From assembly GCF_035917335.1 (NCBI RefSeq), contig NZ_CP109067.1, positions 7,377,001-7,441,000 of the forward strand: DNA of 64,000 nt, read 5' to 3'. Position numbers and translations under genes: made by a program. Of the stretch, positions 1 to 64,000 are shown piece after piece; position 1 is the stretch's first letter; each line of letters begins with the position of its first letter. This stretch comes from Micromonospora sp. NBC_01813 (GTDB lineage: Bacteria > Actinomycetota > Actinomycetes > Mycobacteriales > Micromonosporaceae). The notes under the pieces were generated by a model, which worked only from the letters and a program-made list of their open reading frames with translations, was not told the origin of the DNA and made no database searches.

Positions 1-495
1 CTGTGCGGTCGCGGCCTGCAGTTCCAGCGGGGTCTGCGCGGTTTCCTGCAGCGCCAGCCGGACGTACTGCATGGTCAGGGTGGAGCCGCCCTGGGACACG
101 CCGCCGGCCTGGGAGTTGGCGACGAAGGCCCGCGCGACGCCCTTGGGGTCGACGCCGCTGTGCTGGTAGAAGCGGTTGTCCTCGGAGGCGACGATCGCCT
201 GCTGGATGAACGGCGACATCTCGGTCAGCGGTACGTACTTGCGGTGTTCCTCGTAGAACATCGTCAGCAGGGTTCGGCCGTCGGCCGCGTACACGTAGGT
301 GGTCTGGGCCGGTGCCGTGTCCCGCAGCTTGCTGGGGATCTGGTCGATGGCCTTGGTGCTGGCGATGACCCCCAGGCCGGCGATGGCGGCCATCGGGTAC
401 GCGGCGGCGGCGACCACCACACCGGCGATCAGACCGGCACGGAGCAGTTGGACGAGGCGGCCATGGCGAGCGGGATTCCGGGTGCGCTTCCTCAC
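1..495 (-). CDS. Bifunctional penicillin-binding protein (GT51 glycosyltransferase), N-terminal part
   Basis: Cell-wall enzyme that polymerises lipid II into glycan strands outside the membrane. Only the first 165 codons are present; the gene runs off the left edge. A basic start is followed by one membrane anchor (about residues 22-45) and then the glycosyltransferase-51 domain, with the catalytic-Glu motif EDNRFYQHSGVD near residue 105 and the conserved QGGSTLTMQYV near residue 136. The GTG start at 495 gives the usual Arg/Lys-rich cytoplasmic tail, but no strong ribosome-binding site is visible. The transpeptidase domain that would make it bifunctional lies outside the window, so class A is inferred. 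It is divergent from the cobalamin operon. Confidence 0.88.
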   Translation of the reverse strand, partial: MRKRTRNPARHGRLVQLLRAGLIAGVVVAAAAYPMAAIAGLGVIASTKAIDQIPSKLRDTAPAQTTYVYAADGRTLLTMFYEEHRKYVPLTEMSPFIQQAIVASEDNRFYQHSGVDPKGVARAFVANSQAGGVSQGGSTLTMQYVRLALQETAQTPLELQAATAQ

Positions 496-605
496 GGCCT
501 AAACGTAAGCCGGATAGCCACAAAAGATGTCCAAAAGGATTAACACCACAAGGCGAATCGTGTCACAAGCGTCACCCTTCGTCGATTTCCACCCCACCAG
601 CCGGC

Positions 606-1667
606 ATGATCCCCGACATGCAGCAGCACGACCTCGGACATCACGGGGATGTCGAGGCCACCCCCGGACTGGTCGACCTCGCGGTGAACGTGCGGGCCGG
701 TGAACTGCCCCGCTGGCTGGCCGAGCCGATCCGGGCCAGCCTGGCCGACCTCGCCCGCTATCCCGACCAGCAGGCGGCCCGCGCGGCGCTCGCCGCCCGG
801 CACGGCCGTACGCCCGACGAGGTGCTGCTGACCGCCGGGGCGGCCCAGGGCTTCGTGCTGATCGCCCAGGCGTTGCGCGACGCCCGACGCCCCGTGGTGG
901 TGCATCCACAGTTCACCGAGCCGGAGGCCGCGCTGCGCAACGCCGGGCACCGGCTCGACCGGGTGCTGCTGCGCGCCGACACCGGATTCACCCTCGACCC
1001 CGACCAGATCCCGGCCGACGCCGACCTGGTGATCATCGGGAACCCGACCAACCCGACGTCGGTGCTGCACCCCGCCGACACCATCGCAGCCCTGGCCCGA
1101 CCCGGCCGTACCGTCGTCGTCGACGAGGCGTTCGCCGACACCACCTGCGCCGCCGGCGTGGCCGGCGAGCCGCAGTCCCTCGCCACCCGCCGTGACCTGC
1201 CCGGACTCGTCGTCGTCCGCAGCCTCACCAAGACCTGGGGGCTCGCCGGACTGCGGATCGGCTACCTGCTCGGCCCACCGCCGCTGCTGCGCCGGCTGGC
1301 CACCGCCGCGCCGCTGTGGCCGGTCGCCACCCCGGCGCTGGTCGCCGCCGAGGTCTGCGCCAGCCGGCGGGCGGTCGGCGCCGAACGCCGCATCGCCGCC
1401 GCGCTGGCCGCCGACCGGGGACATCTGGTACGCGGCCTGCGTGAACTGCCCGCAGTGACCGTCGCCGGCACCCCGGCCAGCGCGTTCGTGCTGCTCCACG
1501 TCGTCGGGGCCGACCAGATCCGGCTGCGGCTGCGCGACCGGGGCTACGCGGTACGCCGAGGGGACACCTTCCCCGGTCTGGGTGCCGACTGGCTGCGGGT
1601 CGCGGTACGGGACACTGCCACCACCGACGCGTTCCTCTCCGTGCTGTCCAAGACCCTGGAGGACTGA
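606..1667 (+). CDS. cobC: Rv2231c-family PLP-dependent aminotransferase / threonine-phosphate decarboxylase-like CobC
   Basis: Fold-type I PLP enzyme of 353 residues. Related proteins make the aminopropanol arm of cobalamin or act as histidinol-phosphate aminotransferases. The N-terminus has the HHGD motif typical of the cobalamin branch. The NPTNPTS segment near residue 142 and the SLTKTWGLAGLRIGY segment near residue 202 carry the PLP-binding Asn and the Schiff-base Lys. The stop overlaps the ATG of cobT by one base (TGATG), so the genes are translationally coupled and a role in cobalamin synthesis is likely. ATG 606 and ATG 618 are both plausible starts. The exact reaction is inferred from family and neighbours. 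Confidence 0.87.
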   Translation: MIPDMQQHDLGHHGDVEATPGLVDLAVNVRAGELPRWLAEPIRASLADLARYPDQQAARAALAARHGRTPDEVLLTAGAAQGFVLIAQALRDARRPVVVHPQFTEPEAALRNAGHRLDRVLLRADTGFTLDPDQIPADADLVIIGNPTNPTSVLHPADTIAALARPGRTVVVDEAFADTTCAAGVAGEPQSLATRRDLPGLVVVRSLTKTWGLAGLRIGYLLGPPPLLRRLATAAPLWPVATPALVAAEVCASRRAVGAERRIAAALAADRGHLVRGLRELPAVTVAGTPASAFVLLHVVGADQIRLRLRDRGYAVRRGDTFPGLGADWLRVAVRDTATTDAFLSVLSKTLED

Positions 1668-2716
1668 TGCTCGACGCGACCCTGGCGGCGATCCGACCCC
1701 CGGACGACGAGGCGATGGCGCAGGCCCGGGACCTGCATGCCCGGCTGACGAAACCCGCCGGCTCGCTCGGCGTACTGGAGGAACTGTCGGTCCGGCTCGC
1801 CGGCCTGGCCGGGACCTGCCCGCCGCCGATACCGCAACCGGGCGCGGTAGCGATCTTCGCCGCCGACCACGGGGTGCACCGGCAGCGGGTGACCGGCTGG
1901 CCGCAGGAGGTGACCGCCCAGATGGTGGCGAACTTCCTTGCCGGCGGTGCGGTGGTGAACGCCTTCGCCCGGCAGGCCGGGGCGAGCGTCACCGTGGTCG
2001 ACGTCGGGGTCGCGGCCGAGCTGGAGCCCGCCGCGGGGCTGGTCCAGGCCCGAGTTCGGCCCGGCACCGCCGACCTGTCCGCCGGCCCGGCGATGACCCT
2101 CGACGAGGCGCGCGCCGCCGTCGAGGTGGGCATCCGGGTCGCCGCCGACCTGCATGCCGCCGGGGCCGGCGTGCTGCTCACCGGTGACATGGGCATCGCC
2201 AACACCACCGCCGCGGCGGCCCTGATCGCCGCCTTCACCGGTGCCACCGCCGCGGCCGTCACCGGTCGCGGCACTGGCGTCGACGACGAGACGTACCAGC
2301 GGAAGGTGGCCGTGGTGGACGCCGCGCTGCGCCGGCACCAGCCGGACCCGGCCGATCCGGTCGGAGTGCTGGCGGCGGTCGGCGGGCTGGAACACGCCGC
2401 CCTGTGCGGATTCATCCTCGGCGCCGCCGCCCGCCGGATACCGGTGATCGTCGACGGGGTCAGCGCGGTCGCCGCCGCTCTCGCGGCCGCGGCCTGCGCT
2501 CCGGCCGCCACCGCCGCGATGATCGCCGGCCACCGCTCAGCGGAGCCAGGCGCTACCGTGGGTCTGCGCCAGCTCGGTCTGGTGCCTCTGGTCGATCTGG
2601 GGTTGCGGCTGGGGGAGGGCACCGGCGCCCTGCTGGCCTGGCCGATCGTCGCCAGCGCGGTCCGGGTGCTGCACGAGGTGGCCACCTTCGACTCGGCGGG
2701 GGTCTCCGAGAAGTGA
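1667..2716 (+). CDS. cobT: Nicotinate-nucleotide--dimethylbenzimidazole phosphoribosyltransferase CobT
   Basis: Transfers phosphoribose from nicotinate mononucleotide to 5,6-dimethylbenzimidazole to make the lower-ligand nucleotide of cobalamin. The 349-residue protein has the full family length. Visible features are the Lys-Pro-x-GSLG motif near residue 26, the AADHGV motif near residue 66, the GDMGI(A)NTT block near residue 173 and the C-terminal LRLGEGTGA with the catalytic Glu near residue 318. The start overlaps the cobC stop, and the end overlaps the GTG start of the next gene by 4 bases (GTGA), so cobC-cobT-cobA is one operon. Confidence 0.95.
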   Translation: MLDATLAAIRPPDDEAMAQARDLHARLTKPAGSLGVLEELSVRLAGLAGTCPPPIPQPGAVAIFAADHGVHRQRVTGWPQEVTAQMVANFLAGGAVVNAFARQAGASVTVVDVGVAAELEPAAGLVQARVRPGTADLSAGPAMTLDEARAAVEVGIRVAADLHAAGAGVLLTGDMGIANTTAAAALIAAFTGATAAAVTGRGTGVDDETYQRKVAVVDAALRRHQPDPADPVGVLAAVGGLEHAALCGFILGAAARRIPVIVDGVSAVAAALAAAACAPAATAAMIAGHRSAEPGATVGLRQLGLVPLVDLGLRLGEGTGALLAWPIVASAVRVLHEVATFDSAGVSEK

Positions 2717-3948
2717 ATCTCTACCCACTGGGGCTGTGGCTGGCCGGCCGTCGGGTGCTGGTGGTCGGCGGCGGCACCGTCGCCACCAGACGGGTGCCGG
2801 CGCTGCTGGACGCCGGTGCGGACGTGCTTCTCGTCTCGCCGGAGCTGACCCCGGCGTTGCACGGCCTGGTCACCGCCGGGCGGTTGGCCTGGCGGCCACG
2901 GCGGTTCGAGCCGACCGACCTCGACGAGGTGTGGCTGGTCCAGGTCGCCGTCGACGACCCGGTCGCGGCCGCCGAGGTCAGTGCGGCGGCGGAGCCCCGA
3001 CGGGTGTTCTGCGTCCGGGCCGACGACCGTACCGAGGCGACCGCCTGGACTCCGGCGGTGACCCGGCACGGGCCGGTGACCGTCGCGGTCCTCGGCGGCG
3101 GTGACCCGCAGCGGGCGGTCCGGGTCCGGGACGCGATCGGGCAGCGGCTGGCCGACGGCAGCATTCCCATCGGGGAGCCGGTGTCGCCGGTCCCGACCAC
3201 CGGGCCGGCCCCGATGGGTCAGGTGATTCTGGTCGGCGCCGGTCCGGGCGACCCCGAACTGATCACGGTGAAGGGGCGGCGGTTGCTGGCCGAGGCCGAC
3301 GTCGTGGTCGCCGACCGGCTGGTACCCGGCCTGTTGTTGGACGAGTTGCCGGCCCGGGTGGAGTTGATCGACGCGGCCAAGATTCCGTACGGCCCGGCCG
3401 CCGCCCAGGAGGAGATCAACCGGATCCTGGTCGACCGGGCCCGGACCGGGGCCACCGTGGTACGGCTCAAGGGTGGCGATCCGTACGTGTTCGGCCGTGG
3501 CGGCGAGGAGCTGCTGGCCTGTGTCGACGCCGGGGTGCCGGTGTCGGTGGTGCCGGGCGTCACCAGCTCGATAGCGGCACCCGCCGTGGCCGGTATCCCG
3601 GTGACCCACCGTGGGGTCGCCCACGAGTTCACCGTGGTCTCCGGGCACCTGCCGCCCGGGCACCGGCTCTCCCTGGTCGACTGGTCGGCGCTGGCCCGGC
3701 TGCGTGGCACGCTGGTCGTCCTGATGGGGCTCAAGAACCTGCCGGTGATCGCCGAGGCACTGCTCGCCGGTGGCCGGGGTGCCGGGACCCCGGTGGCAGT
3801 GGTGCAGGAGGCGACCACCGGCGCCCAGCGGGGGCTGACGTCGACGCTGAGCGCGGTGGCCGAGGACGTCGCCACCGCCGGGCTACGACCCCCGGCGGTG
3901 GTCGTCGTCGGCGATGTGGTGAACGCGCTGCGCCTCGACGCGAGCTGA
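2713..3948 (+). CDS. cobA: Fused precorrin-2 dehydrogenase / uroporphyrinogen-III C-methyltransferase
   Basis: Siroheme-synthase-like protein of 411 residues. The N-terminal 150 residues are a Rossmann domain (VLVVGGGTVATRR near residue 16) for NAD-dependent oxidation of precorrin-2. After a linker, the SUMT domain begins at about residue 175 with GAGPGDPELITVKG, then the VRLKGGDPYVFGRGGEE and VVPGVTSS motifs that bind S-adenosylmethionine. It makes precorrin-2, which feeds cobalamin and siroheme. I chose GTG 2713, which overlaps the cobT stop, because the open frame further upstream is antisense-like noise and the protein then begins at the Rossmann strand. A CysG-like N-terminal ferrochelatase role is possible. 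A strong terminator follows the stop. Confidence 0.92.
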   Translation: MNLYPLGLWLAGRRVLVVGGGTVATRRVPALLDAGADVLLVSPELTPALHGLVTAGRLAWRPRRFEPTDLDEVWLVQVAVDDPVAAAEVSAAAEPRRVFCVRADDRTEATAWTPAVTRHGPVTVAVLGGGDPQRAVRVRDAIGQRLADGSIPIGEPVSPVPTTGPAPMGQVILVGAGPGDPELITVKGRRLLAEADVVVADRLVPGLLLDELPARVELIDAAKIPYGPAAAQEEINRILVDRARTGATVVRLKGGDPYVFGRGGEELLACVDAGVPVSVVPGVTSSIAAPAVAGIPVTHRGVAHEFTVVSGHLPPGHRLSLVDWSALARLRGTLVVLMGLKNLPVIAEALLAGGRGAGTPVAVVQEATTGAQRGLTSTLSAVAEDVATAGLRPPAVVVVGDVVNALRLDAS

Positions 3949-4003
3949 GCCCGGTCCGGGCCGGCACGCCGGGGTGGCGCGTGCCGGCCCGGACCGGGCT
4001 TTT
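3948..4003 (+). terminator. Intrinsic terminator after cobA
   Basis: A perfect 22-base inverted repeat (3948-3969 with 3979-4000) separated by 9 bases begins at the last base of the cobA stop codon and is followed by TTTT. The trehalose operon converges on this site from the right, so it may stop transcription from both sides. Confidence 0.9.
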
Positions 4004-4010
4004 CGGTGGC

Positions 4011-6620
4011 TCAGGGTGTGAGCATGTCGTCCAGCAGCAGGGCGCACCGGATCAAACCGAGATGGCTGTACGCCTGGGGATGGTTGCCCAGCCCACGCTC
4101 GGCCATCGGGTCGTACTGCTCCGGCAGCAGCCCGGTGGGTCCAGCGGTGTCGATCATCTGCTCGAACAGTTCCTCGGCGTCACCGCGCCGGCCGGTCCGC
4201 AGGTAGGCCTCGATCAGCCAGGCGGTGCAGATGTGGAATCCGCCCTCCCGGCCCGGCAGGCCGTCGTCCCACCGGTAGCGGTAGACCACCGGACCGCTGC
4301 GTAGGTCGGCTTCGACCTTGAGGACGGTGGCGAGGAACCGCGGGTCGTCGTCGGGCAGCAGCCCGGAGAGCCCGATCCACAGCGACGAGGCGTCCATCTC
4401 CTCGTCGCCGTAGGCGACCGTGTACGCCCCGGCCTTGTCGTGCCAGCCGTACTCCAGGACGTTGCGGCCGATCCGGTCGCGCAGCTCGACCCATTCGGGC
4501 CGCTCGCCGCCGCCGTGGCGGCCCACCATCCTCAGCGCCCGGTCGACGGTCATCCAGCACATCACCTTGGAGAACACGTGGTGCCGGGGGGCGAGCCGGG
4601 CCTCCCACAGCCCGTGGTCCGGCTCGTGCCAGCGGCGCTCCACCGCCTGCACCATCGCCTCCAGCACCCGCCACTCGTCGTCGCGGACGGAGCCACGGGC
4701 GTCGGCGACCACCGCGAGCAGATCCGCGATCGGCCCGAACACGTCGAGTTGCAGCTGGTGGTTGGCGAGGTTGCCGACCCGGACCGGGCGGGAGCCGGCG
4801 TAACCGGGCAGGGTGTCGATGACCGCCTCGGCACCCAGCTCGAAACCCTCCACGGTGTACAGCGGGTGCAGTCGCTCCGGGTGCCCGCCGGTGCGTTCGA
4901 CGCAGCCGTCCACCCAGCGTAGGAACGCTTCCGCCTCGGCCAGTGAGCCGAGGTCGACCAGTGCGCGGGCGCTCATCGCCGCGTCGCGCAGCCAGCAGTA
5001 GCGGTAGTCCCAGTTGCGGACCCCGCCGAGCTCCTCCGGCAGCGAGGTGGTGGCGGCGGCGAGGATCGACCCGGTCGCCTCGTGGCACAGTCCGCGCAGG
5101 GTCAGTGCGCTGCGGGCGACGAGCTCCCGGCCGGTGTTGGGCAGCCGCAGCTCGCGCACCCAGTCCCGCCAGGGCTGCTCGGCGACCGCCTGGCGCTGTG
5201 CCACGGTGTCGCTGTGGTGCTCCAGGCTGTGCGAGCCGAAGCGCAACTCCATGGTGAGCGCACCGCCGAGCGCGGCCAGGTCGACCAGCGCGCGGGCGGT
5301 CTCCCGGCCGCCGTCGTCGACGACCTTCCATTCCACGCCGGGGGAGTAGAGGGCGACCGGTTCATTGGATCCGAGCACCAGCAGTCCGTCGCCGAGCGGC
5401 TGGAGTTGGACGGCGACCTGGCCGAACTCCGGCCGGGGGGCGAACTCCAACTGGGCCTGTCCGGTGCCGGTGAGCACCCGGACCAGGGTGGAGTCGGCTT
5501 CCGGCACCACGGTGTCGCCGGCGGCCAGGTCGGCGGGTGGGTGGTCGAGCCAGTCGGTGACGGTCAGCCCGGACCAGCGGGTCTCCACGGTCATCGTGCC
5601 GGGCCGGTAGCGCTGGCCGAGTGGCAGCCCGCCGCGGGCCGGTGCGACGGTGAAGTGTCCGGCCGGGGCGCCGCCGAGCAGGTCCGCGAAGATCGCCGAC
5701 GAGTCCGGCTTGGGGTGACAGAGCCAAGTGACCTTGGCGTCGGGGGTGAGCAGCGCGATGGTGCGCCCGTTGGCGAGCATCGAGTGCCGCTCGATCGGCA
5801 CGGCGTGCTCGCCGTAGAGCCAGTTGCGCCGGGTCTCCAGCAGTACGCCGAGCACCCGGGCGGCGTCGATCGGCTCGGCTACCCGGAAGGCGGCCCGGGT
5901 CTCACCGTCGCCGATCTTGATGCCGACGTCGGGGCCGTGCAGGTTCGCGAAGGCGCTCTCGTCGGTGACCGAGTCGCCGATGAACAGCACCCCGCTGGCC
6001 GAGGTCTGGGTGCGGATCTGATCCAGGGCGGTGCCCTTGTCGGTGGCGACCACCGACAACTCGATGACCTCCTTGCCCTGGGTCACGGTGACGTCGGGCC
6101 AGCTCGCCGGGCCGGATCGAACCGCTTCGACGACCGCTGCGGCGACCTGCGGATCGGCACCCCGGGTGTGCACCGCGACGCTGGCCGGCTTGACCTCCAG
6201 CCGGGCACCGGGCTGCTCCTTGATCAGCTGCCGCAGCTCCCGCTTGAGCTGCGAGTGCACCTGCAACTGCTCGGGGGCGAGCCGCTCGACGAAACCGATG
6301 TCGAACTCGGATCCGTGACTGCCGACCAGGTGGACCTCGCTGGGCAGCCGGGAGAGCGCGGCCAGGTCGCGCAGTGCCCGGCTGGAGACCACCGCGACGG
6401 TGGTCTGCGGCAGCGCGGCGAGGGCGCGTACCGCCGCCACCGACTCCGGCAGCGGCACGGCCTTGGTCGGATCCTCGACGATCGGTGCGAGGGTGCCGTC
6501 GTAGTCACAGGCCACCAGAAGTATCGGCATCCGGGCGATCCGCCCGATCGCCGCGCGCAGCTCGGGATCGATCCGATCCGCGACCGCGCGTACGTCCCCG
6601 TCAAGGACGGACGTTCTCAT
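4011..6620 (-). CDS. otsB: Trehalose-6-phosphate phosphatase fused to a GH15 glycoside hydrolase
   Basis: An 869-residue two-domain protein. Residues about 30-270 are an HAD-type trehalose-6-phosphate phosphatase: DYDGTLAPI supplies the nucleophilic Asp, GSHGSE follows, and GDSVTDESAF is the acidic Mg-binding motif. From about residue 275 a complete family-15 glycosidase follows. It starts with a GEHAVPIERHSMLANG-like segment, has the NWDYRYCWLRDA motif mid-domain, and ends with EQYDPMAERGLGNHPQAYSH, which should carry the catalytic base Glu. GH15 members in actinobacteria include trehalases and glucan hydrolases; I cannot tell which from sequence. The ATG directly follows the otsA stop (TGAATG), with GGAGGA just upstream, so the two are co-transcribed. 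Confidence 0.9.
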   Translation of the reverse strand: MRTSVLDGDVRAVADRIDPELRAAIGRIARMPILLVACDYDGTLAPIVEDPTKAVPLPESVAAVRALAALPQTTVAVVSSRALRDLAALSRLPSEVHLVGSHGSEFDIGFVERLAPEQLQVHSQLKRELRQLIKEQPGARLEVKPASVAVHTRGADPQVAAAVVEAVRSGPASWPDVTVTQGKEVIELSVVATDKGTALDQIRTQTSASGVLFIGDSVTDESAFANLHGPDVGIKIGDGETRAAFRVAEPIDAARVLGVLLETRRNWLYGEHAVPIERHSMLANGRTIALLTPDAKVTWLCHPKPDSSAIFADLLGGAPAGHFTVAPARGGLPLGQRYRPGTMTVETRWSGLTVTDWLDHPPADLAAGDTVVPEADSTLVRVLTGTGQAQLEFAPRPEFGQVAVQLQPLGDGLLVLGSNEPVALYSPGVEWKVVDDGGRETARALVDLAALGGALTMELRFGSHSLEHHSDTVAQRQAVAEQPWRDWVRELRLPNTGRELVARSALTLRGLCHEATGSILAAATTSLPEELGGVRNWDYRYCWLRDAAMSARALVDLGSLAEAEAFLRWVDGCVERTGGHPERLHPLYTVEGFELGAEAVIDTLPGYAGSRPVRVGNLANHQLQLDVFGPIADLLAVVADARGSVRDDEWRVLEAMVQAVERRWHEPDHGLWEARLAPRHHVFSKVMCWMTVDRALRMVGRHGGGERPEWVELRDRIGRNVLEYGWHDKAGAYTVAYGDEEMDASSLWIGLSGLLPDDDPRFLATVLKVEADLRSGPVVYRYRWDDGLPGREGGFHICTAWLIEAYLRTGRRGDAEELFEQMIDTAGPTGLLPEQYDPMAERGLGNHPQAYSHLGLIRCALLLDDMLTP

Positions 6621-8018
6621 TCATTCCTCCGTCTCGGGCACACCGAGTTCTGTGAGGAAGGAGCGGGCCCAGTGGCCGACATCATGGGTCCGCAGGTGGC
6701 GTTGCATGATCCGCATCCGCCGCCGGGACTCGGAGCTGTCGACATGTACCGCCCGCAGCAACGCGTCCTTGACTCCGTCCGGGTCGTGCGGGTTGCACAG
6801 GAACGCTTGACGCAGCTCCGTCGCGGCGCCGGCGAACTCACTGAGTACGAGGGCCCCGCCGGTGTCGGCGCGGGCTGCGACGTACTCCTTGGCCACCAGG
6901 TTCATTCCGTCTCGCAGTGGTGTCACCATCATCACATCGGCCGCGCGGTAGAGCGCGGCGAGCTCACTGCGACTGTACGACTGGTGGAGGTAGTGCACCG
7001 CAGGCACACCTACCCGGCCGAATTCGCCATTAATCCGACCAACTTCGCGCTCCACCTTGACCCGAAGTGCCTGGTAGTGCTCGACACGCTCGCGACTCGG
7101 CGTGGCGACCTGCACCATAACCGCCTCCGGAACTGTCAGCTTTCCGTCAGCAAGAAGTTCGCGGAAGGCCTTCAGCCTGAGTTCGATCCCCTTGGTGTAG
7201 TCCAGCCGGTCCACGCCGAGGATGACGGTCTTCGGGTTGCCGAGCTCGGCACGGATCTGCTTGGCCCGGGCCTCCACGGCGGGATCGTGGGTCATCCGCT
7301 CCATCTCGGGCACGTCGATCGAGATCGGGAACGCCCCCGCTTTGACCTTGCGGCCGTCGACCTGGATCATCTGGCCCTCGTAGCGCAGCCCCAGCAGGTG
7401 CCGGGCCAGCCGGACGAAGTTCTGCGCGGCCAGTCGCTGCTGGAACCCGACCAGGTCGGCGCCGAGCAGGCCGCGCAGGATCTCCGCCCGCTGCGGCATC
7501 TGCATGAACAGTTCGATCGGCGGGAACGGGATGTGCAGGAAGAACCCGATCCGCAGATCCGGTCGGATCTCCCGGAGCATCGACGGCACCAGCTGCAGCT
7601 GGTAGTCCTGCACCCAGACGGTGGCGCCCTCGTCGGCGACCTCCGCCGCGGCCTCGGCGAACCGGGCGTTGACCACCCGGTAGGCCTCCCGCCAGCGGCG
7701 TTTGAAGGCCGGGGTCTCCACCGCGTCGTGGTACAGCGGCCAGATGGTGGCGTTCGACTGGCCCTCGTAGTAGCGTTCCAGTTCCTCGGCGCTCAGCGGC
7801 ACCGGGTGCAGCCGGATTCCCTCCAGGTCGAAGGGCTCCGGGGCGGCGCCGGCACCACCGGCCCAGCCGACCCAGGTGCCCTTGTGCTGGGCGAGCACCG
7901 GGTGCAGTGCGGTCACCAGACCGCCCGGGCTGCGTCGCCACTGGCGACCCTCGGGCGTGGTCACCTCATCCACCGGCAGGCGGTTGGCGACCACTACGAA
8001 AGAGCTCCGAACCGTCAC
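6621..8018 (-). CDS. otsA: Alpha,alpha-trehalose-phosphate synthase (UDP/ADP-glucose-forming) OtsA
   Basis: GT20 glycosyltransferase of 465 residues that joins a nucleotide-activated glucose to glucose-6-phosphate to give trehalose-6-phosphate. Visible motifs are the N-terminal [22 protein letters not shown] with HIPFPP (acceptor site), [11 protein letters not shown] (donor phosphate binding Arg/Lys) and [16 protein letters not shown] near the C-terminus. GTG 8018 is preceded by GGAGGTG at 8 bases. It is first in the operon, and the phosphatase-GH15 fusion follows without a gap. Trehalose made here would serve as osmoprotectant and carbon store. Confidence 0.95.
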
Positions 8019-8377
8019 GTTCCGTACACCTCCGGTGATTACGGGACCGCCATGAGCGTACTGTGCGAGCCAGGCGGGTGAACCCCCGTCCCCCTCTTGA
8101 TGCCCCGCTGATCAGCACACCGAAACCATCGGGTGCGACGCGGTCGGCGACATCGGTGTTGTCCGCGGCGGGATCGCCGGGCAGTCCGACGGACCCGTGG
8201 AACACGGTTCTGCGGTGGGGTGAGGTGCGGTCGGGGCCCCGGACCTGTCAGGATTGACGACGGCGTACGAACCGTAGCCCAGCGTGCCCGCTGCACGCGG
8301 TGTGGGCGGGACCACCGAGGTCCACGCGACGCCGGTAGGCAGCGGGTTCCACGAGAGTTCTGGAGGTAGGCCGCACC
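8019..8377. promoter_or_regulatory. Divergent intergenic region between otsA and ettA
   Basis: This 359-base stretch separates two divergent genes and must hold both promoters. I see only the two ribosome-binding sites at its ends (GGAGGTG for otsA, GGAGGT for ettA) and no convincing -10/-35 pair, RNA or small gene. Its short open frames have no coding signs. Confidence 0.45.
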
Positions 8378-10054
8378 GTGGCCCAGTACATCTACGTCCT
8401 GGAGAGGGCGCGTAAGGCGCACGGCGACAAGGTCGTGCTGGACAACGTGACGCTCAGCTTCCTGCCCGGCGCCAAGATCGGTGTGGTCGGCCCGAACGGT
8501 GCCGGTAAGTCCAGCCTGCTCAAGATCATGGCAGGACTGGACCGCCCCAGTAACGGCGAGGCCAAGCTGATGCCCGGCTACACGGTCGGCATGCTGTCGC
8601 AGGAACCGCCACTCAACGACGCCAAGACCGTCCTCGGCAACATCGAGGAGGCCGTCGCCGAGACCAAGGCCAAGCTCGAACGGTTCAACAAGATCGCCGA
8701 GCAGATGGCGACGGACTACTCCGACGAGCTGATGGACGAGATGGGCCGGCTGCAGGAGGAGCTGGACCACTCCGACGCCTGGGACATCGACTCCAAGCTC
8801 GACCTGGCGATGGACGCGCTGCGCTGTCCGCCGCCGGACGCCGACGTGACCCAGCTGTCCGGTGGCGAGCGCCGCCGGGTCGCGCTGTGCAAGCTGCTGC
8901 TCGAAGCGCCGGATCTGCTCCTGCTCGACGAGCCCACCAACCACCTGGACGCCGAGAGCGTCAGCTGGCTGGAACAACACCTGGCCAAGTACGCCGGCAC
9001 CGTGATCGCGATCACCCACGACCGGTACTTCCTGGACAACGTGGCCGGCTGGATCCTGGAACTCGACCGGGGCCGGGCCGTCGGCTACGAGGGCAACTAC
9101 TCCACGTACCTGGAGAAGAAGGCCGCCCGGCTGGCGGTCGAGGGGCGCCGCGACGCCAAGATGAAGAAGCGGCTCACCGAGGAGTTGGAGTGGGTCCGCT
9201 CCAACGCGAAGGCCCGCCAGACCAAGTCCAAGGCGCGGCTCGACCGCTACGAGGAGATGGCCAGCGAAGCGGAGAAGACCCGCAAGCTGGACTTCGAGGA
9301 GATCCAGATCCCGCCGGGTCCGCGACTGGGCAACACCGTCATCGAGGCGGTGAAGCTGAAGAAGGGCTTCGGCGACCGGGTCCTCATCGACGACCTGAGC
9401 TTCTCACTGCCGCGTAACGGCATCGTCGGCATCATCGGCCCGAACGGCGTCGGCAAGACCACGATGTTCAAGACGATCGTCGGACTGGAGCAGCCGGACA
9501 GCGGTCAGGTCCGCGTCGGCGAGACCGTACAGCTGTCCTACGTCGACCAGGACCGCTCCGGGCTGGACAGCAGCAAGACGGTGTGGGAGGTCGTCTCCGA
9601 CGGCCTGGACCACCTGATGGTGGGCAAGGTCGAGATGCCGTCGCGGGCGTACGTGGCCGCGTTCGGCTTCAAGGGCCCGGACCAGCAGAAGCCGACCAAG
9701 GTGCTCTCCGGCGGTGAGCGCAACCGGCTCAACCTGGCGCTCACCCTGAAGATCGGCGGCAACGTCATCCTGCTCGACGAGCCCACCAACGACCTGGACG
9801 TGGAGACGCTGTCCAGCCTGGAGAACGCCCTGCTGGAGTTTCCCGGCTGCGCGGTGGTCATCTCGCACGACCGGATGTTCCTGGACCGGGTGGCGACGCA
9901 CATCCTGGCCTGGGAGGGCGACGACGCCAACCCGGCCAAGTGGTTCTGGTTCGAGGGCAACTTCGAGTCGTACGAGAAGAACAAGATCGACCGGATGGGT
10001 GCCGAGGCGGCACGGCCGCATCGGGTGACCTACCGCAAGCTGACCCGTGACTGA
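8378..10054 (+). CDS. ettA: ABC-F family ATPase, energy-dependent translational throttle protein EttA
   Basis: Cytoplasmic 558-residue protein with two ABC domains and no membrane segment. ABC-F proteins of the EttA class bind the ribosomal E site and gate entry into elongation according to ATP level. Walker A motifs GPNGAGKS (about residue 38) and GPNGVGKT (about 352), signatures LSGGERRRV and LSGGERN, and both Walker B/LLDEPTNHLD-type motifs are intact. The inter-domain linker (about residues 240-310) is rich in charged residues, as expected for the P-site tRNA interaction motif. GTG 8378 has GGAGGT upstream. It overlaps the thioesterase gene by 8 bases, the same neighbour as in M. tuberculosis (Rv2477c/Rv2475c, from memory). 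Confidence 0.95.
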   Translation: MAQYIYVLERARKAHGDKVVLDNVTLSFLPGAKIGVVGPNGAGKSSLLKIMAGLDRPSNGEAKLMPGYTVGMLSQEPPLNDAKTVLGNIEEAVAETKAKLERFNKIAEQMATDYSDELMDEMGRLQEELDHSDAWDIDSKLDLAMDALRCPPPDADVTQLSGGERRRVALCKLLLEAPDLLLLDEPTNHLDAESVSWLEQHLAKYAGTVIAITHDRYFLDNVAGWILELDRGRAVGYEGNYSTYLEKKAARLAVEGRRDAKMKKRLTEELEWVRSNAKARQTKSKARLDRYEEMASEAEKTRKLDFEEIQIPPGPRLGNTVIEAVKLKKGFGDRVLIDDLSFSLPRNGIVGIIGPNGVGKTTMFKTIVGLEQPDSGQVRVGETVQLSYVDQDRSGLDSSKTVWEVVSDGLDHLMVGKVEMPSRAYVAAFGFKGPDQQKPTKVLSGGERNRLNLALTLKIGGNVILLDEPTNDLDVETLSSLENALLEFPGCAVVISHDRMFLDRVATHILAWEGDDANPAKWFWFEGNFESYEKNKIDRMGAEAARPHRVTYRKLTRD

Positions 10055-10553
10055 TTCGGTGACGGCTGGTTCCGCGCCGGCCGTCACCGGAGGGTTCGGT
10101 GGCGGCCAGCGGTACACGTTCCACGCCGCGCTGCGCTGGTCCGACCTCGACGCGTACGGGCACCTCAACAACTCCCGCTTCCTTACCCTCTACGAGGAAG
10201 CGCGGGTGGCGTTGATGTTCTCCGGCGGGCACGCCTGGGGTGTCTCCTCGTTCGCCGACGGGGTGCTCATCCACCGCCACGAGGTCGACTACCTGCGTCC
10301 GGTGGACTACCGGATCGTCCGGGCCAGCGCCGAACAGGCACCGAGTGTGCGGATCGAGCTGTGGATCGAGCAGGTCCGGCCGTCGCGGTTCACCGTGGCG
10401 TACGAGATGTTCGACGGCGACCAGTTGGTCAGCCGGGCCCGTTCCGTCCTGGTGCCGTTCGACCTGGGTCGGGGTCGCCCCCGGCGGCTGACCGACGCCG
10501 AGCGGGCCTTCCTGCAGCCGTACGTGCGACCGGCCGACGCCCCCGGTGTGTGA
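10047..10553 (+). CDS. Acyl-CoA thioesterase, hotdog (4HBT) fold
   Basis: 168-residue single hotdog-fold protein. The segment LRWSDLDAYGHLNNSRFLTLYEEAR (10128-10205) is the hallmark of 4-hydroxybenzoyl-CoA thioesterase relatives: the Asp near residue 33 is the usual catalytic residue and HxNN/S follows. Substrate is unknown. The start lies inside the 3' end of ettA and the stop overlaps the next gene by one base (TGATG), so the three genes form a coupled unit. This arrangement is conserved in actinobacteria. Confidence 0.88.
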   Translation: MTDSVTAGSAPAVTGGFGGGQRYTFHAALRWSDLDAYGHLNNSRFLTLYEEARVALMFSGGHAWGVSSFADGVLIHRHEVDYLRPVDYRIVRASAEQAPSVRIELWIEQVRPSRFTVAYEMFDGDQLVSRARSVLVPFDLGRGRPRRLTDAERAFLQPYVRPADAPGV

Positions 10554-11248
10554 TGAGCGGTCGTCCATCCCTGGCCGGGTCGGCGGGTCACCACGGGCTC
10601 GATGGGCTCGCCGACGCGGGGGCGTTCCTGGCCCGGTTGACCCGGCTGGACAGTGCCGCCGTCGTGCGGCTGCGCTCGACTGACTCCGGTCGGACCGAGC
10701 TCTGGGCGCGACTGCCCTGGTCGGTGCTGGTGCAGCGGACCGTGGCCGGCCCGGGGCCGGGCGACGTCACCGTGTCCGCGGCCGAGTTGCTCGGGTGTCT
10801 CGGCACCGGGGATTCGGGTATGCCGGCGGGACGAGACGGCACCTGGCGGTGGGCGTTGCCCCCGGGTCCGGGGCGGGCGGTGGAATCGGTGCCGGTCGAC
10901 GACCTGCGGCGGGTCGCGGTGGCGGCGGCGGGCACGTTGCGGGCTGCCGAGACCCAGGGGGTCGGCGGTCGGGCGGTGGGTCAGCGCGCGCTTCGGGACG
11001 CCCTGCTCGACCACGTCGCGATCGTGGTGACGGCCGAGGACGGGCCGGTACGGCGGATCGAGGTCCGGCAGGCCATGGTGCAGGCGGTGGTACGGATGGG
11101 GTTTCTCGGCAACGCGTCAGGATCGGCAGTGGTCCGGGTCAGGATAGTAGGAAGTTGGGTAGCGCTTGATGCGCCTTTCGGGGTTGCTTGGATACAAAGA
11201 GTTAACAATTTAGCCCTATCGCCGATGATCAATCATCCGAACGGATGA
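10553..11248 (+). CDS. Conserved hypothetical protein downstream of thioesterase (Rv2474c position)
   Basis: 231-residue protein, not assigned to a characterised family. It occupies the position of M. tuberculosis Rv2474c after the thioesterase. No signal peptide or membrane helix is visible. The body alternates Ala/Val/Arg-rich helices, and a region (about residues 150-190) suggests a regular beta-alpha fold. The ATG overlaps the previous stop (TGATG). The last 25 codons are clearly poorer in G+C than the rest, and the stop falls inside an 18-base palindrome, so the true C-terminus could be altered or recently extended. Confidence 0.75.
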   Translation: MSGRPSLAGSAGHHGLDGLADAGAFLARLTRLDSAAVVRLRSTDSGRTELWARLPWSVLVQRTVAGPGPGDVTVSAAELLGCLGTGDSGMPAGRDGTWRWALPPGPGRAVESVPVDDLRRVAVAAAGTLRAAETQGVGGRAVGQRALRDALLDHVAIVVTAEDGPVRRIEVRQAMVQAVVRMGFLGNASGSAVVRVRIVGSWVALDAPFGVAWIQRVNNLALSPMINHPNG

Positions 11249-11249
11249 T
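11232..11249. repeat. 18-base palindrome at the end of the hypothetical gene
   Basis: Reads ATCATCCG-AA-CGGATGAT, a perfect 8-base inverted repeat with a 2-base centre, lying across the stop codon of the preceding gene. A second partial dyad (GATGAT-CA-ATCATC) overlaps it. The shape suits a dimeric regulator site for the YbjN gene 130 bases downstream, but no T-run follows, so it is not a typical terminator. Function is inferred only. Confidence 0.5.
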
Positions 11250-11377
11250 GGACCCTCATCCCTCTGGTTCGGGGAGGTCGGTGGGGGGGTGTCTCAGCAC
11301 AGCTATCCGGGTACCGTCGTGCCTCGGATCCGACGCAATGTAGGCGCTCGGATCCGCTGGGGAGTGAGGTGCGCGAA

Positions 11378-12016
11378 ATGCCGTGGTGGTCGTGGCGCTC
11401 CGGTCACGCAGATGCCGGTGAGCCGGATACCCGAAGCAGGTCGGTAGTGGACAGCAGCGTCCGGTTGGGCCTACCGGCGCCCCGGGCGCCGGAGCAGCCG
11501 CCACGGGCGCCGGCCGACTTCGGGTCGGTCAGACCAGCCGGGCTGCCGTGCCCGGTCCCATCACCCGTCGCCGCCGGGGGCAAGGAACTCGACCCGCATC
11601 CCGCGCCGGTGACCCTGCGCCGGATCGGCGAGGCGCTGGATCGTCTTGACATCCGGTATCTCGCCGACGGCGACGGCAGCCTGCTGGCGATGTGGGAACG
11701 ACATGCCGTGTTGTTCACTCTGGAGGGCCCCGACGACGAGATCCTGGTGGTGCGGACCCGCCCCCACCCGACCGTCCCGCCGGACTGGGCCGACCGCGCC
11801 TACCGGGTGGTCAACGAGTGGAACCACACCCAACGGTTCTGCAAGGCCTACGTCGGTGACCCCACCGACCGGGGCCAGTTGCCGATCTACGCCGAGATGC
11901 AGGTCCCGTTGGCAGCCGGGGCCCACGACGCGTTGCTGGTCGAGATGCTGGACGCCGGAGCGGTCATGGCGACCACCTTCGTCGACTGGCTGCACGACGA
12001 GGGTGCCCTGCTGTAG
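11378..12016 (+). CDS. YbjN domain-containing protein
   Basis: Protein of 212 residues with the YbjN fold (type III secretion chaperone-like) in its C-terminal 150 residues, beginning at TLRRIGEALDRLDIRYLAD. The first 60 residues are Pro/Ala-rich and probably disordered. YbjN proteins are small cytoplasmic proteins of poorly known function, linked to stress responses in Enterobacteria. ATG 11378 has GAGGTG six bases upstream and is preferred; GTG 11369 is an alternative. A 10-base direct repeat, CTCGGATCCG, occurs twice (11323 and 11347) in the leader. It converges on glbO. Confidence 0.82.
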   Translation: MPWWSWRSGHADAGEPDTRSRSVVDSSVRLGLPAPRAPEQPPRAPADFGSVRPAGLPCPVPSPVAAGGKELDPHPAPVTLRRIGEALDRLDIRYLADGDGSLLAMWERHAVLFTLEGPDDEILVVRTRPHPTVPPDWADRAYRVVNEWNHTQRFCKAYVGDPTDRGQLPIYAEMQVPLAAGAHDALLVEMLDAGAVMATTFVDWLHDEGALL

Positions 12017-12065
12017 CCGTACCGCACCGGCGGCAGCGCCGGGCCCGACCGTCCAGCGGGCCCGA

Positions 12066-12539
12066 TCAGCCGGCGGCCAGATTTCGCCCGGGTGGGGCCG
12101 ACGGGTCCATCTCGTTGACCATGAAGTACGCGGCCCGCTCCAGGTAGTCCCAGAGCAGCCCGGCCAGTTCGGGATGCAGGTCGAGCCGGTCGACCGCGCG
12201 GCGCATGTGCACCAGCCATGCGTCGCGCTCGGCCGCGCCGATCCGGTACGGAGCGTGCCGCATCCGCAGCCGGGGGTGCCCGCGCTGCTCCGAGTAGGTC
12301 CCCGGACCGCCCCAGTACTGCATCAGGAACAGGGTCAGCCGGTCCGCGGCGGGTCCGAGGTCCTCCTCGGGATACATCGGCCGCAGGACCGGATCGGTGG
12401 CCACGCCCGCGTAGAACTCGTCGACGAGGCGCCGGAACGCGGGCTCGCCGCCGATCGCGGCGAAGAACGTCGGAGCGGGATCGCTGGCCGCCGGCGTCGT
12501 GCCGGTCGTGCCGTTGGCGGGATCTGACGCTGTCACCAC
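12066..12539 (-). CDS. glbO: Truncated haemoglobin, group II (trHbO)
   Basis: 157-residue globin. After a 25-residue low-complexity leader come FFAAIGGEPAFRRLVDEFY (with Tyr B10), the proximal-His segment RMRHAPY and the Trp of the G helix, all typical of group II truncated globins that bind O2 or react with NO and peroxide. The gene sits between YbjN and MFS genes, with the HNH endonuclease nearby, matching the glbO neighbourhood of mycobacteria. The start is two consecutive GTG codons; either can serve. Confidence 0.92.
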   Translation of the reverse strand: MVTASDPANGTTGTTPAASDPAPTFFAAIGGEPAFRRLVDEFYAGVATDPVLRPMYPEEDLGPAADRLTLFLMQYWGGPGTYSEQRGHPRLRMRHAPYRIGAAERDAWLVHMRRAVDRLDLHPELAGLLWDYLERAAYFMVNEMDPSAPPGRNLAAG

Positions 12540-12602
12540 TACATCCTGCCAGCCGGGCGATGGCCGACCGGGCCCGGTGCGGTGCGGCTCACCTGCCGCA
12601 GG

Positions 12603-14039
12603 TCAGATCCGGCCGACCTCGCTCGATGGCTGGTGCCCCGTACCGTCGGTCTGGGCCTGGTCGCTCCCGTGGGCCGGCTGCGGTACCCGGGCCGGTGGCA
12701 CCGCGGGCCCGGCGCCGTGCGACGGTGCCGGCGCGGAGCCAGCGGCAGGGGAGGAAGCCGTGGAATCCGGGGCGGGCGGCGCGGCGACGGCGGCGATCGC
12801 CGCGTCGAAGCGCTCCGCGCTGGGCCAGCGAAACACCAACAGCGATACCACCACGGCCCCGGCCAGGCTCCAGATCCCGACCACCGTCGGGATGTCGAAC
12901 CGGTCGGCGAGCAACCCGGTGGCCAGGACGGCGGCTCCCTGACCCAGCTGCATCCCGGTGGCGATCACGCCGAAGGCCCGGGCCCGGTAGCCGTGCGGCA
13001 GCGCCCGGACGAACAACCCGTTGGCGACCGGCAACAGACCGGCGACCGCGAAGCCACAGAGCCCCGCCAGCGCTGCCACCACCGGCGGGCTGGGATCGAA
13101 CAGCGTCGGGATCAGCGCGACCGGGGCGAGGACCGCGAACGGGCGGATCAGCCGTCGACGGCGGTCGGGACGTACGAACCGTCCGATGACCAGACCGCCG
13201 AGGATGTAGCCGGCCGGACTCGCCGCCATGATCATCGCCTGGGCCAGACCACGTTGCGAGTCGGAGATCCCCGGCTGGTCGGCCCAGGCCGCAGCCAACC
13301 CTTCCGGCACGATCGCGAACAGCGGGACGGAACAGACCAGGATCGCGATCGCCCGCAGCACGTCGGTCTGCCAGACCAGTCGGAAGCCGTCCGCGGTCTC
13401 CCGCAGCAGCGGCTGACGGCGCTCCGGTGTGCTCGCGGCGGGCCGGGGCTCGATTCCGAGCCGGATCGCCAGCGCCGAGGCGGCGAAGGTGACGGCGTTG
13501 ACCACCAGCGCCGCCCGTGGGCTCACCGAGGCGATGGCCGCCCCGGCGACGTATCCGCCGACCTGGACGAGCTGAGCGGTGCTCGCGTTGAGCGAGAGGC
13601 CGACGATCAGGCGGTCGCCGGTCAGCACGGTCGGCATCAGCGCGGACCGGGCCGCCTGGTTCGGCGGGCTGGCCAGGGTGGCACAGAACAGCAGCGCGAG
13701 CATGGCCCACACGGGCAGCCCAGGCAGGGCGACCAGACCGATGAGCACCATCCGGATGAGATCGGTGGTGATCATGACCCGGTGATACGGGTACCGCTCG
13801 GCGACCGTACTGAGCAACGGGCCGCCGACCAGCCAGGGCAGGAAACTGATCGCGAACGCGGCCGCCGACAACGCCACCGACTCGGTCTCGCTGTAGACCA
13901 GGACAGTGACCGCCGCCTTAGCGATGTAGTCGCCGATCCAGGACAACGACATCGAGGCGAAGAGAAAACGGAACTCCCGCGTGGCGAACACCTCGCGGAA
14001 GGTGGCCGGATTCTCGGCGGTGTGTGTCTCGTCGGACAC
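12603..14039 (-). CDS. MFS transporter
   Basis: 478-residue major facilitator with about 12 hydrophobic segments between residues 15 and 405 and a 70-residue Pro/Ala/Ser-rich cytoplasmic tail. The N-terminal half starts ATFREVFATREFRFLFASMS, like many drug- or siderophore-type exporters of the EntS/MFS_3 group. The substrate is unknown. GTG 14039 is preferred because GGAGG lies eight bases before it. An open frame reaches to 14144 but its extra residues are Arg/Cys-rich and unlike a transporter N-terminus. Confidence 0.85.
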   Translation of the reverse strand: MSDETHTAENPATFREVFATREFRFLFASMSLSWIGDYIAKAAVTVLVYSETESVALSAAAFAISFLPWLVGGPLLSTVAERYPYHRVMITTDLIRMVLIGLVALPGLPVWAMLALLFCATLASPPNQAARSALMPTVLTGDRLIVGLSLNASTAQLVQVGGYVAGAAIASVSPRAALVVNAVTFAASALAIRLGIEPRPAASTPERRQPLLRETADGFRLVWQTDVLRAIAILVCSVPLFAIVPEGLAAAWADQPGISDSQRGLAQAMIMAASPAGYILGGLVIGRFVRPDRRRRLIRPFAVLAPVALIPTLFDPSPPVVAALAGLCGFAVAGLLPVANGLFVRALPHGYRARAFGVIATGMQLGQGAAVLATGLLADRFDIPTVVGIWSLAGAVVVSLLVFRWPSAERFDAAIAAVAAPPAPDSTASSPAAGSAPAPSHGAGPAVPPARVPQPAHGSDQAQTDGTGHQPSSEVGRI

Positions 14040-14297
14040 GGACGGCGCCTCCATCGTTCTCGGCGGACCCGCTCGTGGCAGGCACCGCCGGGGAACGTCC
14101 CGGACGTACGGCTGAGCGAAGTGGCGGTGACACTCCGATGACACTCGTCCCGGATCATGCCCGATCGGGTGAGATCTGGCTAGTGTGAACGGCTATTTTG
14201 TCGGGACCCTGACTGAACGAACGGATGACAACCAGATCACCATCCGGGGCATCGTCCCTGCTTATCGGCCCATCGGGTCGATCCGCGGCTGTCCGGA

Positions 14298-15335
14298 TCA
14301 GGTCGCCCCGCCCTGACCGGTTTCCTCCTGCCCGGCTGCCGACCCACGCGCGACGAACATCCGCCCGACTGCGATCTGTGCCGAGATTCCCGAGGTCTGC
14401 AGGGCAGCGGCCAGTTGGCGGCGCAGTTCCCGACCGACCGCGAACTGACCTTCGGCGGTGGTCTTCGCAACCGTACGGATCACCGCCCCGTCGACGGTGA
14501 TCTGCTCGACGCCCAGCACGTCCGGTGGTTCGACGAAGTGGCTCGCGAACTCGTTGTCCGCCGCCACCGTCAGCGCCGCCGTCCGCAGCACCGCCGTGGC
14601 CTGCTCGGCGTCGGCGAAACCGATCGGCATGTCGACCACCACCATCGCCCAACCCTGGCTCTTGTTGCCGACCCGGATGATCTCCCCGTTGCGGATGTAC
14701 CAGAGCACGCCCCTGCCGTCGCGCACGGTGGTGATCCGCAGGCCGACCGCCTCGACCACGCCGGTCGCCTCACCCAGATCGACCGTGTCGCCCACCCCGT
14801 ACTGGTCCTCCAGAAGCATGAACAACCCGGCGATCAGGTCCTTCACCAACGCCTGGGCACCGAAGCCGAGGGCCAGACCGGCGATGCCCGCACTGGCCAG
14901 CAGCGGAGCCAGGTTGAAGCTCAGCTCGCTGAGCACCAGCAGCACCGCGAGCGCGAACACCACCGCGCTGACCAGGCTGCGCAACACCGATCCGATCGCC
15001 TCAGCCCGCTGGCGGCGGCGTTCGGGCATCGCCGGGCCCCCGGCCGCCGGAACCCGCTCCCGCAGCGGCCGCAGGATCGACGGCCCGGTCAGCGTCGAGG
15101 TGCTGATCACCAGCCGCTGGATGGCCCGGTGCAGCAGATAACGGATCACCACCGCCGCAATGATGATCAACATGATCCGGATCGGCTTGACCAGCAGGTA
15201 GAAGCTTCCGTCGGCCAGCCAGGCCAGACCGGTCCAGTCGAAGACCTGCCCACAGACCAGATCGTCGTCCGGGCAGGCCGGGCTGTCGGTCGGCCCGGGG
15301 CTCGTCGACGGCTCCACACTCGGGTTCACCGTCAC
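14298..15335 (-). CDS. Small-conductance mechanosensitive channel (MscS family)
   Basis: 345-residue membrane protein that should open under membrane tension to release solutes. There are hydrophobic segments near residues 45-65 and 112-140. The pore helix and beta domain follow: ASAGIAGLALGFGAQALVKD (TM3, Gly/Ala-rich) and then GDTVDLGEATGVVEAVGLRITTVRD. The C-terminal vestibule domain ends in a short Gly/Gln-rich tail. A GTG start with GGTGA context is used. It is divergent from the HNH gene. The 258 bases between this gene and the MFS gene hold nothing I can identify. Confidence 0.92.
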   Translation of the reverse strand: MTVNPSVEPSTSPGPTDSPACPDDDLVCGQVFDWTGLAWLADGSFYLLVKPIRIMLIIIAAVVIRYLLHRAIQRLVISTSTLTGPSILRPLRERVPAAGGPAMPERRRQRAEAIGSVLRSLVSAVVFALAVLLVLSELSFNLAPLLASAGIAGLALGFGAQALVKDLIAGLFMLLEDQYGVGDTVDLGEATGVVEAVGLRITTVRDGRGVLWYIRNGEIIRVGNKSQGWAMVVVDMPIGFADAEQATAVLRTAALTVAADNEFASHFVEPPDVLGVEQITVDGAVIRTVAKTTAEGQFAVGRELRRQLAAALQTSGISAQIAVGRMFVARGSAAGQEETGQGGAT

Positions 15336-15596
15336 TTATTACCGCACGGCACCACCGGGTCAGCGGCCGACCCGCGCTACCCGGCGGAACCCGGCAGAAC
15401 GGGTCATCGGCTCACTATCCGCCGAACGCCTGAGGGAGCAGGCCCGAATAGTACGTGCAATCGGGTCATCAATCGGGGACTATTGGCGCACGGGTGCTGG
15501 CGATCCGCCAGCGCACGCACGATCCGAGGGCCGGATCGTGACGAGTGGTGGTCGGCACTGGGAGCGGGCGGGAACACAGCCGAGAGGGTGAACGGG

Positions 15597-16133
15597 ATGC
15601 CTGACATACGACCCACGGTGGGCTCCGGATCGTTGGTGCTCAACGCCACGTATGAGCCGCTGTGTGTCGTCTCTGTCCGCCGTGCCGCGATCCTGGTGCT
15701 TTCCGCCAAAGCGGTGTGCGTCGCCGACGGCGAAGGCATCCTGCACAGCGCCCGCACCCGACTGCCCGTCCCGTCCGTGGTGCGGCTGACCCGCTACGTC
15801 CGGGTGCCGTACCGCACCCACGTCGGCCTGTCCCGGCGGGCCATCTTCGCCCGCGACGGCTGGCGCTGCGCCTACTGCCGGGGTTCGGCGGAGACCATCG
15901 ACCACGTGTTCCCGCGCAGCCGGGGCGGCCGCCACGTCTGGGAGAACGTCGTCGCCGCCTGCGCCCGGTGCAACCACACCAAAGGTGACCGGACCCCGGC
16001 CGAGCTCGGTTGGCGCCTGCAGACGGCACCCGCGGCCCCCAAAGGCAACGCCTGGCGGGTCCTCGGCCACCGGGCACCCGACCCGCGCTGGGCGGACTGG
16101 CTGGACCTGTCCGAGTCCGAAGCCGTCGCCTGA
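15597..16133 (+). CDS. HNH endonuclease
   Basis: 178-residue protein with an HNH nuclease domain in the C-terminal half. WRCAYCRG supplies two zinc-type cysteines, TIDHVFPRSRGG contains the catalytic His, and CARCNHTKGDRTPAE closes the motif. The N-terminal LVLNATYEPLCVVSVRRA segment is the usual actinobacterial form of this family, present in almost every genome near glbO (Rv2469c in M. tuberculosis, from memory). It is likely a housekeeping nuclease rather than a mobile-element gene. ATG 15597 is chosen; GTG 15588 is in frame. Confidence 0.9.
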   Translation: MPDIRPTVGSGSLVLNATYEPLCVVSVRRAAILVLSAKAVCVADGEGILHSARTRLPVPSVVRLTRYVRVPYRTHVGLSRRAIFARDGWRCAYCRGSAETIDHVFPRSRGGRHVWENVVAACARCNHTKGDRTPAELGWRLQTAPAAPKGNAWRVLGHRAPDPRWADWLDLSESEAVA

Positions 16134-16138
16134 CGGGC

Positions 16139-17158
16139 TCAGCCGCCCTGGGCGTCGACCAGGGCGGCGAACACCACCACGTTGTCCGCGTACCCGGTCG
16201 ACCCGCCGACCCACCGGCCGCCGCAGGTGATCAGGCGTAGCCCGGGGCGGCTGAAGTCGGCGTACACCCGGTCCACCGGCAACGACGACTTGTCGAACTG
16301 CTCCACCGACGTCACCTCGAACACCGCCACCGACCCGTCCATCCGACGGACCTGGATCTGCGCGCCCGGATGCAGCGCGCCCGCCTGGTGGAACACCGAC
16401 GGTCCGGTACGGGTGTCCACGTGGCCGACGATGACGGCCGGCCCGTTCTCCCCCGGGGACGGGCTCGCCACGTACCAGCCGGCCTCGTTGTGCCGGTTCA
16501 GCTCCGGCACCTCGATCGTGCCGTCCTCGCTCAGACCGACATCGTGCACGGCGGCCTGCAGATTCAACGCCGGGATGTTCAGACTGACCGGGTCGCTGGC
16601 ACCCATCGGCGGATGATCCCGGACCGAGTGCCGGTCACCGCCCGGCAGCCACTGCGTCAGCGGCGTCCCAGTGACCCGCTCGAAGCCGAAGCCGGCGAAG
16701 AAGACGCCGAAGACGATCAGCGCCACCGCCACCGGACTCCACCGGGGTGCGCCACGGCGACCCGGGTAGCCGTGCGCCCCGCCCCGGCCGCCGGCCGCCG
16801 CCCGGCCACCCGTACGCCCGCCTGGCCGCAGCAGTCCGAGACCGGGCCAGCCACGCCGTCGTCGCGGCCCCGGCCCATGTCCGGCCGCCGATCGTCCGGC
16901 CGGGCGCCGCCCGGCGCCCGGACCCTGGCCCGGCACGGCCGCGACGCCGCGCAGCGGCGCGCGGGCCACCCCCCGGGCCGTGCCGGGGATCGCCGGCAGC
17001 GTCCCCGGCTGATCCTGCGGCCCGGCCGGCCGCGCCCGACCGTACGTCGACACCCGGGGGGCGACCGTGTGCGCCGTGGTGCCGGCCGTCCCGATCTGCT
17101 GCGCGAACGAGATCAGCCAGCTGCGGCCGCGGCCGCCAGTCGACGCGGGACGGGCCAC
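16139..17158 (-). CDS. Class F sortase
   Basis: 339-residue membrane-anchored transpeptidase-like protein. A long Gly/Arg/Ala-rich segment of low complexity (residues 1-130) precedes one membrane helix (about residues 136-156) and then the sortase domain: VHDVGLSEDGTIEVP, the catalytic-His motif VIVGHVDT (about residue 243) and the catalytic-Cys motif LRLITCGGRW (about residue 310). The usual C-terminal Arg is not obvious in the TGYADNVVVFA end, so the third catalytic residue is unassigned. GTG 17158 lies 17 bases after the stop of the neighbouring secreted protein and gives the longest sensible product, but has a weak ribosome-binding site. Confidence 0.85.
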   Translation of the reverse strand: MARPASTGGRGRSWLISFAQQIGTAGTTAHTVAPRVSTYGRARPAGPQDQPGTLPAIPGTARGVARAPLRGVAAVPGQGPGAGRRPAGRSAAGHGPGPRRRRGWPGLGLLRPGGRTGGRAAAGGRGGAHGYPGRRGAPRWSPVAVALIVFGVFFAGFGFERVTGTPLTQWLPGGDRHSVRDHPPMGASDPVSLNIPALNLQAAVHDVGLSEDGTIEVPELNRHNEAGWYVASPSPGENGPAVIVGHVDTRTGPSVFHQAGALHPGAQIQVRRMDGSVAVFEVTSVEQFDKSSLPVDRVYADFSRPGLRLITCGGRWVGGSTGYADNVVVFAALVDAQGG

Positions 17159-17175
17159 CGGTGGTCGTCGGCCGG

Positions 17176-17703
17176 TCAGGCGCCGTAGTCGGCGCGGCGA
17201 CGACGCAACGCGAGCAACCCGACGCCCAGGCCCACCGCGACGGCGGCGATCCCACCGACCAGGAACCCCGAGCCACCGGTGCCGGTGCCGGCCGATGCGG
17301 TGCCGCCACCGCCGGCGTCCGGTCCACGGGTCGGATGCGCGGTGCTGGTCACCGTCAACGTGTTCACCGCCGTGTTGCCGTTCTGGCACTGCAGGTCGAC
17401 CGAGTAGCGGCCGGGACGTTTGCTGCCCGGCACCGTCACCTGGCCGGTGAGAATGTCCTGGTCGGGTGTGACGATCACCCGCCCGAACGCGTCCGACTCG
17501 GCGGTCGCCTGGCTGGTGTTGTCGTCTCCGCAGCTGGCCCGGATGGTCACCCGGCCACCGGCGTGCACCGTGCTCGGATCGGCCTCCACGTACGTGGAGC
17601 CGGCGTACGCCGGGGTCGCGCCGAGCATGACCACCGCTGTGCCGAACAGCACGGCGGCGGCCAGACTGGCCAGCATCCGGACCGGTTGGCTGATTACCCG
17701 CAT
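17176..17703 (-). CDS. Secreted cell-surface protein with C-terminal membrane anchor, next to sortase
   Basis: 175-residue protein. It has an N-terminal signal peptide (VRMLASLAAAVLFGTAVVML with an AYA-type cleavage site near residue 32), a single beta-rich extracellular domain with two cysteines, and a Gly/Thr/Ala-rich spacer. It ends with a hydrophobic segment and RRRR. That tail has the shape of a sortase sorting signal, but no LPxTG is present. It is transcribed just ahead of the class F sortase, which suggests it is a substrate or partner. ATG 17703 has GGGGAGATC directly upstream. Confidence 0.8.
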   Translation of the reverse strand: MRVISQPVRMLASLAAAVLFGTAVVMLGATPAYAGSTYVEADPSTVHAGGRVTIRASCGDDNTSQATAESDAFGRVIVTPDQDILTGQVTVPGSKRPGRYSVDLQCQNGNTAVNTLTVTSTAHPTRGPDAGGGGTASAGTGTGGSGFLVGGIAAVAVGLGVGLLALRRRRADYGA

Positions 17704-17898
17704 GATCTCCCCCCACCGACGCCCGGCCGGTTTCCGGTTGCGGCCGGCGCCGCGCCCACGGCCGGGGCTCACCGGTCGGACTTCCCCTCGCCGGAGCTGG
17801 TAGGCGTCACCCGCTGGGGTGATTTCCAGTGCGGTGGCCGGGTCACCCGGAACGGCCCTGGCCGGCCGCCGTGCCGCCGGACCTGCCAGGATCGGCTG

Positions 17899-19407
17899 AT
17901 GCCGCAGATCCATGAGCTGACCGCGTTGGAGCAGGCGGGCGCGATCCGCCGGGGCGAGTTGTGCAGCCTCGACGTCGTCGAGCACTACCTGGCCCGGATC
18001 GACGCGCACTCGGACACCGTCGGCGCGTTCGTCACCGTCACCGCCGACAGCGCCCGCGAACAGGCCACGGCCCTCGACGAGACGCCGCCGGGCGTCCGGC
18101 ACCGCCACCACCCCGGCCCGCTGTACGGCGTACCGCTGGCGATCAAGGACCTGACCCTCACCGCCGGGGTCCGGACCACCTTCGGCTCCGCCGCTTTCGC
18201 CGACTACGTACCGACCGTCGACGCCGACGTGGTCCGGCTGCTGCGCGCGGCCGGCACCATCAGCCTCGGCAAGACCACCGCCGCAGAGCTGGGCTGCTCG
18301 CTCTACTCCGAAGGCCTGGTGGCCCCGCCGGCCCGTAACCCGTGGGACCTGGACTGCACCGCCGGCGGATCCAGCGGCGGGGCGGCCGCCGCGGTCGCCG
18401 CCGGACTGGTGCCGTTCGCCCAGGGCTCCGACGGCGGCGGATCGTGCCGAATCCCGGCGGCGATCTGCGGCCTGGTCGGCTACAAGCCGACCCGGGGACT
18501 GGTCTCCGGCGGGCCGCTCGGCGGCGGCGGTTTCGGGCTGCCCAGCCACGGCCCGATCGCCCGGACCGTCGCCGACGCCGCCGCCCTGCTCGACGCGATG
18601 GCGGTGCCGGTGCCCGGTGAGCCGTACCTGCCGCCGCCCGCGCCACCGGGCGGATATCTCGCCGCCGCCCGCCGGGCCGACCCCGGCCGGCTGCGGATCG
18701 GCCGGTTCACCACCCCGATGCTCGCCGACGAACCGGTGCACCCCGACTGCGTGGCCGCGGTGGACCGCGCCACGGCGCTGCTTGCCGACGCCGGGCACGA
18801 GGTGGTCGAGATCCCCGCGCCGCTGCGGCCTGATCTGTGGCCACTGTTCGAAACCATCTGGTACGTGCTGGCGCTGACCCCGGTGCCGCCGGAACGTCAG
18901 GCGCAGCTGTTGCCGCTGACCCGGCTGCTGCGCGAGCGGGGCGGCGCGATCAGCGCGGCGACCCTGGTCGCCACCCTGGCCGAGCTCCAGGTCCAGGTCC
19001 GCCTGGCGATGCACGCGGTCGCCGGGCTGGACCTGCTGCTCTGTCCGACGCTGAGCAGGCCGCAGGCCCCGGTCGGCTGGTTCACCGAAACCGGTGACCC
19101 GGCGCAGGACTTCGAGCGGCAGCGGCGCTTCTCGCCGTACTGTGCGGTGTTCAACGTCACCGGGCAACCGTCGGTGTCCGTACCGGTGGCGCAGAGTGCG
19201 GCCGGGCAGCCGGTGGGGGTCCTGCTGACCGGCCAGGGCGGCGCGGACGCCACCGTGCTGGCCGCTGCCGCCCAACTGGAGGAGCGAGCAGGGCAGGCCG
19301 GCCGGCACCCGGAGATCTGGCGGGCCGGCGGCTCCGCTACCGTGAAAGCGTCTGAGCGGGTACGGGCTGGCGGAGCGGCCAGGTCCGAGGCTGCAGACGT
19401 CCGCTGA
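17899..19407 (+). CDS. Amidase signature family enzyme
   Basis: 502-residue amidase with a complete Ser-cisSer-Lys triad: the Lys in PLAIKDL (about residue 81), the GGSSGG motif (about residue 155) and the nucleophile in [11 protein letters not shown] (about residue 181). It would hydrolyse a carboxylic amide; the substrate cannot be predicted. The DGGGS form (instead of DTGGS) occurs in aryl- and acyl-amidases. There is no GatB/GatC partner nearby, so it is unlikely to be GatA. The ATG is preceded by a weak ribosome-binding site. The last 20 residues are Ala/Arg-rich. Confidence 0.9.
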
Positions 19408-19434
19408 GTCCCTTGAACCAACTGCCGGGGGGCG

Positions 19435-19731
19435 TTGAAATTGTCTGTTACCAGTACGGTGCTCTACTTCGTCGTGATTCCGGCGGTCATCGTGCTCGTG
19501 GTGACCGGCCTGGCGATGATCGGCGGGCGCGGCGGGACGGACCGCCGGTACCGACCTGGCCGGCCGTTCGAGTTCACCCCGGTCTGGTTCGTGTCGACGG
19601 GTGACCAGTCGGCGGGGACCCGCGCGGCGGCGGTGCCGGCTGGCGCGGAGCCGGCCGCGATCGGTTCGGCCGACAGCGGTGCCGGGCAGATCCGGCCGGG
19701 AGCGACGGGAGGCGCAAGTGACCGTTGGTGA
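19435..19731 (+). CDS. Small membrane protein, CtaJ-like aa3 oxidase subunit
   Basis: 98-residue protein with one N-terminal membrane helix (VLYFVVIPAVIVLVVTGLAM), an Arg/Gly-rich turn, a RPFEFTPVWF segment and an Ala/Gly tail. Size, helix and the RYxPGRPFEFTPVWF-type motif fit the actinobacterial cytochrome aa3 accessory subunit CtaJ, encoded beside a DUF5130 gene in mycobacteria. Translation begins at TTG 19435 after GGGGGGCG. It overlaps the DUF5130 start by 14 bases. Assignment rests on recalled family and synteny. Confidence 0.65.
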   Translation: MKLSVTSTVLYFVVIPAVIVLVVTGLAMIGGRGGTDRRYRPGRPFEFTPVWFVSTGDQSAGTRAAAVPAGAEPAAIGSADSGAGQIRPGATGGASDRW

Positions 19732-20137
19732 GCAGGTCCACGAGCAGGCCAGCGAGTCGACGCGGGTGTCCGCGACGCTGCCGGGGCCGTTCGGCACCCG
19801 CCAGCTGCTGCGCCTCGACGAGGCGTTGCGGCTGGCCGACGAGGCCACCGGTCTGGCGTTCAGCATCTACGTCGGCGACCTTGAGGAGCCGACCCGTGAG
19901 TACGCGGTGACGCTGCACCGGCAGCTCGCCGACCCGGACCACGCCGTACTCATCGCCGTGTCGCCGAACCAGCGGCTGCTGGAGATCGTCACCGGTGCCG
20001 AGGCCCGCAGCCGGATCCCGGACCGGGACGCGAAACTCGCCGCGCTGTCCATGGTGGCGTCCTTCGGCGGCGGCGACCTGGCCGGCGGCCTGGTCAGCGG
20101 CATCGACCAGCTGGCGTCGCGGGCCGGCAAGGCCTGA
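19718..20137 (+). CDS. DUF5130 domain-containing protein
   Basis: 139-residue protein of the actinobacterial DUF5130 family (position of Rv2468c). Its central part, SIYVGDLEEPTREYAVTLH through VLIAVSPNQRLLEIVTG, resembles a TPM-like alpha/beta domain, and it ends with a Gly-rich amphipathic helix. No membrane segment is visible. GTG 19718 has GGGAGG five bases upstream and overlaps the end of the CtaJ-like gene, so the two are coupled. Function is unknown; a link to the respiratory supercomplex is suggested only by that coupling. Confidence 0.82.
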   Translation: MTVGEQVHEQASESTRVSATLPGPFGTRQLLRLDEALRLADEATGLAFSIYVGDLEEPTREYAVTLHRQLADPDHAVLIAVSPNQRLLEIVTGAEARSRIPDRDAKLAALSMVASFGGGDLAGGLVSGIDQLASRAGKA

Positions 20138-20152
20138 CCGCCCGGTCTGCCA

Positions 20153-21184
20153 CTACGGCACGATCACGGCGCGGCCGTGGATCTCACCGTCGCGCAACGC
20201 CTGGTACGCCTGCACCGCCTCGGTCAGCGGGAAGGTCTGCACCTCGGCGCGGAGCAGCCCCTGCTTGCCGAGCGCGATCACCTCGGCCAGCTCGGCGCGG
20301 GTGCCCCAGAACGGGATGACCGCGCTGGTCTCCAACGGCACCGGCGGCGGCCCTGCGGTCGGCGTCATGGGCAGCGTGCCGCCGCCCAGGCCGACCAGCG
20401 TCAGCTGACCGCCGGTCGAGACCACCTGGCGGGCGGTGTCCAGACTCGCGTCGACGCAGACGAAGTCGAGGACCACCTCGGCGCCGTCCGGTGCCGGACC
20501 GGTGAGCTGACGGATCTGCTCGGCCGCCCCAGGACCGGCCTGCACCGTGTGGTGCGCACCCATCCGCTTGGCCAGCCGCAACGCGGCCTCGCTGGTGTCG
20601 ACCGCGATGATCGTCGCGGCGGTGGTCACCGACAGGATCTGCACCGCCATGTGGCCGAGCCCGCCGACGCCGATCACCACGGCGCTGGTGCCGGGCCGTA
20701 GCGCGTCGCGGCTCAGCGCGATCGCGTGGTACGGGGTGAGGCCGGCGTCGGTCAACGGGGCCCCCTGCACCGGATCCAGTTCGCCCAGCGGCAGCAGCCG
20801 GTCCGCCGGCACCACGACGTGGTCGGCGAGGCCGCCGTCACGGCTGAGGCCGATGCCACCGACCGGCACCGTGCGGCACTGGTTCTCCAGCCCGCGCAGA
20901 CAGGCCCGGCAGCGTCCGCAGCCGATGATCCCGTAGACGGCGACCGCATCCCCCTGCGACCAGCCGGTGACTCCGGAGCCGACCTCGGCGACCCGGCCGG
21001 CGATCTCATGGCCGAGGGTCATCGGGGTGGGGAAGGAGCCGGCAGGCGCGTCGAGGATGTGCAGGTCCGAGTGGCAGGCACCGACCGCCGCCGTGGCCAG
21101 CAGGACTTCGCCCGGTCCAGGGGTCGGGGTGGGCACCTCCACCAGTTCGAGAGTGCCTGGCGCGGTGAGTTGGATGGCACGCAT
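20153..21184 (-). CDS. Zinc-dependent alcohol dehydrogenase (MDR family)
   Basis: 343-residue medium-chain dehydrogenase. Visible parts are the catalytic-zinc site with GACHSDLH (about residue 38) and GHEIAG, four structural-zinc cysteines in GCGRCRACLRGLENQC (about residue 91), and the NAD(P)-binding GVGGLGHMAVQ (about residue 175). It should oxidise a primary or secondary alcohol or reduce the aldehyde. ATG 21184 gives the standard MRAIQL start; an in-frame GTG lies two codons upstream. It converges on DUF5130 and starts the accessory island. Confidence 0.9.
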   Translation of the reverse strand: MRAIQLTAPGTLELVEVPTPTPGPGEVLLATAAVGACHSDLHILDAPAGSFPTPMTLGHEIAGRVAEVGSGVTGWSQGDAVAVYGIIGCGRCRACLRGLENQCRTVPVGGIGLSRDGGLADHVVVPADRLLPLGELDPVQGAPLTDAGLTPYHAIALSRDALRPGTSAVVIGVGGLGHMAVQILSVTTAATIIAVDTSEAALRLAKRMGAHHTVQAGPGAAEQIRQLTGPAPDGAEVVLDFVCVDASLDTARQVVSTGGQLTLVGLGGGTLPMTPTAGPPPVPLETSAVIPFWGTRAELAEVIALGKQGLLRAEVQTFPLTEAVQAYQALRDGEIHGRAVIVP

Positions 21185-21273
21185 CCTCACATCGTCGACC
21201 CGGCCGCCCTACCCCGTCCGCCGAACCGCCCCGGCTCACCCGCCCCGGCTGAGCCGTCGTCCGGGAGTGTGCC

Positions 21274-21468
21274 GTGCGGGAAGGGCGTCCGGAGTCGGAG
21301 TACTTCCGGGAGGCGTTCCATATCGCGGCGCTGCGCGCGCGTCGTTGGTCGGGAGACTGGGACATGCCGGAGATCGGGTTCGGCGGGCCGGTGAGTGATG
21401 ACGATGTGCGGGCGGCGGTGGCGGAGGCCGAGGATCGCAAGTACGGCTCGTCCGGCCACGCTGCATGA
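21274..21468 (+). CDS. Antitoxin of VapBC-type module, probably N-terminally shortened
   Basis: 64-residue protein that overlaps the toxin gene by 4 bases (ATGA), the usual antitoxin-toxin coupling. Its opening REGRPESEYFREAF matches the turn and second helix of a ribbon-helix-helix antitoxin. The beta-strand and first helix that normally come before it (about 20 residues) are absent, and I do not find them in other frames upstream. The C-terminal part (acidic, with Trp) would wrap the toxin. It may still neutralise VapC but probably cannot bind DNA normally. The GTG start lacks a clear ribosome-binding site. Confidence 0.6.
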   Translation: MREGRPESEYFREAFHIAALRARRWSGDWDMPEIGFGGPVSDDDVRAAVAEAEDRKYGSSGHAA

Positions 21469-21899
21469 TCCTTGTCGGGGACACCTCCGGGCTGGTGGCC
21501 GCGTTCAACATCGACGATCCTGAGCACACCGCTGCGCGTAGGGCTTTCGCCGAGGCGTCGGCGACGGTGATCTCACCATTGGTGTTCGCAGAGATCGAGC
21601 ACATCATCACCCGGAACGTGGACCGCAAGACGGCACACGCGGTGCAGGACTGGCTGCTGGGGCAGGAGCGGAACCTGCGAGTCCTGGTCCCGGAGGTGAG
21701 CGCGACCGTGCTGCGCAGGGCCCGTACGGTCCAGTCACGGTACGTGGCGGTGCGCCTGGATCTCGCGGACGCGGTGAACGTCGTGCTTGCCGAGCGGTAC
21801 GAGACAGATGCGGTCTTGACGCTTGACCGGCGAGACTTCCGAGCTGTCCGGCCATTGAGCAGTCACAAGGCGTTCCGGGTCCTGCCCGACGACCTGTGA
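21465..21899 (+). CDS. vapC: PIN-domain ribonuclease toxin VapC
   Basis: 144-residue PIN nuclease. The acidic residues expected in the active site are visible: Asp in LVGDTSGLVA (residue 6), Glu in FAEIEH (about residue 43), Asp in DLADAVNV (about residue 103) and Asp in TLDRRDF (about residue 121). It would cleave RNA, commonly tRNA, when not bound by its antitoxin. The ATG overlaps the antitoxin stop. The length is full for the family, so the toxin appears intact while its antitoxin is shortened. Confidence 0.88.
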   Translation: MILVGDTSGLVAAFNIDDPEHTAARRAFAEASATVISPLVFAEIEHIITRNVDRKTAHAVQDWLLGQERNLRVLVPEVSATVLRRARTVQSRYVAVRLDLADAVNVVLAERYETDAVLTLDRRDFRAVRPLSSHKAFRVLPDDL

Positions 21900-21905
21900 A
21901 GTGGT

Positions 21906-22553
21906 TCAGGCTACGAGTAGGCGCAGGCCGAGTTCAGCGGTGTCGAGGGCGACGAGGTCGCGGTTGCGCTCGGCCCACCGGCCTGAGGAGAGGTCTTCGC
22001 GGAGTGTGCTGACTGCTCGTTGCTCAGCCTGCGGTCCGACTCTGGTCCACACCGACACCGCGCGGCGGACATGTTCGTCCAGGTACGCCTCGGGTCGGCG
22101 CCAGTACGCCTCGAAGAAGCCGTCGTTGCAGTCCCACGGGACGAGCACCGGCTCCGCGCGTCCTCCGATCGCGCCGGTCAGATCGGCCAGTGAGGGCCAG
22201 CCGACGAGAAGGTCCGCGAACTCGGGCAGATAGTCGCGGGTGAGCCAGAACCGTTGACGCCAGCCGGTGTCATCGGCGTCGTACGTGAACACCACCACGC
22301 GGCGGGCCACCCGTCGCATCTCACGTAGCCCGGCGACCGGGTCCGACCAATGATGGACGGTGCTGACCGCCATCGCGGCGTCAAAGGACTGATCCTCGAA
22401 CGGCAGACTCTCCGCGGCGGCGGCCACGCACGGTGCCGCGCCAGGGGGACGCTGCGCCCGCATGACCGCCGACGGTTCCACCGCCGTGACCGCGCGATCG
22501 GGCGGCTCGTAGGAACCGGAGCCAGCCCCGACGTTCAGCACCGTCTGGGCATC
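21906..22553 (-). pseudogene. C-terminal part of a SAM-dependent methyltransferase cut off by the IS607 insertion
   Basis: 215 codons beginning in motif I (VLNVGAGSGSYEP) of a class I methyltransferase, followed by AVEPSAVM, the ESLPFEDQSFDAAMAV motif and a C-terminal lid. The first 30-odd residues of the fold are missing here and are found, in frame, at the end of the MerR gene on the other side of the transposon (24575-24680). Joining the two at the GG core restores one 371-codon frame. A GTG at 22541 could start a shortened product, but it would lack the N-terminal helices and is probably inactive. Confidence 0.85.
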
Positions 22554-22555
22554 CC

Positions 22556-22700
22556 GTTACCTCTCAGTGGGCTTTAGTGAGCGCACGGTTGGTAGTCCTG
22601 CCTTGCGGTAGGACGGTCCCGGTCTGATCCGCTTGAGCGGTGCCGGGTTCACGCTTCACGGCCACCTGCCCGCGTGTGCGGGTCTTCTGGTCGGCTCCAC
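22556..22700 (-). ncRNA. Predicted omega (reRNA) guide RNA scaffold at the tnpB 3' end
   Basis: In IS605/IS607 elements the guide RNA of TnpB is made from the 3' end of tnpB to the right end of the element, and its guide is the flanking DNA. The tnpB stop lies only 8 bases from the right end here, so the scaffold must overlap the tnpB coding end. The 5' limit given is approximate. The guide would begin at the junction with GATGCCCAGACGGTGC of the methyltransferase gene. I did not fold the RNA; this is family knowledge applied to position. Confidence 0.4.
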
Positions 22701-23937
22701 GTGCTGCCACCGGGCCACTCCCGGCGGTTGCCGCCGCAAGGGCGGCCAGGTTCACAGCGGCGTTGCGGTCACGGTCGATGACTAGACCGCACGCCTCACA
22801 CCGGTATTCACGCTCGGACAGGGCCAGCTTGGTTTTCACCGTGCCACAGCCCGAGCAGGTCTTGCTGGACGGGTACCAGCGGTCGGCCACCACAAGCCGG
22901 CCGCCGTTCCATCCGGTCTTGTACGCCAACTGGCGGCGGATCTCCGCGAATCCGGCGTCGGCGACGTGCCGAGCCAACCGCCGGTTGCGCAGCATGCCGG
23001 TGACGTTGAGGTCTTCCACCACAACGGTGCCGTACGTCGTGGCGAGTCGGGTGGTGAGCTTGTGCAGCCCATCACGGCGCAGATGAGCGACCCGGGCGTG
23101 AGCACGACCGAGCCGGCTCGCGGCCCGTTCCCACCGCTTCGAGGGACGTCGTCCGGTACGCCGGTCCGGGCCCTGCTTGCGCGACAGCGTCCGGCCGAGC
23201 GCATGCATCCGTTGCCGCGCGGCCACGAGGTGGCGCGGGTTGTCGACCAACTCGCCGGTGGACAGCACCGCGAGATGCCGGATACCGACGTCCACACCAA
23301 CCACCGAGCCGGGTCGGGCCGGGCTGCGTTCGGCGCGTTCGACCTCGACGGTGAACGACACATGCCACCGTCCGCCATCACGACGCACTGTCGCGGACAT
23401 GATCCGGGCGGTGCCGGCTTCAATACGGCGGGCGAGCTTGCGGGCGGACTCGTGCAACTTCAACCGGCCCAGCCGGGGTAGCACCACGTGCATCCGGTCC
23501 GGTTCGACCCGGATCGCCCCGGTGGTGAACCGTACGCTGGGCGTGGTACGGCGGCGGGACTTGAACCGGGGGAAACCCGACGGCCGACCGGCGCGTTTCC
23601 CGCTGCGGGAGTCAGTCCAGTTCTTCAACCCGCGAGCGAGCGCGTCGAGGCCGGTGTTGAACGCCTCCTTCGACACCTCACCCCACCACGGCGCGACTTC
23701 GGGCTTCGCGGCGTTCCATGCCTTCCGAAGACCGGCCAGCGACCAGGACAGTGATGGCGTCAGCAACTCGTCTGGTACGCCGTAGGAGCGTTCGGCGATG
23801 CGCTGGTCCATGACCGCCTTGACCTTCGCGAGCGCCCAGTTGTGGGCGAGCCGGGCGGCCCCAGCGTGTGCAAGGACGTCGCGTTCCTGGCGCGAGGTGA
23901 GGTCGAGGGCGAACCGGTACGCCTGGATCGTTTTCAC
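22564..23937 (-). CDS. tnpB: RNA-guided endonuclease TnpB (IS607 family)
   Basis: 457-residue TnpB with an N-terminal helical/OB part and a split RuvC nuclease. All catalytic residues are visible: Asp in VVGVDVGIRHLAV, Glu in VVVEDLNVTGM, Asp in IDRDRNAAVNL. The zinc ribbon is complete (CSGCG and CEACG). It should cut DNA guided by the RNA from the element end and help the element persist. GTG 23937 overlaps the tnpA stop (GTGA) and gives the standard VKTIQAYRFALD start; the frame continues upstream but only inside tnpA. Nothing suggests inactivation. Confidence 0.93.
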   Translation of the reverse strand: MKTIQAYRFALDLTSRQERDVLAHAGAARLAHNWALAKVKAVMDQRIAERSYGVPDELLTPSLSWSLAGLRKAWNAAKPEVAPWWGEVSKEAFNTGLDALARGLKNWTDSRSGKRAGRPSGFPRFKSRRRTTPSVRFTTGAIRVEPDRMHVVLPRLGRLKLHESARKLARRIEAGTARIMSATVRRDGGRWHVSFTVEVERAERSPARPGSVVGVDVGIRHLAVLSTGELVDNPRHLVAARQRMHALGRTLSRKQGPDRRTGRRPSKRWERAASRLGRAHARVAHLRRDGLHKLTTRLATTYGTVVVEDLNVTGMLRNRRLARHVADAGFAEIRRQLAYKTGWNGGRLVVADRWYPSSKTCSGCGTVKTKLALSEREYRCEACGLVIDRDRNAAVNLAALAAATAGSGPVAARGADQKTRTRGQVAVKREPGTAQADQTGTVLPQGRTTNRALTKAH

Positions 23938-24515
23938 GCCGGGCCACTCTCGGTGGCGGCTTCGACCGCCCGGCGGGCACGGTTCGCGCCAGCGCGACGC
24001 CCGTACAGGCGGGCGCACAACGACGTCAGGATCTCCGTCACGTCGCGGACCAGATCATCGTCGACCTCAGCCGGGTCGACCACCAGCAGTCGGCGGCCCT
24101 GCGCGGCCAGCGCCGCCTCAACGTACTCGGCCCCGAACCGGGCGAACCGGTCCCGATGCTCAACCACGATCGTTGCCACCTTCGGGTCGCGCAGCAGCGC
24201 GAGGAACTTCTTGCGGTGCCCGTTCAACGCGGATCCAACCTCGGTCACCACCCGATCGACGCCGAGTTTCTGCCCGGTGGCCCACACGGTGACCCGGGCG
24301 ACCTGCCGGTCCAGGTCGGATTTCTGATCGGCTGAGGACACCCGGGCGTACACCACGGTCTGCCCCGTCTCGGCCGACGTGCCGGTGACCGGCTCACCGA
24401 CCATGATCAGTCGACCGATCCGGTAGGTGGGAACAGGCAGCGTCCCGGCTGCGTACTGTCGCCGAGCGGTGATGTACGCGATGCCGGTCGACGCTGCCCA
24501 CTCCTTGAGGTTCAC
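23934..24515 (-). CDS. tnpA: IS607-family transposase TnpA (serine recombinase)
   Basis: 193-residue protein. A MerR-like helix-turn-helix comes first (MNLKEWAASTGIAYITARR), then a serine-resolvase catalytic domain starting VVYARVSSADQKSDL with the nucleophilic Ser, followed by RDRFARFG. It would recombine the element ends at a 2-base core. A TATGAT hexamer lies eight bases before the GTG start, so transcription may be nearly leaderless. It is translationally coupled to tnpB. Full length for the family. Confidence 0.92.
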   Translation of the reverse strand: MNLKEWAASTGIAYITARRQYAAGTLPVPTYRIGRLIMVGEPVTGTSAETGQTVVYARVSSADQKSDLDRQVARVTVWATGQKLGVDRVVTEVGSALNGHRKKFLALLRDPKVATIVVEHRDRFARFGAEYVEAALAAQGRRLLVVDPAEVDDDLVRDVTEILTSLCARLYGRRAGANRARRAVEAATESGPA

Positions 24516-24571
24516 GCGAGCATCATAGCAGCTTAAAGAGCGCCATAGATGCCCGGAGCGCCAACAGTCAG

Positions 24572-25042
24572 CTACCCCAACGCATCCCAGATTCGCGTGG
24601 CGATCCGCGGCTCAGTGCGCCGTGTCGCCGGGTACGCGGATCCGATGGCGTCGTACAACTGCGCGCCGAACATCTCCAGCTGCTCCTCCGGCGTCGTCCT
24701 GATTCCCATGGCTCGTGCGGCGAGTTCTCTGTCGATGGCCGTCACCATGGCAGCAGCACGGTCGCGCTGGTCCATCAGCAGGCTACGCAGCCGGCACAGG
24801 TGCGCGACTGCGTCAGTTGCCGGATCGTCGACCAGATCTGAGATCTCCCGCAACCCGAAGCCGAGCCGCCGATAGGCGAGCACCTTCCGGAGTCGTTCCA
24901 CATCGTCTGCGGAGTAGGCCCGGTGTCCCGCTGCGGTCCGCGTGGACGGCTGCAGGAGGCCAACCTCGTCGTAGTGATGTAGCGTGCGGACGCTGACGCC
25001 GGCCAACTCCGCCACGCGCCCCACGGTCAGGTGTTCCTCCAC
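24572..25042 (-). CDS. MerR-family regulator, 5' part of an interrupted MerR-methyltransferase gene
   Basis: 156-residue frame. Residues 1-75 form a MerR winged-helix domain (TVGRVAELAGVSVRTLHHYD, then GHRAYSADDVERL), followed by the dimerising coiled coil and a RTTPEEQLEMFG turn typical of TipA-like regulators. The last 35 residues (AQLYDAIGSAYPATRRTEPR onward) are not regulator but the N-terminus of a methyltransferase; the frame then stops at a TAG supplied by the IS607 left end. The DNA-binding part is intact, so a truncated regulator could still act. GTG 25042 is chosen; a GTG six codons on follows GGAGG. Confidence 0.8.
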   Translation of the reverse strand: MEEHLTVGRVAELAGVSVRTLHHYDEVGLLQPSTRTAAGHRAYSADDVERLRKVLAYRRLGFGLREISDLVDDPATDAVAHLCRLRSLLMDQRDRAAAMVTAIDRELAARAMGIRTTPEEQLEMFGAQLYDAIGSAYPATRRTEPRIATRIWDALG

Positions 25043-25174
25043 GCCACCAACTATCTGGCATGACGCCACGTGAGGGGCAAGCGATTCGCCACCGAGGTGG
25101 CCGGGTCGCGCTGGAGCGCCGAGGTTGCGCCGACATCTGCTGCTGCTCGCGTGGCCTGAGGCTCGGGCGGACAT

Positions 25175-25525
25175 GTCGTCCCAAACGGCGAAAAGCTGAT
25201 CCGACTTGTCGACCATCAACTTGCTTGCCGCGGTGTGGGCATCCGAGTCGGAGAATCGGTAGTCGTAGCGGTGGATGGCTGTGGCCTGACTGATCAGATT
25301 GTCGTACGCGGCGTGGACATGCTTGGGCAGGCCGTCGCGGTACTCCTGGGCGGGGACAACGGCTTCAAGCTTTATGCCGTGTCGGAGCACCGCCTCGGCG
25401 AAGAGCAGGTCAGCTCCGCCGGCGAGGCAGGTGAGGCCATCGAGGTTGCCGTCCACCTGCGCGAGGCGCGCATCGAGGGCTCGCACGACAAGGCCGCTGA
25501 CCTCGTCGCTGAGCCCTCGATGGCA
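25175..25525 (-). pseudogene. Remnant of a SLOG-like hypothetical protein
   Basis: The frame reads HRGLSDEV, then CLAGGADLLFAEAVL, EAVVPAQEYRDGLP and KLMVDKSDQLFAVWD, the pattern of a small actinobacterial Rossmann-like (SLOG superfamily) protein that binds a nucleotide-type ligand. The first strand and start codon are missing: the neighbouring DUF397 gene ends directly upstream. After AVWD the conserved C-terminal glycine-rich part is replaced by unrelated codons that run into the MerR leader. I read it as a fragment truncated at both ends. A GTG at 25486 could still initiate. The next 130 bases to the MerR start hold nothing else I recognise. Confidence 0.6.
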
Positions 25526-25544
25526 ATCCGCACTGGACGCCAGG

Positions 25545-25736
25545 TCAGTGCTTGGAGCTGACCTCGGCGACGAACGACTGCCAGGCAGCCGGCGCGAAGG
25601 TCAGGGCCCCGCTGTCGCGGTCCTTGCTGTCGCGGACGAGCACGCGACCGGGGACGTTGTCGGCTACCTCGACGCACTCGCCACCGTTGCTGCTGCTGCG
25701 GGAGGACGTACGCCAGATCGGGTCAACTGTGTTCAT
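25545..25736 (-). CDS. DUF397 domain-containing protein
   Basis: 63-residue protein with the DUF397 pattern: WRTSSRSSSNGGECVEVA, then VLVRDSKDRDSGALTFAPAAW and FVAEV. DUF397 proteins are the small partners of DUF5753 helix-turn-helix regulators in actinomycetes (BldB/WhiJ-like pairs). The gene overlaps the 3' end of its regulator by 14 bases. It probably binds or modulates that regulator; no DNA-binding motif of its own is visible. Confidence 0.92.
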   Translation of the reverse strand: MNTVDPIWRTSSRSSSNGGECVEVADNVPGRVLVRDSKDRDSGALTFAPAAWQSFVAEVSSKH

Positions 25737-26508
25737 CGATCATCCTTTGAATCAGGTCTCGTGACTGCCGGCCGGACAGGGCTACATCGCTCACATTCTC
25801 CCACAACCTCTCCAGCCTACCCACCTCCCGAGCTGTGGAGATGATCCGGCCGGCGAGTTGGTCGTCGAGGTAGCCGACGCGATCGTCATTGACCAGGGTC
25901 GCCACGATGAACGCCCCTGCCTGGCCGGCGTGCAGGCCGACGGAGAACGGGATCACCCGCACGAGGACATTCGGTCGGTGACCGATGTCCACCAGGTGCG
26001 CAAGCTGGTCCTTCATGATCGACGGGTCCCCGTACCGTAGTGCGGGCTCGCCGACTATTGCGGTCAACGTCACCGGGTCGGCGCGGTCCAGGGTGGCGGC
26101 CTTTCGCTCCATCCGCTCGCGGGTCATCTCTTCGACCTGCAACTCGGTGTGCACGCCTGCGGTGATGATCGCTCGGGCATACTCCTCGGTCTGGAGCAGA
26201 CCCGGGATGACGAGCGGTTGGTGCATCCGCAGGAGGGTGGCTCGCTCCTCGTTCTCCGTCCACGGCCGCAGGCCAGGGGCAACGGCCTCCCCGCGTGCCT
26301 CCTCGGCGAGCTCCCGCATCTCCGTCCCGGTGCCCAGAACCTTGTCAAGGCCGTCAGCGATGTCGAGTGGCGGGATCGACTTGCCGGACTCGTAGTTTCC
26401 GATCTGCGATCCGCTAATAGGGATCTTGGCGCCGAGGGCGTCTTGCGACATGCCTTGGGCCATGCGCTCGCGGCGAAGCGCGTGTCGAAACTCGTTCGTG
26501 TCAGGCAA
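25723..26508 (-). CDS. Helix-turn-helix regulator with DUF5753 domain (WhiJ-like)
   Basis: 261-residue transcription regulator. An XRE-type helix-turn-helix fills residues 5-60 (GMSQDALGAKIPISGSQIGN), and a DUF5753 domain follows, recognised by QPLVIPGLLQTEEYARAII, ERMERKAATL and VRVIPFSVGLHAG. These proteins usually pair with DUF397 partners and act in development or in mobile regions. TTG 26508 is preferred because GGGAGC lies six bases upstream; ATG 26553 in the same frame is an alternative adding 15 residues. It is divergent from the Cys-motif cassette. Confidence 0.9.
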   Translation of the reverse strand: MPDTNEFRHALRRERMAQGMSQDALGAKIPISGSQIGNYESGKSIPPLDIADGLDKVLGTGTEMRELAEEARGEAVAPGLRPWTENEERATLLRMHQPLVIPGLLQTEEYARAIITAGVHTELQVEEMTRERMERKAATLDRADPVTLTAIVGEPALRYGDPSIMKDQLAHLVDIGHRPNVLVRVIPFSVGLHAGQAGAFIVATLVNDDRVGYLDDQLAGRIISTAREVGRLERLWENVSDVALSGRQSRDLIQRMIDEHS

Positions 26509-26620
26509 CTTGACGCTCCCAGAGTTATTGGTTGGTGAGTGCCCACCCGACATCTTCCGCTGATTCAGCCGTCCCGTCCAGGGTGGAATCGGATTCTCGA
26601 TTCGAATTGAGGAGCGGCAA

Positions 26621-26881
26621 ATGTTGACCTTGGTGGGAGTCGTATTGGCGGCGCTGGCGGGTCTGGCCGTTGGCTTCTTCACGTTCCAGTTGAAGCGGCG
26701 GTGGTGTCCGGTGTGTGGGGCGACGTTGCGGTGTCCGGAGTGTGCGCCTCGGCATTCGATGCGGTTCAGCCCGACTGGTCCGACCGGCGTGCCCGGTGCG
26801 GCTGGCGCTGGTCAGGCTGGGGCTGTGCCTCGGGCTGCGGGGGACTCGGCCCGGGTGAACCGGGGCCGGTGGTCACGGTGA
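26621..26881 (+). CDS. Small membrane protein with CxxC motifs
   Basis: 86-residue protein with one N-terminal membrane helix (VGVVLAALAGLAVGFFTF), a basic stop-transfer, and a WCPVCGATLRCPECA segment with two CxxC pairs that could bind zinc or form a ribbon. The tail is Gly/Ala/Arg-rich. ATG 26621 has AGGAG six bases upstream. The stop overlaps the next GTG (GTGA), so it is first in a three-gene coupled cassette. I do not recognise a named family. Confidence 0.7.
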   Translation: MLTLVGVVLAALAGLAVGFFTFQLKRRWCPVCGATLRCPECAPRHSMRFSPTGPTGVPGAAGAGQAGAVPRAAGDSARVNRGRWSR

Positions 26882-27237
26882 GGGAGGAGTTGCGGTGCCT
26901 GGCTGAGGCTGGTGGTGGGGTGCTGATCGTCCGCCACGACGGGCAACCTGGGGTCGATCCGGTCGGTTGTGCTGCGTACCACCGGGATCTGGTGGGTGTA
27001 GAGCCGGCGGCCGGCGGCGGTGGTCACGTGGCGCGGCGGCCGTCGTGGTTGTGTTCCGGCTGCAGGGATGTGTGGCCGTGTGCGGTGGCGCGGGTCGAGT
27101 TGGCTGCCGTGTTCGGGCCGGTCGCGTTGGCGACGTACGCGGTGGAGCGAATGACCGAGGCGGCTCTCGACCTGCCCGACATCACCGCTCCGGAGTTGTT
27201 CGAGCGGTTTCTGGTGTGGACGTGGCTGCCGTGGTGA
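26878..27237 (+). CDS. Hypothetical protein with WLCSGCRDVWPC motif
   Basis: 119-residue soluble protein of unknown function. A WLCSGCRDVWPCAVARVELA segment in the middle holds three cysteines in a pattern (C-x2-C-x4-WPC-x2-AR) that recurs in small proteins of actinomycete accessory regions. The N-terminal part resembles a short strand-rich sensor region (GGVLIVRHDG). The C-terminus ends in hydrophobic, Trp-containing residues. It overlaps both neighbours by GTGA, pointing to a fixed operon. Confidence 0.7.
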   Translation: MREELRCLAEAGGGVLIVRHDGQPGVDPVGCAAYHRDLVGVEPAAGGGGHVARRPSWLCSGCRDVWPCAVARVELAAVFGPVALATYAVERMTEAALDLPDITAPELFERFLVWTWLPW

Positions 27238-27854
27238 GGGTGCGGGCGGCGACGGCCGCTGATGTGGAGCCGCTTGCGGAGTTGTTGGCGCAGGCGAGTG
27301 TGCTGGATCCGGTGGTGGCCTGGCTGGTGGGTGACTACGCGTTGCGGTATCTGACGGCGCATCGGTTCTTCGCCGCTGAGGCGGAGTTCGGGGTGCGGCA
27401 CGGCATCGTGGATGTCGCGGGTGATCTGGATGGGGTGGCGGTGTGGTTTCCGCATCCGTCCGATCGGCTGCTCGGTGCGGAGCATCAGCGGCGGCGGTTG
27501 CGGTCGTGTGGTGACCGGCATGGCCCGTACTCCCATTTCGCCTTCACTGCGGGGCGGTTGGAGCCGACAGGTCGGCATCATCATCTGGCGTGCCTGGCTG
27601 CCGCGCCGTGGCTACGGCGGCGGGGGATCGGGGCGGCGTTGCTGGCCGCGCATCATGCCCGGCTGGACCGGATCGGGATGCCGGCGGTGACCGAGGCGAG
27701 CAGCGCACGGGCCAAGGCGTTCTACGAACGCCACGGCTACCGCGTCGTACGGGTGGCCCACCTGCCGGCCGGCGGGCCGCCGCTGTGGGCGATGCGCCGC
27801 TCCGGCGACCCGGTCGACCAACCACCGATGGCCGCCGCACTGCGCGTCGGCTGA
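27234..27854 (+). CDS. GNAT family N-acetyltransferase
   Basis: 206-residue acetyltransferase. It opens VRVRAATAADVEPLAELLAQ and has the acetyl-CoA loop RRRGIGAALL (about residue 128) and the C-terminal ARAKAFYERHGYRVV, the classical end of the GNAT fold. The substrate is unknown. GTG 27234 overlaps the previous stop by GTGA; in-frame GTGs just upstream are less likely. The last 20 residues (Pro-rich) extend beyond the fold. Confidence 0.9.
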   Translation: MRVRAATAADVEPLAELLAQASVLDPVVAWLVGDYALRYLTAHRFFAAEAEFGVRHGIVDVAGDLDGVAVWFPHPSDRLLGAEHQRRRLRSCGDRHGPYSHFAFTAGRLEPTGRHHHLACLAAAPWLRRRGIGAALLAAHHARLDRIGMPAVTEASSARAKAFYERHGYRVVRVAHLPAGGPPLWAMRRSGDPVDQPPMAAALRVG

Positions 27855-27896
27855 GCCGGAGCTGGCCAGCCGCCACGTTTGTCGCAGGCCAGCGGG

Positions 27897-28202
27897 TCAC
27901 GAGGCGAGCGGGAACTCCGCACGGGTGCTGGTGCCGGTGATCTTGATGTCCAGCTCGCCTTCCAGTGCTCCGGCCAGGCGATGCAGCAGCGGGAGCGTCG
28001 GCGTGACCGCGCCGCCTTCGAGCCGCGAGATCACGGTCTGTGTGGTGCCAGCCCGGGCGGCGAGCTCGGCCTGGCTCAGCCCGAGCGCGACCCGGCGATC
28101 GTAGACGGCCTGACCGAGGGCGATGCGGGCGCCGGCCTCGACGTACTCAGGGCTTGCCCGGTGCTCGTCCGGAACAGTCCACCTGGTGTGGTACCCCTTC
28201 AT
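27897..28202 (-). CDS. HigA-like XRE-family antitoxin/regulator
   Basis: 101-residue protein with a helix-turn-helix at residues 40-80 (LGLSQAELAARAGTTQTVIS) and a short C-terminal strand, ALEGELDIKIT. This is the usual antitoxin of Gp49-like (RelE/HigB) toxins, in which the toxin comes first. The ATG overlaps the toxin stop (ATGA). The antitoxin is full length while the toxin upstream is truncated, so it now may act only as a solitary regulator. Confidence 0.85.
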   Translation of the reverse strand: MKGYHTRWTVPDEHRASPEYVEAGARIALGQAVYDRRVALGLSQAELAARAGTTQTVISRLEGGAVTPTLPLLHRLAGALEGELDIKITGTSTRAEFPLAS

Positions 28203-28384
28203 GGCCTCATCCTCTCCCGATCGTAGGAATGTGTCGCTGGCTGATGCTGCTCGTCACACACCCGCTGCGCGGCGACAGCGCGCTCGACCTCGCTCGTCTC
28301 CCGGGCGCGAGTCTTGCGAAAGACCGTCAGCAGCACGATCCGACGCGCAGGGGCGAGCCAGAGTCGAGTCCGACTAGCCTGCAC
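28199..28384 (-). pseudogene. Truncated RelE/HigB (Gp49-like) toxin
   Basis: 61 codons. From about residue 8 it reads RLWLAPARRIVLLTVFRKT and then a charged helix with VERAVAAQRVCDEQH, the C-terminal half of Gp49-like toxins. About 50-60 N-terminal residues, including part of the catalytic surface, are missing; the sequence upstream of 28384 belongs to a different region. A GTG allows translation, but an active ribonuclease is unlikely. The stop overlaps the antitoxin start. Confidence 0.7.
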
Positions 28385-28443
28385 CTTCTGGTGAGCGTGA
28401 CACTGCGGGTGACAATGGAAGCCGACGAAGGAGGTCGGTCGAG

Positions 28444-28614
28444 ATGGGCACCGAGGACACGACGGAGCCGGTGACGGACGAGCAGTTCGCTCGACTGCGG
28501 CGCGCCAGGTTCGGCGAGCTGCCGGCCAGGGTGACGGAGTCGCACGAGACGGTCGACGTCGATCCCGCGCACGAGGAGACCGAGCAGCCTGCGGTGCGCC
28601 GGGAGTGGGGCTAG
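28444..28614 (+). CDS. Small acidic hypothetical protein, 56 residues
   Basis: Short gene with AAGGAGG ten bases before ATG 28444. The product begins MGTEDTTEPVTDEQFARLRR and ends in TPREWG-like residues (RREWG), with many Asp/Glu. It has no helix long enough for a membrane. Small acidic proteins of this look occur in Micromonosporaceae without known function. It is followed by a hairpin terminator and then convergent pepN. Coding is supported by the ribosome-binding site and codon-position G+C pattern. Confidence 0.6.
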   Translation: MGTEDTTEPVTDEQFARLRRARFGELPARVTESHETVDVDPAHEETEQPAVRREWG

Positions 28615-28642
28615 GCCAGGGCTGCTCTGAAAGTGCCGGCCG

Positions 28643-28680
28643 TCATGCCGTGGTAACACCGGGGTGTCGCCACGGCATGA
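28643..28680. terminator. Bidirectional hairpin between small gene and pepN
   Basis: An 11-base perfect inverted repeat, TCATGCCGTGG with CCACGGCATGA, encloses a second inner stem (ACACC/GGTGT). It lies between two converging genes and probably ends both transcripts. There is no long T-run on either side. Confidence 0.75.
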
Positions 28681-28698
28681 CAGCCGGACGGGAGTTGC

Positions 28699-31260
28699 TC
28701 AGCGGGCGGCGGCCGCGTCGGTGGCCCGTGCCTGGAGCGCCCGGACCACGCCGTCGCGGCCCTCGGCGATCAGTCGCCGCAGCGGTGCCGGGTGACCGTC
28801 GCCGGCCAGCCACTCGTCGGTCGCGACCACCGTCTCCGGCGACACCAGATACACCGGGTACGCCAGCACGACGAACTCCTGCGCCGGCTCGCTGTCGCGG
28901 GTGGCCCAGATCCGGCCGGCGACCTCGAAGTACGCCTGCCGGTACGGCTCGGTCAACTCGACCTGGGTGGGGTGCTGGAAGCCCTGCAGCAGTGCCCGGT
29001 GCTGCCAGTTCGGCAGGCTGTCCGGCCCGGTCAGCTGCGCCCAGATGGCCGCCTTGTTGGCGGCGTCCGGCAGCAGCGCGCGGGCCAGGGTGGCTTCCCG
29101 CTCGCCGCTGGCCGTCCGGTCGCCGTGCAACTCCGCCTCGATCTGCTCGCCGGTCGCCGCCCCGTTCGCGGCCAATGACTGCAGCACCGACCAGCGCAGC
29201 TCGGTGTCGATGGTCAGCCCGGGCACCACGTCGGCGCCGTCGAGCCAGCCGCGCAGCACCGCCAGGTCGTCGTCGGAGCGGGCCGCCGCCGCGAAGCTGC
29301 GGGCCCAGGCGAGCTGGAAGCCGCTGCCCGGTGGCGCCGACAGCAGCGCCGTCTTCGCGGTGCGCGCCAGGTCCGCCCAGCCCTGCGGCGCCCAGCTGGG
29401 CTCCGCGTAGAACGACAGGGTGCTGGTGGCCTGGCGCAGGGTGGCGGTCACCAGGTTGATGTCGCGTTCGTTCGGCAGCCCGGCGAGCACCAGACCCACG
29501 TAGTCGCGGGCGGCGAGTTCGCCGTCGCGGACCATGTCCCAGGCCGCCGCCCAGCACAGTGCCCGCGCCAACGACGACTCGAAGGCGCTGATGTGCTGCA
29601 CGACGGTGGCCATCGAACGCTCGTCCAGCCGCAGCTTGGTGTAGCTAAGGTCGTCGTCGTTGAGCAGCAGCACGTCGGCGGCGGGCAGCCCGGCCAACCC
29701 GGTCAGCTCGGTGCGTTCGCCGCTGATGTCGACCTCGACCCGGTGGCGGCGGACCAGCGCACCGTCGACCAGGTCGTAGAGGCCGACGCCGATCCGGTGG
29801 GTACGCAGCGTCGGATGCCCGGCCGGTGCCTCCTGGCGTACGGTGACCTGCTGGTAGTTGCCGTCCTGGCCGACCGACAGCTCCGGGCGCAACGTGTTGA
29901 CCTGCGCCGTTTCCAGCCACTGGGCGGCGAACTTGCGCAGCTCCCGGCCGGAGGCCGCCTCCAACTCGGACAGCAGGTCGTCGAAGGTGGCGTTGCCCCA
30001 GGCGTGCCGCTGGAAGTAGGTGCGCAGCCCGGCGACGAACGACTCCAGCCCGACGTACGCGACGAGCTGCTTGAGCACGCTGGCGCCCTTGGCGTACGTG
30101 ATGCCGTCGAAGTTGACCTCGACGGCCTCCAGGTCCGGCATCTCGCAGTAGACCGGGTGGGTGGAGGAGAGCTGGTCCTGCCGGTAGCCCCAGTTCTTGC
30201 GGACCGACAGGAAGGTGGTCCAGGCGTCGGTGAAGCGGGTCGCCTCCGAGTTGCACCAGTGGCTGGCCCATTCGGCGAACGACTCGTTGAGCCACAGGTC
30301 GTTCCACCAGCGCATGGTGACCAGGTTGCCGAACCACATGTGGGCCAGCTCGTGCAGCACCGTGTTGGCCCGCTGCTCGTACTCGAAGTCGGTCACCTGG
30401 GAACGGAACAGGTAGTGGGCCTCGGCGTGGGTGACCGCGCCGAAGTTCTCCATCGCGCCGGCGTTGAAGTCCGGCACCCAGATCTGGTCGTACTTGGGCA
30501 GCGGATAGCGGACCCCGAACTGCTCCTGGAAGAAGTCGAACCCCTGCGCGGTGATCAGGTGCAGGTCGTCGACGTCAAGGTAGTCGGACATGCTGGCCCG
30601 GCAGAAGTAGCCCATGTCGACGCCGTCGTGGCTGCGCCGCACCTCGTGGTACGGGCCGGCGCACAGCGCGGTGATGTAGGTGCTCATCCGGGCCGACTCG
30701 ACGAAGTGGACGGTCTTGGCGTCCGCCCCGGTCGGCTCCTCGCCGGCGACCGGCATGTTCGAGATGACCCGCCAGTGCGCCGGCACGACCGCGTGCCAGG
30801 TGTAGACGCTCTTGAGATCGGGCTGGTCGAAACAGGCGTACACCCGCTGCGCGTCGGCGGTCTCGAACTGGCTGTAGAGGTAGGTCTCCCCGTCGACCGG
30901 GTCGACGCTGCGGTGCAGGCCCTGGCCGCTGGCCGAGTAGAGGAAGTCCGCCTCCACCACGAGGGTGTTCTCCGCTGCCAGCTCCGGCAGGGTCAGCCCG
31001 GCCTCCGCCGACCAGCCGGCCGGGTCGAGTGGGCGTCCGTTCAGCGTGGCCGTGTGCAGCCGGTCCGCCGCGACCTCGATGAACGTGCTGGCCCCCGGTT
31101 CCGTACATCGGAAGGTGACTTTCGTCACCGAACGGAACGCCCGGTTTTCCGTGGCACCGCCAGCCGCGGACAGATCCAGGTGGATGTCATACCCGGTCAC
31201 GTCGAGCAGGCGGGCACGTTCAGCCGCCTCGACCTGGGTCAGGTTGCGCACTCCAGCCAC
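28699..31260 (-). CDS. pepN: Aminopeptidase N (M1 family zinc metallopeptidase)
   Basis: 853-residue cytoplasmic aminopeptidase that removes N-terminal residues from peptides. The gluzincin motif HELAHMWFGNLVTMRWWNDL near residue 300, with the third zinc ligand Glu in LNESFAEW, and the substrate-binding GAMENFGAVT near residue 262 are present. The long C-terminal ERAP1-like helical domain is complete. GTG 31260 is preceded by GGAGGCAC. In M. tuberculosis pepN (Rv2467) lies between the DsbA-like Rv2466c and the DUF5130 gene; here the accessory island separates it from DUF5130. Confidence 0.96.
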   Translation of the reverse strand: MAGVRNLTQVEAAERARLLDVTGYDIHLDLSAAGGATENRAFRSVTKVTFRCTEPGASTFIEVAADRLHTATLNGRPLDPAGWSAEAGLTLPELAAENTLVVEADFLYSASGQGLHRSVDPVDGETYLYSQFETADAQRVYACFDQPDLKSVYTWHAVVPAHWRVISNMPVAGEEPTGADAKTVHFVESARMSTYITALCAGPYHEVRRSHDGVDMGYFCRASMSDYLDVDDLHLITAQGFDFFQEQFGVRYPLPKYDQIWVPDFNAGAMENFGAVTHAEAHYLFRSQVTDFEYEQRANTVLHELAHMWFGNLVTMRWWNDLWLNESFAEWASHWCNSEATRFTDAWTTFLSVRKNWGYRQDQLSSTHPVYCEMPDLEAVEVNFDGITYAKGASVLKQLVAYVGLESFVAGLRTYFQRHAWGNATFDDLLSELEAASGRELRKFAAQWLETAQVNTLRPELSVGQDGNYQQVTVRQEAPAGHPTLRTHRIGVGLYDLVDGALVRRHRVEVDISGERTELTGLAGLPAADVLLLNDDDLSYTKLRLDERSMATVVQHISAFESSLARALCWAAAWDMVRDGELAARDYVGLVLAGLPNERDINLVTATLRQATSTLSFYAEPSWAPQGWADLARTAKTALLSAPPGSGFQLAWARSFAAAARSDDDLAVLRGWLDGADVVPGLTIDTELRWSVLQSLAANGAATGEQIEAELHGDRTASGEREATLARALLPDAANKAAIWAQLTGPDSLPNWQHRALLQGFQHPTQVELTEPYRQAYFEVAGRIWATRDSEPAQEFVVLAYPVYLVSPETVVATDEWLAGDGHPAPLRRLIAEGRDGVVRALQARATDAAAAR

Positions 31261-31475
31261 CGTGTGCCTCCGTCCGATCGTCCTGCCGTCGGCGTCGACG
31301 GCACCGGGGCCTGCTGGGAATGGCCCCGTTCGGCCAAGTCTTTCACGTCATGGGCCCTTGGCGAGGGCGGCCCACGGCAGACGCCGGGTGGTTGACGAGC
31401 GTCTGCTCAGGTAATGGCGAGGTAGACCGGATGAGGCGGCAGGTAGCCGCCGCACGACAGGAACAGAGGAGTCTG

Positions 31476-32102
31476 ATGTCCGACCGTCTGAGCGTGGACA
31501 TGTACTTCGATCCGATGTGCCCGTGGGCCTGGATCACGTCGCGGTGGCTGCTGGAGGTGGAGCAGGTCCGACAGGTCGACGTCCGGTTCAAGGTGATGAG
31601 CCTGGCGGTGCTCAACGAGGGCCGCGACCTGCCGCCGGAGTACCGGAAACTCCTGGATCAGGCATGGGGGCCGGTGCGGGTCGCCATCGCCGTGCAGGAG
31701 AAGCACGACGCCGACGCGGTACGCGCGTTCTACGGCGCCGTGGGCACCCGGATCCACCTGGGCAAGCAGAGCATCGACGGGCAGCTGTACGTTGACGCGC
31801 TCACCGAGGCGGGCCTGGACCCGGCGCTCGCCGCCGCGGCCGAGGAGCCGGCCTGGGACGCGCCGCTGCGGACCAGCCACGCCGCCGGGATGGCCCCGGT
31901 CGGCATGGACGTCGGCACGCCGGTGGTGCACGTACCCGGCCACGACGGCGCGGAGCCGGTCGCCTTCTTCGGCCCGGTCATCACACCCGCGCCGCGGGGC
32001 GAGGCGGCCGGCAAGCTGTGGGACGGCGTACTGCTGGTCGCCGCGACGCCGGGATTCTACGAGTTGAAGCGGTCTCGGGAGGCGGATCCCAGCTTCGACT
32101 GA
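31476..32102 (+). CDS. DsbA-like thioredoxin-fold protein (mycothiol-dependent nitroreductase Rv2466c family)
   Basis: 208-residue thioredoxin-fold protein with a helical insertion. The active-site region reads FDPMCPWAWITSRW: the first cysteine is kept, but the position of the resolving Cys is Ala (CPWA). M. tuberculosis Rv2466c, a mycothiol-dependent reductase, is recalled as CPWC. The cis-Pro segment is GTPVVHVPG. A one-cysteine mechanism using mycothiol is possible. It is divergent from pepN, as in mycobacteria. ATG 31476 has AGAGGAG upstream. Confidence 0.88.
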   Translation: MSDRLSVDMYFDPMCPWAWITSRWLLEVEQVRQVDVRFKVMSLAVLNEGRDLPPEYRKLLDQAWGPVRVAIAVQEKHDADAVRAFYGAVGTRIHLGKQSIDGQLYVDALTEAGLDPALAAAAEEPAWDAPLRTSHAAGMAPVGMDVGTPVVHVPGHDGAEPVAFFGPVITPAPRGEAAGKLWDGVLLVAATPGFYELKRSREADPSFD

Positions 32103-32120
32103 CCGGCGGAAAACCGCCGG
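32103..32120 (+). terminator. Short GC hairpin after the DsbA-like gene
   Basis: CCGGCGG-AAAA-CCGCCGG, a perfect 7-base stem with a 4-base loop, starts right after the stop codon. No T-run follows, so it may be a weak terminator or an mRNA 3' stabiliser. Confidence 0.5.
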
Positions 32121-32231
32121 CGTGTCGCTGCAGAACGCACGTGACGCGTCGGCGAATCGGGTCGTTTCCCAGGATGTTCACCCCGCCGGCCCGGCACGAG
32201 CCGGGTCACATCCGACGCATCGGAGGTCAAC

Positions 32232-32462
32232 ATGCTGGTCGACATCGACTCCGACTACTGGGATCTGCCCGTGTTGCGCGAAGCGATCGCGGCCCAGGTC
32301 TGGGGCGTGGCGAGGGAAGATTCCCCGTACCGCCGGGAGCCGCTGTTCCCCGAACTGGAGCCGGCGGGCCGCACCGGCTCGGTGCCGGCGGCCTGGACCG
32401 GCGCGGTGCCGGCGGCCCGCGCCGGCGAGGGCCGGCACCGTCGCCCCACCCCGGTCGGTTGA
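32232..32462 (+). CDS. Small hypothetical protein, 76 residues
   Basis: ATG 32232 is preceded by GGAGG at five bases, the best ribosome-binding site in this stretch. The first 40 residues (LVDIDSDYWDLPVLREAIAA onward, with Trp and acidic residues) look like a compact helical motif; the remainder is a Gly/Ala/Arg/Pro-rich tail. No family is recognised. It is followed by a 36-base palindrome that probably terminates it. Confidence 0.6.
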   Translation: MLVDIDSDYWDLPVLREAIAAQVWGVAREDSPYRREPLFPELEPAGRTGSVPAAWTGAVPAARAGEGRHRRPTPVG

Positions 32463-32472
32463 TCCATCCGTC

Positions 32473-32508
32473 GACAGCGGTCCGGCCCGGCCGGGCCGGA
32501 CCGCTGTC
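32473..32508. terminator. 36-base perfect palindrome, probable terminator
   Basis: GACAGCGGTCCGGCCCGG is followed immediately by its own reverse complement, 18 bases on each side with no loop beyond the turn. It lies 10 bases after the small gene's stop. No T-run is present. A second small dyad, TGTCCA-TCCGG-TGGACA, overlaps its right edge (32505-32521) and could be a regulator site for the next gene. Confidence 0.65.
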
Positions 32509-32571
32509 CATCCGGTGGACACCGCCGATGTATCGGTCGTCACAGCAGGTGCCGCCGGTAGCGTCCGCGCC

Positions 32572-33771
32572 ATGACGGTCGTACACCCGATTCCCCGCGC
32601 CTGGGTCACCACCGGAGACACCGGCGCGCAGAACTACGACGAGTTCGCCAACGACGCCGAGATCACCGCGATCATCGAGGCCAATCCGCGCAGCGCACTG
32701 GCGGTGGAGATGCCGCACCGGGCACCGGAGAGCCTGGGCCGGTCCTTCCTCGACTGCCTGCCGGCCGCCGCGCAGCGGCTCGCGCAGGCCCGCGCCGACG
32801 GCAGCTACACACCTGCCGAGCAGGTCACCGTGCTGTACCGGATCAGTGAGCCGGCCAGCGACGCCGCCGCGTACGGGCTGTTCGCGATGGTCGACACCGA
32901 CCAGATCTCGACCAGCGCCGACGAGCCGGGGCTGGTGATCCGCAACGAGGACGTCTTCATCGCGAAGGTCCGGGAGCGGGTGGCGCTCGCCGAGGCGGTC
33001 GGGCACCTGCTCTCCCCGGTGCTGCTGCTGCAGACCGGTCGCGGCGAGGAACTGCACAGCGCGCTCGCCGCCGCGTGCGACGCCGCCGGGCCGCCGGCGG
33101 CGACCGATCTCGACCAGGCTGGCCGTACGCATGCGATCTGGTCGGTGGGCCCCGGTCCGCTGCAGGACCGGCTCTGCGCGCTCGCCGGCGGTGGTGAACT
33201 GGTCGTCGCGGACGGCAACCACCGCAGTCTCGCCGCCCAGACCGGCGGGCTGCCCCGTTTCCTCGCGGTTGTCACCACCCCCGCGTCGGTGGCGATCCAG
33301 CCGTACAACCGGCTGGTCAGCGAGCTGACGTCGACGCCGGACGAGGTGCTGGCCGGGCTGCGTGACGCCGGCGCGACGGTGTCGGCGCTCGACGGCGAGC
33401 CGAGCGTGCCGGCGGCCGGCGGGACCGTGCACCTCTACCTGGCCGGGCGTGGCTACGCGGTGGCGTTGCCCACCGGTGCCGGTGACCCGGTCGACAACCT
33501 CGATCACGCCCTGGTGGAGCGGGTACTGCTGCGCGGGATTCTCGGCCTCGACCCGGGCGACAAGCGGATCACGTACGTCGGCGGCGACTACCCGGCGGGT
33601 TGGCTCACCGCCGAGGTCGACGCGGGCCGGGCGGAACTCGCCGTACTGATCGCCCCGGTCACCGTCGACGACTTCGTCGCGGTGAACCTGGGCCGGCAGA
33701 AACTGCCCCGCAAGAGCACCTGGTTCACCCCGAAGGCGCGTGGCGGGCTGGTGCTGGCCGAGATCGGCTGA
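32572..33771 (+). CDS. DUF1015 family protein
   Basis: 399-residue soluble protein of the DUF1015 family, found in many bacteria beside central-metabolism genes and of unknown activity. Recognisable parts are an N-terminal NYDEFANDAEI segment, LYRISEP, and VVADGNHRSLAAQ in the middle, which corresponds to the family's DGHHR motif and suggests a ligand- or metal-binding site. The ATG has only a weak ribosome-binding site, but the upstream frame overlaps the palindrome and the small gene and is not credible. Confidence 0.82.
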   Translation: MTVVHPIPRAWVTTGDTGAQNYDEFANDAEITAIIEANPRSALAVEMPHRAPESLGRSFLDCLPAAAQRLAQARADGSYTPAEQVTVLYRISEPASDAAAYGLFAMVDTDQISTSADEPGLVIRNEDVFIAKVRERVALAEAVGHLLSPVLLLQTGRGEELHSALAAACDAAGPPAATDLDQAGRTHAIWSVGPGPLQDRLCALAGGGELVVADGNHRSLAAQTGGLPRFLAVVTTPASVAIQPYNRLVSELTSTPDEVLAGLRDAGATVSALDGEPSVPAAGGTVHLYLAGRGYAVALPTGAGDPVDNLDHALVERVLLRGILGLDPGDKRITYVGGDYPAGWLTAEVDAGRAELAVLIAPVTVDDFVAVNLGRQKLPRKSTWFTPKARGGLVLAEIG

Positions 33772-33815
33772 CCCGGGTGTGTCGGTGACCCACCTGCGCT
33801 GACAGACTGCGCGGT

Positions 33816-34283
33816 ATGCGCGTCTACCTGGCAGCCGATCATGCCGGCTTCGAGCTGAAGGTGCACCTGGCCAACCATCTGGCCAAGCAGGGGTACGAGG
33901 TGTCCGACGTCGGACCGCACGAGTTCGACCCCGACGACGACTACCCGGCGTTCTGCCTGCACGCAGGCGCCCGGGTGGTCGCCGATCCGGGCAGCCTCGG
34001 GGTGGTGATCGGCGGATCCGGCAACGGTGAGCAGATCGCGGCCAACAAGGTCGTCGGGGTGCGGGCGGCGTTGGCCTGGAACCTCGAGACCGCGCAGCTG
34101 GCCCGTACCCACAACGACGCCAACGTCGTGGCGATCGGTGCCCGTCAGCACACCCTGGACGAGGCGACCACCCTGGTGGAGGCGTTCCTGGCCACCGGCT
34201 TCTCCGGCAACGACCGGCATGCCCGCCGGATCGACCAGGTCGCCGCGTACGAGGTCGGCCGGGAGCTGCCGGCGCTGCCCTGA
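33816..34283 (+). CDS. rpiB: Ribose-5-phosphate isomerase B
   Basis: 155-residue RpiB/LacAB-type isomerase interconverting ribose-5-phosphate and ribulose-5-phosphate. It starts MRVYLAADHAGFELK (phosphate and ring-opening residues), with GGSGNGEQIAANKVVG near residue 69. The mycobacterial type uses a Glu as base in that segment instead of Cys, and Glu is present here. The synteny pepN-DsbA-rpiB matches Rv2467-Rv2465c. Confidence 0.95.
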   Translation: MRVYLAADHAGFELKVHLANHLAKQGYEVSDVGPHEFDPDDDYPAFCLHAGARVVADPGSLGVVIGGSGNGEQIAANKVVGVRAALAWNLETAQLARTHNDANVVAIGARQHTLDEATTLVEAFLATGFSGNDRHARRIDQVAAYEVGRELPALP

Positions 34284-34287
34284 GCCG

Positions 34288-34330
34288 GGCTCAGTGCCGC
34301 GCCACGCGCGGGACGGCTCAGTGCCGCGCC
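34288..34330. repeat. 16-base direct repeat downstream of rpiB
   Basis: GGCTCAGTGCCGCGCC occurs at 34288-34303 and again at 34315-34330, 27 bases apart, between the convergent rpiB and the Pro-rich gene. Probably a small local duplication. No function is suggested. Confidence 0.6.
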
Positions 34331-34341
34331 TCGGTGTGGCG

Positions 34342-34878
34342 TCAGCGGCGGGGCAGGTCCTCGCGGGGCACCCAGTGCCGGCGGACGATGGTCAACGACT
34401 CCTCGGCGGCGGCCAGCTCGGCGTCGCCGGGTCGGGACGCGTCCCGGGCACGCAGCGCGGCCGTCGTGCTGACCTGCGACGTGCCGGATCCGATCAGGCC
34501 ACGCAGGCCCCGGTCGGTGGTGTCCCGGTCGTCGAGTGGGTGGCCACCGCCGCGACCGACGGTCTGCCGCCGTGGCCGGTGCGCGGGCACCGGCTCCGGC
34601 CCGCGCGGCCCAGGGGTCGGCGGCCCGGCGAAGGGTGGCCCGGGGGCGGGCGGGCGCGGCGTCGCCGGGGTCTGCGGCTCGGGGTCGTGCACGGTCGCGG
34701 TGACGGCGGTGACTCCCGGCGCCGCCTCGGCGGCCTCCGGCCCCGCCGGTTCGATGGCCGGTGCCGGTTCGACGGCCGGCACGGGTTCGCCTGCCTTCGG
34801 CACCACCGACCGGACGACCGGATCGTCCGACGCCGTACCGTGTCGGTGCCGCCGCCGCCGACGCTCGAAGTCCGCCAT
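34342..34878 (-). CDS. Proline-rich hypothetical protein
   Basis: 178-residue protein. It begins MADFERRRRRHRHGTAS, has a Pro/Ala/Glu-rich disordered middle (residues 25-105) and ends in a helical, more conserved-looking region (TTAALRARDASRPGDAELAAAEESL, coordinates about 34400-34475) followed by VRRHWVPRE. No signal peptide or membrane segment. Function unknown. Located between rpiB and the Eis-like gene. Confidence 0.65.
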   Translation of the reverse strand: MADFERRRRRHRHGTASDDPVVRSVVPKAGEPVPAVEPAPAIEPAGPEAAEAAPGVTAVTATVHDPEPQTPATPRPPAPGPPFAGPPTPGPRGPEPVPAHRPRRQTVGRGGGHPLDDRDTTDRGLRGLIGSGTSQVSTTAALRARDASRPGDAELAAAEESLTIVRRHWVPREDLPRR

Positions 34879-34944
34879 CCGCCGACCGTACCGCGATCGG
34901 TGCCGGGCCGGGACCGGCTGATCCCGCCGGGCCGGGCCGGGTCG

Positions 34945-36180
34945 TCAGAAGACTTCGATGCCGGCCGGTGCCCGGTCCCAGCCGAACGCGGTCGAGGCCT
35001 CGACCACCGCACCGTGCCGCAGCTCCCGGACCCGACCGGCGTCGGCCAGGACCCGCAGCGACGGCCCGCCCAGGTACGCCGCCGCGAGGTCGCGCACGTC
35101 GCAGGCCAGATCCGCCGGATCGGTGCTGGGTACGCAGCGGGCCCGCTCCCGGTCGCCGGTCAACCGCCAGCTGCCGGTGTTCTCCGGCAGCAACGGGTCG
35201 GTGACGTCGATCACCACGTCGACCGGGGCGGCGTACCGGCGGGCGGACAACGCCGCCGCGACGTCGATCAGCCGTACCCACAGGCCGTCGGCGAGCACCG
35301 CGCCGAGCTGCCGGACATCGTCGACCAGATGGATCAGTGGCTCGTCCGGGGCGGCGTACCGCGCGACGACGCTGCGGGTCAGGTCGATGCCGGTCAGGAA
35401 CCGCCACAACGCGGTGTACGCCGGCACCGAGGCGGCGACCAGCTCGATCACCTGCACCCGGGCCTTCGGGCCGCGGGCGTCCCAGTCGCTGGCCGAACGC
35501 CACAGCGCGTAGCCGTCCGGGCCGCCCGGTCCGTCGTGCAGCACCGCCCGCAGCGCGGTCTGCCCGGACTGGCGGGCCGGCGTGTCGGCCAGCAGGTACC
35601 GCCACCAGCGGTCGTCGCGGCCGGACCAGCCCGGCCGACCCTGGCGTACCTGCTCGTAGACCTTCGCGAGCTCGGGCCGTACCTGGTCGGGGTCGCCGGC
35701 GCGCAGGGCGACCGGGTCGCGCCGGTCGGGCTCGGCCAGCCGCGCCTGCCGTCGGTCGATGTCGAGTTCGAGGCGCTGCGCCGCCATCCCGTAGCCGAAC
35801 CGGGGGTAGATGCCGGCCTCGCTGGCCCACAGCACCGCGACCGGTTCGGCCCCGGCGTCGCGTACCTCGCGTAGTTGCCGTCGCATCAGCCGGGTGAGCA
35901 GGCCGCGCCGCCGGTGGGTCGGGGCGACCGCCACCATCGTCACGTGCGCGGCGGGCAGCACGGTGCCGGGCACCGTCAACTCCCGGGTGTACGCGCCGGC
36001 GTGTCCGACGATCCGGTCACCGTCGGTGGCCAGCAGGGACCGGGCGGGCTCGAAGACGTCCCGTTCGAGCACGAGGAAGTCGGGGTCCGGATTCTGGTGG
36101 AAGGCCGCCAGCAGCAGCTCGAACACGGGATCGAAATCCTCTGGTACGCCGGCACGGATCGGTAGCGAATCATCGGTCAC
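34945..36180 (-). CDS. Eis-like GNAT acetyltransferase with SCP2-like C-terminus
   Basis: 411-residue protein with the tripartite Eis architecture: an N-terminal GNAT domain (VTMVAVAPTHRRRGLLTRLM is the acetyl-CoA loop, about residues 80-100), a second GNAT-like domain and a C-terminal sterol-carrier-like domain ending near GIEVF. Mycobacterial Eis acetylates aminoglycosides and protein lysines; many actinobacterial homologues have no known substrate. GTG 36180 is used; TTG 36183 directly precedes it. It is divergent from the membrane protein gene. Confidence 0.88.
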   Translation of the reverse strand: MTDDSLPIRAGVPEDFDPVFELLLAAFHQNPDPDFLVLERDVFEPARSLLATDGDRIVGHAGAYTRELTVPGTVLPAAHVTMVAVAPTHRRRGLLTRLMRRQLREVRDAGAEPVAVLWASEAGIYPRFGYGMAAQRLELDIDRRQARLAEPDRRDPVALRAGDPDQVRPELAKVYEQVRQGRPGWSGRDDRWWRYLLADTPARQSGQTALRAVLHDGPGGPDGYALWRSASDWDARGPKARVQVIELVAASVPAYTALWRFLTGIDLTRSVVARYAAPDEPLIHLVDDVRQLGAVLADGLWVRLIDVAAALSARRYAAPVDVVIDVTDPLLPENTGSWRLTGDRERARCVPSTDPADLACDVRDLAAAYLGGPSLRVLADAGRVRELRHGAVVEASTAFGWDRAPAGIEVF

Positions 36181-36292
36181 CAACCGTGTCTAGCCTATCG
36201 GCGGCGGGGTCGGCGAGCTATTTGCCGGCTCGCTACGCTCGATGGTGGGCGTCTCGCGGTACGGGAGTACGCCCGCACCATGGGGAGGAAGC

Positions 36293-36898
36293 ATGGCAGA
36301 TCAGCAAACGCCGTGGGCCGAGCGGACCGTGGAGGTTCCGCCGCAGCGGCAGGCGCCCGGCGCGGATGACGCGCAGACCGCCGTCGTGGGCGAGAGCGGT
36401 GGCGTGTTTCAACGCGGGGTGGCGCCGGTCGGTCGGGCCGCGCCGCCGCGTACCGCCGAGTTCACCGCGCCGCATGAGCCGACCGGCACCGGTTGGCCGG
36501 CGGAGGCCGGCGGGCCCGGCTGGTCCGACGGCCCGGTCCAGTCGCCGCGCCCACCGTTGAGCTATCACCTGGCCCAGCTGCGCCGGGGCGGTGAGTGGAG
36601 TGTGCTGGGCGGTCTGTTCGCCTTCGTCTGCTGGGGGGTCTGGGCGATCTCGGCCCGGGGGAACCTCGGCAGCCCGGTGCTGACGTTCGTGTTGACGATG
36701 CTGGTCGGGGTGGGCCTGTTCGCGCTGTGCCGGGTGATCGGCCGGGTGGTGCTGGAGCGCCAGTTGGGTCGGGTGCGGCGCAGCGCTCGAGCCGCACACA
36801 TGGTGACCGGGGCATACCTGATCGTCGTCGGCTTCGCGTACCTGCGGCAGACCGAATGGGTGGTCAGCGCGTGGAACTGGGTCGCCGGCTGGTTCTGA
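36293..36898 (+). CDS. Hypothetical integral membrane protein
   Basis: 201-residue protein with a disordered 95-residue cytoplasmic N-terminus rich in Pro/Gly/Ala and three hydrophobic helices in the C-terminal half (VLGGLFAFVCWGVWAI; VLTFVLTMLVGVGLFALC; TGAYLIVVGFAYL). The ATG has GGGGAGG upstream. The function is unknown. Its stop codon is the first TGA of a 13-base tandem repeat. Confidence 0.75.
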   Translation: MADQQTPWAERTVEVPPQRQAPGADDAQTAVVGESGGVFQRGVAPVGRAAPPRTAEFTAPHEPTGTGWPAEAGGPGWSDGPVQSPRPPLSYHLAQLRRGGEWSVLGGLFAFVCWGVWAISARGNLGSPVLTFVLTMLVGVGLFALCRVIGRVVLERQLGRVRRSARAAHMVTGAYLIVVGFAYLRQTEWVVSAWNWVAGWF

Positions 36899-36947
36899 CC
36901 GCGCCGGATGACCGCGCCGGATGACCGCGCCGCCTGACTGCGCCGCG
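36896..36947 (+). repeat. 13-base tandem repeat, four copies, starting at a stop codon
   Basis: Four units of TGACCGCGCCGGA (the last two with 2-3 changes) follow each other from the stop codon of the membrane protein gene. The unit length is not a multiple of three. It ends 28 bases before the PAP2 start and may place several stop codons in a row. Confidence 0.8.
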
Positions 36948-36974
36948 TGATCAACCAGGCGATAGCGTGGCGGC

Positions 36975-37916
36975 ATGCGTAGTCGCGGCGGGTTCCTGCT
37001 GGCCTGCTGGTGTGTCCTGCTGGCGGCTGCCCAGACGGCGGCTTTCGTGGCGGTCTGGTGGTTCTTCGTGCGGACCTGGCGCGGCCAGACGCTGGACACC
37101 ATCGCGCTGACCGGCAACTCCATCGGGCAGGACGAGGCCTACGGTCCGGCGAGCACGGTGCTCGGGGTGGTCTCGGTGGCGTCGCTGGCACTGGCCACCG
37201 GGGTGATCGGGTTCATCGCGTTGATCCGCGGTCGGGTGCTGCTCGCGGTGGTGGCGACCGCGGTGATCGGCGGGTCCAACCTGACCACCCAGTTGTTCAA
37301 GTACGGCACTGCCCGCCCCGCCCTGGGCGTGGATCCGTACGACGCGTACGCCAACAACAGTTTGCCCAGCGGGCACACCACGGTCGCGATGTCGGTCGCG
37401 GTGGCCCTGGTGCTGGTGCTGCCAGCGGCGCTGCGCGGCGTCGGTGCCCTGATCGGGGCGGCGTACGCGGCGGCGGCCGGGGTGGCGACGCTCTCCGCCG
37501 GCTGGCACCGGCCCAGTGACGCGGTGGCGGCGATCCTGGTGGTCGGGGCCTGGGCGGCGGCCGGCCTGCTGGTGCTGGCCCTGGCCCGACAGCAGCGACC
37601 CGAGACGAACGGGCACGCCCGCCACCCGACGTCACTGGCCCTGCTGGTGGTCGTCGGCGGTGCCCTGCTGGCCGTCGCCGGGTTGGCCATGGCGGTCACC
37701 GACGAGGTGACCACGGTGCCGCTGGAGCTGCTCAGCCGCCGGCGACTGTTCGTGGCGTACGTGGGCAGCGCGGCCGCGATCGCGGGCACGGCGGGGCTGA
37801 CGATGGCGCTGGTGCTGGCGACGGCCCGGTACGCCGCGCCGCCGCGTTCGGTGTCCGATTCCGGTGCCGATCCGCAGGCGACCCGGTCCGAAGAAGCGGG
37901 AACCGTTCGGGATTGA
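36975..37916 (+). CDS. PAP2-family membrane phosphatase
   Basis: 313-residue membrane protein with about seven hydrophobic segments. All three PAP2 motifs are visible: KYGTARP (KxxxxxxRP type), NNSLPSGHTT (PSGH) and SAGWHRPSD (SxxxxxHxxxD). It probably dephosphorylates a lipid pyrophosphate or phosphatidic acid at the outer face of the membrane. The C-terminal third carries extra helices beyond the core. The stop overlaps the TTG codon of the next frame. Confidence 0.92.
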   Translation: MRSRGGFLLACWCVLLAAAQTAAFVAVWWFFVRTWRGQTLDTIALTGNSIGQDEAYGPASTVLGVVSVASLALATGVIGFIALIRGRVLLAVVATAVIGGSNLTTQLFKYGTARPALGVDPYDAYANNSLPSGHTTVAMSVAVALVLVLPAALRGVGALIGAAYAAAAGVATLSAGWHRPSDAVAAILVVGAWAAAGLLVLALARQQRPETNGHARHPTSLALLVVVGGALLAVAGLAMAVTDEVTTVPLELLSRRRLFVAYVGSAAAIAGTAGLTMALVLATARYAAPPRSVSDSGADPQATRSEEAGTVRD

Positions 37917-37933
37917 GCGACGTCTCAGCCGCT

Positions 37934-38833
37934 ATGACGACTTTTCGAGGCGTACGGGTGGCGGCGACCGCCGCCTCCCTATTGCTGCTCACCACCGCGT
38001 GTGCCCAGACCGGCGGCACGGATTCCGCCAACGACGCCGCCGCTGGCGGATCCTCGTTGTCCGGGGACGCGCTCGTACTGCGGGTGGACTACACCGGCGG
38101 CTTCACCACACCGACGATGCTGGCGACCCGGCTGCCGTTGATCAGCGTCTACGCCGACGGCCGGGTGATCTCCCAGGGACCCACCGTCATGATCTATCCC
38201 GGGCCGGCGATGCCGAACCTGCTGGTGCAGGTGATCAGCGCGGAGCAGGTCGACGACCTGGTCAAGCAGGCGTTGGCCGCCGGGGTCGGCTCGGCGCCGG
38301 ACCTGGGCACTCCGCCGGTGGCCGACGCCGCCTCCACCCGGTTCACCGTACGGACCGCCGACGGCACCGAGGAGCTGGAGGTCTACGCGTTGGGCGAGGC
38401 GGGCGAGGGGCTCGGCGGTGATACCGGCCTGACCGCCGAGCAGACCGCGGCCAGGGACAAGCTGCGTAGCTTCGCCGACTCACTGACCGGCCTGTCCGGC
38501 GGGATCGGCACCTCGGCGGAGGACTCCGAGCCGTACGTGGCCCACGCGATCGCCGCCGTCGCCGAGCCGTGGGTGGCCGTCGACGAGACCGTCGACGCCA
38601 GTCAGCCGGAGGTGGCGTGGCCCGGCCCGGCGCTGCCCGGCGAGTCGCTGTCGGAGAATCTCGAACTCGGCTGTGTGACGGTCACCGGGGCGGAGCTGGA
38701 GCAGTTGCGGACGGTCGCCAGCGACGCGACCACCGCCACCCCGTGGATGTCCGGGGACAAGCGTTGGACGGTCGCCCTGCGGCCGTTGCTGCCCGACGAG
38801 GCGGACTGCGCGACCATCGCCGCGGCGCGCTGA
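37934..38833 (+). CDS. Probable lipoprotein of unknown function
   Basis: 299-residue protein with a signal peptide ending LLLLTTACAQTGG; the Cys at about residue 23 suggests lipidation although the -3 residue is Thr. The mature part, with VLRVDYTGGFTTP near residue 48, looks beta-rich and lacks membrane helices. ATG 37934 is preferred; a TTG at 37913 overlaps the PAP2 stop in the same frame. It is followed by a long hairpin shared with metH. Confidence 0.72.
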   Translation: MTTFRGVRVAATAASLLLLTTACAQTGGTDSANDAAAGGSSLSGDALVLRVDYTGGFTTPTMLATRLPLISVYADGRVISQGPTVMIYPGPAMPNLLVQVISAEQVDDLVKQALAAGVGSAPDLGTPPVADAASTRFTVRTADGTEELEVYALGEAGEGLGGDTGLTAEQTAARDKLRSFADSLTGLSGGIGTSAEDSEPYVAHAIAAVAEPWVAVDETVDASQPEVAWPGPALPGESLSENLELGCVTVTGAELEQLRTVASDATTATPWMSGDKRWTVALRPLLPDEADCATIAAAR

Positions 38834-38857
38834 CCCTCCCCAGCCAGCGCGGCGATT

Positions 38858-38900
38858 CCGGCCGGGGTACGTGGAGCGGGACTCCACGTACCCCGGCCGG
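38858..38900. terminator. Bidirectional terminator between the lipoprotein gene and metH
   Basis: A perfect 19-base stem (38858-38876 with 38882-38900) and a CGGGA loop lie between convergent genes. The stem is strong on both strands; T-runs are absent, as is common in high-GC actinobacteria. Confidence 0.85.
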
Positions 38901-38928
38901 CCTGTCTACTCAGCCTCAGCCGGCTGAC

Positions 38929-42606
<3,678 letters not shown>

Positions 42607-42611
42607 TTGAC

Positions 42612-42726
42612 CACCTCCGTGAAATCCGGAGGCGCCCTTGACCAGTGAGCACGCCCCCGTCGACGCAGGCCGTGACCGCGGCCGAGCGTGGCGGGCATCC
42701 CGCAGCCCGTCGCAGCGCCTCTCGGC
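42612..42726 (-). promoter_or_regulatory. S-adenosylhomocysteine (SAH) riboswitch in the metH leader
   Basis: On the minus strand, CCGAG (42725-42721) pairs with CTCGG (42686-42682) around the conserved AGGCGCTGC and CCACGCTCGG segments and a small inner hairpin, the layout of SAH aptamers. AGGCGC (42720-42715) can form the pseudoknot with GCGCCT (42635-42630). The same region contains CCTCCG (42632-42627), which can instead pair with CGGAGG (42619-42614), the metH ribosome-binding site. SAH binding would therefore free the site and turn translation on, as known for this class. Confidence 0.8.
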
Positions 42727-42871
42727 CTCGGCTGGAGTCTACCCGCGGCCGGCCGGACACACCGGCGGCCACGGGTGTTGCGTTGTTCGCACACCTGTCG
42801 GGTAGCTTCGTTGACCGGCTGGGCCGCCACCGTGCCGGGGCGGCCACCGGACCGACGGGAGTTGTATCGAC

Positions 42872-43402
42872 ATGGGTAGGAAGACGGTGTACGTCTCCGA
42901 CTTCACCGGCGCCGTTCTGGAGCCGGACGCCGAGGTGGTGCGGGTGGTCGTGCTCGAACACCCCGATCTGGTCGCCGGCCCGGTGCGGCTGGAGGCGCGG
43001 CCGGACGAGGTGGAGAGCATCGACGACGCGGCGCTCGACGTCGCCGTGGTGGAGATCCACGACCGGCACGGCGACGGCGAGCCCCGCCGGGTGGTGCTGA
43101 CCGCCAGTGAGTTCGACGCGCTCGCCACCGATGTGCCGATGGCTCAACTGCTGCGTACCGCCGAGCGGGTCAAGCCGGCCAAGACGGTCCGTAAGGCGAC
43201 CGACCGGATCGACTACGCGAGTCTGGAGCACGCCGGCAAACCACACCGGGGGAAGATCACCGACGAGGAGGCCCGGCTGGTCCGTGAGCACCTCGACGAG
43301 ATCAACAAGCGGCTGGCCGACGACGGGCTGCGGCAGATCGACCCGACCAACCCCGAGCATGCCGACCGGTACGGCTTCCCCGCCGACCCCGAGTCGCCCT
43401 GA
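42872..43402 (+). CDS. Conserved hypothetical protein
   Basis: 176-residue soluble protein, divergent from metH. It opens MGRKTVYVSDFTGAVLEPD, where the TVYVSDFTG strand resembles the N-terminal strands of Lsr2-type proteins, but the rest lacks the Lsr2 AT-hook. The C-terminal part is a charged helix (ITDEEARLVREHLDEINKRL) ending PEHADRYGF. GGGAG lies upstream of the ATG. I cannot assign a function. Confidence 0.72.
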   Translation: MGRKTVYVSDFTGAVLEPDAEVVRVVVLEHPDLVAGPVRLEARPDEVESIDDAALDVAVVEIHDRHGDGEPRRVVLTASEFDALATDVPMAQLLRTAERVKPAKTVRKATDRIDYASLEHAGKPHRGKITDEEARLVREHLDEINKRLADDGLRQIDPTNPEHADRYGFPADPESP

Positions 43403-43484
43403 ACTGTCGGTCCACCTCGGCATACTCCCGGTCGTACGGGTGTGACGCACCCGGGCGGATCAGCCGACGACCAGGAGTGTGACG

Positions 43485-43571
43485 ATGGAGACGGATCATG
43501 CGGGGTGCTGCTCGCGTTCGGCACCGGGAAGCCTGATCCATTTCGGTGGCCGGCGGCTGACCGGCGGTTGA
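43485..43571 (+). CDS. Possible 28-residue peptide ahead of the MFS gene
   Basis: ATG 43485 is preceded by AGGAG at seven bases. The peptide has a Cys-Cys pair at residues 8-9 and a basic Gly-rich end. It lies 20 bases before the MFS start and could be a leader peptide or chance. No homologue is recalled. Confidence 0.25.
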   Translation: METDHAGCCSRSAPGSLIHFGGRRLTGG

Positions 43572-43591
43572 CCTGCGGCATGATGCCGTGA

Positions 43592-44866
43592 GTGCCCCGC
43601 CTCTTGATCGACCTGAGCCCGCTGCGGGCCAGTGCCCCGTACCGCCGGATGTGGCTCGGCACCTCGCTGTCGGCGATCGGCACCGGCCTGACCACCGTCG
43701 CGGTCAGCCTGCAGGTCTACGACATCACCGGCTCGACGTTCAACGTCGGCCTGGTCGGCCTGTTCGCGTTCGTCCCGCTGGTCGCGTTCGGCCTGTACGG
43801 CGGGTCGATCGTCGACGCGTACGACCGCCGTCGGGTGGTGGTCACCACGTCGACGGGTCTGCTGCTGGTCGGGGCGGGGTTCACCGCCCAGGCCTGGTTC
43901 GACGTCGGCAGCGTCGCCCTGCTCTACGGCCTGGTCGCCGTGCAGAACGGACTGTTCGCGGTCAACAATCCGGCCCGGACGGCGATCGTGCCGAGACTGC
44001 TGCCGATCGATCTGCTGCCGGCGGCGAACGCCCTCACCGGCCTGTCGATGGGGCTGGCCTACACGGTGGGGCCGCTGCTCGCCGGCGTCCTCGTCGGCTG
44101 GTGGGGCTATCCCGGGACCTACCTGGTGGAGGTGGCGCTGGTGGCGGTGGCGTTGGTCACTTTGGTGGCGCTGCCGTCGATCCCACCGGAGGGTGCGGTA
44201 CGCCGGGCAGGGCTGGCCTCGGTCTGGGAGGGCCTGCGGTTCCTCGGCACCCGACCCAACGTACGGATGACGTTCCTGGTCGACCTGGCCGCGATGGTGT
44301 TCGCGATGCCCCGGGTGTTGTTCCCGGCGATCGGGGCGGTGGCGATCGGCGGCGGGGCGACCACCGTCGGGGTACTCACCGCGGCCATCGCCGCCGGCAC
44401 GGTCACGGCCAACCTGCTCTCCGGCCCGCTGGGCGCGGTCCGGCGGCAGGGCCTGGCGGTGCTGGTGTCGGTGGCGGCCTGGGGTGCGACGATCGTGGCC
44501 TTCGGGCTGGTCGTCGCGGCGTCACCCGGCCCGGTTGCCGGCGGCGGCGCGCATCCGCTGCTCTGGGCGGCGGTGGCGGTGCTGGTGCTGGCCGGCGCGG
44601 CCGACGCGGTCAGTTCGGTGTTCCGGATGACGATCCTGCAGGCGGCCACCCCGGACGCGCTGCGCGGCCGGCTGCAGGGCGTCTTCATCGTGGTGGTCGC
44701 CGGCGGCCCGCAGTTGGGCCAACTGCTGCTCGGCGCCACCGCGCAGCTGACCGGGGAGGCGTTCGCGGCGGTCGCCGGTGGGGCGGCCTGCCTGCTGGTG
44801 CTGGCGGCGCTGGCCCGCTACCAGCCCGCTTTCGCCCGCTACGACGCCCGCGATCCCACCCCCTGA
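43592..44866 (+). CDS. MFS exporter, EntS-like
   Basis: 424-residue major facilitator with about 12 membrane segments. The beginning (LIDLSPLRASAPYRRMWLG, then YDITGSTFNVGLVGL) and the GGSIVDAYDRRRVVV loop after helix 2-3 are typical of the enterobactin-exporter EntS/MFS_3 group. The substrate may be a siderophore or drug, but no biosynthetic genes adjoin. GTG 43592 gives the standard length. The SDR gene follows 83 bases later. Confidence 0.88.
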   Translation: MPRLLIDLSPLRASAPYRRMWLGTSLSAIGTGLTTVAVSLQVYDITGSTFNVGLVGLFAFVPLVAFGLYGGSIVDAYDRRRVVVTTSTGLLLVGAGFTAQAWFDVGSVALLYGLVAVQNGLFAVNNPARTAIVPRLLPIDLLPAANALTGLSMGLAYTVGPLLAGVLVGWWGYPGTYLVEVALVAVALVTLVALPSIPPEGAVRRAGLASVWEGLRFLGTRPNVRMTFLVDLAAMVFAMPRVLFPAIGAVAIGGGATTVGVLTAAIAAGTVTANLLSGPLGAVRRQGLAVLVSVAAWGATIVAFGLVVAASPGPVAGGGAHPLLWAAVAVLVLAGAADAVSSVFRMTILQAATPDALRGRLQGVFIVVVAGGPQLGQLLLGATAQLTGEAFAAVAGGAACLLVLAALARYQPAFARYDARDPTP

Positions 44867-44949
44867 GGCCGCCGCCGGCAACGGCACAATGGTCCGCACC
44901 GGCGAACACCCCCCCGCCGGTGCCCGACGCGCGTCGAAGGAGTCGCTCG

Positions 44950-45708
44950 ATGGACAGGTTCACCAACCGGGTCGCCGTGGTAACCGGAGCCGCGCAGGGC
45001 ATCGGAGCCGCCACCGCCGGACGGCTGGCCGGCGAGGGCGCCACGGTGGTGCTGGTCGACCTGACCGCGCAGCGGGCCCAGTCGGCGGTCGACGAGATCG
45101 TCGCCGCCGGTGGCGCGGCCGTCGCCATCGGCTGCGACGTGACCGACCCGGTGGCCGTCGACGCCATGATCGACCGGGTGGTGGCCGACCACGGCCGGAT
45201 CGACATCCTGATCAACAACGCCGGGATCACCCGGGACAACATGCTGTTCAAGATGCCGGTCGACGACTGGGACGCGGTGCTGCGGACGAACCTGTCGAGC
45301 ATGTTCCACTGCTGCCGGGCGGCGCAGCGGCACATGGTCCCGGCCCGGTACGGCAAGATCGTCAACCTGAGCAGCCGGTCCGCGCTGGGCAACCGTGGCC
45401 AGGTCAACTACGCCGCTGCCAAGGCCGGGGTGCAGGGTCTCACCGCGACCCTGGCGATCGAGCTGGGGCCGTACAACGTCAACGTCAACGCGGTCGCACC
45501 CGGCTACGTGGCGACGCCGATGACCGCCGCGGTCGCCGACCGGATCGGCGTCGACCGCGACGAGCACCGCCGGCAGGTGGCCGAGCAGACGCCGCTGCGC
45601 CGGGTCGGCCAGCCGGCGGAGATCGCCGCGGTGATCGCCTTTCTCGCCAGTGACGACGCGTCCTACGTCAGCGGTCAGACGCTGTACGTCAACGGCGGCG
45701 CCCGCTGA
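44950..45708 (+). CDS. Short-chain dehydrogenase, FabG-like 3-oxoacyl-ACP reductase
   Basis: 252-residue SDR. The cofactor loop TGAAQGIGAATAG (about residue 12), NNAG (about residue 89), catalytic Ser in LSSRSALGN and Tyr/Lys in YAAAKAG (about residue 155) are all present, and the end SGQTLYVNGG is the FabG consensus. It could reduce 3-oxoacyl chains or act in a peripheral pathway; there is no other fatty-acid gene beside it. ATG 44950 has AAGGAG seven bases upstream; the frame upstream is the MFS shadow. Confidence 0.9.
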   Translation: MDRFTNRVAVVTGAAQGIGAATAGRLAGEGATVVLVDLTAQRAQSAVDEIVAAGGAAVAIGCDVTDPVAVDAMIDRVVADHGRIDILINNAGITRDNMLFKMPVDDWDAVLRTNLSSMFHCCRAAQRHMVPARYGKIVNLSSRSALGNRGQVNYAAAKAGVQGLTATLAIELGPYNVNVNAVAPGYVATPMTAAVADRIGVDRDEHRRQVAEQTPLRRVGQPAEIAAVIAFLASDDASYVSGQTLYVNGGAR

Positions 45709-45749
45709 GTCGACGCCGCCGTACCCCGCTGGGCCGCTGGCCCGGCGGC

Positions 45750-47375
45750 TCAGAGCTCCCGGTAGGTGGCGTGGTCGAAGTCGGCGTACCCGCCGTCGTT
45801 GCCGATGTCCTGCACCCACAGGCCGACGAACGCGCCGGTGAAGCCCCAGGCCTCCGGCTCGCCGTCGGTCATCCGGGCGGCGTACTCGTCGGACAGGATC
45901 GTCGCGTCGAGCTCGACCGGCACCTCGCGCCAGTGGTCGCCCCGGTGGTAGCCGAACCGCAGCACCGGGCCGTCGAAGACGACCCGCAGCCCGAGCCGGT
46001 CCACGTCGCTGACGTCGATGTGGATCTGCGGGTACGCCCGGCGTCGGCCGCTGTCGCAGCTGAGCAGCTGCAACTCCTGGCGGCCGTCGTCGGTGCGGGT
46101 GAGGTAGGCGTAGTGCCAGTTCTCGGTGTTGTAGTAGCCGGTGACCCCGGCGAGCTGGCGGGGGGTGGCCGCGCGGAACTCGACGAGGGTCTCGAAGACG
46201 CAGTTCGGCGCGGTCACCCGGCGGGCCACCAGGCTGGGGCGTTGCCGGCCGACGGGGGACTGGCCACCGACGATCCGCAGGTGTGACGGCCGGCTGGTCA
46301 GGTCGACCCACTCCGGCCCGGCCGGCCGGCGCAGCGTCGACCAGCGCGGGCCGAGCGTCGGGGCGTCGAAGCCGTCGGTGGTCGGCTCCGCCGGCCACGG
46401 GTGCGCCGGCAGGTCCGGGGCGGGCACCTGCTCGGCGGGGATCTGCCCGGCAACCCGGGGCCAGCCGTCGGCCGACCAGTCGACGCGCTGGATGGCGGTC
46501 TCCCGACCGAGCACGCAGCGGCCGAGCGGGGTGTACGGCCGGCCGACCAGATGCGCGAGGTACCACTCGCCGCGCTGGGTCTGCACCAGGCTGCCGTGGC
46601 CGGCCTTCTGCAAAGGCAACTCGGGGTGCCCGGCCGAGGTGATCATCGGGCCCTGCGGGTCGGCCTCGTACGGCCCGTGCAACGACCGGGACCGGGCGAC
46701 GGTGACCTGGTGCTCCCAGCTGGTGCCGCCTTCGGCGGTGACCAGGTAGTACCAGCCGTCCTGCTGGTAGATGTGCGGGCCCTCGGTGAGCCCGGTCGGC
46801 GTACCGGTGAAGATGGTGACCGCGTCGCCGACCAGGCGTCCGGTGGCCCGGTCGTAGCGCTGGATCTCGATGCCGCCGAACCGGTCGCGGCCCGGCCGCC
46901 AGTCGGCCGTCATCGCCAGCAGCCAGGTGCTGCCGTCGGCGTCGTGGAACAGCGACGCGTCGAATCCGTGTGCGTGCAGCCGCACCGGGTCGGACCACGG
47001 TCCGTCGATCGACGCGGCGGTGATCAGGTAGTTCTGCGGGTCCCAGTAGCCGCTGGCGAAGCTGGACACATCACTGTAGACCAGGTGGAACAGGCCGTGG
47101 GCGTAGGTCAGGTCGGGTGCCCACACCCCGCAGGAGTCGCCGGCGCCGGTGAGGTCGAGCAGCCGGCGTTCGGCGAGTACGCCCGGCAGCGCACGCCAGT
47201 GCACCAGGTCGCGGGAGTGGTGCAGGGTCACCCCCGGGTACCACTCGAAGGTCGATGTGGCCAGGTAGAAGTCGTCGCCGACGCGCAGCACCGACGGATC
47301 GGGGTAGAACCCGCGAAGCACGGGATTGGTGATGACCCGGGCCGAGGTGGCCACTTCGGTCGTATCGGTCGGCAT
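45750..47375 (-). CDS. GH43 glycoside hydrolase (beta-xylosidase / arabinofuranosidase type)
   Basis: 541-residue five-bladed propeller enzyme with a C-terminal beta-sandwich (GH43_C2 type). Blades begin NPVLRGFYPDPSVLRVGDDF, where the Asp is the catalytic base, continue with VWAPDLTYAHGLFHLVYSD (pKa-modulating Asp) and LTEGPHIYQQDGWYYLV (acid Glu). No signal peptide: it should act inside the cell on imported oligosaccharides, fitting the divergent ABC importer. ATG 47375 has GGAGGAA upstream. Confidence 0.93.
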   Translation of the reverse strand: MPTDTTEVATSARVITNPVLRGFYPDPSVLRVGDDFYLATSTFEWYPGVTLHHSRDLVHWRALPGVLAERRLLDLTGAGDSCGVWAPDLTYAHGLFHLVYSDVSSFASGYWDPQNYLITAASIDGPWSDPVRLHAHGFDASLFHDADGSTWLLAMTADWRPGRDRFGGIEIQRYDRATGRLVGDAVTIFTGTPTGLTEGPHIYQQDGWYYLVTAEGGTSWEHQVTVARSRSLHGPYEADPQGPMITSAGHPELPLQKAGHGSLVQTQRGEWYLAHLVGRPYTPLGRCVLGRETAIQRVDWSADGWPRVAGQIPAEQVPAPDLPAHPWPAEPTTDGFDAPTLGPRWSTLRRPAGPEWVDLTSRPSHLRIVGGQSPVGRQRPSLVARRVTAPNCVFETLVEFRAATPRQLAGVTGYYNTENWHYAYLTRTDDGRQELQLLSCDSGRRRAYPQIHIDVSDVDRLGLRVVFDGPVLRFGYHRGDHWREVPVELDATILSDEYAARMTDGEPEAWGFTGAFVGLWVQDIGNDGGYADFDHATYREL

Positions 47376-47400
47376 TCGGGTTCCTCCGTGCGTTGACGAC

Positions 47401-47433
47401 GCATGTCTTTCGAGAGTTTTCCGGAAAGTATGC
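47401..47433. promoter_or_regulatory. Possible operator in the GH43/ABC intergenic region
   Basis: A dyad GCATGTCTTTC ... GAAAGTATGC (one mismatch gap) surrounds a TTTTCCGGAAA palindrome, in the 269-base divergent region between the glycosidase and its importer. Such a placement suits a LacI-type repressor, but the repressor gene is not in the window. Inference only. Confidence 0.4.
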
Positions 47434-47644
47434 CACCAGGAAAGACTCCCCGGGTGGGTGTGACGAACGGTTCATGGCCACAAAGGTTGGGTCTTGACCG
47501 GACGTTGATGCCGTCGTAACGTGCCCAACATCACTGCGACGTTCGTCGATCTGCCAGTGAAATGTTTCGGTGACAGAGATCAATTCCTTGACATCCACTG
47601 GCGGTACGTCTCCATCCCGTGCCGTCTACCTGAGGGGACGGCAC

Positions 47645-48928
47645 GTGACGACTCCGATACACCTCACCCGTCGATCGCTGCTCGGCCTCGCCGGCCTCGG
47701 CCTCGGCGCGGTCGCCCTCGGCGGGTGCGGCGACTCCGAAGGCGACAGCTCCGCGATCGACTGGTGGCACATCCAGAACACCGACCCGATGCTGCCGGTC
47801 TGGGCGGCGTTCGCCGAGGAATTCAAGGCGGAGAACCCCGGGATCGGCATCAACATCACCCCGCTGGAGAACGAGGCGTACAAGGCCCGACTCACCACGG
47901 TCACCCAGGCCGGCAACCCGCCGGACATCTACCACACCTGGGGCGGTGGCGTGCTGCGCCAGCAGATCGACGCCGGGCTGTGCCAGGACATCACCGACGC
48001 GGTCGCCCCGTGGCGGGACATCCTCACCCCGGCCTCGACCCTGCCGTACGAGATCGACGGCAAGCTGTACGGCGTACCGTTCGACGTCGGCATGATCGGC
48101 TTCTGGTACAACAAGTCGCTGTTCAGCCAGGTCGGCGTGGACACCCCGCCGACCACCTGGGCCGAGTACCTGGACGTCGTCCGCGAGCTCAAGGGTGCCG
48201 GCGTCACCCCGATCGCGCTGGCCGGTGGCGAGAAGTGGCCCGGTCACTACTACTGGGCGTACCTGGCGATGCGGATCGGCGGTATCGAGGCGCTCACCCA
48301 GGCCGGCGAGGACAACAACTTCAACACCCCGGCCTTCATCGGGGCCGGTCAGCGGCTGGCCGAGTTGGCCGCGCTCGAGCCGTTCCAGTCCGGCTTCCTC
48401 GGCGCGAGCTACGGCGACCCCGACGGCCAGGCCGCCGCGATGGGCAACGGCCAGGCCGCGATGGAGCTGATGGGACAGTGGGCGCCGATCGTCCAGGCCG
48501 ATGCGTCCGGCGTCGAGGGCGGGATCGGCGATGATCTCGGTTTCTTCTCCTTCCCGGCGGTCGATGGCGGCCAGGGGTTGGCCACCGACGCCTTCGGCGG
48601 CGGCGGCGGGTTCGCGATCGGTCGCGAGGCGCCGCCGGAGGCGATCAGGTTCCTGGAATTCGTCAGCCAGGTCGACAAGCAGCGCCGCGCCGTCGCCACC
48701 GGGGCGTTCCTGCCGGTCACCATCGGAGCCGAGGACGCCATCGAAGACCCCAACCTCGCCATGGTCGCCGAAACCCTGGCGCAGGCCACCGGCTTCCAGC
48801 TCTACCTCGACCAGGCGTACGCGCCCGCCGTCGGGCAGGAGGTCAACGACCGGGTCGCCGAGCTGATCGCCGGCACGGCCACCCCCGAGCAGGTCGCCGA
48901 GTCCGTCACCACCGTCGCGCAGCGCTGA
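47645..48928 (+). CDS. Sugar ABC transporter substrate-binding lipoprotein
   Basis: 427-residue family-1 solute-binding protein that captures an oligosaccharide outside the membrane. Its signal carries TRRSLLGLAGLGLGAVALGGC, a twin-arginine plus lipobox start, so it is probably a Tat-exported lipoprotein. The mature part shows typical YKARLTTVTQAGNPPDIYH and PFDVGMIGFWYN segments. GTG 47645, preceded by GAGGGG, puts the twin arginines near the N-terminus; a GTG 75 bases upstream is less likely. The stop overlaps the permease start (TGATG). Confidence 0.92.
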   Translation: MTTPIHLTRRSLLGLAGLGLGAVALGGCGDSEGDSSAIDWWHIQNTDPMLPVWAAFAEEFKAENPGIGINITPLENEAYKARLTTVTQAGNPPDIYHTWGGGVLRQQIDAGLCQDITDAVAPWRDILTPASTLPYEIDGKLYGVPFDVGMIGFWYNKSLFSQVGVDTPPTTWAEYLDVVRELKGAGVTPIALAGGEKWPGHYYWAYLAMRIGGIEALTQAGEDNNFNTPAFIGAGQRLAELAALEPFQSGFLGASYGDPDGQAAAMGNGQAAMELMGQWAPIVQADASGVEGGIGDDLGFFSFPAVDGGQGLATDAFGGGGGFAIGREAPPEAIRFLEFVSQVDKQRRAVATGAFLPVTIGAEDAIEDPNLAMVAETLAQATGFQLYLDQAYAPAVGQEVNDRVAELIAGTATPEQVAESVTTVAQR

Positions 48929-49857
48929 TGGACCGCAGCCTGCGGCGGCGCCGGCTCACCGACCGGATCACCATCGGCCTGTTCCTGCTCCCGGCTCTGG
49001 TGCTGTTCGGGCTGCTGGTGATCACGCCGATCCTGTTGGCCGGCTACACCAGCTTCTTCCGCTGGAACGGCTTCGGCGGTCTGCCCACCGACTTCGTCGG
49101 GCTGGACAACTTCATCCGGCTGTTCGACGACCCGATCTTCCTCGGCGACCTGCGGCGTGGGGCGATCCTGTTGGTGCTGTCGGTCACCGTACAGATGCCG
49201 CTGGCCCTCGGTCTGGCCCTGCTGCTCAACCAGAAGCTGCGCGGGCGGGCCCTCTACCGCGTGCTGTTCTTCGCCCCGTACGTCCTGTCCGAAGTCATCA
49301 CCGCGGTCCTGTTCACGATGGTCTTCTCACCCAACCGCGGCCTGGCCAACCAGCTGCTCACGGTGGTGGGCCTCGGGCACCTCAACTCCACCTGGCTGTC
49401 CGACCCGTCGACCGTGCTCTACTCGGTCTTCCTCGTGATGACCTGGAAGTACTTCGGCTTCCACATGATCCTGCTGCTCGCCGGCCGGCAGAACATCCCC
49501 AAGGAACTGCACGAGGCTGCGGCGACCGACGGCGCCGGTGGCTGGCAGACCTTCCGGCACATCACCCTGCCGCTGCTGGCCCCGACCATCCGGATCTCGC
49601 TGTTCCTCGCGGTGATCGGCACCATCCAGCTGTTCGACCTGGTCTGGGTGCTCACCGGCGGTGGCCCGCTGCACGCCTCGGAGACCATGGCCGTGACGAT
49701 GTTCCAGTACGGCTTCCAGCGGTTCGAGGTCGGCTACGCCAGTGCGATCAGCATCACCATGTTCCTGATCAGCCTGTTCTTCGCCGTGCTGTACCAACGC
49801 TTCGTGCTTCGCCGTGATCTTGAAGGAGCCATGACGAACATGGGGGCCCAGCGGTGA
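48928..49857 (+). CDS. Sugar ABC transporter permease (MalF type)
   Basis: 309-residue permease with six membrane helices, starting after a basic RRRRLTDRITIG segment. The EAA loop AATDGAGGWQTFRHITLPLL near residue 200 contacts the ATPase. With the second permease it forms the import channel for the preceding binding protein. Starts one base into the previous stop; ends overlapping the next gene by GTGA. No ATPase is encoded here, so a shared MsiK-type ATPase is likely. Confidence 0.93.
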   Translation: MDRSLRRRRLTDRITIGLFLLPALVLFGLLVITPILLAGYTSFFRWNGFGGLPTDFVGLDNFIRLFDDPIFLGDLRRGAILLVLSVTVQMPLALGLALLLNQKLRGRALYRVLFFAPYVLSEVITAVLFTMVFSPNRGLANQLLTVVGLGHLNSTWLSDPSTVLYSVFLVMTWKYFGFHMILLLAGRQNIPKELHEAAATDGAGGWQTFRHITLPLLAPTIRISLFLAVIGTIQLFDLVWVLTGGGPLHASETMAVTMFQYGFQRFEVGYASAISITMFLISLFFAVLYQRFVLRRDLEGAMTNMGAQR

Positions 49858-50678
49858 GCGAACGACTCAGGACCCTGTCGTTGCACGCCATCTCGGTCAT
49901 CGTCGGTCTGGTGATCGTCGTACCGGTCGTCTTCGCGCTGCTCGGCGGCTTCAAGGACAACTTCCAACTGGCGAACAACCCGTTCGGCCTGCCGTCACCG
50001 TGGATCCCGGACAACTACGTCGAGATCATCGGCTCCGGTACGTTCTGGCGGGAGCTGTTCAACAGCACGATGATCGCGGTGGCCACCGCCCTGATCGTGG
50101 TCGGCGTGGCGGCGCTGGCGTCGTTCGTCTTCGCCCGCTACGCCTTCCGGGGTCGGGAGCTGCTGTTCCTGTTCTTCACCATCGGGCTGATGTTCCCGTT
50201 CGCGGTGGCGATCCTGCCGCTGTTCATCCTGCTGCGCAGCATGGGTCTGCTGGACAATCCACTCGGGGTGATCCTGCCGCAGGCGGCGTTCGGCCTCCCG
50301 GTGACGATCATCATCCTGCGGTCGTTCTTCCGGGCGATCCCGGGGGAGTTGGAGGAGGCGGCGATCCTCGACGGCTGCACGCCGTTCGGCTTCTTCTGGC
50401 GAATCCTGCTGCCGATGGCCCGACCGGCGATCGCCACCGTGTCGGTGCTGGCGATCGTGGCCAGCTGGAACAACTTCATGCTCCCGCTGGTGGTCTTCAA
50501 CGACCCGAGCTGGTGGACCATCCCGGTCGGCGTGCAGCAGTTCCAGGGCCAGTACGCCGACGAGAGCGCCAAGGTGCTCGCGTACGTCGTCCTGGCCATG
50601 GTGCCGGCGCTGGCCTTCTATGCGATCGCCGAGCGGCAGTTGATCGGCGGCCTGACCGCCGGCTCCACCAAGGGCTGA
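49854..50678 (+). CDS. Carbohydrate ABC transporter permease (MalG type)
   Basis: 274-residue permease with six membrane helices and an EAA loop, EEAAILDGCTPFGFFWRILLP (about residue 165). Pairs with the upstream permease. The TAGSTKG C-terminus is the normal ending for this group. The gene closes the binding protein-permease-permease operon divergent from GH43, which suggests uptake of beta-xylo- or arabino-oligosaccharides. Confidence 0.93.
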   Translation: MSERLRTLSLHAISVIVGLVIVVPVVFALLGGFKDNFQLANNPFGLPSPWIPDNYVEIIGSGTFWRELFNSTMIAVATALIVVGVAALASFVFARYAFRGRELLFLFFTIGLMFPFAVAILPLFILLRSMGLLDNPLGVILPQAAFGLPVTIIILRSFFRAIPGELEEAAILDGCTPFGFFWRILLPMARPAIATVSVLAIVASWNNFMLPLVVFNDPSWWTIPVGVQQFQGQYADESAKVLAYVVLAMVPALAFYAIAERQLIGGLTAGSTKG

Positions 50679-50732
50679 CAAAACCGGCCGCCGCAAGATC
50701 CGGTGTGGACGAAACGGCGGTAACCTGTCCGG

Positions 50733-51482
50733 GTGACGAGCATCCTGGTGCCCTACCACCTCGACGAGTACCTGCCCGAGCTGGACGTGCCGGGATCGGC
50801 GGAGACAACGGTGATGCTGGCCCTGCCGGACGCTGATCCGTGGACCCGGATGGGCTGGCTGTACGGGGCGGTGGCGGTGACGGTCGGCGGCGCCGTCTCC
50901 GCCGGCCGACGTCCGGTGGTCCTCTCCGGCGACTGCACCACCTCGCTGGGGGTCGTCGCCGGACTGCAGCGCGGCGGGGTCGAACCGTCGGTGGTGTGGT
51001 TCGACGCCCACGGCGACCTGCAGACGCCGGAGACCACGACCAGCGGCTACCTCGGCGGCATGCCGCTGCGGCTGCTGACCGGCCACCGACCGGAGCTGAT
51101 CGCGACGACGCTCGGCCTGCGGCCGGTCGCCGAGGAGCACGTTCTGCTCGCCGACGGCCGCGACCTCGACCCGGCGGAGGCCGACTACCTGCGCGGCTCG
51201 ACCATCCGACGCTGCCCGGTGGACCAGGTGGCCGGGCAGCTGCCGGACGGGCCGATCTACCTGCACCTGGACGCCGACGTCGTCGACCCGGTGGACCTGC
51301 CGGGGCTGTGCTTCCCGGCAGTTGGCGGGCCGCACCTGACCGAGGTCGCCGACGCGGTGACCGCGGTGTTGGACACCGGTCGGGTCGTCGCGGTCGGTGT
51401 CGCCTGCACCTGGGATCCGGGGCACGGCGCCGCCGCCCGGCTCAGCCCACTGGTCAAGGAGATCCTGGGCCGACTGGCCTGA
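50733..51482 (+). CDS. Arginase/agmatinase-fold protein
   Basis: 249-residue ureohydrolase-fold protein. The metal motifs WFDAHGDLQTPETT (DxHxD) and LHLDADVVDP (DxDxxDP) are present, but the first motif, GGDHS in true arginases, reads SGDCTTS, so one Mn ligand His is replaced by Cys or moved. It may hydrolyse another guanidine or amidine compound or have changed metal use. GTG start. It converges with and overlaps the allophanate hydrolase gene by 29 bases, and might act in the same nitrogen context. Confidence 0.82.
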   Translation: MTSILVPYHLDEYLPELDVPGSAETTVMLALPDADPWTRMGWLYGAVAVTVGGAVSAGRRPVVLSGDCTTSLGVVAGLQRGGVEPSVVWFDAHGDLQTPETTTSGYLGGMPLRLLTGHRPELIATTLGLRPVAEEHVLLADGRDLDPAEADYLRGSTIRRCPVDQVAGQLPDGPIYLHLDADVVDPVDLPGLCFPAVGGPHLTEVADAVTAVLDTGRVVAVGVACTWDPGHGAAARLSPLVKEILGRLA

Positions 51483-53190
51483 CGGCGGCGCGCCAGCCAC
51501 CTGCGGCGCTCACGTCGACCGCGTCCCGTACGCCGTGTTCCTCGGCGAGGAAACCGACCACCCGGCTGCCGTCGTCCAACTCGACCGAGCCGAGCCCGAG
51601 CGGGGCCGGCACGGTGCCCAGCAGCGCACCCACCGCCTGGTGCGGCAGTTGCCACACCTCGACGGCGATCCCGCCGGCCGGGCCGTCGCCGGTGCGGACC
51701 AGGCCGGGCCGGGGCAGTCCCGGGCCGGCGAGCCGGTACAGCCGGTAGCCGGGCGCGGTGCGGGCCCGGTACGCCAGCCGCCCGCCGAGGTCGACCAGTT
51801 GCGGGTTGAGCGGCAGACCGGTCAGGTGCGCGCCGGCGACCGCGACCGCGAGCGACCCGGTGGCGCCGGCGACCGCGATCGACCCGGTGGCGTCGGCGGC
51901 GGCGTCCGCGACCGGTTCGCCGCACCAGGCGGCGGCGAGGTCGAGCAGCGGGGCGTCGGCGAAGGCCGGCGCGATCAGCTGTACGCCGAACGGCAGCCCG
52001 TCGCGCCGCTGGCCGGCCGGCACCGCCACCGCGCACAGATCGAGCAGGTTGACGAAGTTGGTGAACCGGCCGAGTCGGGCGTTGACCCCGACCGGGTCGG
52101 CGGCGACCTCGGCCAGCGTCGGATGGCCGGGGGTGACCGGCAGCAGCAGTGCGTCCACGTCGGACCAGATCGGTTCGGTGCGGCGGCGCAGCGCGGCGAG
52201 CCGGTCCAGTCCGGCGAAGACGTCGGCGCCGGGCACGTCCCGTCCCCGCCGCACGATGTCGCGTACGGTCGGGTCGAGGTGTGGCCCGTCCGGTTCGAGC
52301 AGTTGGCCGAAGGCGGCCCACCGGGCGGCCAGCCACGGACCTTCGTAGAGCAGCCGGGCGGCGTCCAGGAACGCGGTGACGTCGACCTCGACCACGTGCG
52401 CGGCGACGGCGCCCAGCCGGGTGAGCGCCGCCCGCCAGGCGATCTCGTGTGCCGGGTCGAGGCCGAGCGGCCGGTCCGGCACGGCCACCACCCGCATCCG
52501 GGTGGCGATCCCGGCCGGTGGTTGGGCCGGTGCCGGCCGCGACCACGGATCGTCCGGGTCGGCCCAGGCCAGCGCGGCGAGCGCCGGCCGGGCCTCGGCG
52601 ACGGTACGGGTGAAGGTGGTGACGCAGTCCAGCGACGCGCAGGCGGGCAGCACCCCGGCGGTGGAGATCAGTCCCCGGGTGGGTTTCACACCGACGATGC
52701 CGTTGAAGGCGGCCGGCACCCGACCGGACCCGGCGGTGTCGGTGCCCAACGCCAGCGGCACCAACCCGGTGGCGACGGCGACGGCACTGCCCGAGCTGCT
52801 GCCGCCGCTGACGTGCGCCGCGCTGGCGACGCTGTGGCAGGCGCCGTACGGGCTGCGGGTGCCGACCAGGCCGGTGGCGAACTGGTCGAGGTTGGTCTTG
52901 CCGAGGATCACCGCACCGGCGTCGACGAGGCGGCGTACCGCGGTGGCGGTCGACGTGGCCGGCCGGTCGGCCAGGGCGGGGCAGCCGGCGGTGGTGGGGT
53001 GCCCGGCCAGGTCCAGGTTGTCCTTGATGGCGACGGCGGTGCCGGCCAGCGGTGCGGCCGGGTCGACGCGGGCGGCGGCGTCGGCGACCTCGGCCGGGTC
53101 GAGCAGGGTGATCCAGATCGGTTGGTCGGGGTCGGCGGCCCGGTGGACGTCGCGGGTCGCGGCAACCGCGTCCGGTGCGGTCGGTGTCAC
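51454..53190 (-). CDS. atzF: Allophanate hydrolase
   Basis: 578-residue enzyme that splits allophanate (urea-1-carboxylate) to ammonia and CO2. The amidase domain has the Lys in AVAIKDNLD (about residue 52), GGSSSGSA (about 132) and the nucleophile in GTDTAGSGRVP (about 153). The C-terminal domain is recognised by AHLTGLPLNPQLVDLGGRL. GTG 53190 has GGAGG nine bases upstream. It is last in the gntR-BMP operon; no urea carboxylase is nearby, so allophanate presumably comes from another compound. A 27-base tandem repeat (51843-51896) adds 9 residues to the linker. Confidence 0.93.
   Translation of the reverse strand: MTPTAPDAVAATRDVHRAADPDQPIWITLLDPAEVADAAARVDPAAPLAGTAVAIKDNLDLAGHPTTAGCPALADRPATSTATAVRRLVDAGAVILGKTNLDQFATGLVGTRSPYGACHSVASAAHVSGGSSSGSAVAVATGLVPLALGTDTAGSGRVPAAFNGIVGVKPTRGLISTAGVLPACASLDCVTTFTRTVAEARPALAALAWADPDDPWSRPAPAQPPAGIATRMRVVAVPDRPLGLDPAHEIAWRAALTRLGAVAAHVVEVDVTAFLDAARLLYEGPWLAARWAAFGQLLEPDGPHLDPTVRDIVRRGRDVPGADVFAGLDRLAALRRRTEPIWSDVDALLLPVTPGHPTLAEVAADPVGVNARLGRFTNFVNLLDLCAVAVPAGQRRDGLPFGVQLIAPAFADAPLLDLAAAWCGEPVADAAADATGSIAVAGATGSLAVAVAGAHLTGLPLNPQLVDLGGRLAYRARTAPGYRLYRLAGPGLPRPGLVRTGDGPAGGIAVEVWQLPHQAVGALLGTVPAPLGLGSVELDDGSRVVGFLAEEHGVRDAVDVSAAGGWRAAVRPVGPGSP
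51843..51896 (-). repeat. 27-base tandem duplication inside atzF
   Basis: Two 27-base units (51843-51869 and 51870-51896) differing at three bases encode a repeated ATGSxAVAG unit in the linker between the amidase and C-terminal domains. It keeps the frame. Confidence 0.8.
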
Positions 53191-53221
53191 GGGGGAGTCC
53201 TCCAGCGGCGGGTAGTGGTGG

Positions 53222-53283
53222 CCGGGGGTACGGCTGGCCGGGACCGGCGCGGGACTGCCGCGCCACACCTGCCGTACCCCCGG
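53222..53283 (-). promoter_or_regulatory. Two-tier hairpin between the BMP gene and atzF
   Basis: A perfect 12-base outer stem (53222-53233 with 53272-53283) encloses a 7-base inner stem (53246-53252 with 53258-53264). It fills most of the 99-base gap between the binding-protein gene and atzF. No T-run follows. It may reduce read-through or stabilise the abundant upstream mRNA. Confidence 0.65.
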
Positions 53284-53289
53284 GGCTGG

Positions 53290-54462
53290 TCAGGACGAGG
53301 GAATCTGCCCGACGACGCCGTCGACGAAGTAGTCGATCGACTCGATGGTCTGGTAGTCGGGGATGGTGCCGGCGGGCACCCGTACCGTGCCGGCCTGGTC
53401 GACGACCGGCCCGGCGAACGGCGAGCCGTCCTCGGCGCTGATCTTCACCTTGGCCTGCTCGACGAGGGCCTTCGCCTCGTCGCTGACCGCCGGACCGTAC
53501 GCGGACTGCACGAACGGGTTGTCGCCGGTCTTGAGCCCGACCCGGAAGTTGTCGTTGTACTCGCTGCCGGTGAAGTCACCGTCCAGGATGGTCTGCACCA
53601 TCGTGGTGTAGAGCGGACCCCAGTCCCACTCGGAGCCGGTGAGCCAGCCGGTCGGCGCCAACTCGGTGGCGTCGGCGTGGTAGCCGACGGTGTAGGCGCC
53701 GGCCGCCTCGGTGGTGCGGATGATGGTGGCGGTGCAGTCCTGGTGCTGGCTGATCACGTCGACGCCCTGGGTGATCAGGCTCTTGGTGGCCTCGGCCTGC
53801 TTGGCCGGGTCGCACCAGCTGGAGGTGTTCACCACGTACGTCTTGACCTCGGGGTTGACCGAGGCGGCGCCGAGCTGGAACGCGTTGATGTTGTCCAGGG
53901 TCTGTGAGATGGGGAAGGCGTAGACGTAGCCCAGCTTGTTGGTCTTCGTGGTCTTGCCGGCGATGATGCCGGCCAGGTAGACCGGCTCGTAGACGGTGCC
54001 GAAGTAGGTGCCGAAGTTGGCCGGCAGGTCGCCGTCGACGATGTTGCCCTGCTGCAGCACCACCACGTCGGGGTTGGCGGCGGCGACCTTGAGCGCCGGG
54101 TCCTTGTGCCCGTACGAGGTGGCGAAGATGATCTTCGCGCCCTTGCGGATCATGCTCTCCATCACCCGGGTGGCGTTGTCGTCCTCCGGCACGTTCTCGG
54201 CGGTCAGCACCTCCAGATCCGGGTACGCGGCGGCGACGGCCTGGCTGCCCTCGTACGCGGCCTGGTTGTAGCCGTAGTCGTCCTTGGGCCCGACGAAGAT
54301 GAAGCCGATCGCGGTGCCGCCGGTGCCGGGGGCCTCGGCGGTCTCCCCGGTCGACGCGGCGGTGGTGGTGTTGGTGGCGCAGCCGGCCAGCAGCACGGCG
54401 GCCAGCGTGGTGGCTGTCGTGGCGGCCAGCACGCCTCGGCGGGACAGTCTTCGGATGCTCAT
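53290..54462 (-). CDS. BMP-family ABC transporter substrate-binding lipoprotein
   Basis: 390-residue binding protein of the basic membrane protein (PnrA/Med) family, whose known ligands are nucleosides. The signal ends in VLLAGC (lipobox) after MSIRRLSRRG. The mature part shows GFIFVGPKDDYGYNQAAYEG near residue 52, and later IIFATSYGHKDP, HQDCTATI and VGYHADATEL segments. Located after two permeases and before allophanate hydrolase, so its ligand is probably nitrogen-rich (a nucleoside, base or ureide). The ATG has GGAGG eight bases upstream. Confidence 0.92.
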   Translation of the reverse strand: MSIRRLSRRGVLAATTATTLAAVLLAGCATNTTTAASTGETAEAPGTGGTAIGFIFVGPKDDYGYNQAAYEGSQAVAAAYPDLEVLTAENVPEDDNATRVMESMIRKGAKIIFATSYGHKDPALKVAAANPDVVVLQQGNIVDGDLPANFGTYFGTVYEPVYLAGIIAGKTTKTNKLGYVYAFPISQTLDNINAFQLGAASVNPEVKTYVVNTSSWCDPAKQAEATKSLITQGVDVISQHQDCTATIIRTTEAAGAYTVGYHADATELAPTGWLTGSEWDWGPLYTTMVQTILDGDFTGSEYNDNFRVGLKTGDNPFVQSAYGPAVSDEAKALVEQAKVKISAEDGSPFAGPVVDQAGTVRVPAGTIPDYQTIESIDYFVDGVVGQIPSS

Positions 54463-54481
54463 CTGGGGTTCCTCCGGTGAT

Positions 54482-55393
54482 CTATTTGGCGGGGGTCAAC
54501 TCGAAGACCCGGGAAAGTCCTTCGGGGGCGGCGTTGCTGCGTCGGCGGCCGAGCAGCACCAGCGCGGCGATCGTCACCAGGTACGGCAGCGCGTCCAGGG
54601 CGAACTGGTTGAAGCCCAGGCCACGGGCCTGCAACGCGGGGGACAGCGCGAGCGCGGCGCCGAACAGGTACGCCCCGCCGACCGCGCGCAGCGGATGCCA
54701 GGCGGCGAAGATGACCAGGGCGACGGCGATGAAGCCCCGGCCGGCGGTCATCCCCTCGAACCAGGCGTTGGCGTACGCGGTGGACAGGTGGGCGCCGCCG
54801 ATCCCGGCGAGCAGCCCACCGGTGACCACCGCCAGGTAGCGCACCAGCTGCGGCGAGTGCCCGTACGCGGCGAGCACCTCGCCACGTTCCCCGGCGCCCC
54901 GGATGGTCAGCCCGGGGCGGCTGCGGTAGAGCAGCCACCAGATCGCCGGGGCGAGCAGGTAGGAGCCGTAGACCAGCGGGTCGTGCTGGAAGAAGATCGG
55001 CCCCAGCCAGGGGATGTCGGACAGCAGCGGGATCGGGTACGGCTGGAACGGGCTGATCGCCCGGCCGACGTACGCGGCCCCGAACATCGAGGTCAGCCCG
55101 AGGCCGAGGAAGAGCACCACCAGGCCGGTGGCGAGTTGGTTGGCGGCCCGGCCGAGCACCATCACCGCGTGGACCAGGGCCAGCAGTCCACCGGCGGCGG
55201 CGCCGGCCACCACCCCGGCCCACGGGCTGCCGGTCTCGGCGGTCACCGCGTACGCGGCGAGTGCGCCGGTGAGCATGCTGCCCTCGGTGCCGAGGTTGAT
55301 CACCCCGGCGCGTTCGGCGATGGTCTCGCCGAGGGCGGCGTAGAGGATGGCGGTGCCGCCGCGCACCCCGCCGGTGAGTACGTCGACGATCAC
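54482..55393 (-). CDS. ABC transporter permease (BMP/nucleoside type), second
   Basis: 303-residue permease with about eight membrane helices, of the branched-chain/nucleoside permease class (LivH/NupQ-like): ETIAERAGVINLGTEGSML near residue 25 is the hallmark. GTG 55393 overlaps the preceding permease stop (GTGA) and has GGAG upstream. It ends 19 bases before the binding-protein gene. Confidence 0.92.
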   Translation of the reverse strand: MIVDVLTGGVRGGTAILYAALGETIAERAGVINLGTEGSMLTGALAAYAVTAETGSPWAGVVAGAAAGGLLALVHAVMVLGRAANQLATGLVVLFLGLGLTSMFGAAYVGRAISPFQPYPIPLLSDIPWLGPIFFQHDPLVYGSYLLAPAIWWLLYRSRPGLTIRGAGERGEVLAAYGHSPQLVRYLAVVTGGLLAGIGGAHLSTAYANAWFEGMTAGRGFIAVALVIFAAWHPLRAVGGAYLFGAALALSPALQARGLGFNQFALDALPYLVTIAALVLLGRRRSNAAPEGLSRVFELTPAK

Positions 55394-56448
55394 GACTTGC
55401 TCCTTCGGTTGAAGCCGAGCACGACCAGCAGCACGATGGCCATCAGTACGTTGACCGAGGCGGCGGGCAGGTTGGCGTCGATCTGCAGGCTGTCGCCGGC
55501 CATCGCGATCGCGGCCAGCAGCAGCGCGGCCAGGGCGACCCGCAGCGGCCGGTGCAGGGCCAGCCAACTGGCCAGGAACCCGACGTAGCCGAAGTTGGTG
55601 GTCATCCCGGGTCGCAGTTTGAACTCCGTACCAGCGAAGTGGACCAGCCCGGCCAGGCCGGCGAGCGCGCCGCCGACGAGCATCGAGGTGACCAGCAGGG
55701 TGCCGACCCGCAGGCCGGCGCGGCGGGCCGCCTCCGGGTTGCCGCCGACGACCCGCAGCCGGAATCCCCAGCCGGTGCGCGACATCAGCCACCAGATGGC
55801 GGCCAGGGCGATGCCGGCGACGACGATGCCGGTGTTGAGGGTGCCGCCGGGGACGAACAGGGGCAGCCGGGCGGTGTCTTCCAGTGGCCGGCTGGCCGGT
55901 TGGCCGAAGCCGGAGGCGTCCTTCCACGGGTCGTAGATCAGCAGCAGCATGATGTCGATGGCGATGAAGTTCATCAGCAGCGTGGTGATCGCCTCGTTGA
56001 CCTTGACGGTGAGCCGTAGGCCGGCGGCGATGCCGGCCCAGATCGCGCCGCCGGCCATCGCCGCGACGATCATCAGGGTGAGCACGACCGGTCCGGGTAG
56101 TCGCTGGTCGGCGAGGAGGCCGACGCCGGCGGCGCTGACCGCGCCGATCACGATCTGGCCTTCGCCGCCGACGTTGAGCAGGCCGGCCCGGGCCGGTACG
56201 GCGACCGCGAGTGCGGCCAGCACCAGCACGGATGCCCGGACCAGTACGGTCTGTGCCTGGGCCGGGTCGGCCAGCGACAGCACCATGTCGGCGTACATGG
56301 TGAACGGGTCGACGCCCTTGACCGCGGCGAAGGCCCCGAAGATCACCGGGGCGGCGAGTACGGCGGCGGTGACACTCAGCCACAGTTTCGGTCGATTGTC
56401 GACAGTTTTTGCCTGCTCGGGGGCAGGGTGCACCAACGTGTCGGTCAC
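55390..56448 (-). CDS. ABC transporter permease (BMP/nucleoside type), first
   Basis: 352-residue permease (NupP-like) with about ten membrane helices. [20 protein letters not shown] near residue 83 is the class motif, and [12 protein letters not shown] is the cytoplasmic coupling loop. It follows the ATPase with a GTGA overlap and is coupled to the second permease in the same way. Confidence 0.92.
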
Positions 56449-58016
56449 CGCAGGTCACTCCTACCATCGCTGCTGTCGGCCGCGCCGTGGCCGCCGCCCA
56501 GCATCAGTTGGCCGATCGCGTACCGGTCGGTCGTCGCCGGAGCCACGATCCCGGCCAACTCGCCGTTGTGCAGCACAGCGATCCGGTCGCTGATCGACAA
56601 CAGCTCGTCGAGATCCTCCGAGACCACCAGCACCGCCGCCCCCGCGTCGCGCTGCTCCAGCAGCAACTCCTGGGTACGCCGGGTGGTCGCGATGTCCAGC
56701 CCCCGACTCGGGTACGCGGCCACCACCACCGTCGCCGGGCCACCCAGCGCCCGGGTCAACAGCACCCGCTGCACGTTGCCGCCGGACAACTCGGCCACCA
56801 CCCGGTGCCCGGCCGCCATCCGCAGCCCGGCCCGCTCCTCCCGCTGCGCCGCACCGGCCGCCACCGCCCGCCAGTCGATGCCCACGCCACGGCGGACCGC
56901 GCCCAGATCGGCCAGCGCCATGTGCTCGGTGATGGTCAACCCGGGCACCACCGCGTCGGTGAGCGGATCCTCCGGCACCCCGACCGCGCCGGCCGCCAGG
57001 GCCTGCCGGGGCCGGCCGTGCAGCTCGGTCTCGCCGATGTGGACGCTGCCGGTGGTGGCCCGACGCTCGCCGAGGACCACCTCGCACAACTCCCGCTGCC
57101 CGCTGCCGGCCACCCCGGCGACCCCGACCAGCTCACCGGGGCGCAGATCCAGGTCGACGGCGCGCAGCGCCGGCTCACCCCGGTCACCGGTGACGCTGAC
57201 ACCGCGCAGCCGCACGATCGGCTCGACGTCGACGCCCGGCGGCTCCCGATGGCTGGCCAGGCCCGGCACCGAACGGCCGACCATCGCCTCGACCAACGCG
57301 GCGTCGGTGTGCTCGGCCGGGTCGGCGTTGCGCAGCACCACCCGCCCGCCGCGCAGCACCGTCACCCGGTCGGCGATCGCCCGCGCCTCGGCCAACTTGT
57401 GGGTGATGATGACCATCGACAGCCCTTCGGCCCGCAGCGCCCGCACCGCGGCGAACAGCGCGTCGACCTCCTGCGGGGCGAGGACGCTGGTCGGCTCGTC
57501 CAGGATCAGCAGCCGCGCCCCGGCCATCAGCACCTTGAGGATCTCCACCCGCTGGCGTTCCCCGATGGACAGATGACGCACCAGCGCGTCCGGGTGCACC
57601 GGCAGCCCGTACCGTCGGGACTCCTCGGCGATCCGCGCGGACAGCGCCCGCCGGTTGAACCGCACCCCGCGACCAGGCAGGGCCAACGCGATGTTCTCGG
57701 TGACGGTGAACGCCGGGATCAGCCGCAGGTCCTGGAAGACCATGCCGATCCCGGCCGCGCGGGCCGCCGCCGGCGAGTCGATCGCCGCCGGTACGCCGTC
57801 GACCCGCAGCTCACCGGCGTCCGGCCGGTACACGCCGTAGATCAACTTCATCAGGGTGCTCTTGCCGGCGCCGTTCTCGCCCAACACGGCGTGCACCTCG
57901 CCGGGCGCGACATCGAAGTCGACTCCGTCGTTGGCGACGACGTCACCGAAGCGGCAGGTCAGGCCGCGTACGGACAGCAGCGCGGTGGGGCTGGCCACCG
58001 CCAGCGTGGCGGTCAT
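56445..58016 (-). CDS. Double ABC ATPase of BMP/nucleoside importer
   Basis: 523-residue protein with two fused ABC domains (NupO/RbsA-like). The first has GENGAGKST (about residue 45), [11 protein letters not shown] and [13 protein letters not shown]. The second has a degenerate Walker A ([10 protein letters not shown]) and [15 protein letters not shown], as usual for this class, where only one site needs to be standard. It drives the two permeases and BMP lipoprotein. The ATG overlaps the gntR stop by ATGA. Confidence 0.93.
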
Positions 58017-58732
58017 TGCAGGACTCTTGTGTCGACGGCCATCATCCGGGTCAGGGCCTGCGCGGCCCGTTGCTCGACGACGGCGACGGATTCCCCCAAG
58101 TGCATCGTGAACCTCCGGTGCGCGGTGTCGAGGTCGCCACCGAGGACGGCCTCCAGGATGCCGAGATGCTGCGTGATCGTCCGGTCGATCCGCTCGGCGG
58201 AAAGAAAGTCGTGCATCCGGACCACCCGGATTCGTTCGTTGACCACGCCGAGCATCCCGGCGAGAGAGTTGTTGCCGGCGGCCTCGGCCAGCCGGACGTG
58301 GAAACTCTCGTCGAGCAGCACGAACCCGGGATCCGGTTCCGGGGTGTCGCGGCGCAGCACCAGCCAGTCGTCGCGTAGCGGCTCGACGACGGCCGGGTCG
58401 TGTGGTTCGCCGGTCTCCGTCGGCCGGTGCAGCGCGGCCAACTCCAGTGCCCGGCGTACCTCGTACAGCTGGCGGACCTCGACCAGGTTCGAGGCCGCCG
58501 GCACGTAACCCCCGTCGGGCAGGCGCTCGACGAGGCGTTCGGCGTGCAACCGGGCCAGGGCCTGGCGGACCGGCGTACGCGACACCGACAGCAGGGTGGC
58601 CAGTCGCTCCTCGCCGAGCCGGATCCGCAGTGGAAAGTCGCCGACCAGCAGCCGCCGCTTCAGCTCGGTGTAGGCGTGCTCACCGGCCTGCCGCGGAGGT
58701 GTGTCCAGTCTTGTATCCAACGCCGGATCCAT
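58013..58732 (-). CDS. GntR-family regulator with FCD domain
   Basis: 239-residue regulator: a winged helix at residues 15-75 ([20 protein letters not shown]) and an FCD ligand domain with metal-binding His residues ([26 protein letters not shown]). It is first in the operon and probably an autoregulator responding to the imported compound. ATG 58732 is preferred over in-frame codons upstream because the extra residues are Cys/Pro-rich and unlike the family; its ribosome-binding site is weak. Confidence 0.9.
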
Positions 58733-58765
58733 GAACGGACCGTAGGGGCGTCGTGATTCGCTGGT

Positions 58766-58781
58766 GTTTCCTGACGGTAAG
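58766..58781 (-). promoter_or_regulatory. Possible GlnR half-box upstream of the gntR-BMP-atzF operon
   Basis: On the minus strand the sequence CTTAC-CGTCAG-GAAAC lies 34 bases before the gntR start. It matches the actinobacterial GlnR pattern gTnAC-n6-GaAAC except for the first base. GlnR controls nitrogen scavenging genes, and allophanate hydrolase fits. Only one half-box pair is visible. Confidence 0.4.
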
Positions 58782-58993
58782 CAGCCCGGCGCGGCAATGC
58801 GCAAAACACATCGGACCGCTACATGTCCGGGCAAGCATGGACCAGCCTGGATTTCGCGCTGATGCTGCGCTCCGATTCATGTATTAAAGGTCATTAATCA
58901 TGATAAGAGCTGTCTCATCCGGGGTTAACCATCGGCTCATCCCGAACCGTCACTGTCGAATCGTCCGGCAGGTTACGGAGAGAGGAACCAAAC

Positions 58994-59695
58994 ATGAACG
59001 CTGGTATCGCATTGATCCTGCTGTTCGACCTGGTGGCGGCCACCGTGCTGGCGTACGGCATCTACTTCCGGCGACACCGCCGGCGGGACATGCTCGTCGC
59101 GTACCTCGCGCTGAACGTCGGCGTCCTCGCGGTGACCATCGCACTGTCCTCCGTCGCCAGCGGCGCCGGGATCGGCCTCGGTCTCGGCCTGTTCGGCGTC
59201 CTGTCGATCATCCGGCTGCGATCGTCCCAGCTGACCCAGGAAGAGGTCGCCTACTACTTCGTCGCGCTCGCCCTCGGGCTGCTCTGCGGCCTGCGACCCG
59301 GCTCCTGGTGGGTCGCGCCGTTCCTGGCGATCATGCTGCTCGCGGTCATGTACGTCGCCGACCACCCCCGGCTGCTGCGCCGACACCGCCAGCAACTCAT
59401 CACCCTGGACGCCGCCTACACCGACGAGACCCAGCTGATCCGCCGGATCGAGGACCTCTTCGCCGCCAAGGTCAGCCACCTGGTGGTGATCGAGGTCAAC
59501 CTGGTGCTCGACCAGACCATCGTCGACGTCCGCTTCCGGCTGCCGGGCGGGCCGCGTACCGTCGCCCGGGTCGCGGCCTGGGCCCTCGGCCGCGCGTTCG
59601 TCCCCGCCCCGCCGGCCTCGCCCGCCCCGCCGCCGGCGCCCTCGCCCGCCGTCGGGATTGCTTCCCCCACCGGAGTTGCCGGGGTAGCGCGATGA
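58994..59695 (+). CDS. DUF4956 domain-containing membrane protein
   Basis: 233-residue protein with four or five membrane helices in the first 120 residues and a cytoplasmic ferredoxin-like domain (VSHLVVIEVNLVLDQTIVDV) after. DUF4956 proteins occur with VTC-type polyphosphate polymerases, as here: the next ATG overlaps its stop by ATGA. The C-terminal 30 residues are Pro/Ala-rich. GAGAGGA precedes the ATG. It may anchor or regulate its partner at the membrane. Confidence 0.9.
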   Translation: MNAGIALILLFDLVAATVLAYGIYFRRHRRRDMLVAYLALNVGVLAVTIALSSVASGAGIGLGLGLFGVLSIIRLRSSQLTQEEVAYYFVALALGLLCGLRPGSWWVAPFLAIMLLAVMYVADHPRLLRRHRQQLITLDAAYTDETQLIRRIEDLFAAKVSHLVVIEVNLVLDQTIVDVRFRLPGGPRTVARVAAWALGRAFVPAPPASPAPPPAPSPAVGIASPTGVAGVAR

Positions 59696-60489
59696 CCCGG
59701 ACGTACGCGACCACTGCCGACCTGTTCACGCAGTTGCCGCCGATCAGCCTGCCCGAGGTGCTCGCCGCCGCGGAACTGCAGACCCGCACCGACCGCAAGT
59801 ACGTCCTGCGGGCGGACCAGTTACCGGGGCTGTTCGCCGTGGCCGCCGCTGCCGCCGGTGACCTGCTGGTTCTCGACATCGACGGCCGGCGCGCCTTCCA
59901 CTACGAGTCGGTCTACTTCGACACCGCCGGACTGCTCGCCTACCAGCAGGCGGCCCGGGGCCGCCGCCGCCGGTTCAAGGTCCGCACCCGCTCCTACCTG
60001 GACTCCGGCCAGTGCGCGCTGGAGGTGAAGACCGTCGGCGGGCGCGACGAGACGGTGAAGGACCGCCTCGACTACCCGATCGCCGACCGGAACCGGCTCA
60101 ACCCCGACGGGCTCGCCTTCGTCGCCGACCGGGTGGCGCTGCCGGCCGGCGGTCGGGAACTCGCCCCGGTGCTGACCACCACGTACCTGCGCAGCACCCT
60201 GGTCGACCTGGCAAACGGCTCCCGGCTGACCATCGACGCCGACCTGATCTGCGCCGACCCGGCCGGCGGCCGGGCCGGGCTCGCCGGCTACCTGGTCGTC
60301 GAATCGAAGTCGGCCGGCCCGGCGACCGCGGTGGACCGGCTGCTGTGGCGCAACGGCATCCGGCCCGCGCGGATCAGCAAGTACTGCGTCGGGCTGGCCG
60401 CCCTGGACCCGGCCCTGCCAGCGAACCGCTGGAACCGGACCCTGCGCCGCTACTTCGACTGGCAACCAGCCGTGAGTACGCATGGATAG
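59692..60489 (+). CDS. VTC-domain protein (polyphosphate polymerase-like)
   Basis: 265-residue protein with the VTC/CYTH-like tunnel fold: TRTDRKYVLRADQL (Lys/Arg start), YESVYFDT, RRRRFKVRTRSYLD, ALEVKTVGG and YLVVESKS provide the basic and acidic residues that bind phosphates and metal. Eukaryotic VTC4 makes polyphosphate; bacterial members are less known. It overlaps DUF4956 by ATGA. The CotH kinase often found with the pair is not present here. Confidence 0.88.
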   Translation: MTRTYATTADLFTQLPPISLPEVLAAAELQTRTDRKYVLRADQLPGLFAVAAAAAGDLLVLDIDGRRAFHYESVYFDTAGLLAYQQAARGRRRRFKVRTRSYLDSGQCALEVKTVGGRDETVKDRLDYPIADRNRLNPDGLAFVADRVALPAGGRELAPVLTTTYLRSTLVDLANGSRLTIDADLICADPAGGRAGLAGYLVVESKSAGPATAVDRLLWRNGIRPARISKYCVGLAALDPALPANRWNRTLRRYFDWQPAVSTHG

Positions 60490-60545
60490 CCGGCCGTCGC
60501 CGTCGCCGTCGCGCGTGGTCGCGTGCGCGTGGTCGTGCGTGTTTC

Positions 60546-61043
60546 TCAGCGGCCGGTGGAGCCGTCGATCTGCTCACGCAGGATGTCGGCGTGACCGGCA
60601 TGCCGCGCGGTCTCCTCGATCATGTGCACCAGCACCCAGCGCATCGACGGCGCCAGGCCGCGCCCTGGTGGTCGGGGCGCGGGACCGGCCAGGTCCTCGC
60701 AGGCGTCGATGACCTGATTCGCCCGCGCGATCGCCTCCCGGTAGTCGGCGAGCAGACCGTCGACCGTGTCGTCGGGGCCCGGCCGCAGGGTGGCCCGCAG
60801 GTCGACGATCGGCTCACCGAGGAAGTAGAACCGCTCGACATGGGCCAGGTGCTTGATCAGGCCCAGCAGGCTGGTGCCGGAAGGCACCCCGGCTGCCCGG
60901 ACCTGCGGCTCCGGCGTGCCGGCGACCTTGCCGGCGATCGAGTCCCGCAGGTAGTCGAGGAACCCGAGCAGGGTGGCCTTCTCACCGGGCGCGGTCCACG
61001 CCGGCCCGGTGTCCTTACGTCTGCGCCGTGGTCCCGGTGGCAT
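60546..61043 (-). CDS. DinB family protein (DUF664)
   Basis: 165-residue four-helix bundle of the DinB/DUF664 family. LIKHLAHVERFYFLG has the first metal-binding His, and MRWVLVHMIEETARHAGHADILRE has the second and third. Members include mycothiol-dependent enzymes of unknown substrate. The ATG overlaps the methyltransferase stop by one base (TGATG), so the two are coupled. The open frame upstream belongs to that gene's shadow. Confidence 0.9.
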   Translation of the reverse strand: MPPGPRRRRKDTGPAWTAPGEKATLLGFLDYLRDSIAGKVAGTPEPQVRAAGVPSGTSLLGLIKHLAHVERFYFLGEPIVDLRATLRPGPDDTVDGLLADYREAIARANQVIDACEDLAGPAPRPPGRGLAPSMRWVLVHMIEETARHAGHADILREQIDGSTGR

Positions 61044-61696
61044 CAGCTGCCCCGCTCGTGCCGCTGGATGAGCAGCACGTTGTCGGTGACGGTGGCGGAC
61101 TGGCCGCCCGGCCCGGTGGCGATGCGCTGCGGCATCTCGGCGCGCAGCACCTGCCACTGCTCGGGGTCGAGATCGAGCTCGGCGGCGACCTCGGCGGGCG
61201 TGGGGAGGTGGGCGTCCGGGTCCTGGTTCCACGACCAGGGCGCGATCGAACCGTGGTCGACGACCAGGAGCAGCCCGCCGGGACGCAGGGCCTGCGCGGC
61301 GCTACGCAGCACCTGGCTGCGGGGCATCGCGAACGGCGTGTGGAAGTACTGCGCGTTGACGAGGTCGAACGTCCCGGTCGGGAAGCTGTGCGCCAGGTCG
61401 TGCCGTTCACCGGTGACCTGGTCGCCGAGACCGATGTCGTCGGCCATCGCCTCGACGCGGGCAACGGCCGTACCGGAGATGTCCACGGCGGTGACCTGCC
61501 AACCACGCTGGGCGAGCCAGATGGCGTCGCTGCCGGGGCCACACCCCAGATCCAGGGCAGTGCCGGGGCTCAGCGATTCGGCGATTTCGACGAGTCGCTG
61601 GTTCGGCGGCTTGGCCGAGGTGGTCAGGTTGCGGTGCAGCTCATCCCAGAACGACTCGGGGCCGGCGTCCAACTTCGGGCCCTGCCATCCATTCAT
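61043..61696 (-). CDS. Class I SAM-dependent methyltransferase
   Basis: 217-residue methyltransferase with motif I TALDLGCGPGSDAIWLA (about residue 45), then VTAVDISGTAVARVE and the post-I ALRPGGLLLVVDHG. A Trp-rich insert, SIAPWSWNQDPDAH, follows. It resembles small-molecule methyltransferases of the type often next to XRE-cupin regulators. ATG 61696 has GGAGGAG upstream. Substrate unknown. Confidence 0.88.
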   Translation of the reverse strand: MNGWQGPKLDAGPESFWDELHRNLTTSAKPPNQRLVEIAESLSPGTALDLGCGPGSDAIWLAQRGWQVTAVDISGTAVARVEAMADDIGLGDQVTGERHDLAHSFPTGTFDLVNAQYFHTPFAMPRSQVLRSAAQALRPGGLLLVVDHGSIAPWSWNQDPDAHLPTPAEVAAELDLDPEQWQVLRAEMPQRIATGPGGQSATVTDNVLLIQRHERGS

Positions 61697-61841
61697 CGGT
61701 CTCCTCCGCTGTTGATCGGCCACCGGGCTGCGGCCAGTTGCGATCCTGCTGTGGTGATCATGGTTTGTTACCTCCGCGGCCAGCATCATCACCACTGCGG
61801 CGAAGTTGCAAGAAAAATTGCTGATCCGCATCATGGGAGCC

Positions 61842-62429
61842 ATGACTGTCACCGCCGAAGATGTCCTCGCCGGGGTCGGGCCGCGCCTGCGCGCGCTGCG
61901 CCGGGCCCGAGCCGTCACCCTGGCCGGGCTGGCCGCCGAGACCGGCCTGACGTCGAGCACGCTGTCGCGCCTGGAGAACGGCAAGCTCCGGCCGACCCTG
62001 GAGCAGCTGTTGCCGCTGGCGCGGGCGCACGGCGTACCGCTCGACGACCTGGTCGCGGCACCGCCCACCGGCGACCCGCGCATCCACCTGCGGCCGATCC
62101 GGCGGTTCGGGCTGACGATCGTGCCGCTGACCAGACGGCCCGGCGGCGTCCAGGCCTACAAGGTGATCTATCCACCCGCTGGCAAATCAACCACGAACAA
62201 ACTGCAGACCCACGACGGGTACGAATGGTTCTACGTGCTCAACGGGCAGGTCCGGTTCGTCCTCGGCGACCAGGAGTTCCGGCTCGGCCCCGGCGAAGCC
62301 GCCGAGTTCGACACCCGCACACCACACCTGATCGGCAGCGTCGGCGCCCAACCAGCGGAAACGCTCACCCTCTTCGGCCCTCAAGGTGAGCGGGCCCACC
62401 TGTCGCCCTCGTCGACCCCGACCCACTGA
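61842..62429 (+). CDS. XRE-family regulator with C-terminal cupin domain
   Basis: 195-residue regulator: an N-terminal helix-turn-helix (residues 10-65; TGLTSSTLSRLENGKLRPTL) and a C-terminal cupin (KLQTHDGYEWFYVLNGQVRF, then LGPGEAAEFDTRTPH) that senses a small ligand. It is divergent from the methyltransferase-DinB operon and likely controls it. ATG 61842 is chosen; an in-frame ATG three codons earlier and a TTG at 61806 are possible. The 145-base gap is AT-richer than its surroundings and should hold both promoters. Confidence 0.9.
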   Translation: MTVTAEDVLAGVGPRLRALRRARAVTLAGLAAETGLTSSTLSRLENGKLRPTLEQLLPLARAHGVPLDDLVAAPPTGDPRIHLRPIRRFGLTIVPLTRRPGGVQAYKVIYPPAGKSTTNKLQTHDGYEWFYVLNGQVRFVLGDQEFRLGPGEAAEFDTRTPHLIGSVGAQPAETLTLFGPQGERAHLSPSSTPTH

Positions 62430-62465
62430 GGCCACCGCAGCAGTTGGCGAGTCGGCCGGCCCGCG

Positions 62466-63224
62466 CTATGCGACCGTGGCGGTCAACTCGGCCAGGCGGG
62501 TGTAGAGACGCTTGGCGGCCAACGGGTCGAACCCGGGGCCGTCGGTGCGCACCGGTGTTCCGCGCCGGAACGCCGTCAGCCCCGCTGCCGGTGGCTCGGT
62601 CAACAGGGGGAGAAGCCGCTCCGCAGCCACGCCCGTCGACGAACCGGCGACCGCCGCCATCACGCCGACCAGCGTGCGCAGCGGCTGCCCGACGTAGCGG
62701 TGCATTCCGCTGTTGACGAACAGTGGGTTGTACAGCACGTACCGAATCCTGCTGTTCGGATCCTGGGCGGTGAATTCCGCACCGAGCAGGTCATTGGCCC
62801 GGGCCGCCTGCATGGTGGCCGTGAAAAGGTCGTAACCCCGGTTGAGCTGCATGTCGTCCCAGTGGATCCGGCCGGCCGGGATTCCGCCGACGCCGCACAG
62901 GTTGAGGATCACCGGCGTTTCGGCCCGGTTCAGTGCAGGTCGCAGCCGTTCGGCCAGCAGCCAGCGGCTGAGAATCCCGATCGCGAAGGTCTGTTCGAAG
63001 CCCTCGGCGGTGACGATCCGCCGTTGGCTGAAACGACCTGCCGCCAGCACCAGGGCATCGACGGTGTCCGGCAGCCGGGTCACGAGTTCGATGTTCTGCC
63101 GGACCGAGGTGAGGTCGGCGTCGGCGCTGCCGATCGCGACGACCCGGTCTCCTGCCTGCCGCAGCCGTTCGGCCAAGGCTCCACCGATACCGCGTGTTCC
63201 GCCGACGATCACCATTGTGCGCAT
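62466..63224 (-). CDS. SDR-family NAD(P)-binding oxidoreductase
   Basis: 252-residue Rossmann protein starting MRTMVIVGGTRGIGGALAERL with the SDR cofactor loop. The middle has ALVLAAGRFSQRR (in place of NNAG) and the position expected for YxxxK reads RGYDLFTATMQ, so the catalytic Lys is not obvious. It may be an atypical SDR. It is divergent from the HxlR regulator with overlapping control regions. Confidence 0.82.
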   Translation of the reverse strand: MRTMVIVGGTRGIGGALAERLRQAGDRVVAIGSADADLTSVRQNIELVTRLPDTVDALVLAAGRFSQRRIVTAEGFEQTFAIGILSRWLLAERLRPALNRAETPVILNLCGVGGIPAGRIHWDDMQLNRGYDLFTATMQAARANDLLGAEFTAQDPNSRIRYVLYNPLFVNSGMHRYVGQPLRTLVGVMAAVAGSSTGVAAERLLPLLTEPPAAGLTAFRRGTPVRTDGPGFDPLAAKRLYTRLAELTATVA

Positions 63225-63270
63225 ACTTCATCGTGGATCCCGTTCCGTCGGCCCGAAAGAAGGCACATCC

Positions 63271-63648
63271 ATGTCACCGGTGATCCCGATTCCCGTCACT
63301 GCGGCGGACCATGCGGCGTGCGCGGCCACCGACATCCTGCGGCGGGTAGGGGAGAAGTGGAGTGTGCTGATCCTCGCGGTGCTCAGCGACGGCCCGTACG
63401 GGTTCAACGAACTCGATCGTGCCGTACACGGTCTGAGCCGACGCATCCTCACCCGGACGTTGCGCATCCTCGAAGCCGATGGGCTCGTCAGCCGACGCCA
63501 GCACCCGGACCGGGTCGAGTACGCGCTGACCGACCTCGGTCGGTCACTTCTCCCGTTGATCATCGCCATCGGCGAGTGGGCCGTCGCGCACGCGTCGGAG
63601 ATCAGCGCTGCGCGGGCCCGAGCGATTCAGGACAAGATCTCGATCTGA
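63271..63648 (+). CDS. HxlR-family transcriptional regulator
   Basis: 125-residue winged-helix protein. ACAATDILRRVGEKWSVLIL is the conserved HxlR start with the redox-type Cys at about residue 17; GFNELDRAVHGLSRRILTRTLR forms the recognition helix, followed by a YALTDLGRSLLP wing. It is divergent from the SDR gene, a common regulator-target pair. The last nine codons lie opposite the remnant of a YoeB toxin, so the C-terminus may have been changed by that junction. Confidence 0.9.
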   Translation: MSPVIPIPVTAADHAACAATDILRRVGEKWSVLILAVLSDGPYGFNELDRAVHGLSRRILTRTLRILEADGLVSRRQHPDRVEYALTDLGRSLLPLIIAIGEWAVAHASEISAARARAIQDKISI

Positions 63649-63683
63649 CCGTGGCTGTCGACAACGCGGTACACGAGCTTCAT
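63627..63683 (-). pseudogene. Internally deleted YoeB/Txe toxin remnant
   Basis: An 18-codon frame, MKLVYRVVDSHGQIEILS, starts at an ATG overlapping the antitoxin stop (ATGA). It has the usual start of YoeB (MKLV) fused to its C-terminal segment (LVYRVVD...IEIL); the roughly 60 residues between are gone. The two LV codon pairs may have served as recombination points. A TGA stands where Cys is usual. It cannot be an active ribonuclease. Confidence 0.6.
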
Positions 63684-63904
63684 GCGGCGGCCTCGTCGTC
63701 GGGCTCGACCAACTCGCGCGGTACGCCTCCGCCTGCTTCCATCTCCGCGATGCGACGGCGGAGTTCACGGCCGTTGGCGCCACGGGACAGGTACTCCGTT
63801 TCGCGCCACCCGTCGTAGTCGCTCTTACGCACGACGACCTCAGGTTCGTGCCCGCTGCGGCTGGCATTCGACGCCGAGCCGGGTCGGGCGGTGGTGCTCT
63901 GCAT
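63680..63904 (-). CDS. Phd/YefM-type antitoxin, probably shortened at the N-terminus
   Basis: 74-residue frame. The C-terminal 50 residues, EVVVRKSDYDGWRETEYL then RRRIAEMEAG, match Phd/YefM antitoxins, which form DNA-binding dimers by their N-terminal part and wrap YoeB with this end. The first 20 residues are unlike the family and lie across a junction, so DNA binding is probably lost. It may still be translated from ATG 63904. It pairs with the deleted toxin downstream. The last 96 bases of the window hold no gene I can support. Confidence 0.6.
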   Translation of the reverse strand: MQSTTARPGSASNASRSGHEPEVVVRKSDYDGWRETEYLSRGANGRELRRRIAEMEAGGGVPRELVEPDDEAAA

Positions 63905-64000
63905 GGTCGACCTGGGGGGAGGTTCGCCGCCGAGTTGTGCTGGACCAGGCGTACTACCGGCTCGCCAGGGGCTGACGCGCTGCCGAGCGTCGCGAGCTCG

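What the first reader, a model, noticed from the sequence alone, without database searches (positions are those of the whole stretch)
42612..42726. SAH riboswitch of metH with a visible anti-RBS switch
The leader shows the SAH aptamer core (CCGAG/CTCGG stem, AGGCGCTGC, CCACGCTCGG) and a long-range AGGCGC/GCGCCT pseudoknot. The 3' pseudoknot strand overlaps CCTCCG, which can otherwise pair with the CGGAGG ribosome-binding site, giving a direct ON mechanism. A linker of about 45 bases between aptamer and pseudoknot partner is longer than I recall for typical members.
Basis: partly seen in the sequence, partly recalled or inferred. Interest (0 to 1): 0.72.

Follow-up and report, generated by a model that had tools for sequence, protein, structure and literature searches.

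The report
SAH riboswitch controlling metH translation
The leader of this actinobacterial methionine-synthase gene carries a known kind of RNA sensor for S-adenosylhomocysteine that very probably uncovers the ribosome-binding site when its ligand is present; it is ordinary, except that its linker is longer than in its relatives.

Summary
The minus-strand leader of metH (42606..38929) holds an SAH-type aptamer at 42727..42680, a pseudoknot P4 (42720..42715 with 42635..42630) and an anti-Shine-Dalgarno strand (42632..42627) complementary to the ribosome-binding site (42619..42614). Rfam's SAH model scores 27.8 bits, below its cut-off of 37, probably because of the long linker. A model built from 31 other metH leaders scores the window 68.3 bits, E 5.8e-17 in the whole genome; the next place scores 21.2. 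P1, P2 and P4 covary. The anti-SD pairing is complete in 37 of 38 metH leaders and covaries. Best reading: a translational ON switch (SAH binds, P4 forms, the ribosome-binding site is freed). Ligand binding and switching are inferred, not tested. The same element precedes metH or ahcY in many other Actinomycetes, so this is a new member of a known kind. The long linker is real and, in the genomes sampled, confined to this genus: 7 of 7 genus genomes, 0 of 193 others of the family. A P3 hairpin in it is unproven. Interest is low.

The parts
42736..42741 (-). -10-like box TAGACT, 14 bases before P1; transcript expected to begin just before the aptamer
   Evidence: TANNNT in the scanned stretch upstream of P1 in 38 of 38 metH leaders, 11.75% in shuffles. 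No RNA data.
42721..42727 (-). P1 5' strand GGCCGAG
   Evidence: Rfam alignment; covariation of P1 in 31 leaders
42715..42720 (-). P4 (pseudoknot) 5' strand AGGCGC
   Evidence: 2 of 6 P4 pairs show changes on both sides across 31 leaders
42705..42709 (-). P2 5' strand CGGGC
42692..42696 (-). P2 3' strand GCCCG
42680..42686 (-). P1 3' strand CTCGGCC
42636..42679 (-). 44-base linker, genus-specific length; possible P3 hairpin (CACG..CGTG core); its GGGGGCG (42657..42651) can also pair with the anti-SD strand
   Evidence: Long-gap pattern in 7 of 7 genus genomes, 0 of 193 other family genomes. Hairpin in the RNAalifold consensus but no covariation and no folding excess in the window (z +0.34). 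Linker/anti-SD pairing at some fold boundaries.
42630..42635 (-). P4 (pseudoknot) 3' strand GCGCCT; shares bases 42630-42632 with the anti-SD strand
42627..42632 (-). anti-Shine-Dalgarno strand CCTCCG
   Evidence: 6 of 6 complementarity to the SD in 37 of 38 metH leaders; covaries
42614..42619 (-). Shine-Dalgarno CGGAGG, 7 bases before the GTG start
   Evidence: bases 42618-42614 paired with probability 0.96-0.98 in the ligand-free nested ensemble of 42730..42601
38929..42606 (-). metH, cobalamin-dependent methionine synthase, 1225 aa, GTG start
   Evidence: NCBIfam TIGR02082 1561.9 bits, cut-off 1010.85

Best explanation
It is an SAH riboswitch of the RF01057 kind that turns metH translation ON. 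Transcription starts just upstream of P1 (inferred from the -10-like box). Without ligand, the anti-SD strand 42632..42627 pairs with the ribosome-binding site 42619..42614 and blocks initiation (computed). When S-adenosylhomocysteine rises it binds the P1/P2 core and holds the P4 pseudoknot 42720..42715 with 42635..42630 (inferred from the known class). P4 uses three bases of the anti-SD strand, so the hairpin opens and ribosomes reach the GTG start. The cell then makes more methionine synthase, which remethylates the homocysteine released from SAH. The long linker is a genus-specific extension between P1 and P4 that leaves both helices intact.
For: Rfam SAH alignment over P1/P2, 27.8 bits, best RF01057 place in the genome. 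Model R1, built from 31 named metH leaders none of which has the genus's linker, finds the window at 68.3 bits, E 5.8e-17; the next hit, 21.2 bits, lies inside a transporter-like reading frame. P1, P2 and P4 in those 31 leaders: 97.7% of cells paired, 8 of 18 pairs with changes on both sides, 0 of 500 shuffles as high. Within P4, G-C to A-U in two leaders and C-G to U-A in one. Anti-SD:SD complete in 37 of 38 leaders against 245 of 7600 shuffled trials; Watson-Crick cells 176 of 180 in 30 named leaders, best of 5000 permutations 166. Ligand-free nested folds: SD paired above 0.5 in 30 of 30 named and 7 of 7 genus leaders, anti-SD:SD above 0.5 in 29 of 30 and 7 of 7 (L061 and L064 not in that set).
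Against: Rfam gathering score not reached (27.8 against 37), nor in any of the 7 genus genomes. The whole leader does not fold better than shuffles (z -0.55). The predicted OFF pairing of the window depends on where the fold is cut: anti-SD:SD exceeds 0.5 in 11 of 16 boundary choices; it fails when the 3' end is cut two bases after the SD (4 of 4) and for 42740..42601, where the anti-SD strand pairs with the linker instead (0.74; also the minimum-energy fold). P1 has probability of only 0.05-0.20 and P4 0.03-0.04 in the unliganded nested ensemble. One P4 pair is non-standard in L038 and in L064, and L064 fails the anti-SD test. Within the genus nothing covaries: no pair changes on both sides. 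The shuffles and permutations do not keep relatedness. SAH binding, SAM discrimination and ON direction were not measured. The window's core differs from Rfam's consensus at some letters (CCACGCTCGG for CCAGGCTCGG, shared with the four relatives displayed), with unknown effect on affinity.
Confidence: 0.88

Rival explanations
1. SAH aptamer, but the main control is transcriptional or on RNA stability: the anti-SD hairpin, or Rho loading on an untranslated leader, lowers the transcript rather than only blocking ribosomes.
For: One relative upstream of ahcY (L014) continues its hairpin into GGAGGCGCCCTTTT, terminator-like, so the same aptamer can be wired to termination.
Against: The window hairpin is followed by TGGTCAAGTG, no U run; the paired strand is the SD itself in 37 of 38 metH leaders.
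Confidence: 0.1
2. The element binds another or broader ligand (for example SAM as well as SAH) because the actinomycete core and the long linker alter the pocket.
For: Consensus letters differ from Rfam's model in the window and in the four family relatives displayed; the linker is extended in this genus.
Against: Core letters are nearly invariant across 31 metH leaders, and in 26 of 29 family loci the gene downstream is metH or ahcY, the SAH-recycling genes.
Confidence: 0.07
3. A decayed or chance resemblance: GC-rich leader with accidental complementarity and no switching.
For: Below Rfam's gathering score; whole-leader folding energy is ordinary.
Against: E 5.8e-17 with an independent model; motif before metH in 7 of 7 genus genomes; covariation outside the genus.
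Confidence: 0.02

Closest known systems
SAH riboswitch, RF01057 (Rfam 15)
   Same: P1, P2, GCGCUGC core, CCA.GCUCGG, pseudoknot strand after AAGG; sits before a methyl-cycle gene; same ON logic if the class behaviour holds
   Different: 44-base linker; aligned only over model positions 3-49 of 78 and under the gathering score
Actinomycete metH and ahcY leaders with the same element (e.g. L035 Actinoallomurus, L039 Catellatospora, L113 Mycobacterium; family loci L005-L034)
   Same: Same core, same P4, same anti-SD/SD competition in nearly all
   Different: Linker 8-35 bases to AAGG in the 31 named metH leaders, 39-43 in this genus
SAH riboswitches of Proteobacteria (PMC4239095, passages read)
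   Same: Methyl-cycle regulon: ahcY, metF, and in Comamonadaceae metH
   Different: ahcY and metF are the core there; here metH. Whole-genome searches show no hit at the window genome's ahcY, 3266544-3267941
SAM/SAH riboswitch, RF01727
   Same: Also a pseudoknot near a ribosome-binding site (recalled)
   Different: Reported upstream of metK (PMC4239095, passage); no match in the window at gathering or in 42560-42800 up to E 10

Membership tests
SAH riboswitch (RF01057) | Match to the covariance model at the curators' gathering score (37 bits) | tested here: not met
   27.8 bits over positions 3-49 of 78; 0 of 7 genus genomes over the cut-off. I treat this as a detection threshold, not a structural feature. 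16 of 16 family loci re-scanned pass it with a short linker, but they were chosen as the best hits; other short-linker relatives fall below it too (L064, L113; many rows).
SAH riboswitch (RF01057) | P1 and P2 helices flanking the conserved GCGCUGC core | tested here: met
SAH riboswitch (RF01057) | Pseudoknot between the core (AGGCGC) and a downstream GCGCCT strand | tested here: met
   6 of 6 pairs possible in the window; compensatory changes in relatives
SAH riboswitch (RF01057) | Located in the leader of an SAH-recycling or methyl-cycle gene | tested here: met
   metH starts at 42606; TIGR02082 1561.9 bits
SAH riboswitch (RF01057) | Homology to accepted members | tested here: met
   Model R1 from 31 named metH leaders: 68.3 bits; family loci over Rfam's cut-off share core, P4 and anti-SD
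SAH riboswitch (RF01057) | Binds SAH and discriminates against SAM | not testable with these tools
   Reported for the class: 32 nM, about 1000-fold over SAM (PMC7057144, passages); not measured for this RNA
SAH riboswitch (RF01057) | Ligand raises expression | not testable with these tools
   Only the mutually exclusive pairings are shown

The most novel reading that the evidence does not exclude
In this genus the P1-P4 linker has gained a module of about 20-25 bases that tunes the switch: by folding as a P3 hairpin, or by offering GGGGGCG as a third partner for the anti-SD/P4 strand, so that the RNA chooses among three pairings instead of two. It would be a natural linker-length variant of the SAH riboswitch with its own kinetics.
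Probability: 0.12. Interest if true: 0.4.

Novelty: new member of a known kind. Interest (0 to 1): 0.2.

Why it matters
It puts metH under likely direct SAH control across many Actinomycetes and shows that Rfam's cut-off misses this genus (0 of 7 genomes over it), probably owing to linker length. The competition between core, P4/anti-SD strand and SD is visible by covariation, which makes the ON mechanism directly testable with compensatory mutants. Otherwise it is a familiar element.

Tried and rejected
P3 as a proven helix: left unproven. RNAalifold draws it and CACG/CGTG-type blocks are conserved, but no pair changes on both sides, one pair (columns 57/85) is unpaired in 5 of 7 leaders, and of six linkers folded (the seventh, L119, equals L118) only L121 clearly beats its shuffles (z -2.32; the window +0.34).

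A second SAH switch in the genome: the next R1 hit (21.2 bits) lies in a transporter-like frame. No hit at ahcY. One search also shows none there, but it is insensitive: it lists only 2 of 8 loci and misses the window's own element.

MAFFT put the SD out of register in A1, so the anti-SD pairing was counted by script from motif anchors. L064 fails the anti-SD test. L061 lacks the motif. L065 has only 56 upstream bases and cannot be judged. In one search the script took a wrong place in L056; the right one is and was used from then on.

E <= 1 counts with RF01057 are inflated: 4 of 14 control genomes also ring, so I rely on the 59 of 200 over the cut-off. In G105 the metH-leader hit is only its second best. 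The long- and short-gap patterns allow no mismatch and miss divergent copies. The TANNNT stretch was chosen after seeing some leaders.

The founding papers on the class (Mol Cell 2008; RNA 2010) and the 2007 CMfinder paper are not held.

Full report
What was checked. metH runs 42606..38929 with a GTG start and is a clear cobalamin-dependent methionine synthase. P1 is 42727..42721 with 42686..42680, P2 42709..42705 with 42696..42692, P4 42720..42715 with 42635..42630. The anti-SD strand 42632..42627 is fully complementary to 42619..42614, seven bases before the start codon. A -10-like TAGACT lies at 42741..42736, so the transcript probably begins just before P1.

Is it real? At gathering thresholds Rfam gives no SAH hit in the window. 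On the leader alone, RF01057 scores 27.8 bits against a cut-off of 37, E 0.0015, over model positions 3-49 of 78. It is the best RF01057 place in the 7.63-Mb genome; the next has 18.0 bits. I then built a model from 31 named metH leaders, none with the genus's linker. It places the window first in the genome at 68.3 bits, E 5.8e-17; second is 21.2 bits inside a transporter-like frame. Its E-values are rough (short calibration).

Relatives. Of 80 metH loci from named genomes I took 33 (L035-L065, L070, L113) for leader work: 31 carry the element, L061 does not, and L065 is too short upstream. A motif expression run over all loci held gave, among the other 47, only two unconvincing matches (L066, L104). 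All 7 genus genomes have the element before metH; in 6 of 7 it is the best RF01057 hit of the genome, in G105 the second. In the family sample 59 of 200 genomes exceed Rfam's cut-off; 142 of 200 have a hit at E <= 1, but 4 of 14 controls do too. Of the 30 family loci fetched there, 29 fit the script's motif; L032 does not, although Rfam scores it at 39.3 bits. Judged by the start of the reading frame, metH or ahcY follows in 26 of the 29; the others are L008, L015 and L027. I scanned ten of the 29 against NCBIfam: five adenosylhomocysteinase, two methionine synthase (N-terminal parts, so under the full-length cut-off), two adenosine deaminase, one (L008) without a match, which Pfam calls MOSC.

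Structure. Over 31 leaders, 97.7% of cells pair in P1, P2 and P4, 8 of 18 pairs change on both sides, and 0 of 500 shuffles equal any of the five measures; slid registers pair 21-43% of cells. P4 changes as a pair in three leaders: AAGCGC/GCGCTT in L056 and L058, and C-G to U-A in L113; one P4 pair is non-standard in L038 and one in L064. Among family loci, L005 and L010 carry GGGCGC/GCGCCC. Within the genus nothing covaries.

The switch. The anti-SD strand pairs 6 of 6 with the SD in 37 of 38 leaders (31 named plus 7 genus, the window's own among these; exception L064). Shuffling the downstream bases gives this in 245 of 7600 trials. In 30 named leaders 176 of 180 cells are Watson-Crick; permuting SDs among leaders gives 156.5 on average and at most 166 in 5000 trials. 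Types include CCTCCC:GGGAGG, CCTCCG:CGGAGG, CCTCCT:AGGAGG, CTTCCG:CGGGAG and CCTTCC:GGAAGG. P4 and the anti-SD hairpin share bases 42630-42632, so they exclude each other. Computed without ligand and without pseudoknots, for 42730..42601 the SD is paired at 0.96-0.98 and the anti-SD pairs stand at 0.93. Across leaders cut the same way, SD paired exceeds 0.5 in 30 of 30 named and 7 of 7 genus leaders, and anti-SD:SD in 29 of 30 and 7 of 7. For the window this depends on the ends chosen: 11 of 16 boundary pairs give anti-SD:SD above 0.5. The five failures are the four that end two bases after the SD, and 42740..42601, where the linker takes the anti-SD strand (0.74; compare the fold, which starts upstream of the presumed start site). 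The default state is therefore predicted OFF. That SAH shifts it to ON is inferred from the known class (PMC7057144, passages: 32 nM affinity, up-regulation of ahcY).

The linker. Searching with a 36-66 base gap finds 7 of 200 family genomes, exactly the 7 of this genus, and 1 of 394 class genomes, the window's own. The short-gap pattern finds 37 of 394. So the long linker is a genus trait in these samples; two named leaders come near it (L051 31, L070 35 bases to AAGG). It probably explains much of the low Rfam score, since model positions 50-78 are left unaligned, but not all short-linker relatives pass either (L064 and L113). A P3 hairpin in it is possible but unproven.

Prior knowledge. 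[quoted passage not shown] Searches of the held library listed nothing that by title describes the actinomycete metH element; I read listings and passages only, and the founding papers are not held. This is a new member of a known kind with an unusual linker. A family identity for the host (Micromonosporaceae) is a guess from leader resemblance to Catellatospora and is not used in the argument.

Noticed in passing
L061, L066, L068, L072, L073, L165-L183 (e.g. L175:1473-1552 +): Where the SAH element is missing, some metH leaders (mostly Thermoleophilia-type) carry a different conserved motif (ACCYGGA..AGCUUUGA..GGCAGCUUGGCGACCRGG..AAACGCCUAAAGAGCC). CCCGG:CCGGG in 14 and CCTGG:CCAGG in 8 of 23 distinct copies, one without. 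tblastn finds metH downstream in 21 of 24 loci; L166 and L169 are cut too soon, and L183 precedes a gene with a cobalamin-independent-synthase N-domain match. Strict pattern in 2 of 396 phylum genomes, a looser one in 19 of 198 genomes of that class. Rfam: nothing at gathering in the five first loci; L175 gives SAM_alpha RF00521 at 21.6 bits, cut-off 36, E 0.0028, L072 gives no such match. Probably a divergent SAM-II-like riboswitch for methionine synthase.
   Followed up: partly
L015 and L027 (family loci), P4 strand 35 and 50 bases before the start: SAH elements over Rfam's cut-off stand before adenosine deaminase, which would clear the adenosine released by SAH hydrolysis. A library search for SAH riboswitch with adenosine deaminase found 0 papers. 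Their platform lacks the usual full SD match (4 of 6).
   Followed up: partly
L014, downstream of the SAH element: Before ahcY the 3' P4 strand runs into a terminator-like hairpin GGGCGCCTCCGTACCGCGGAGGCGCCCTTTT, suggesting a transcriptional version of the same switch.
   Followed up: no
L008, reading frame 16 bases after the start of the P4 strand: An SAH element over the cut-off (45.5 bits) precedes a MOSC-domain protein.
   Followed up: no
L057 and L059 (Frankia), P2 loop: P2 loop holds an extra GCAACGGGCC stretch resembling the aptamer's own GCAACGG, as if part of it were duplicated inside P2.
   Followed up: no
window 22591-22657 (-): Transposase-2 RNA (RF03015), 70.8 bits, the only Rfam hit over cut-off in the window.
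   Followed up: no
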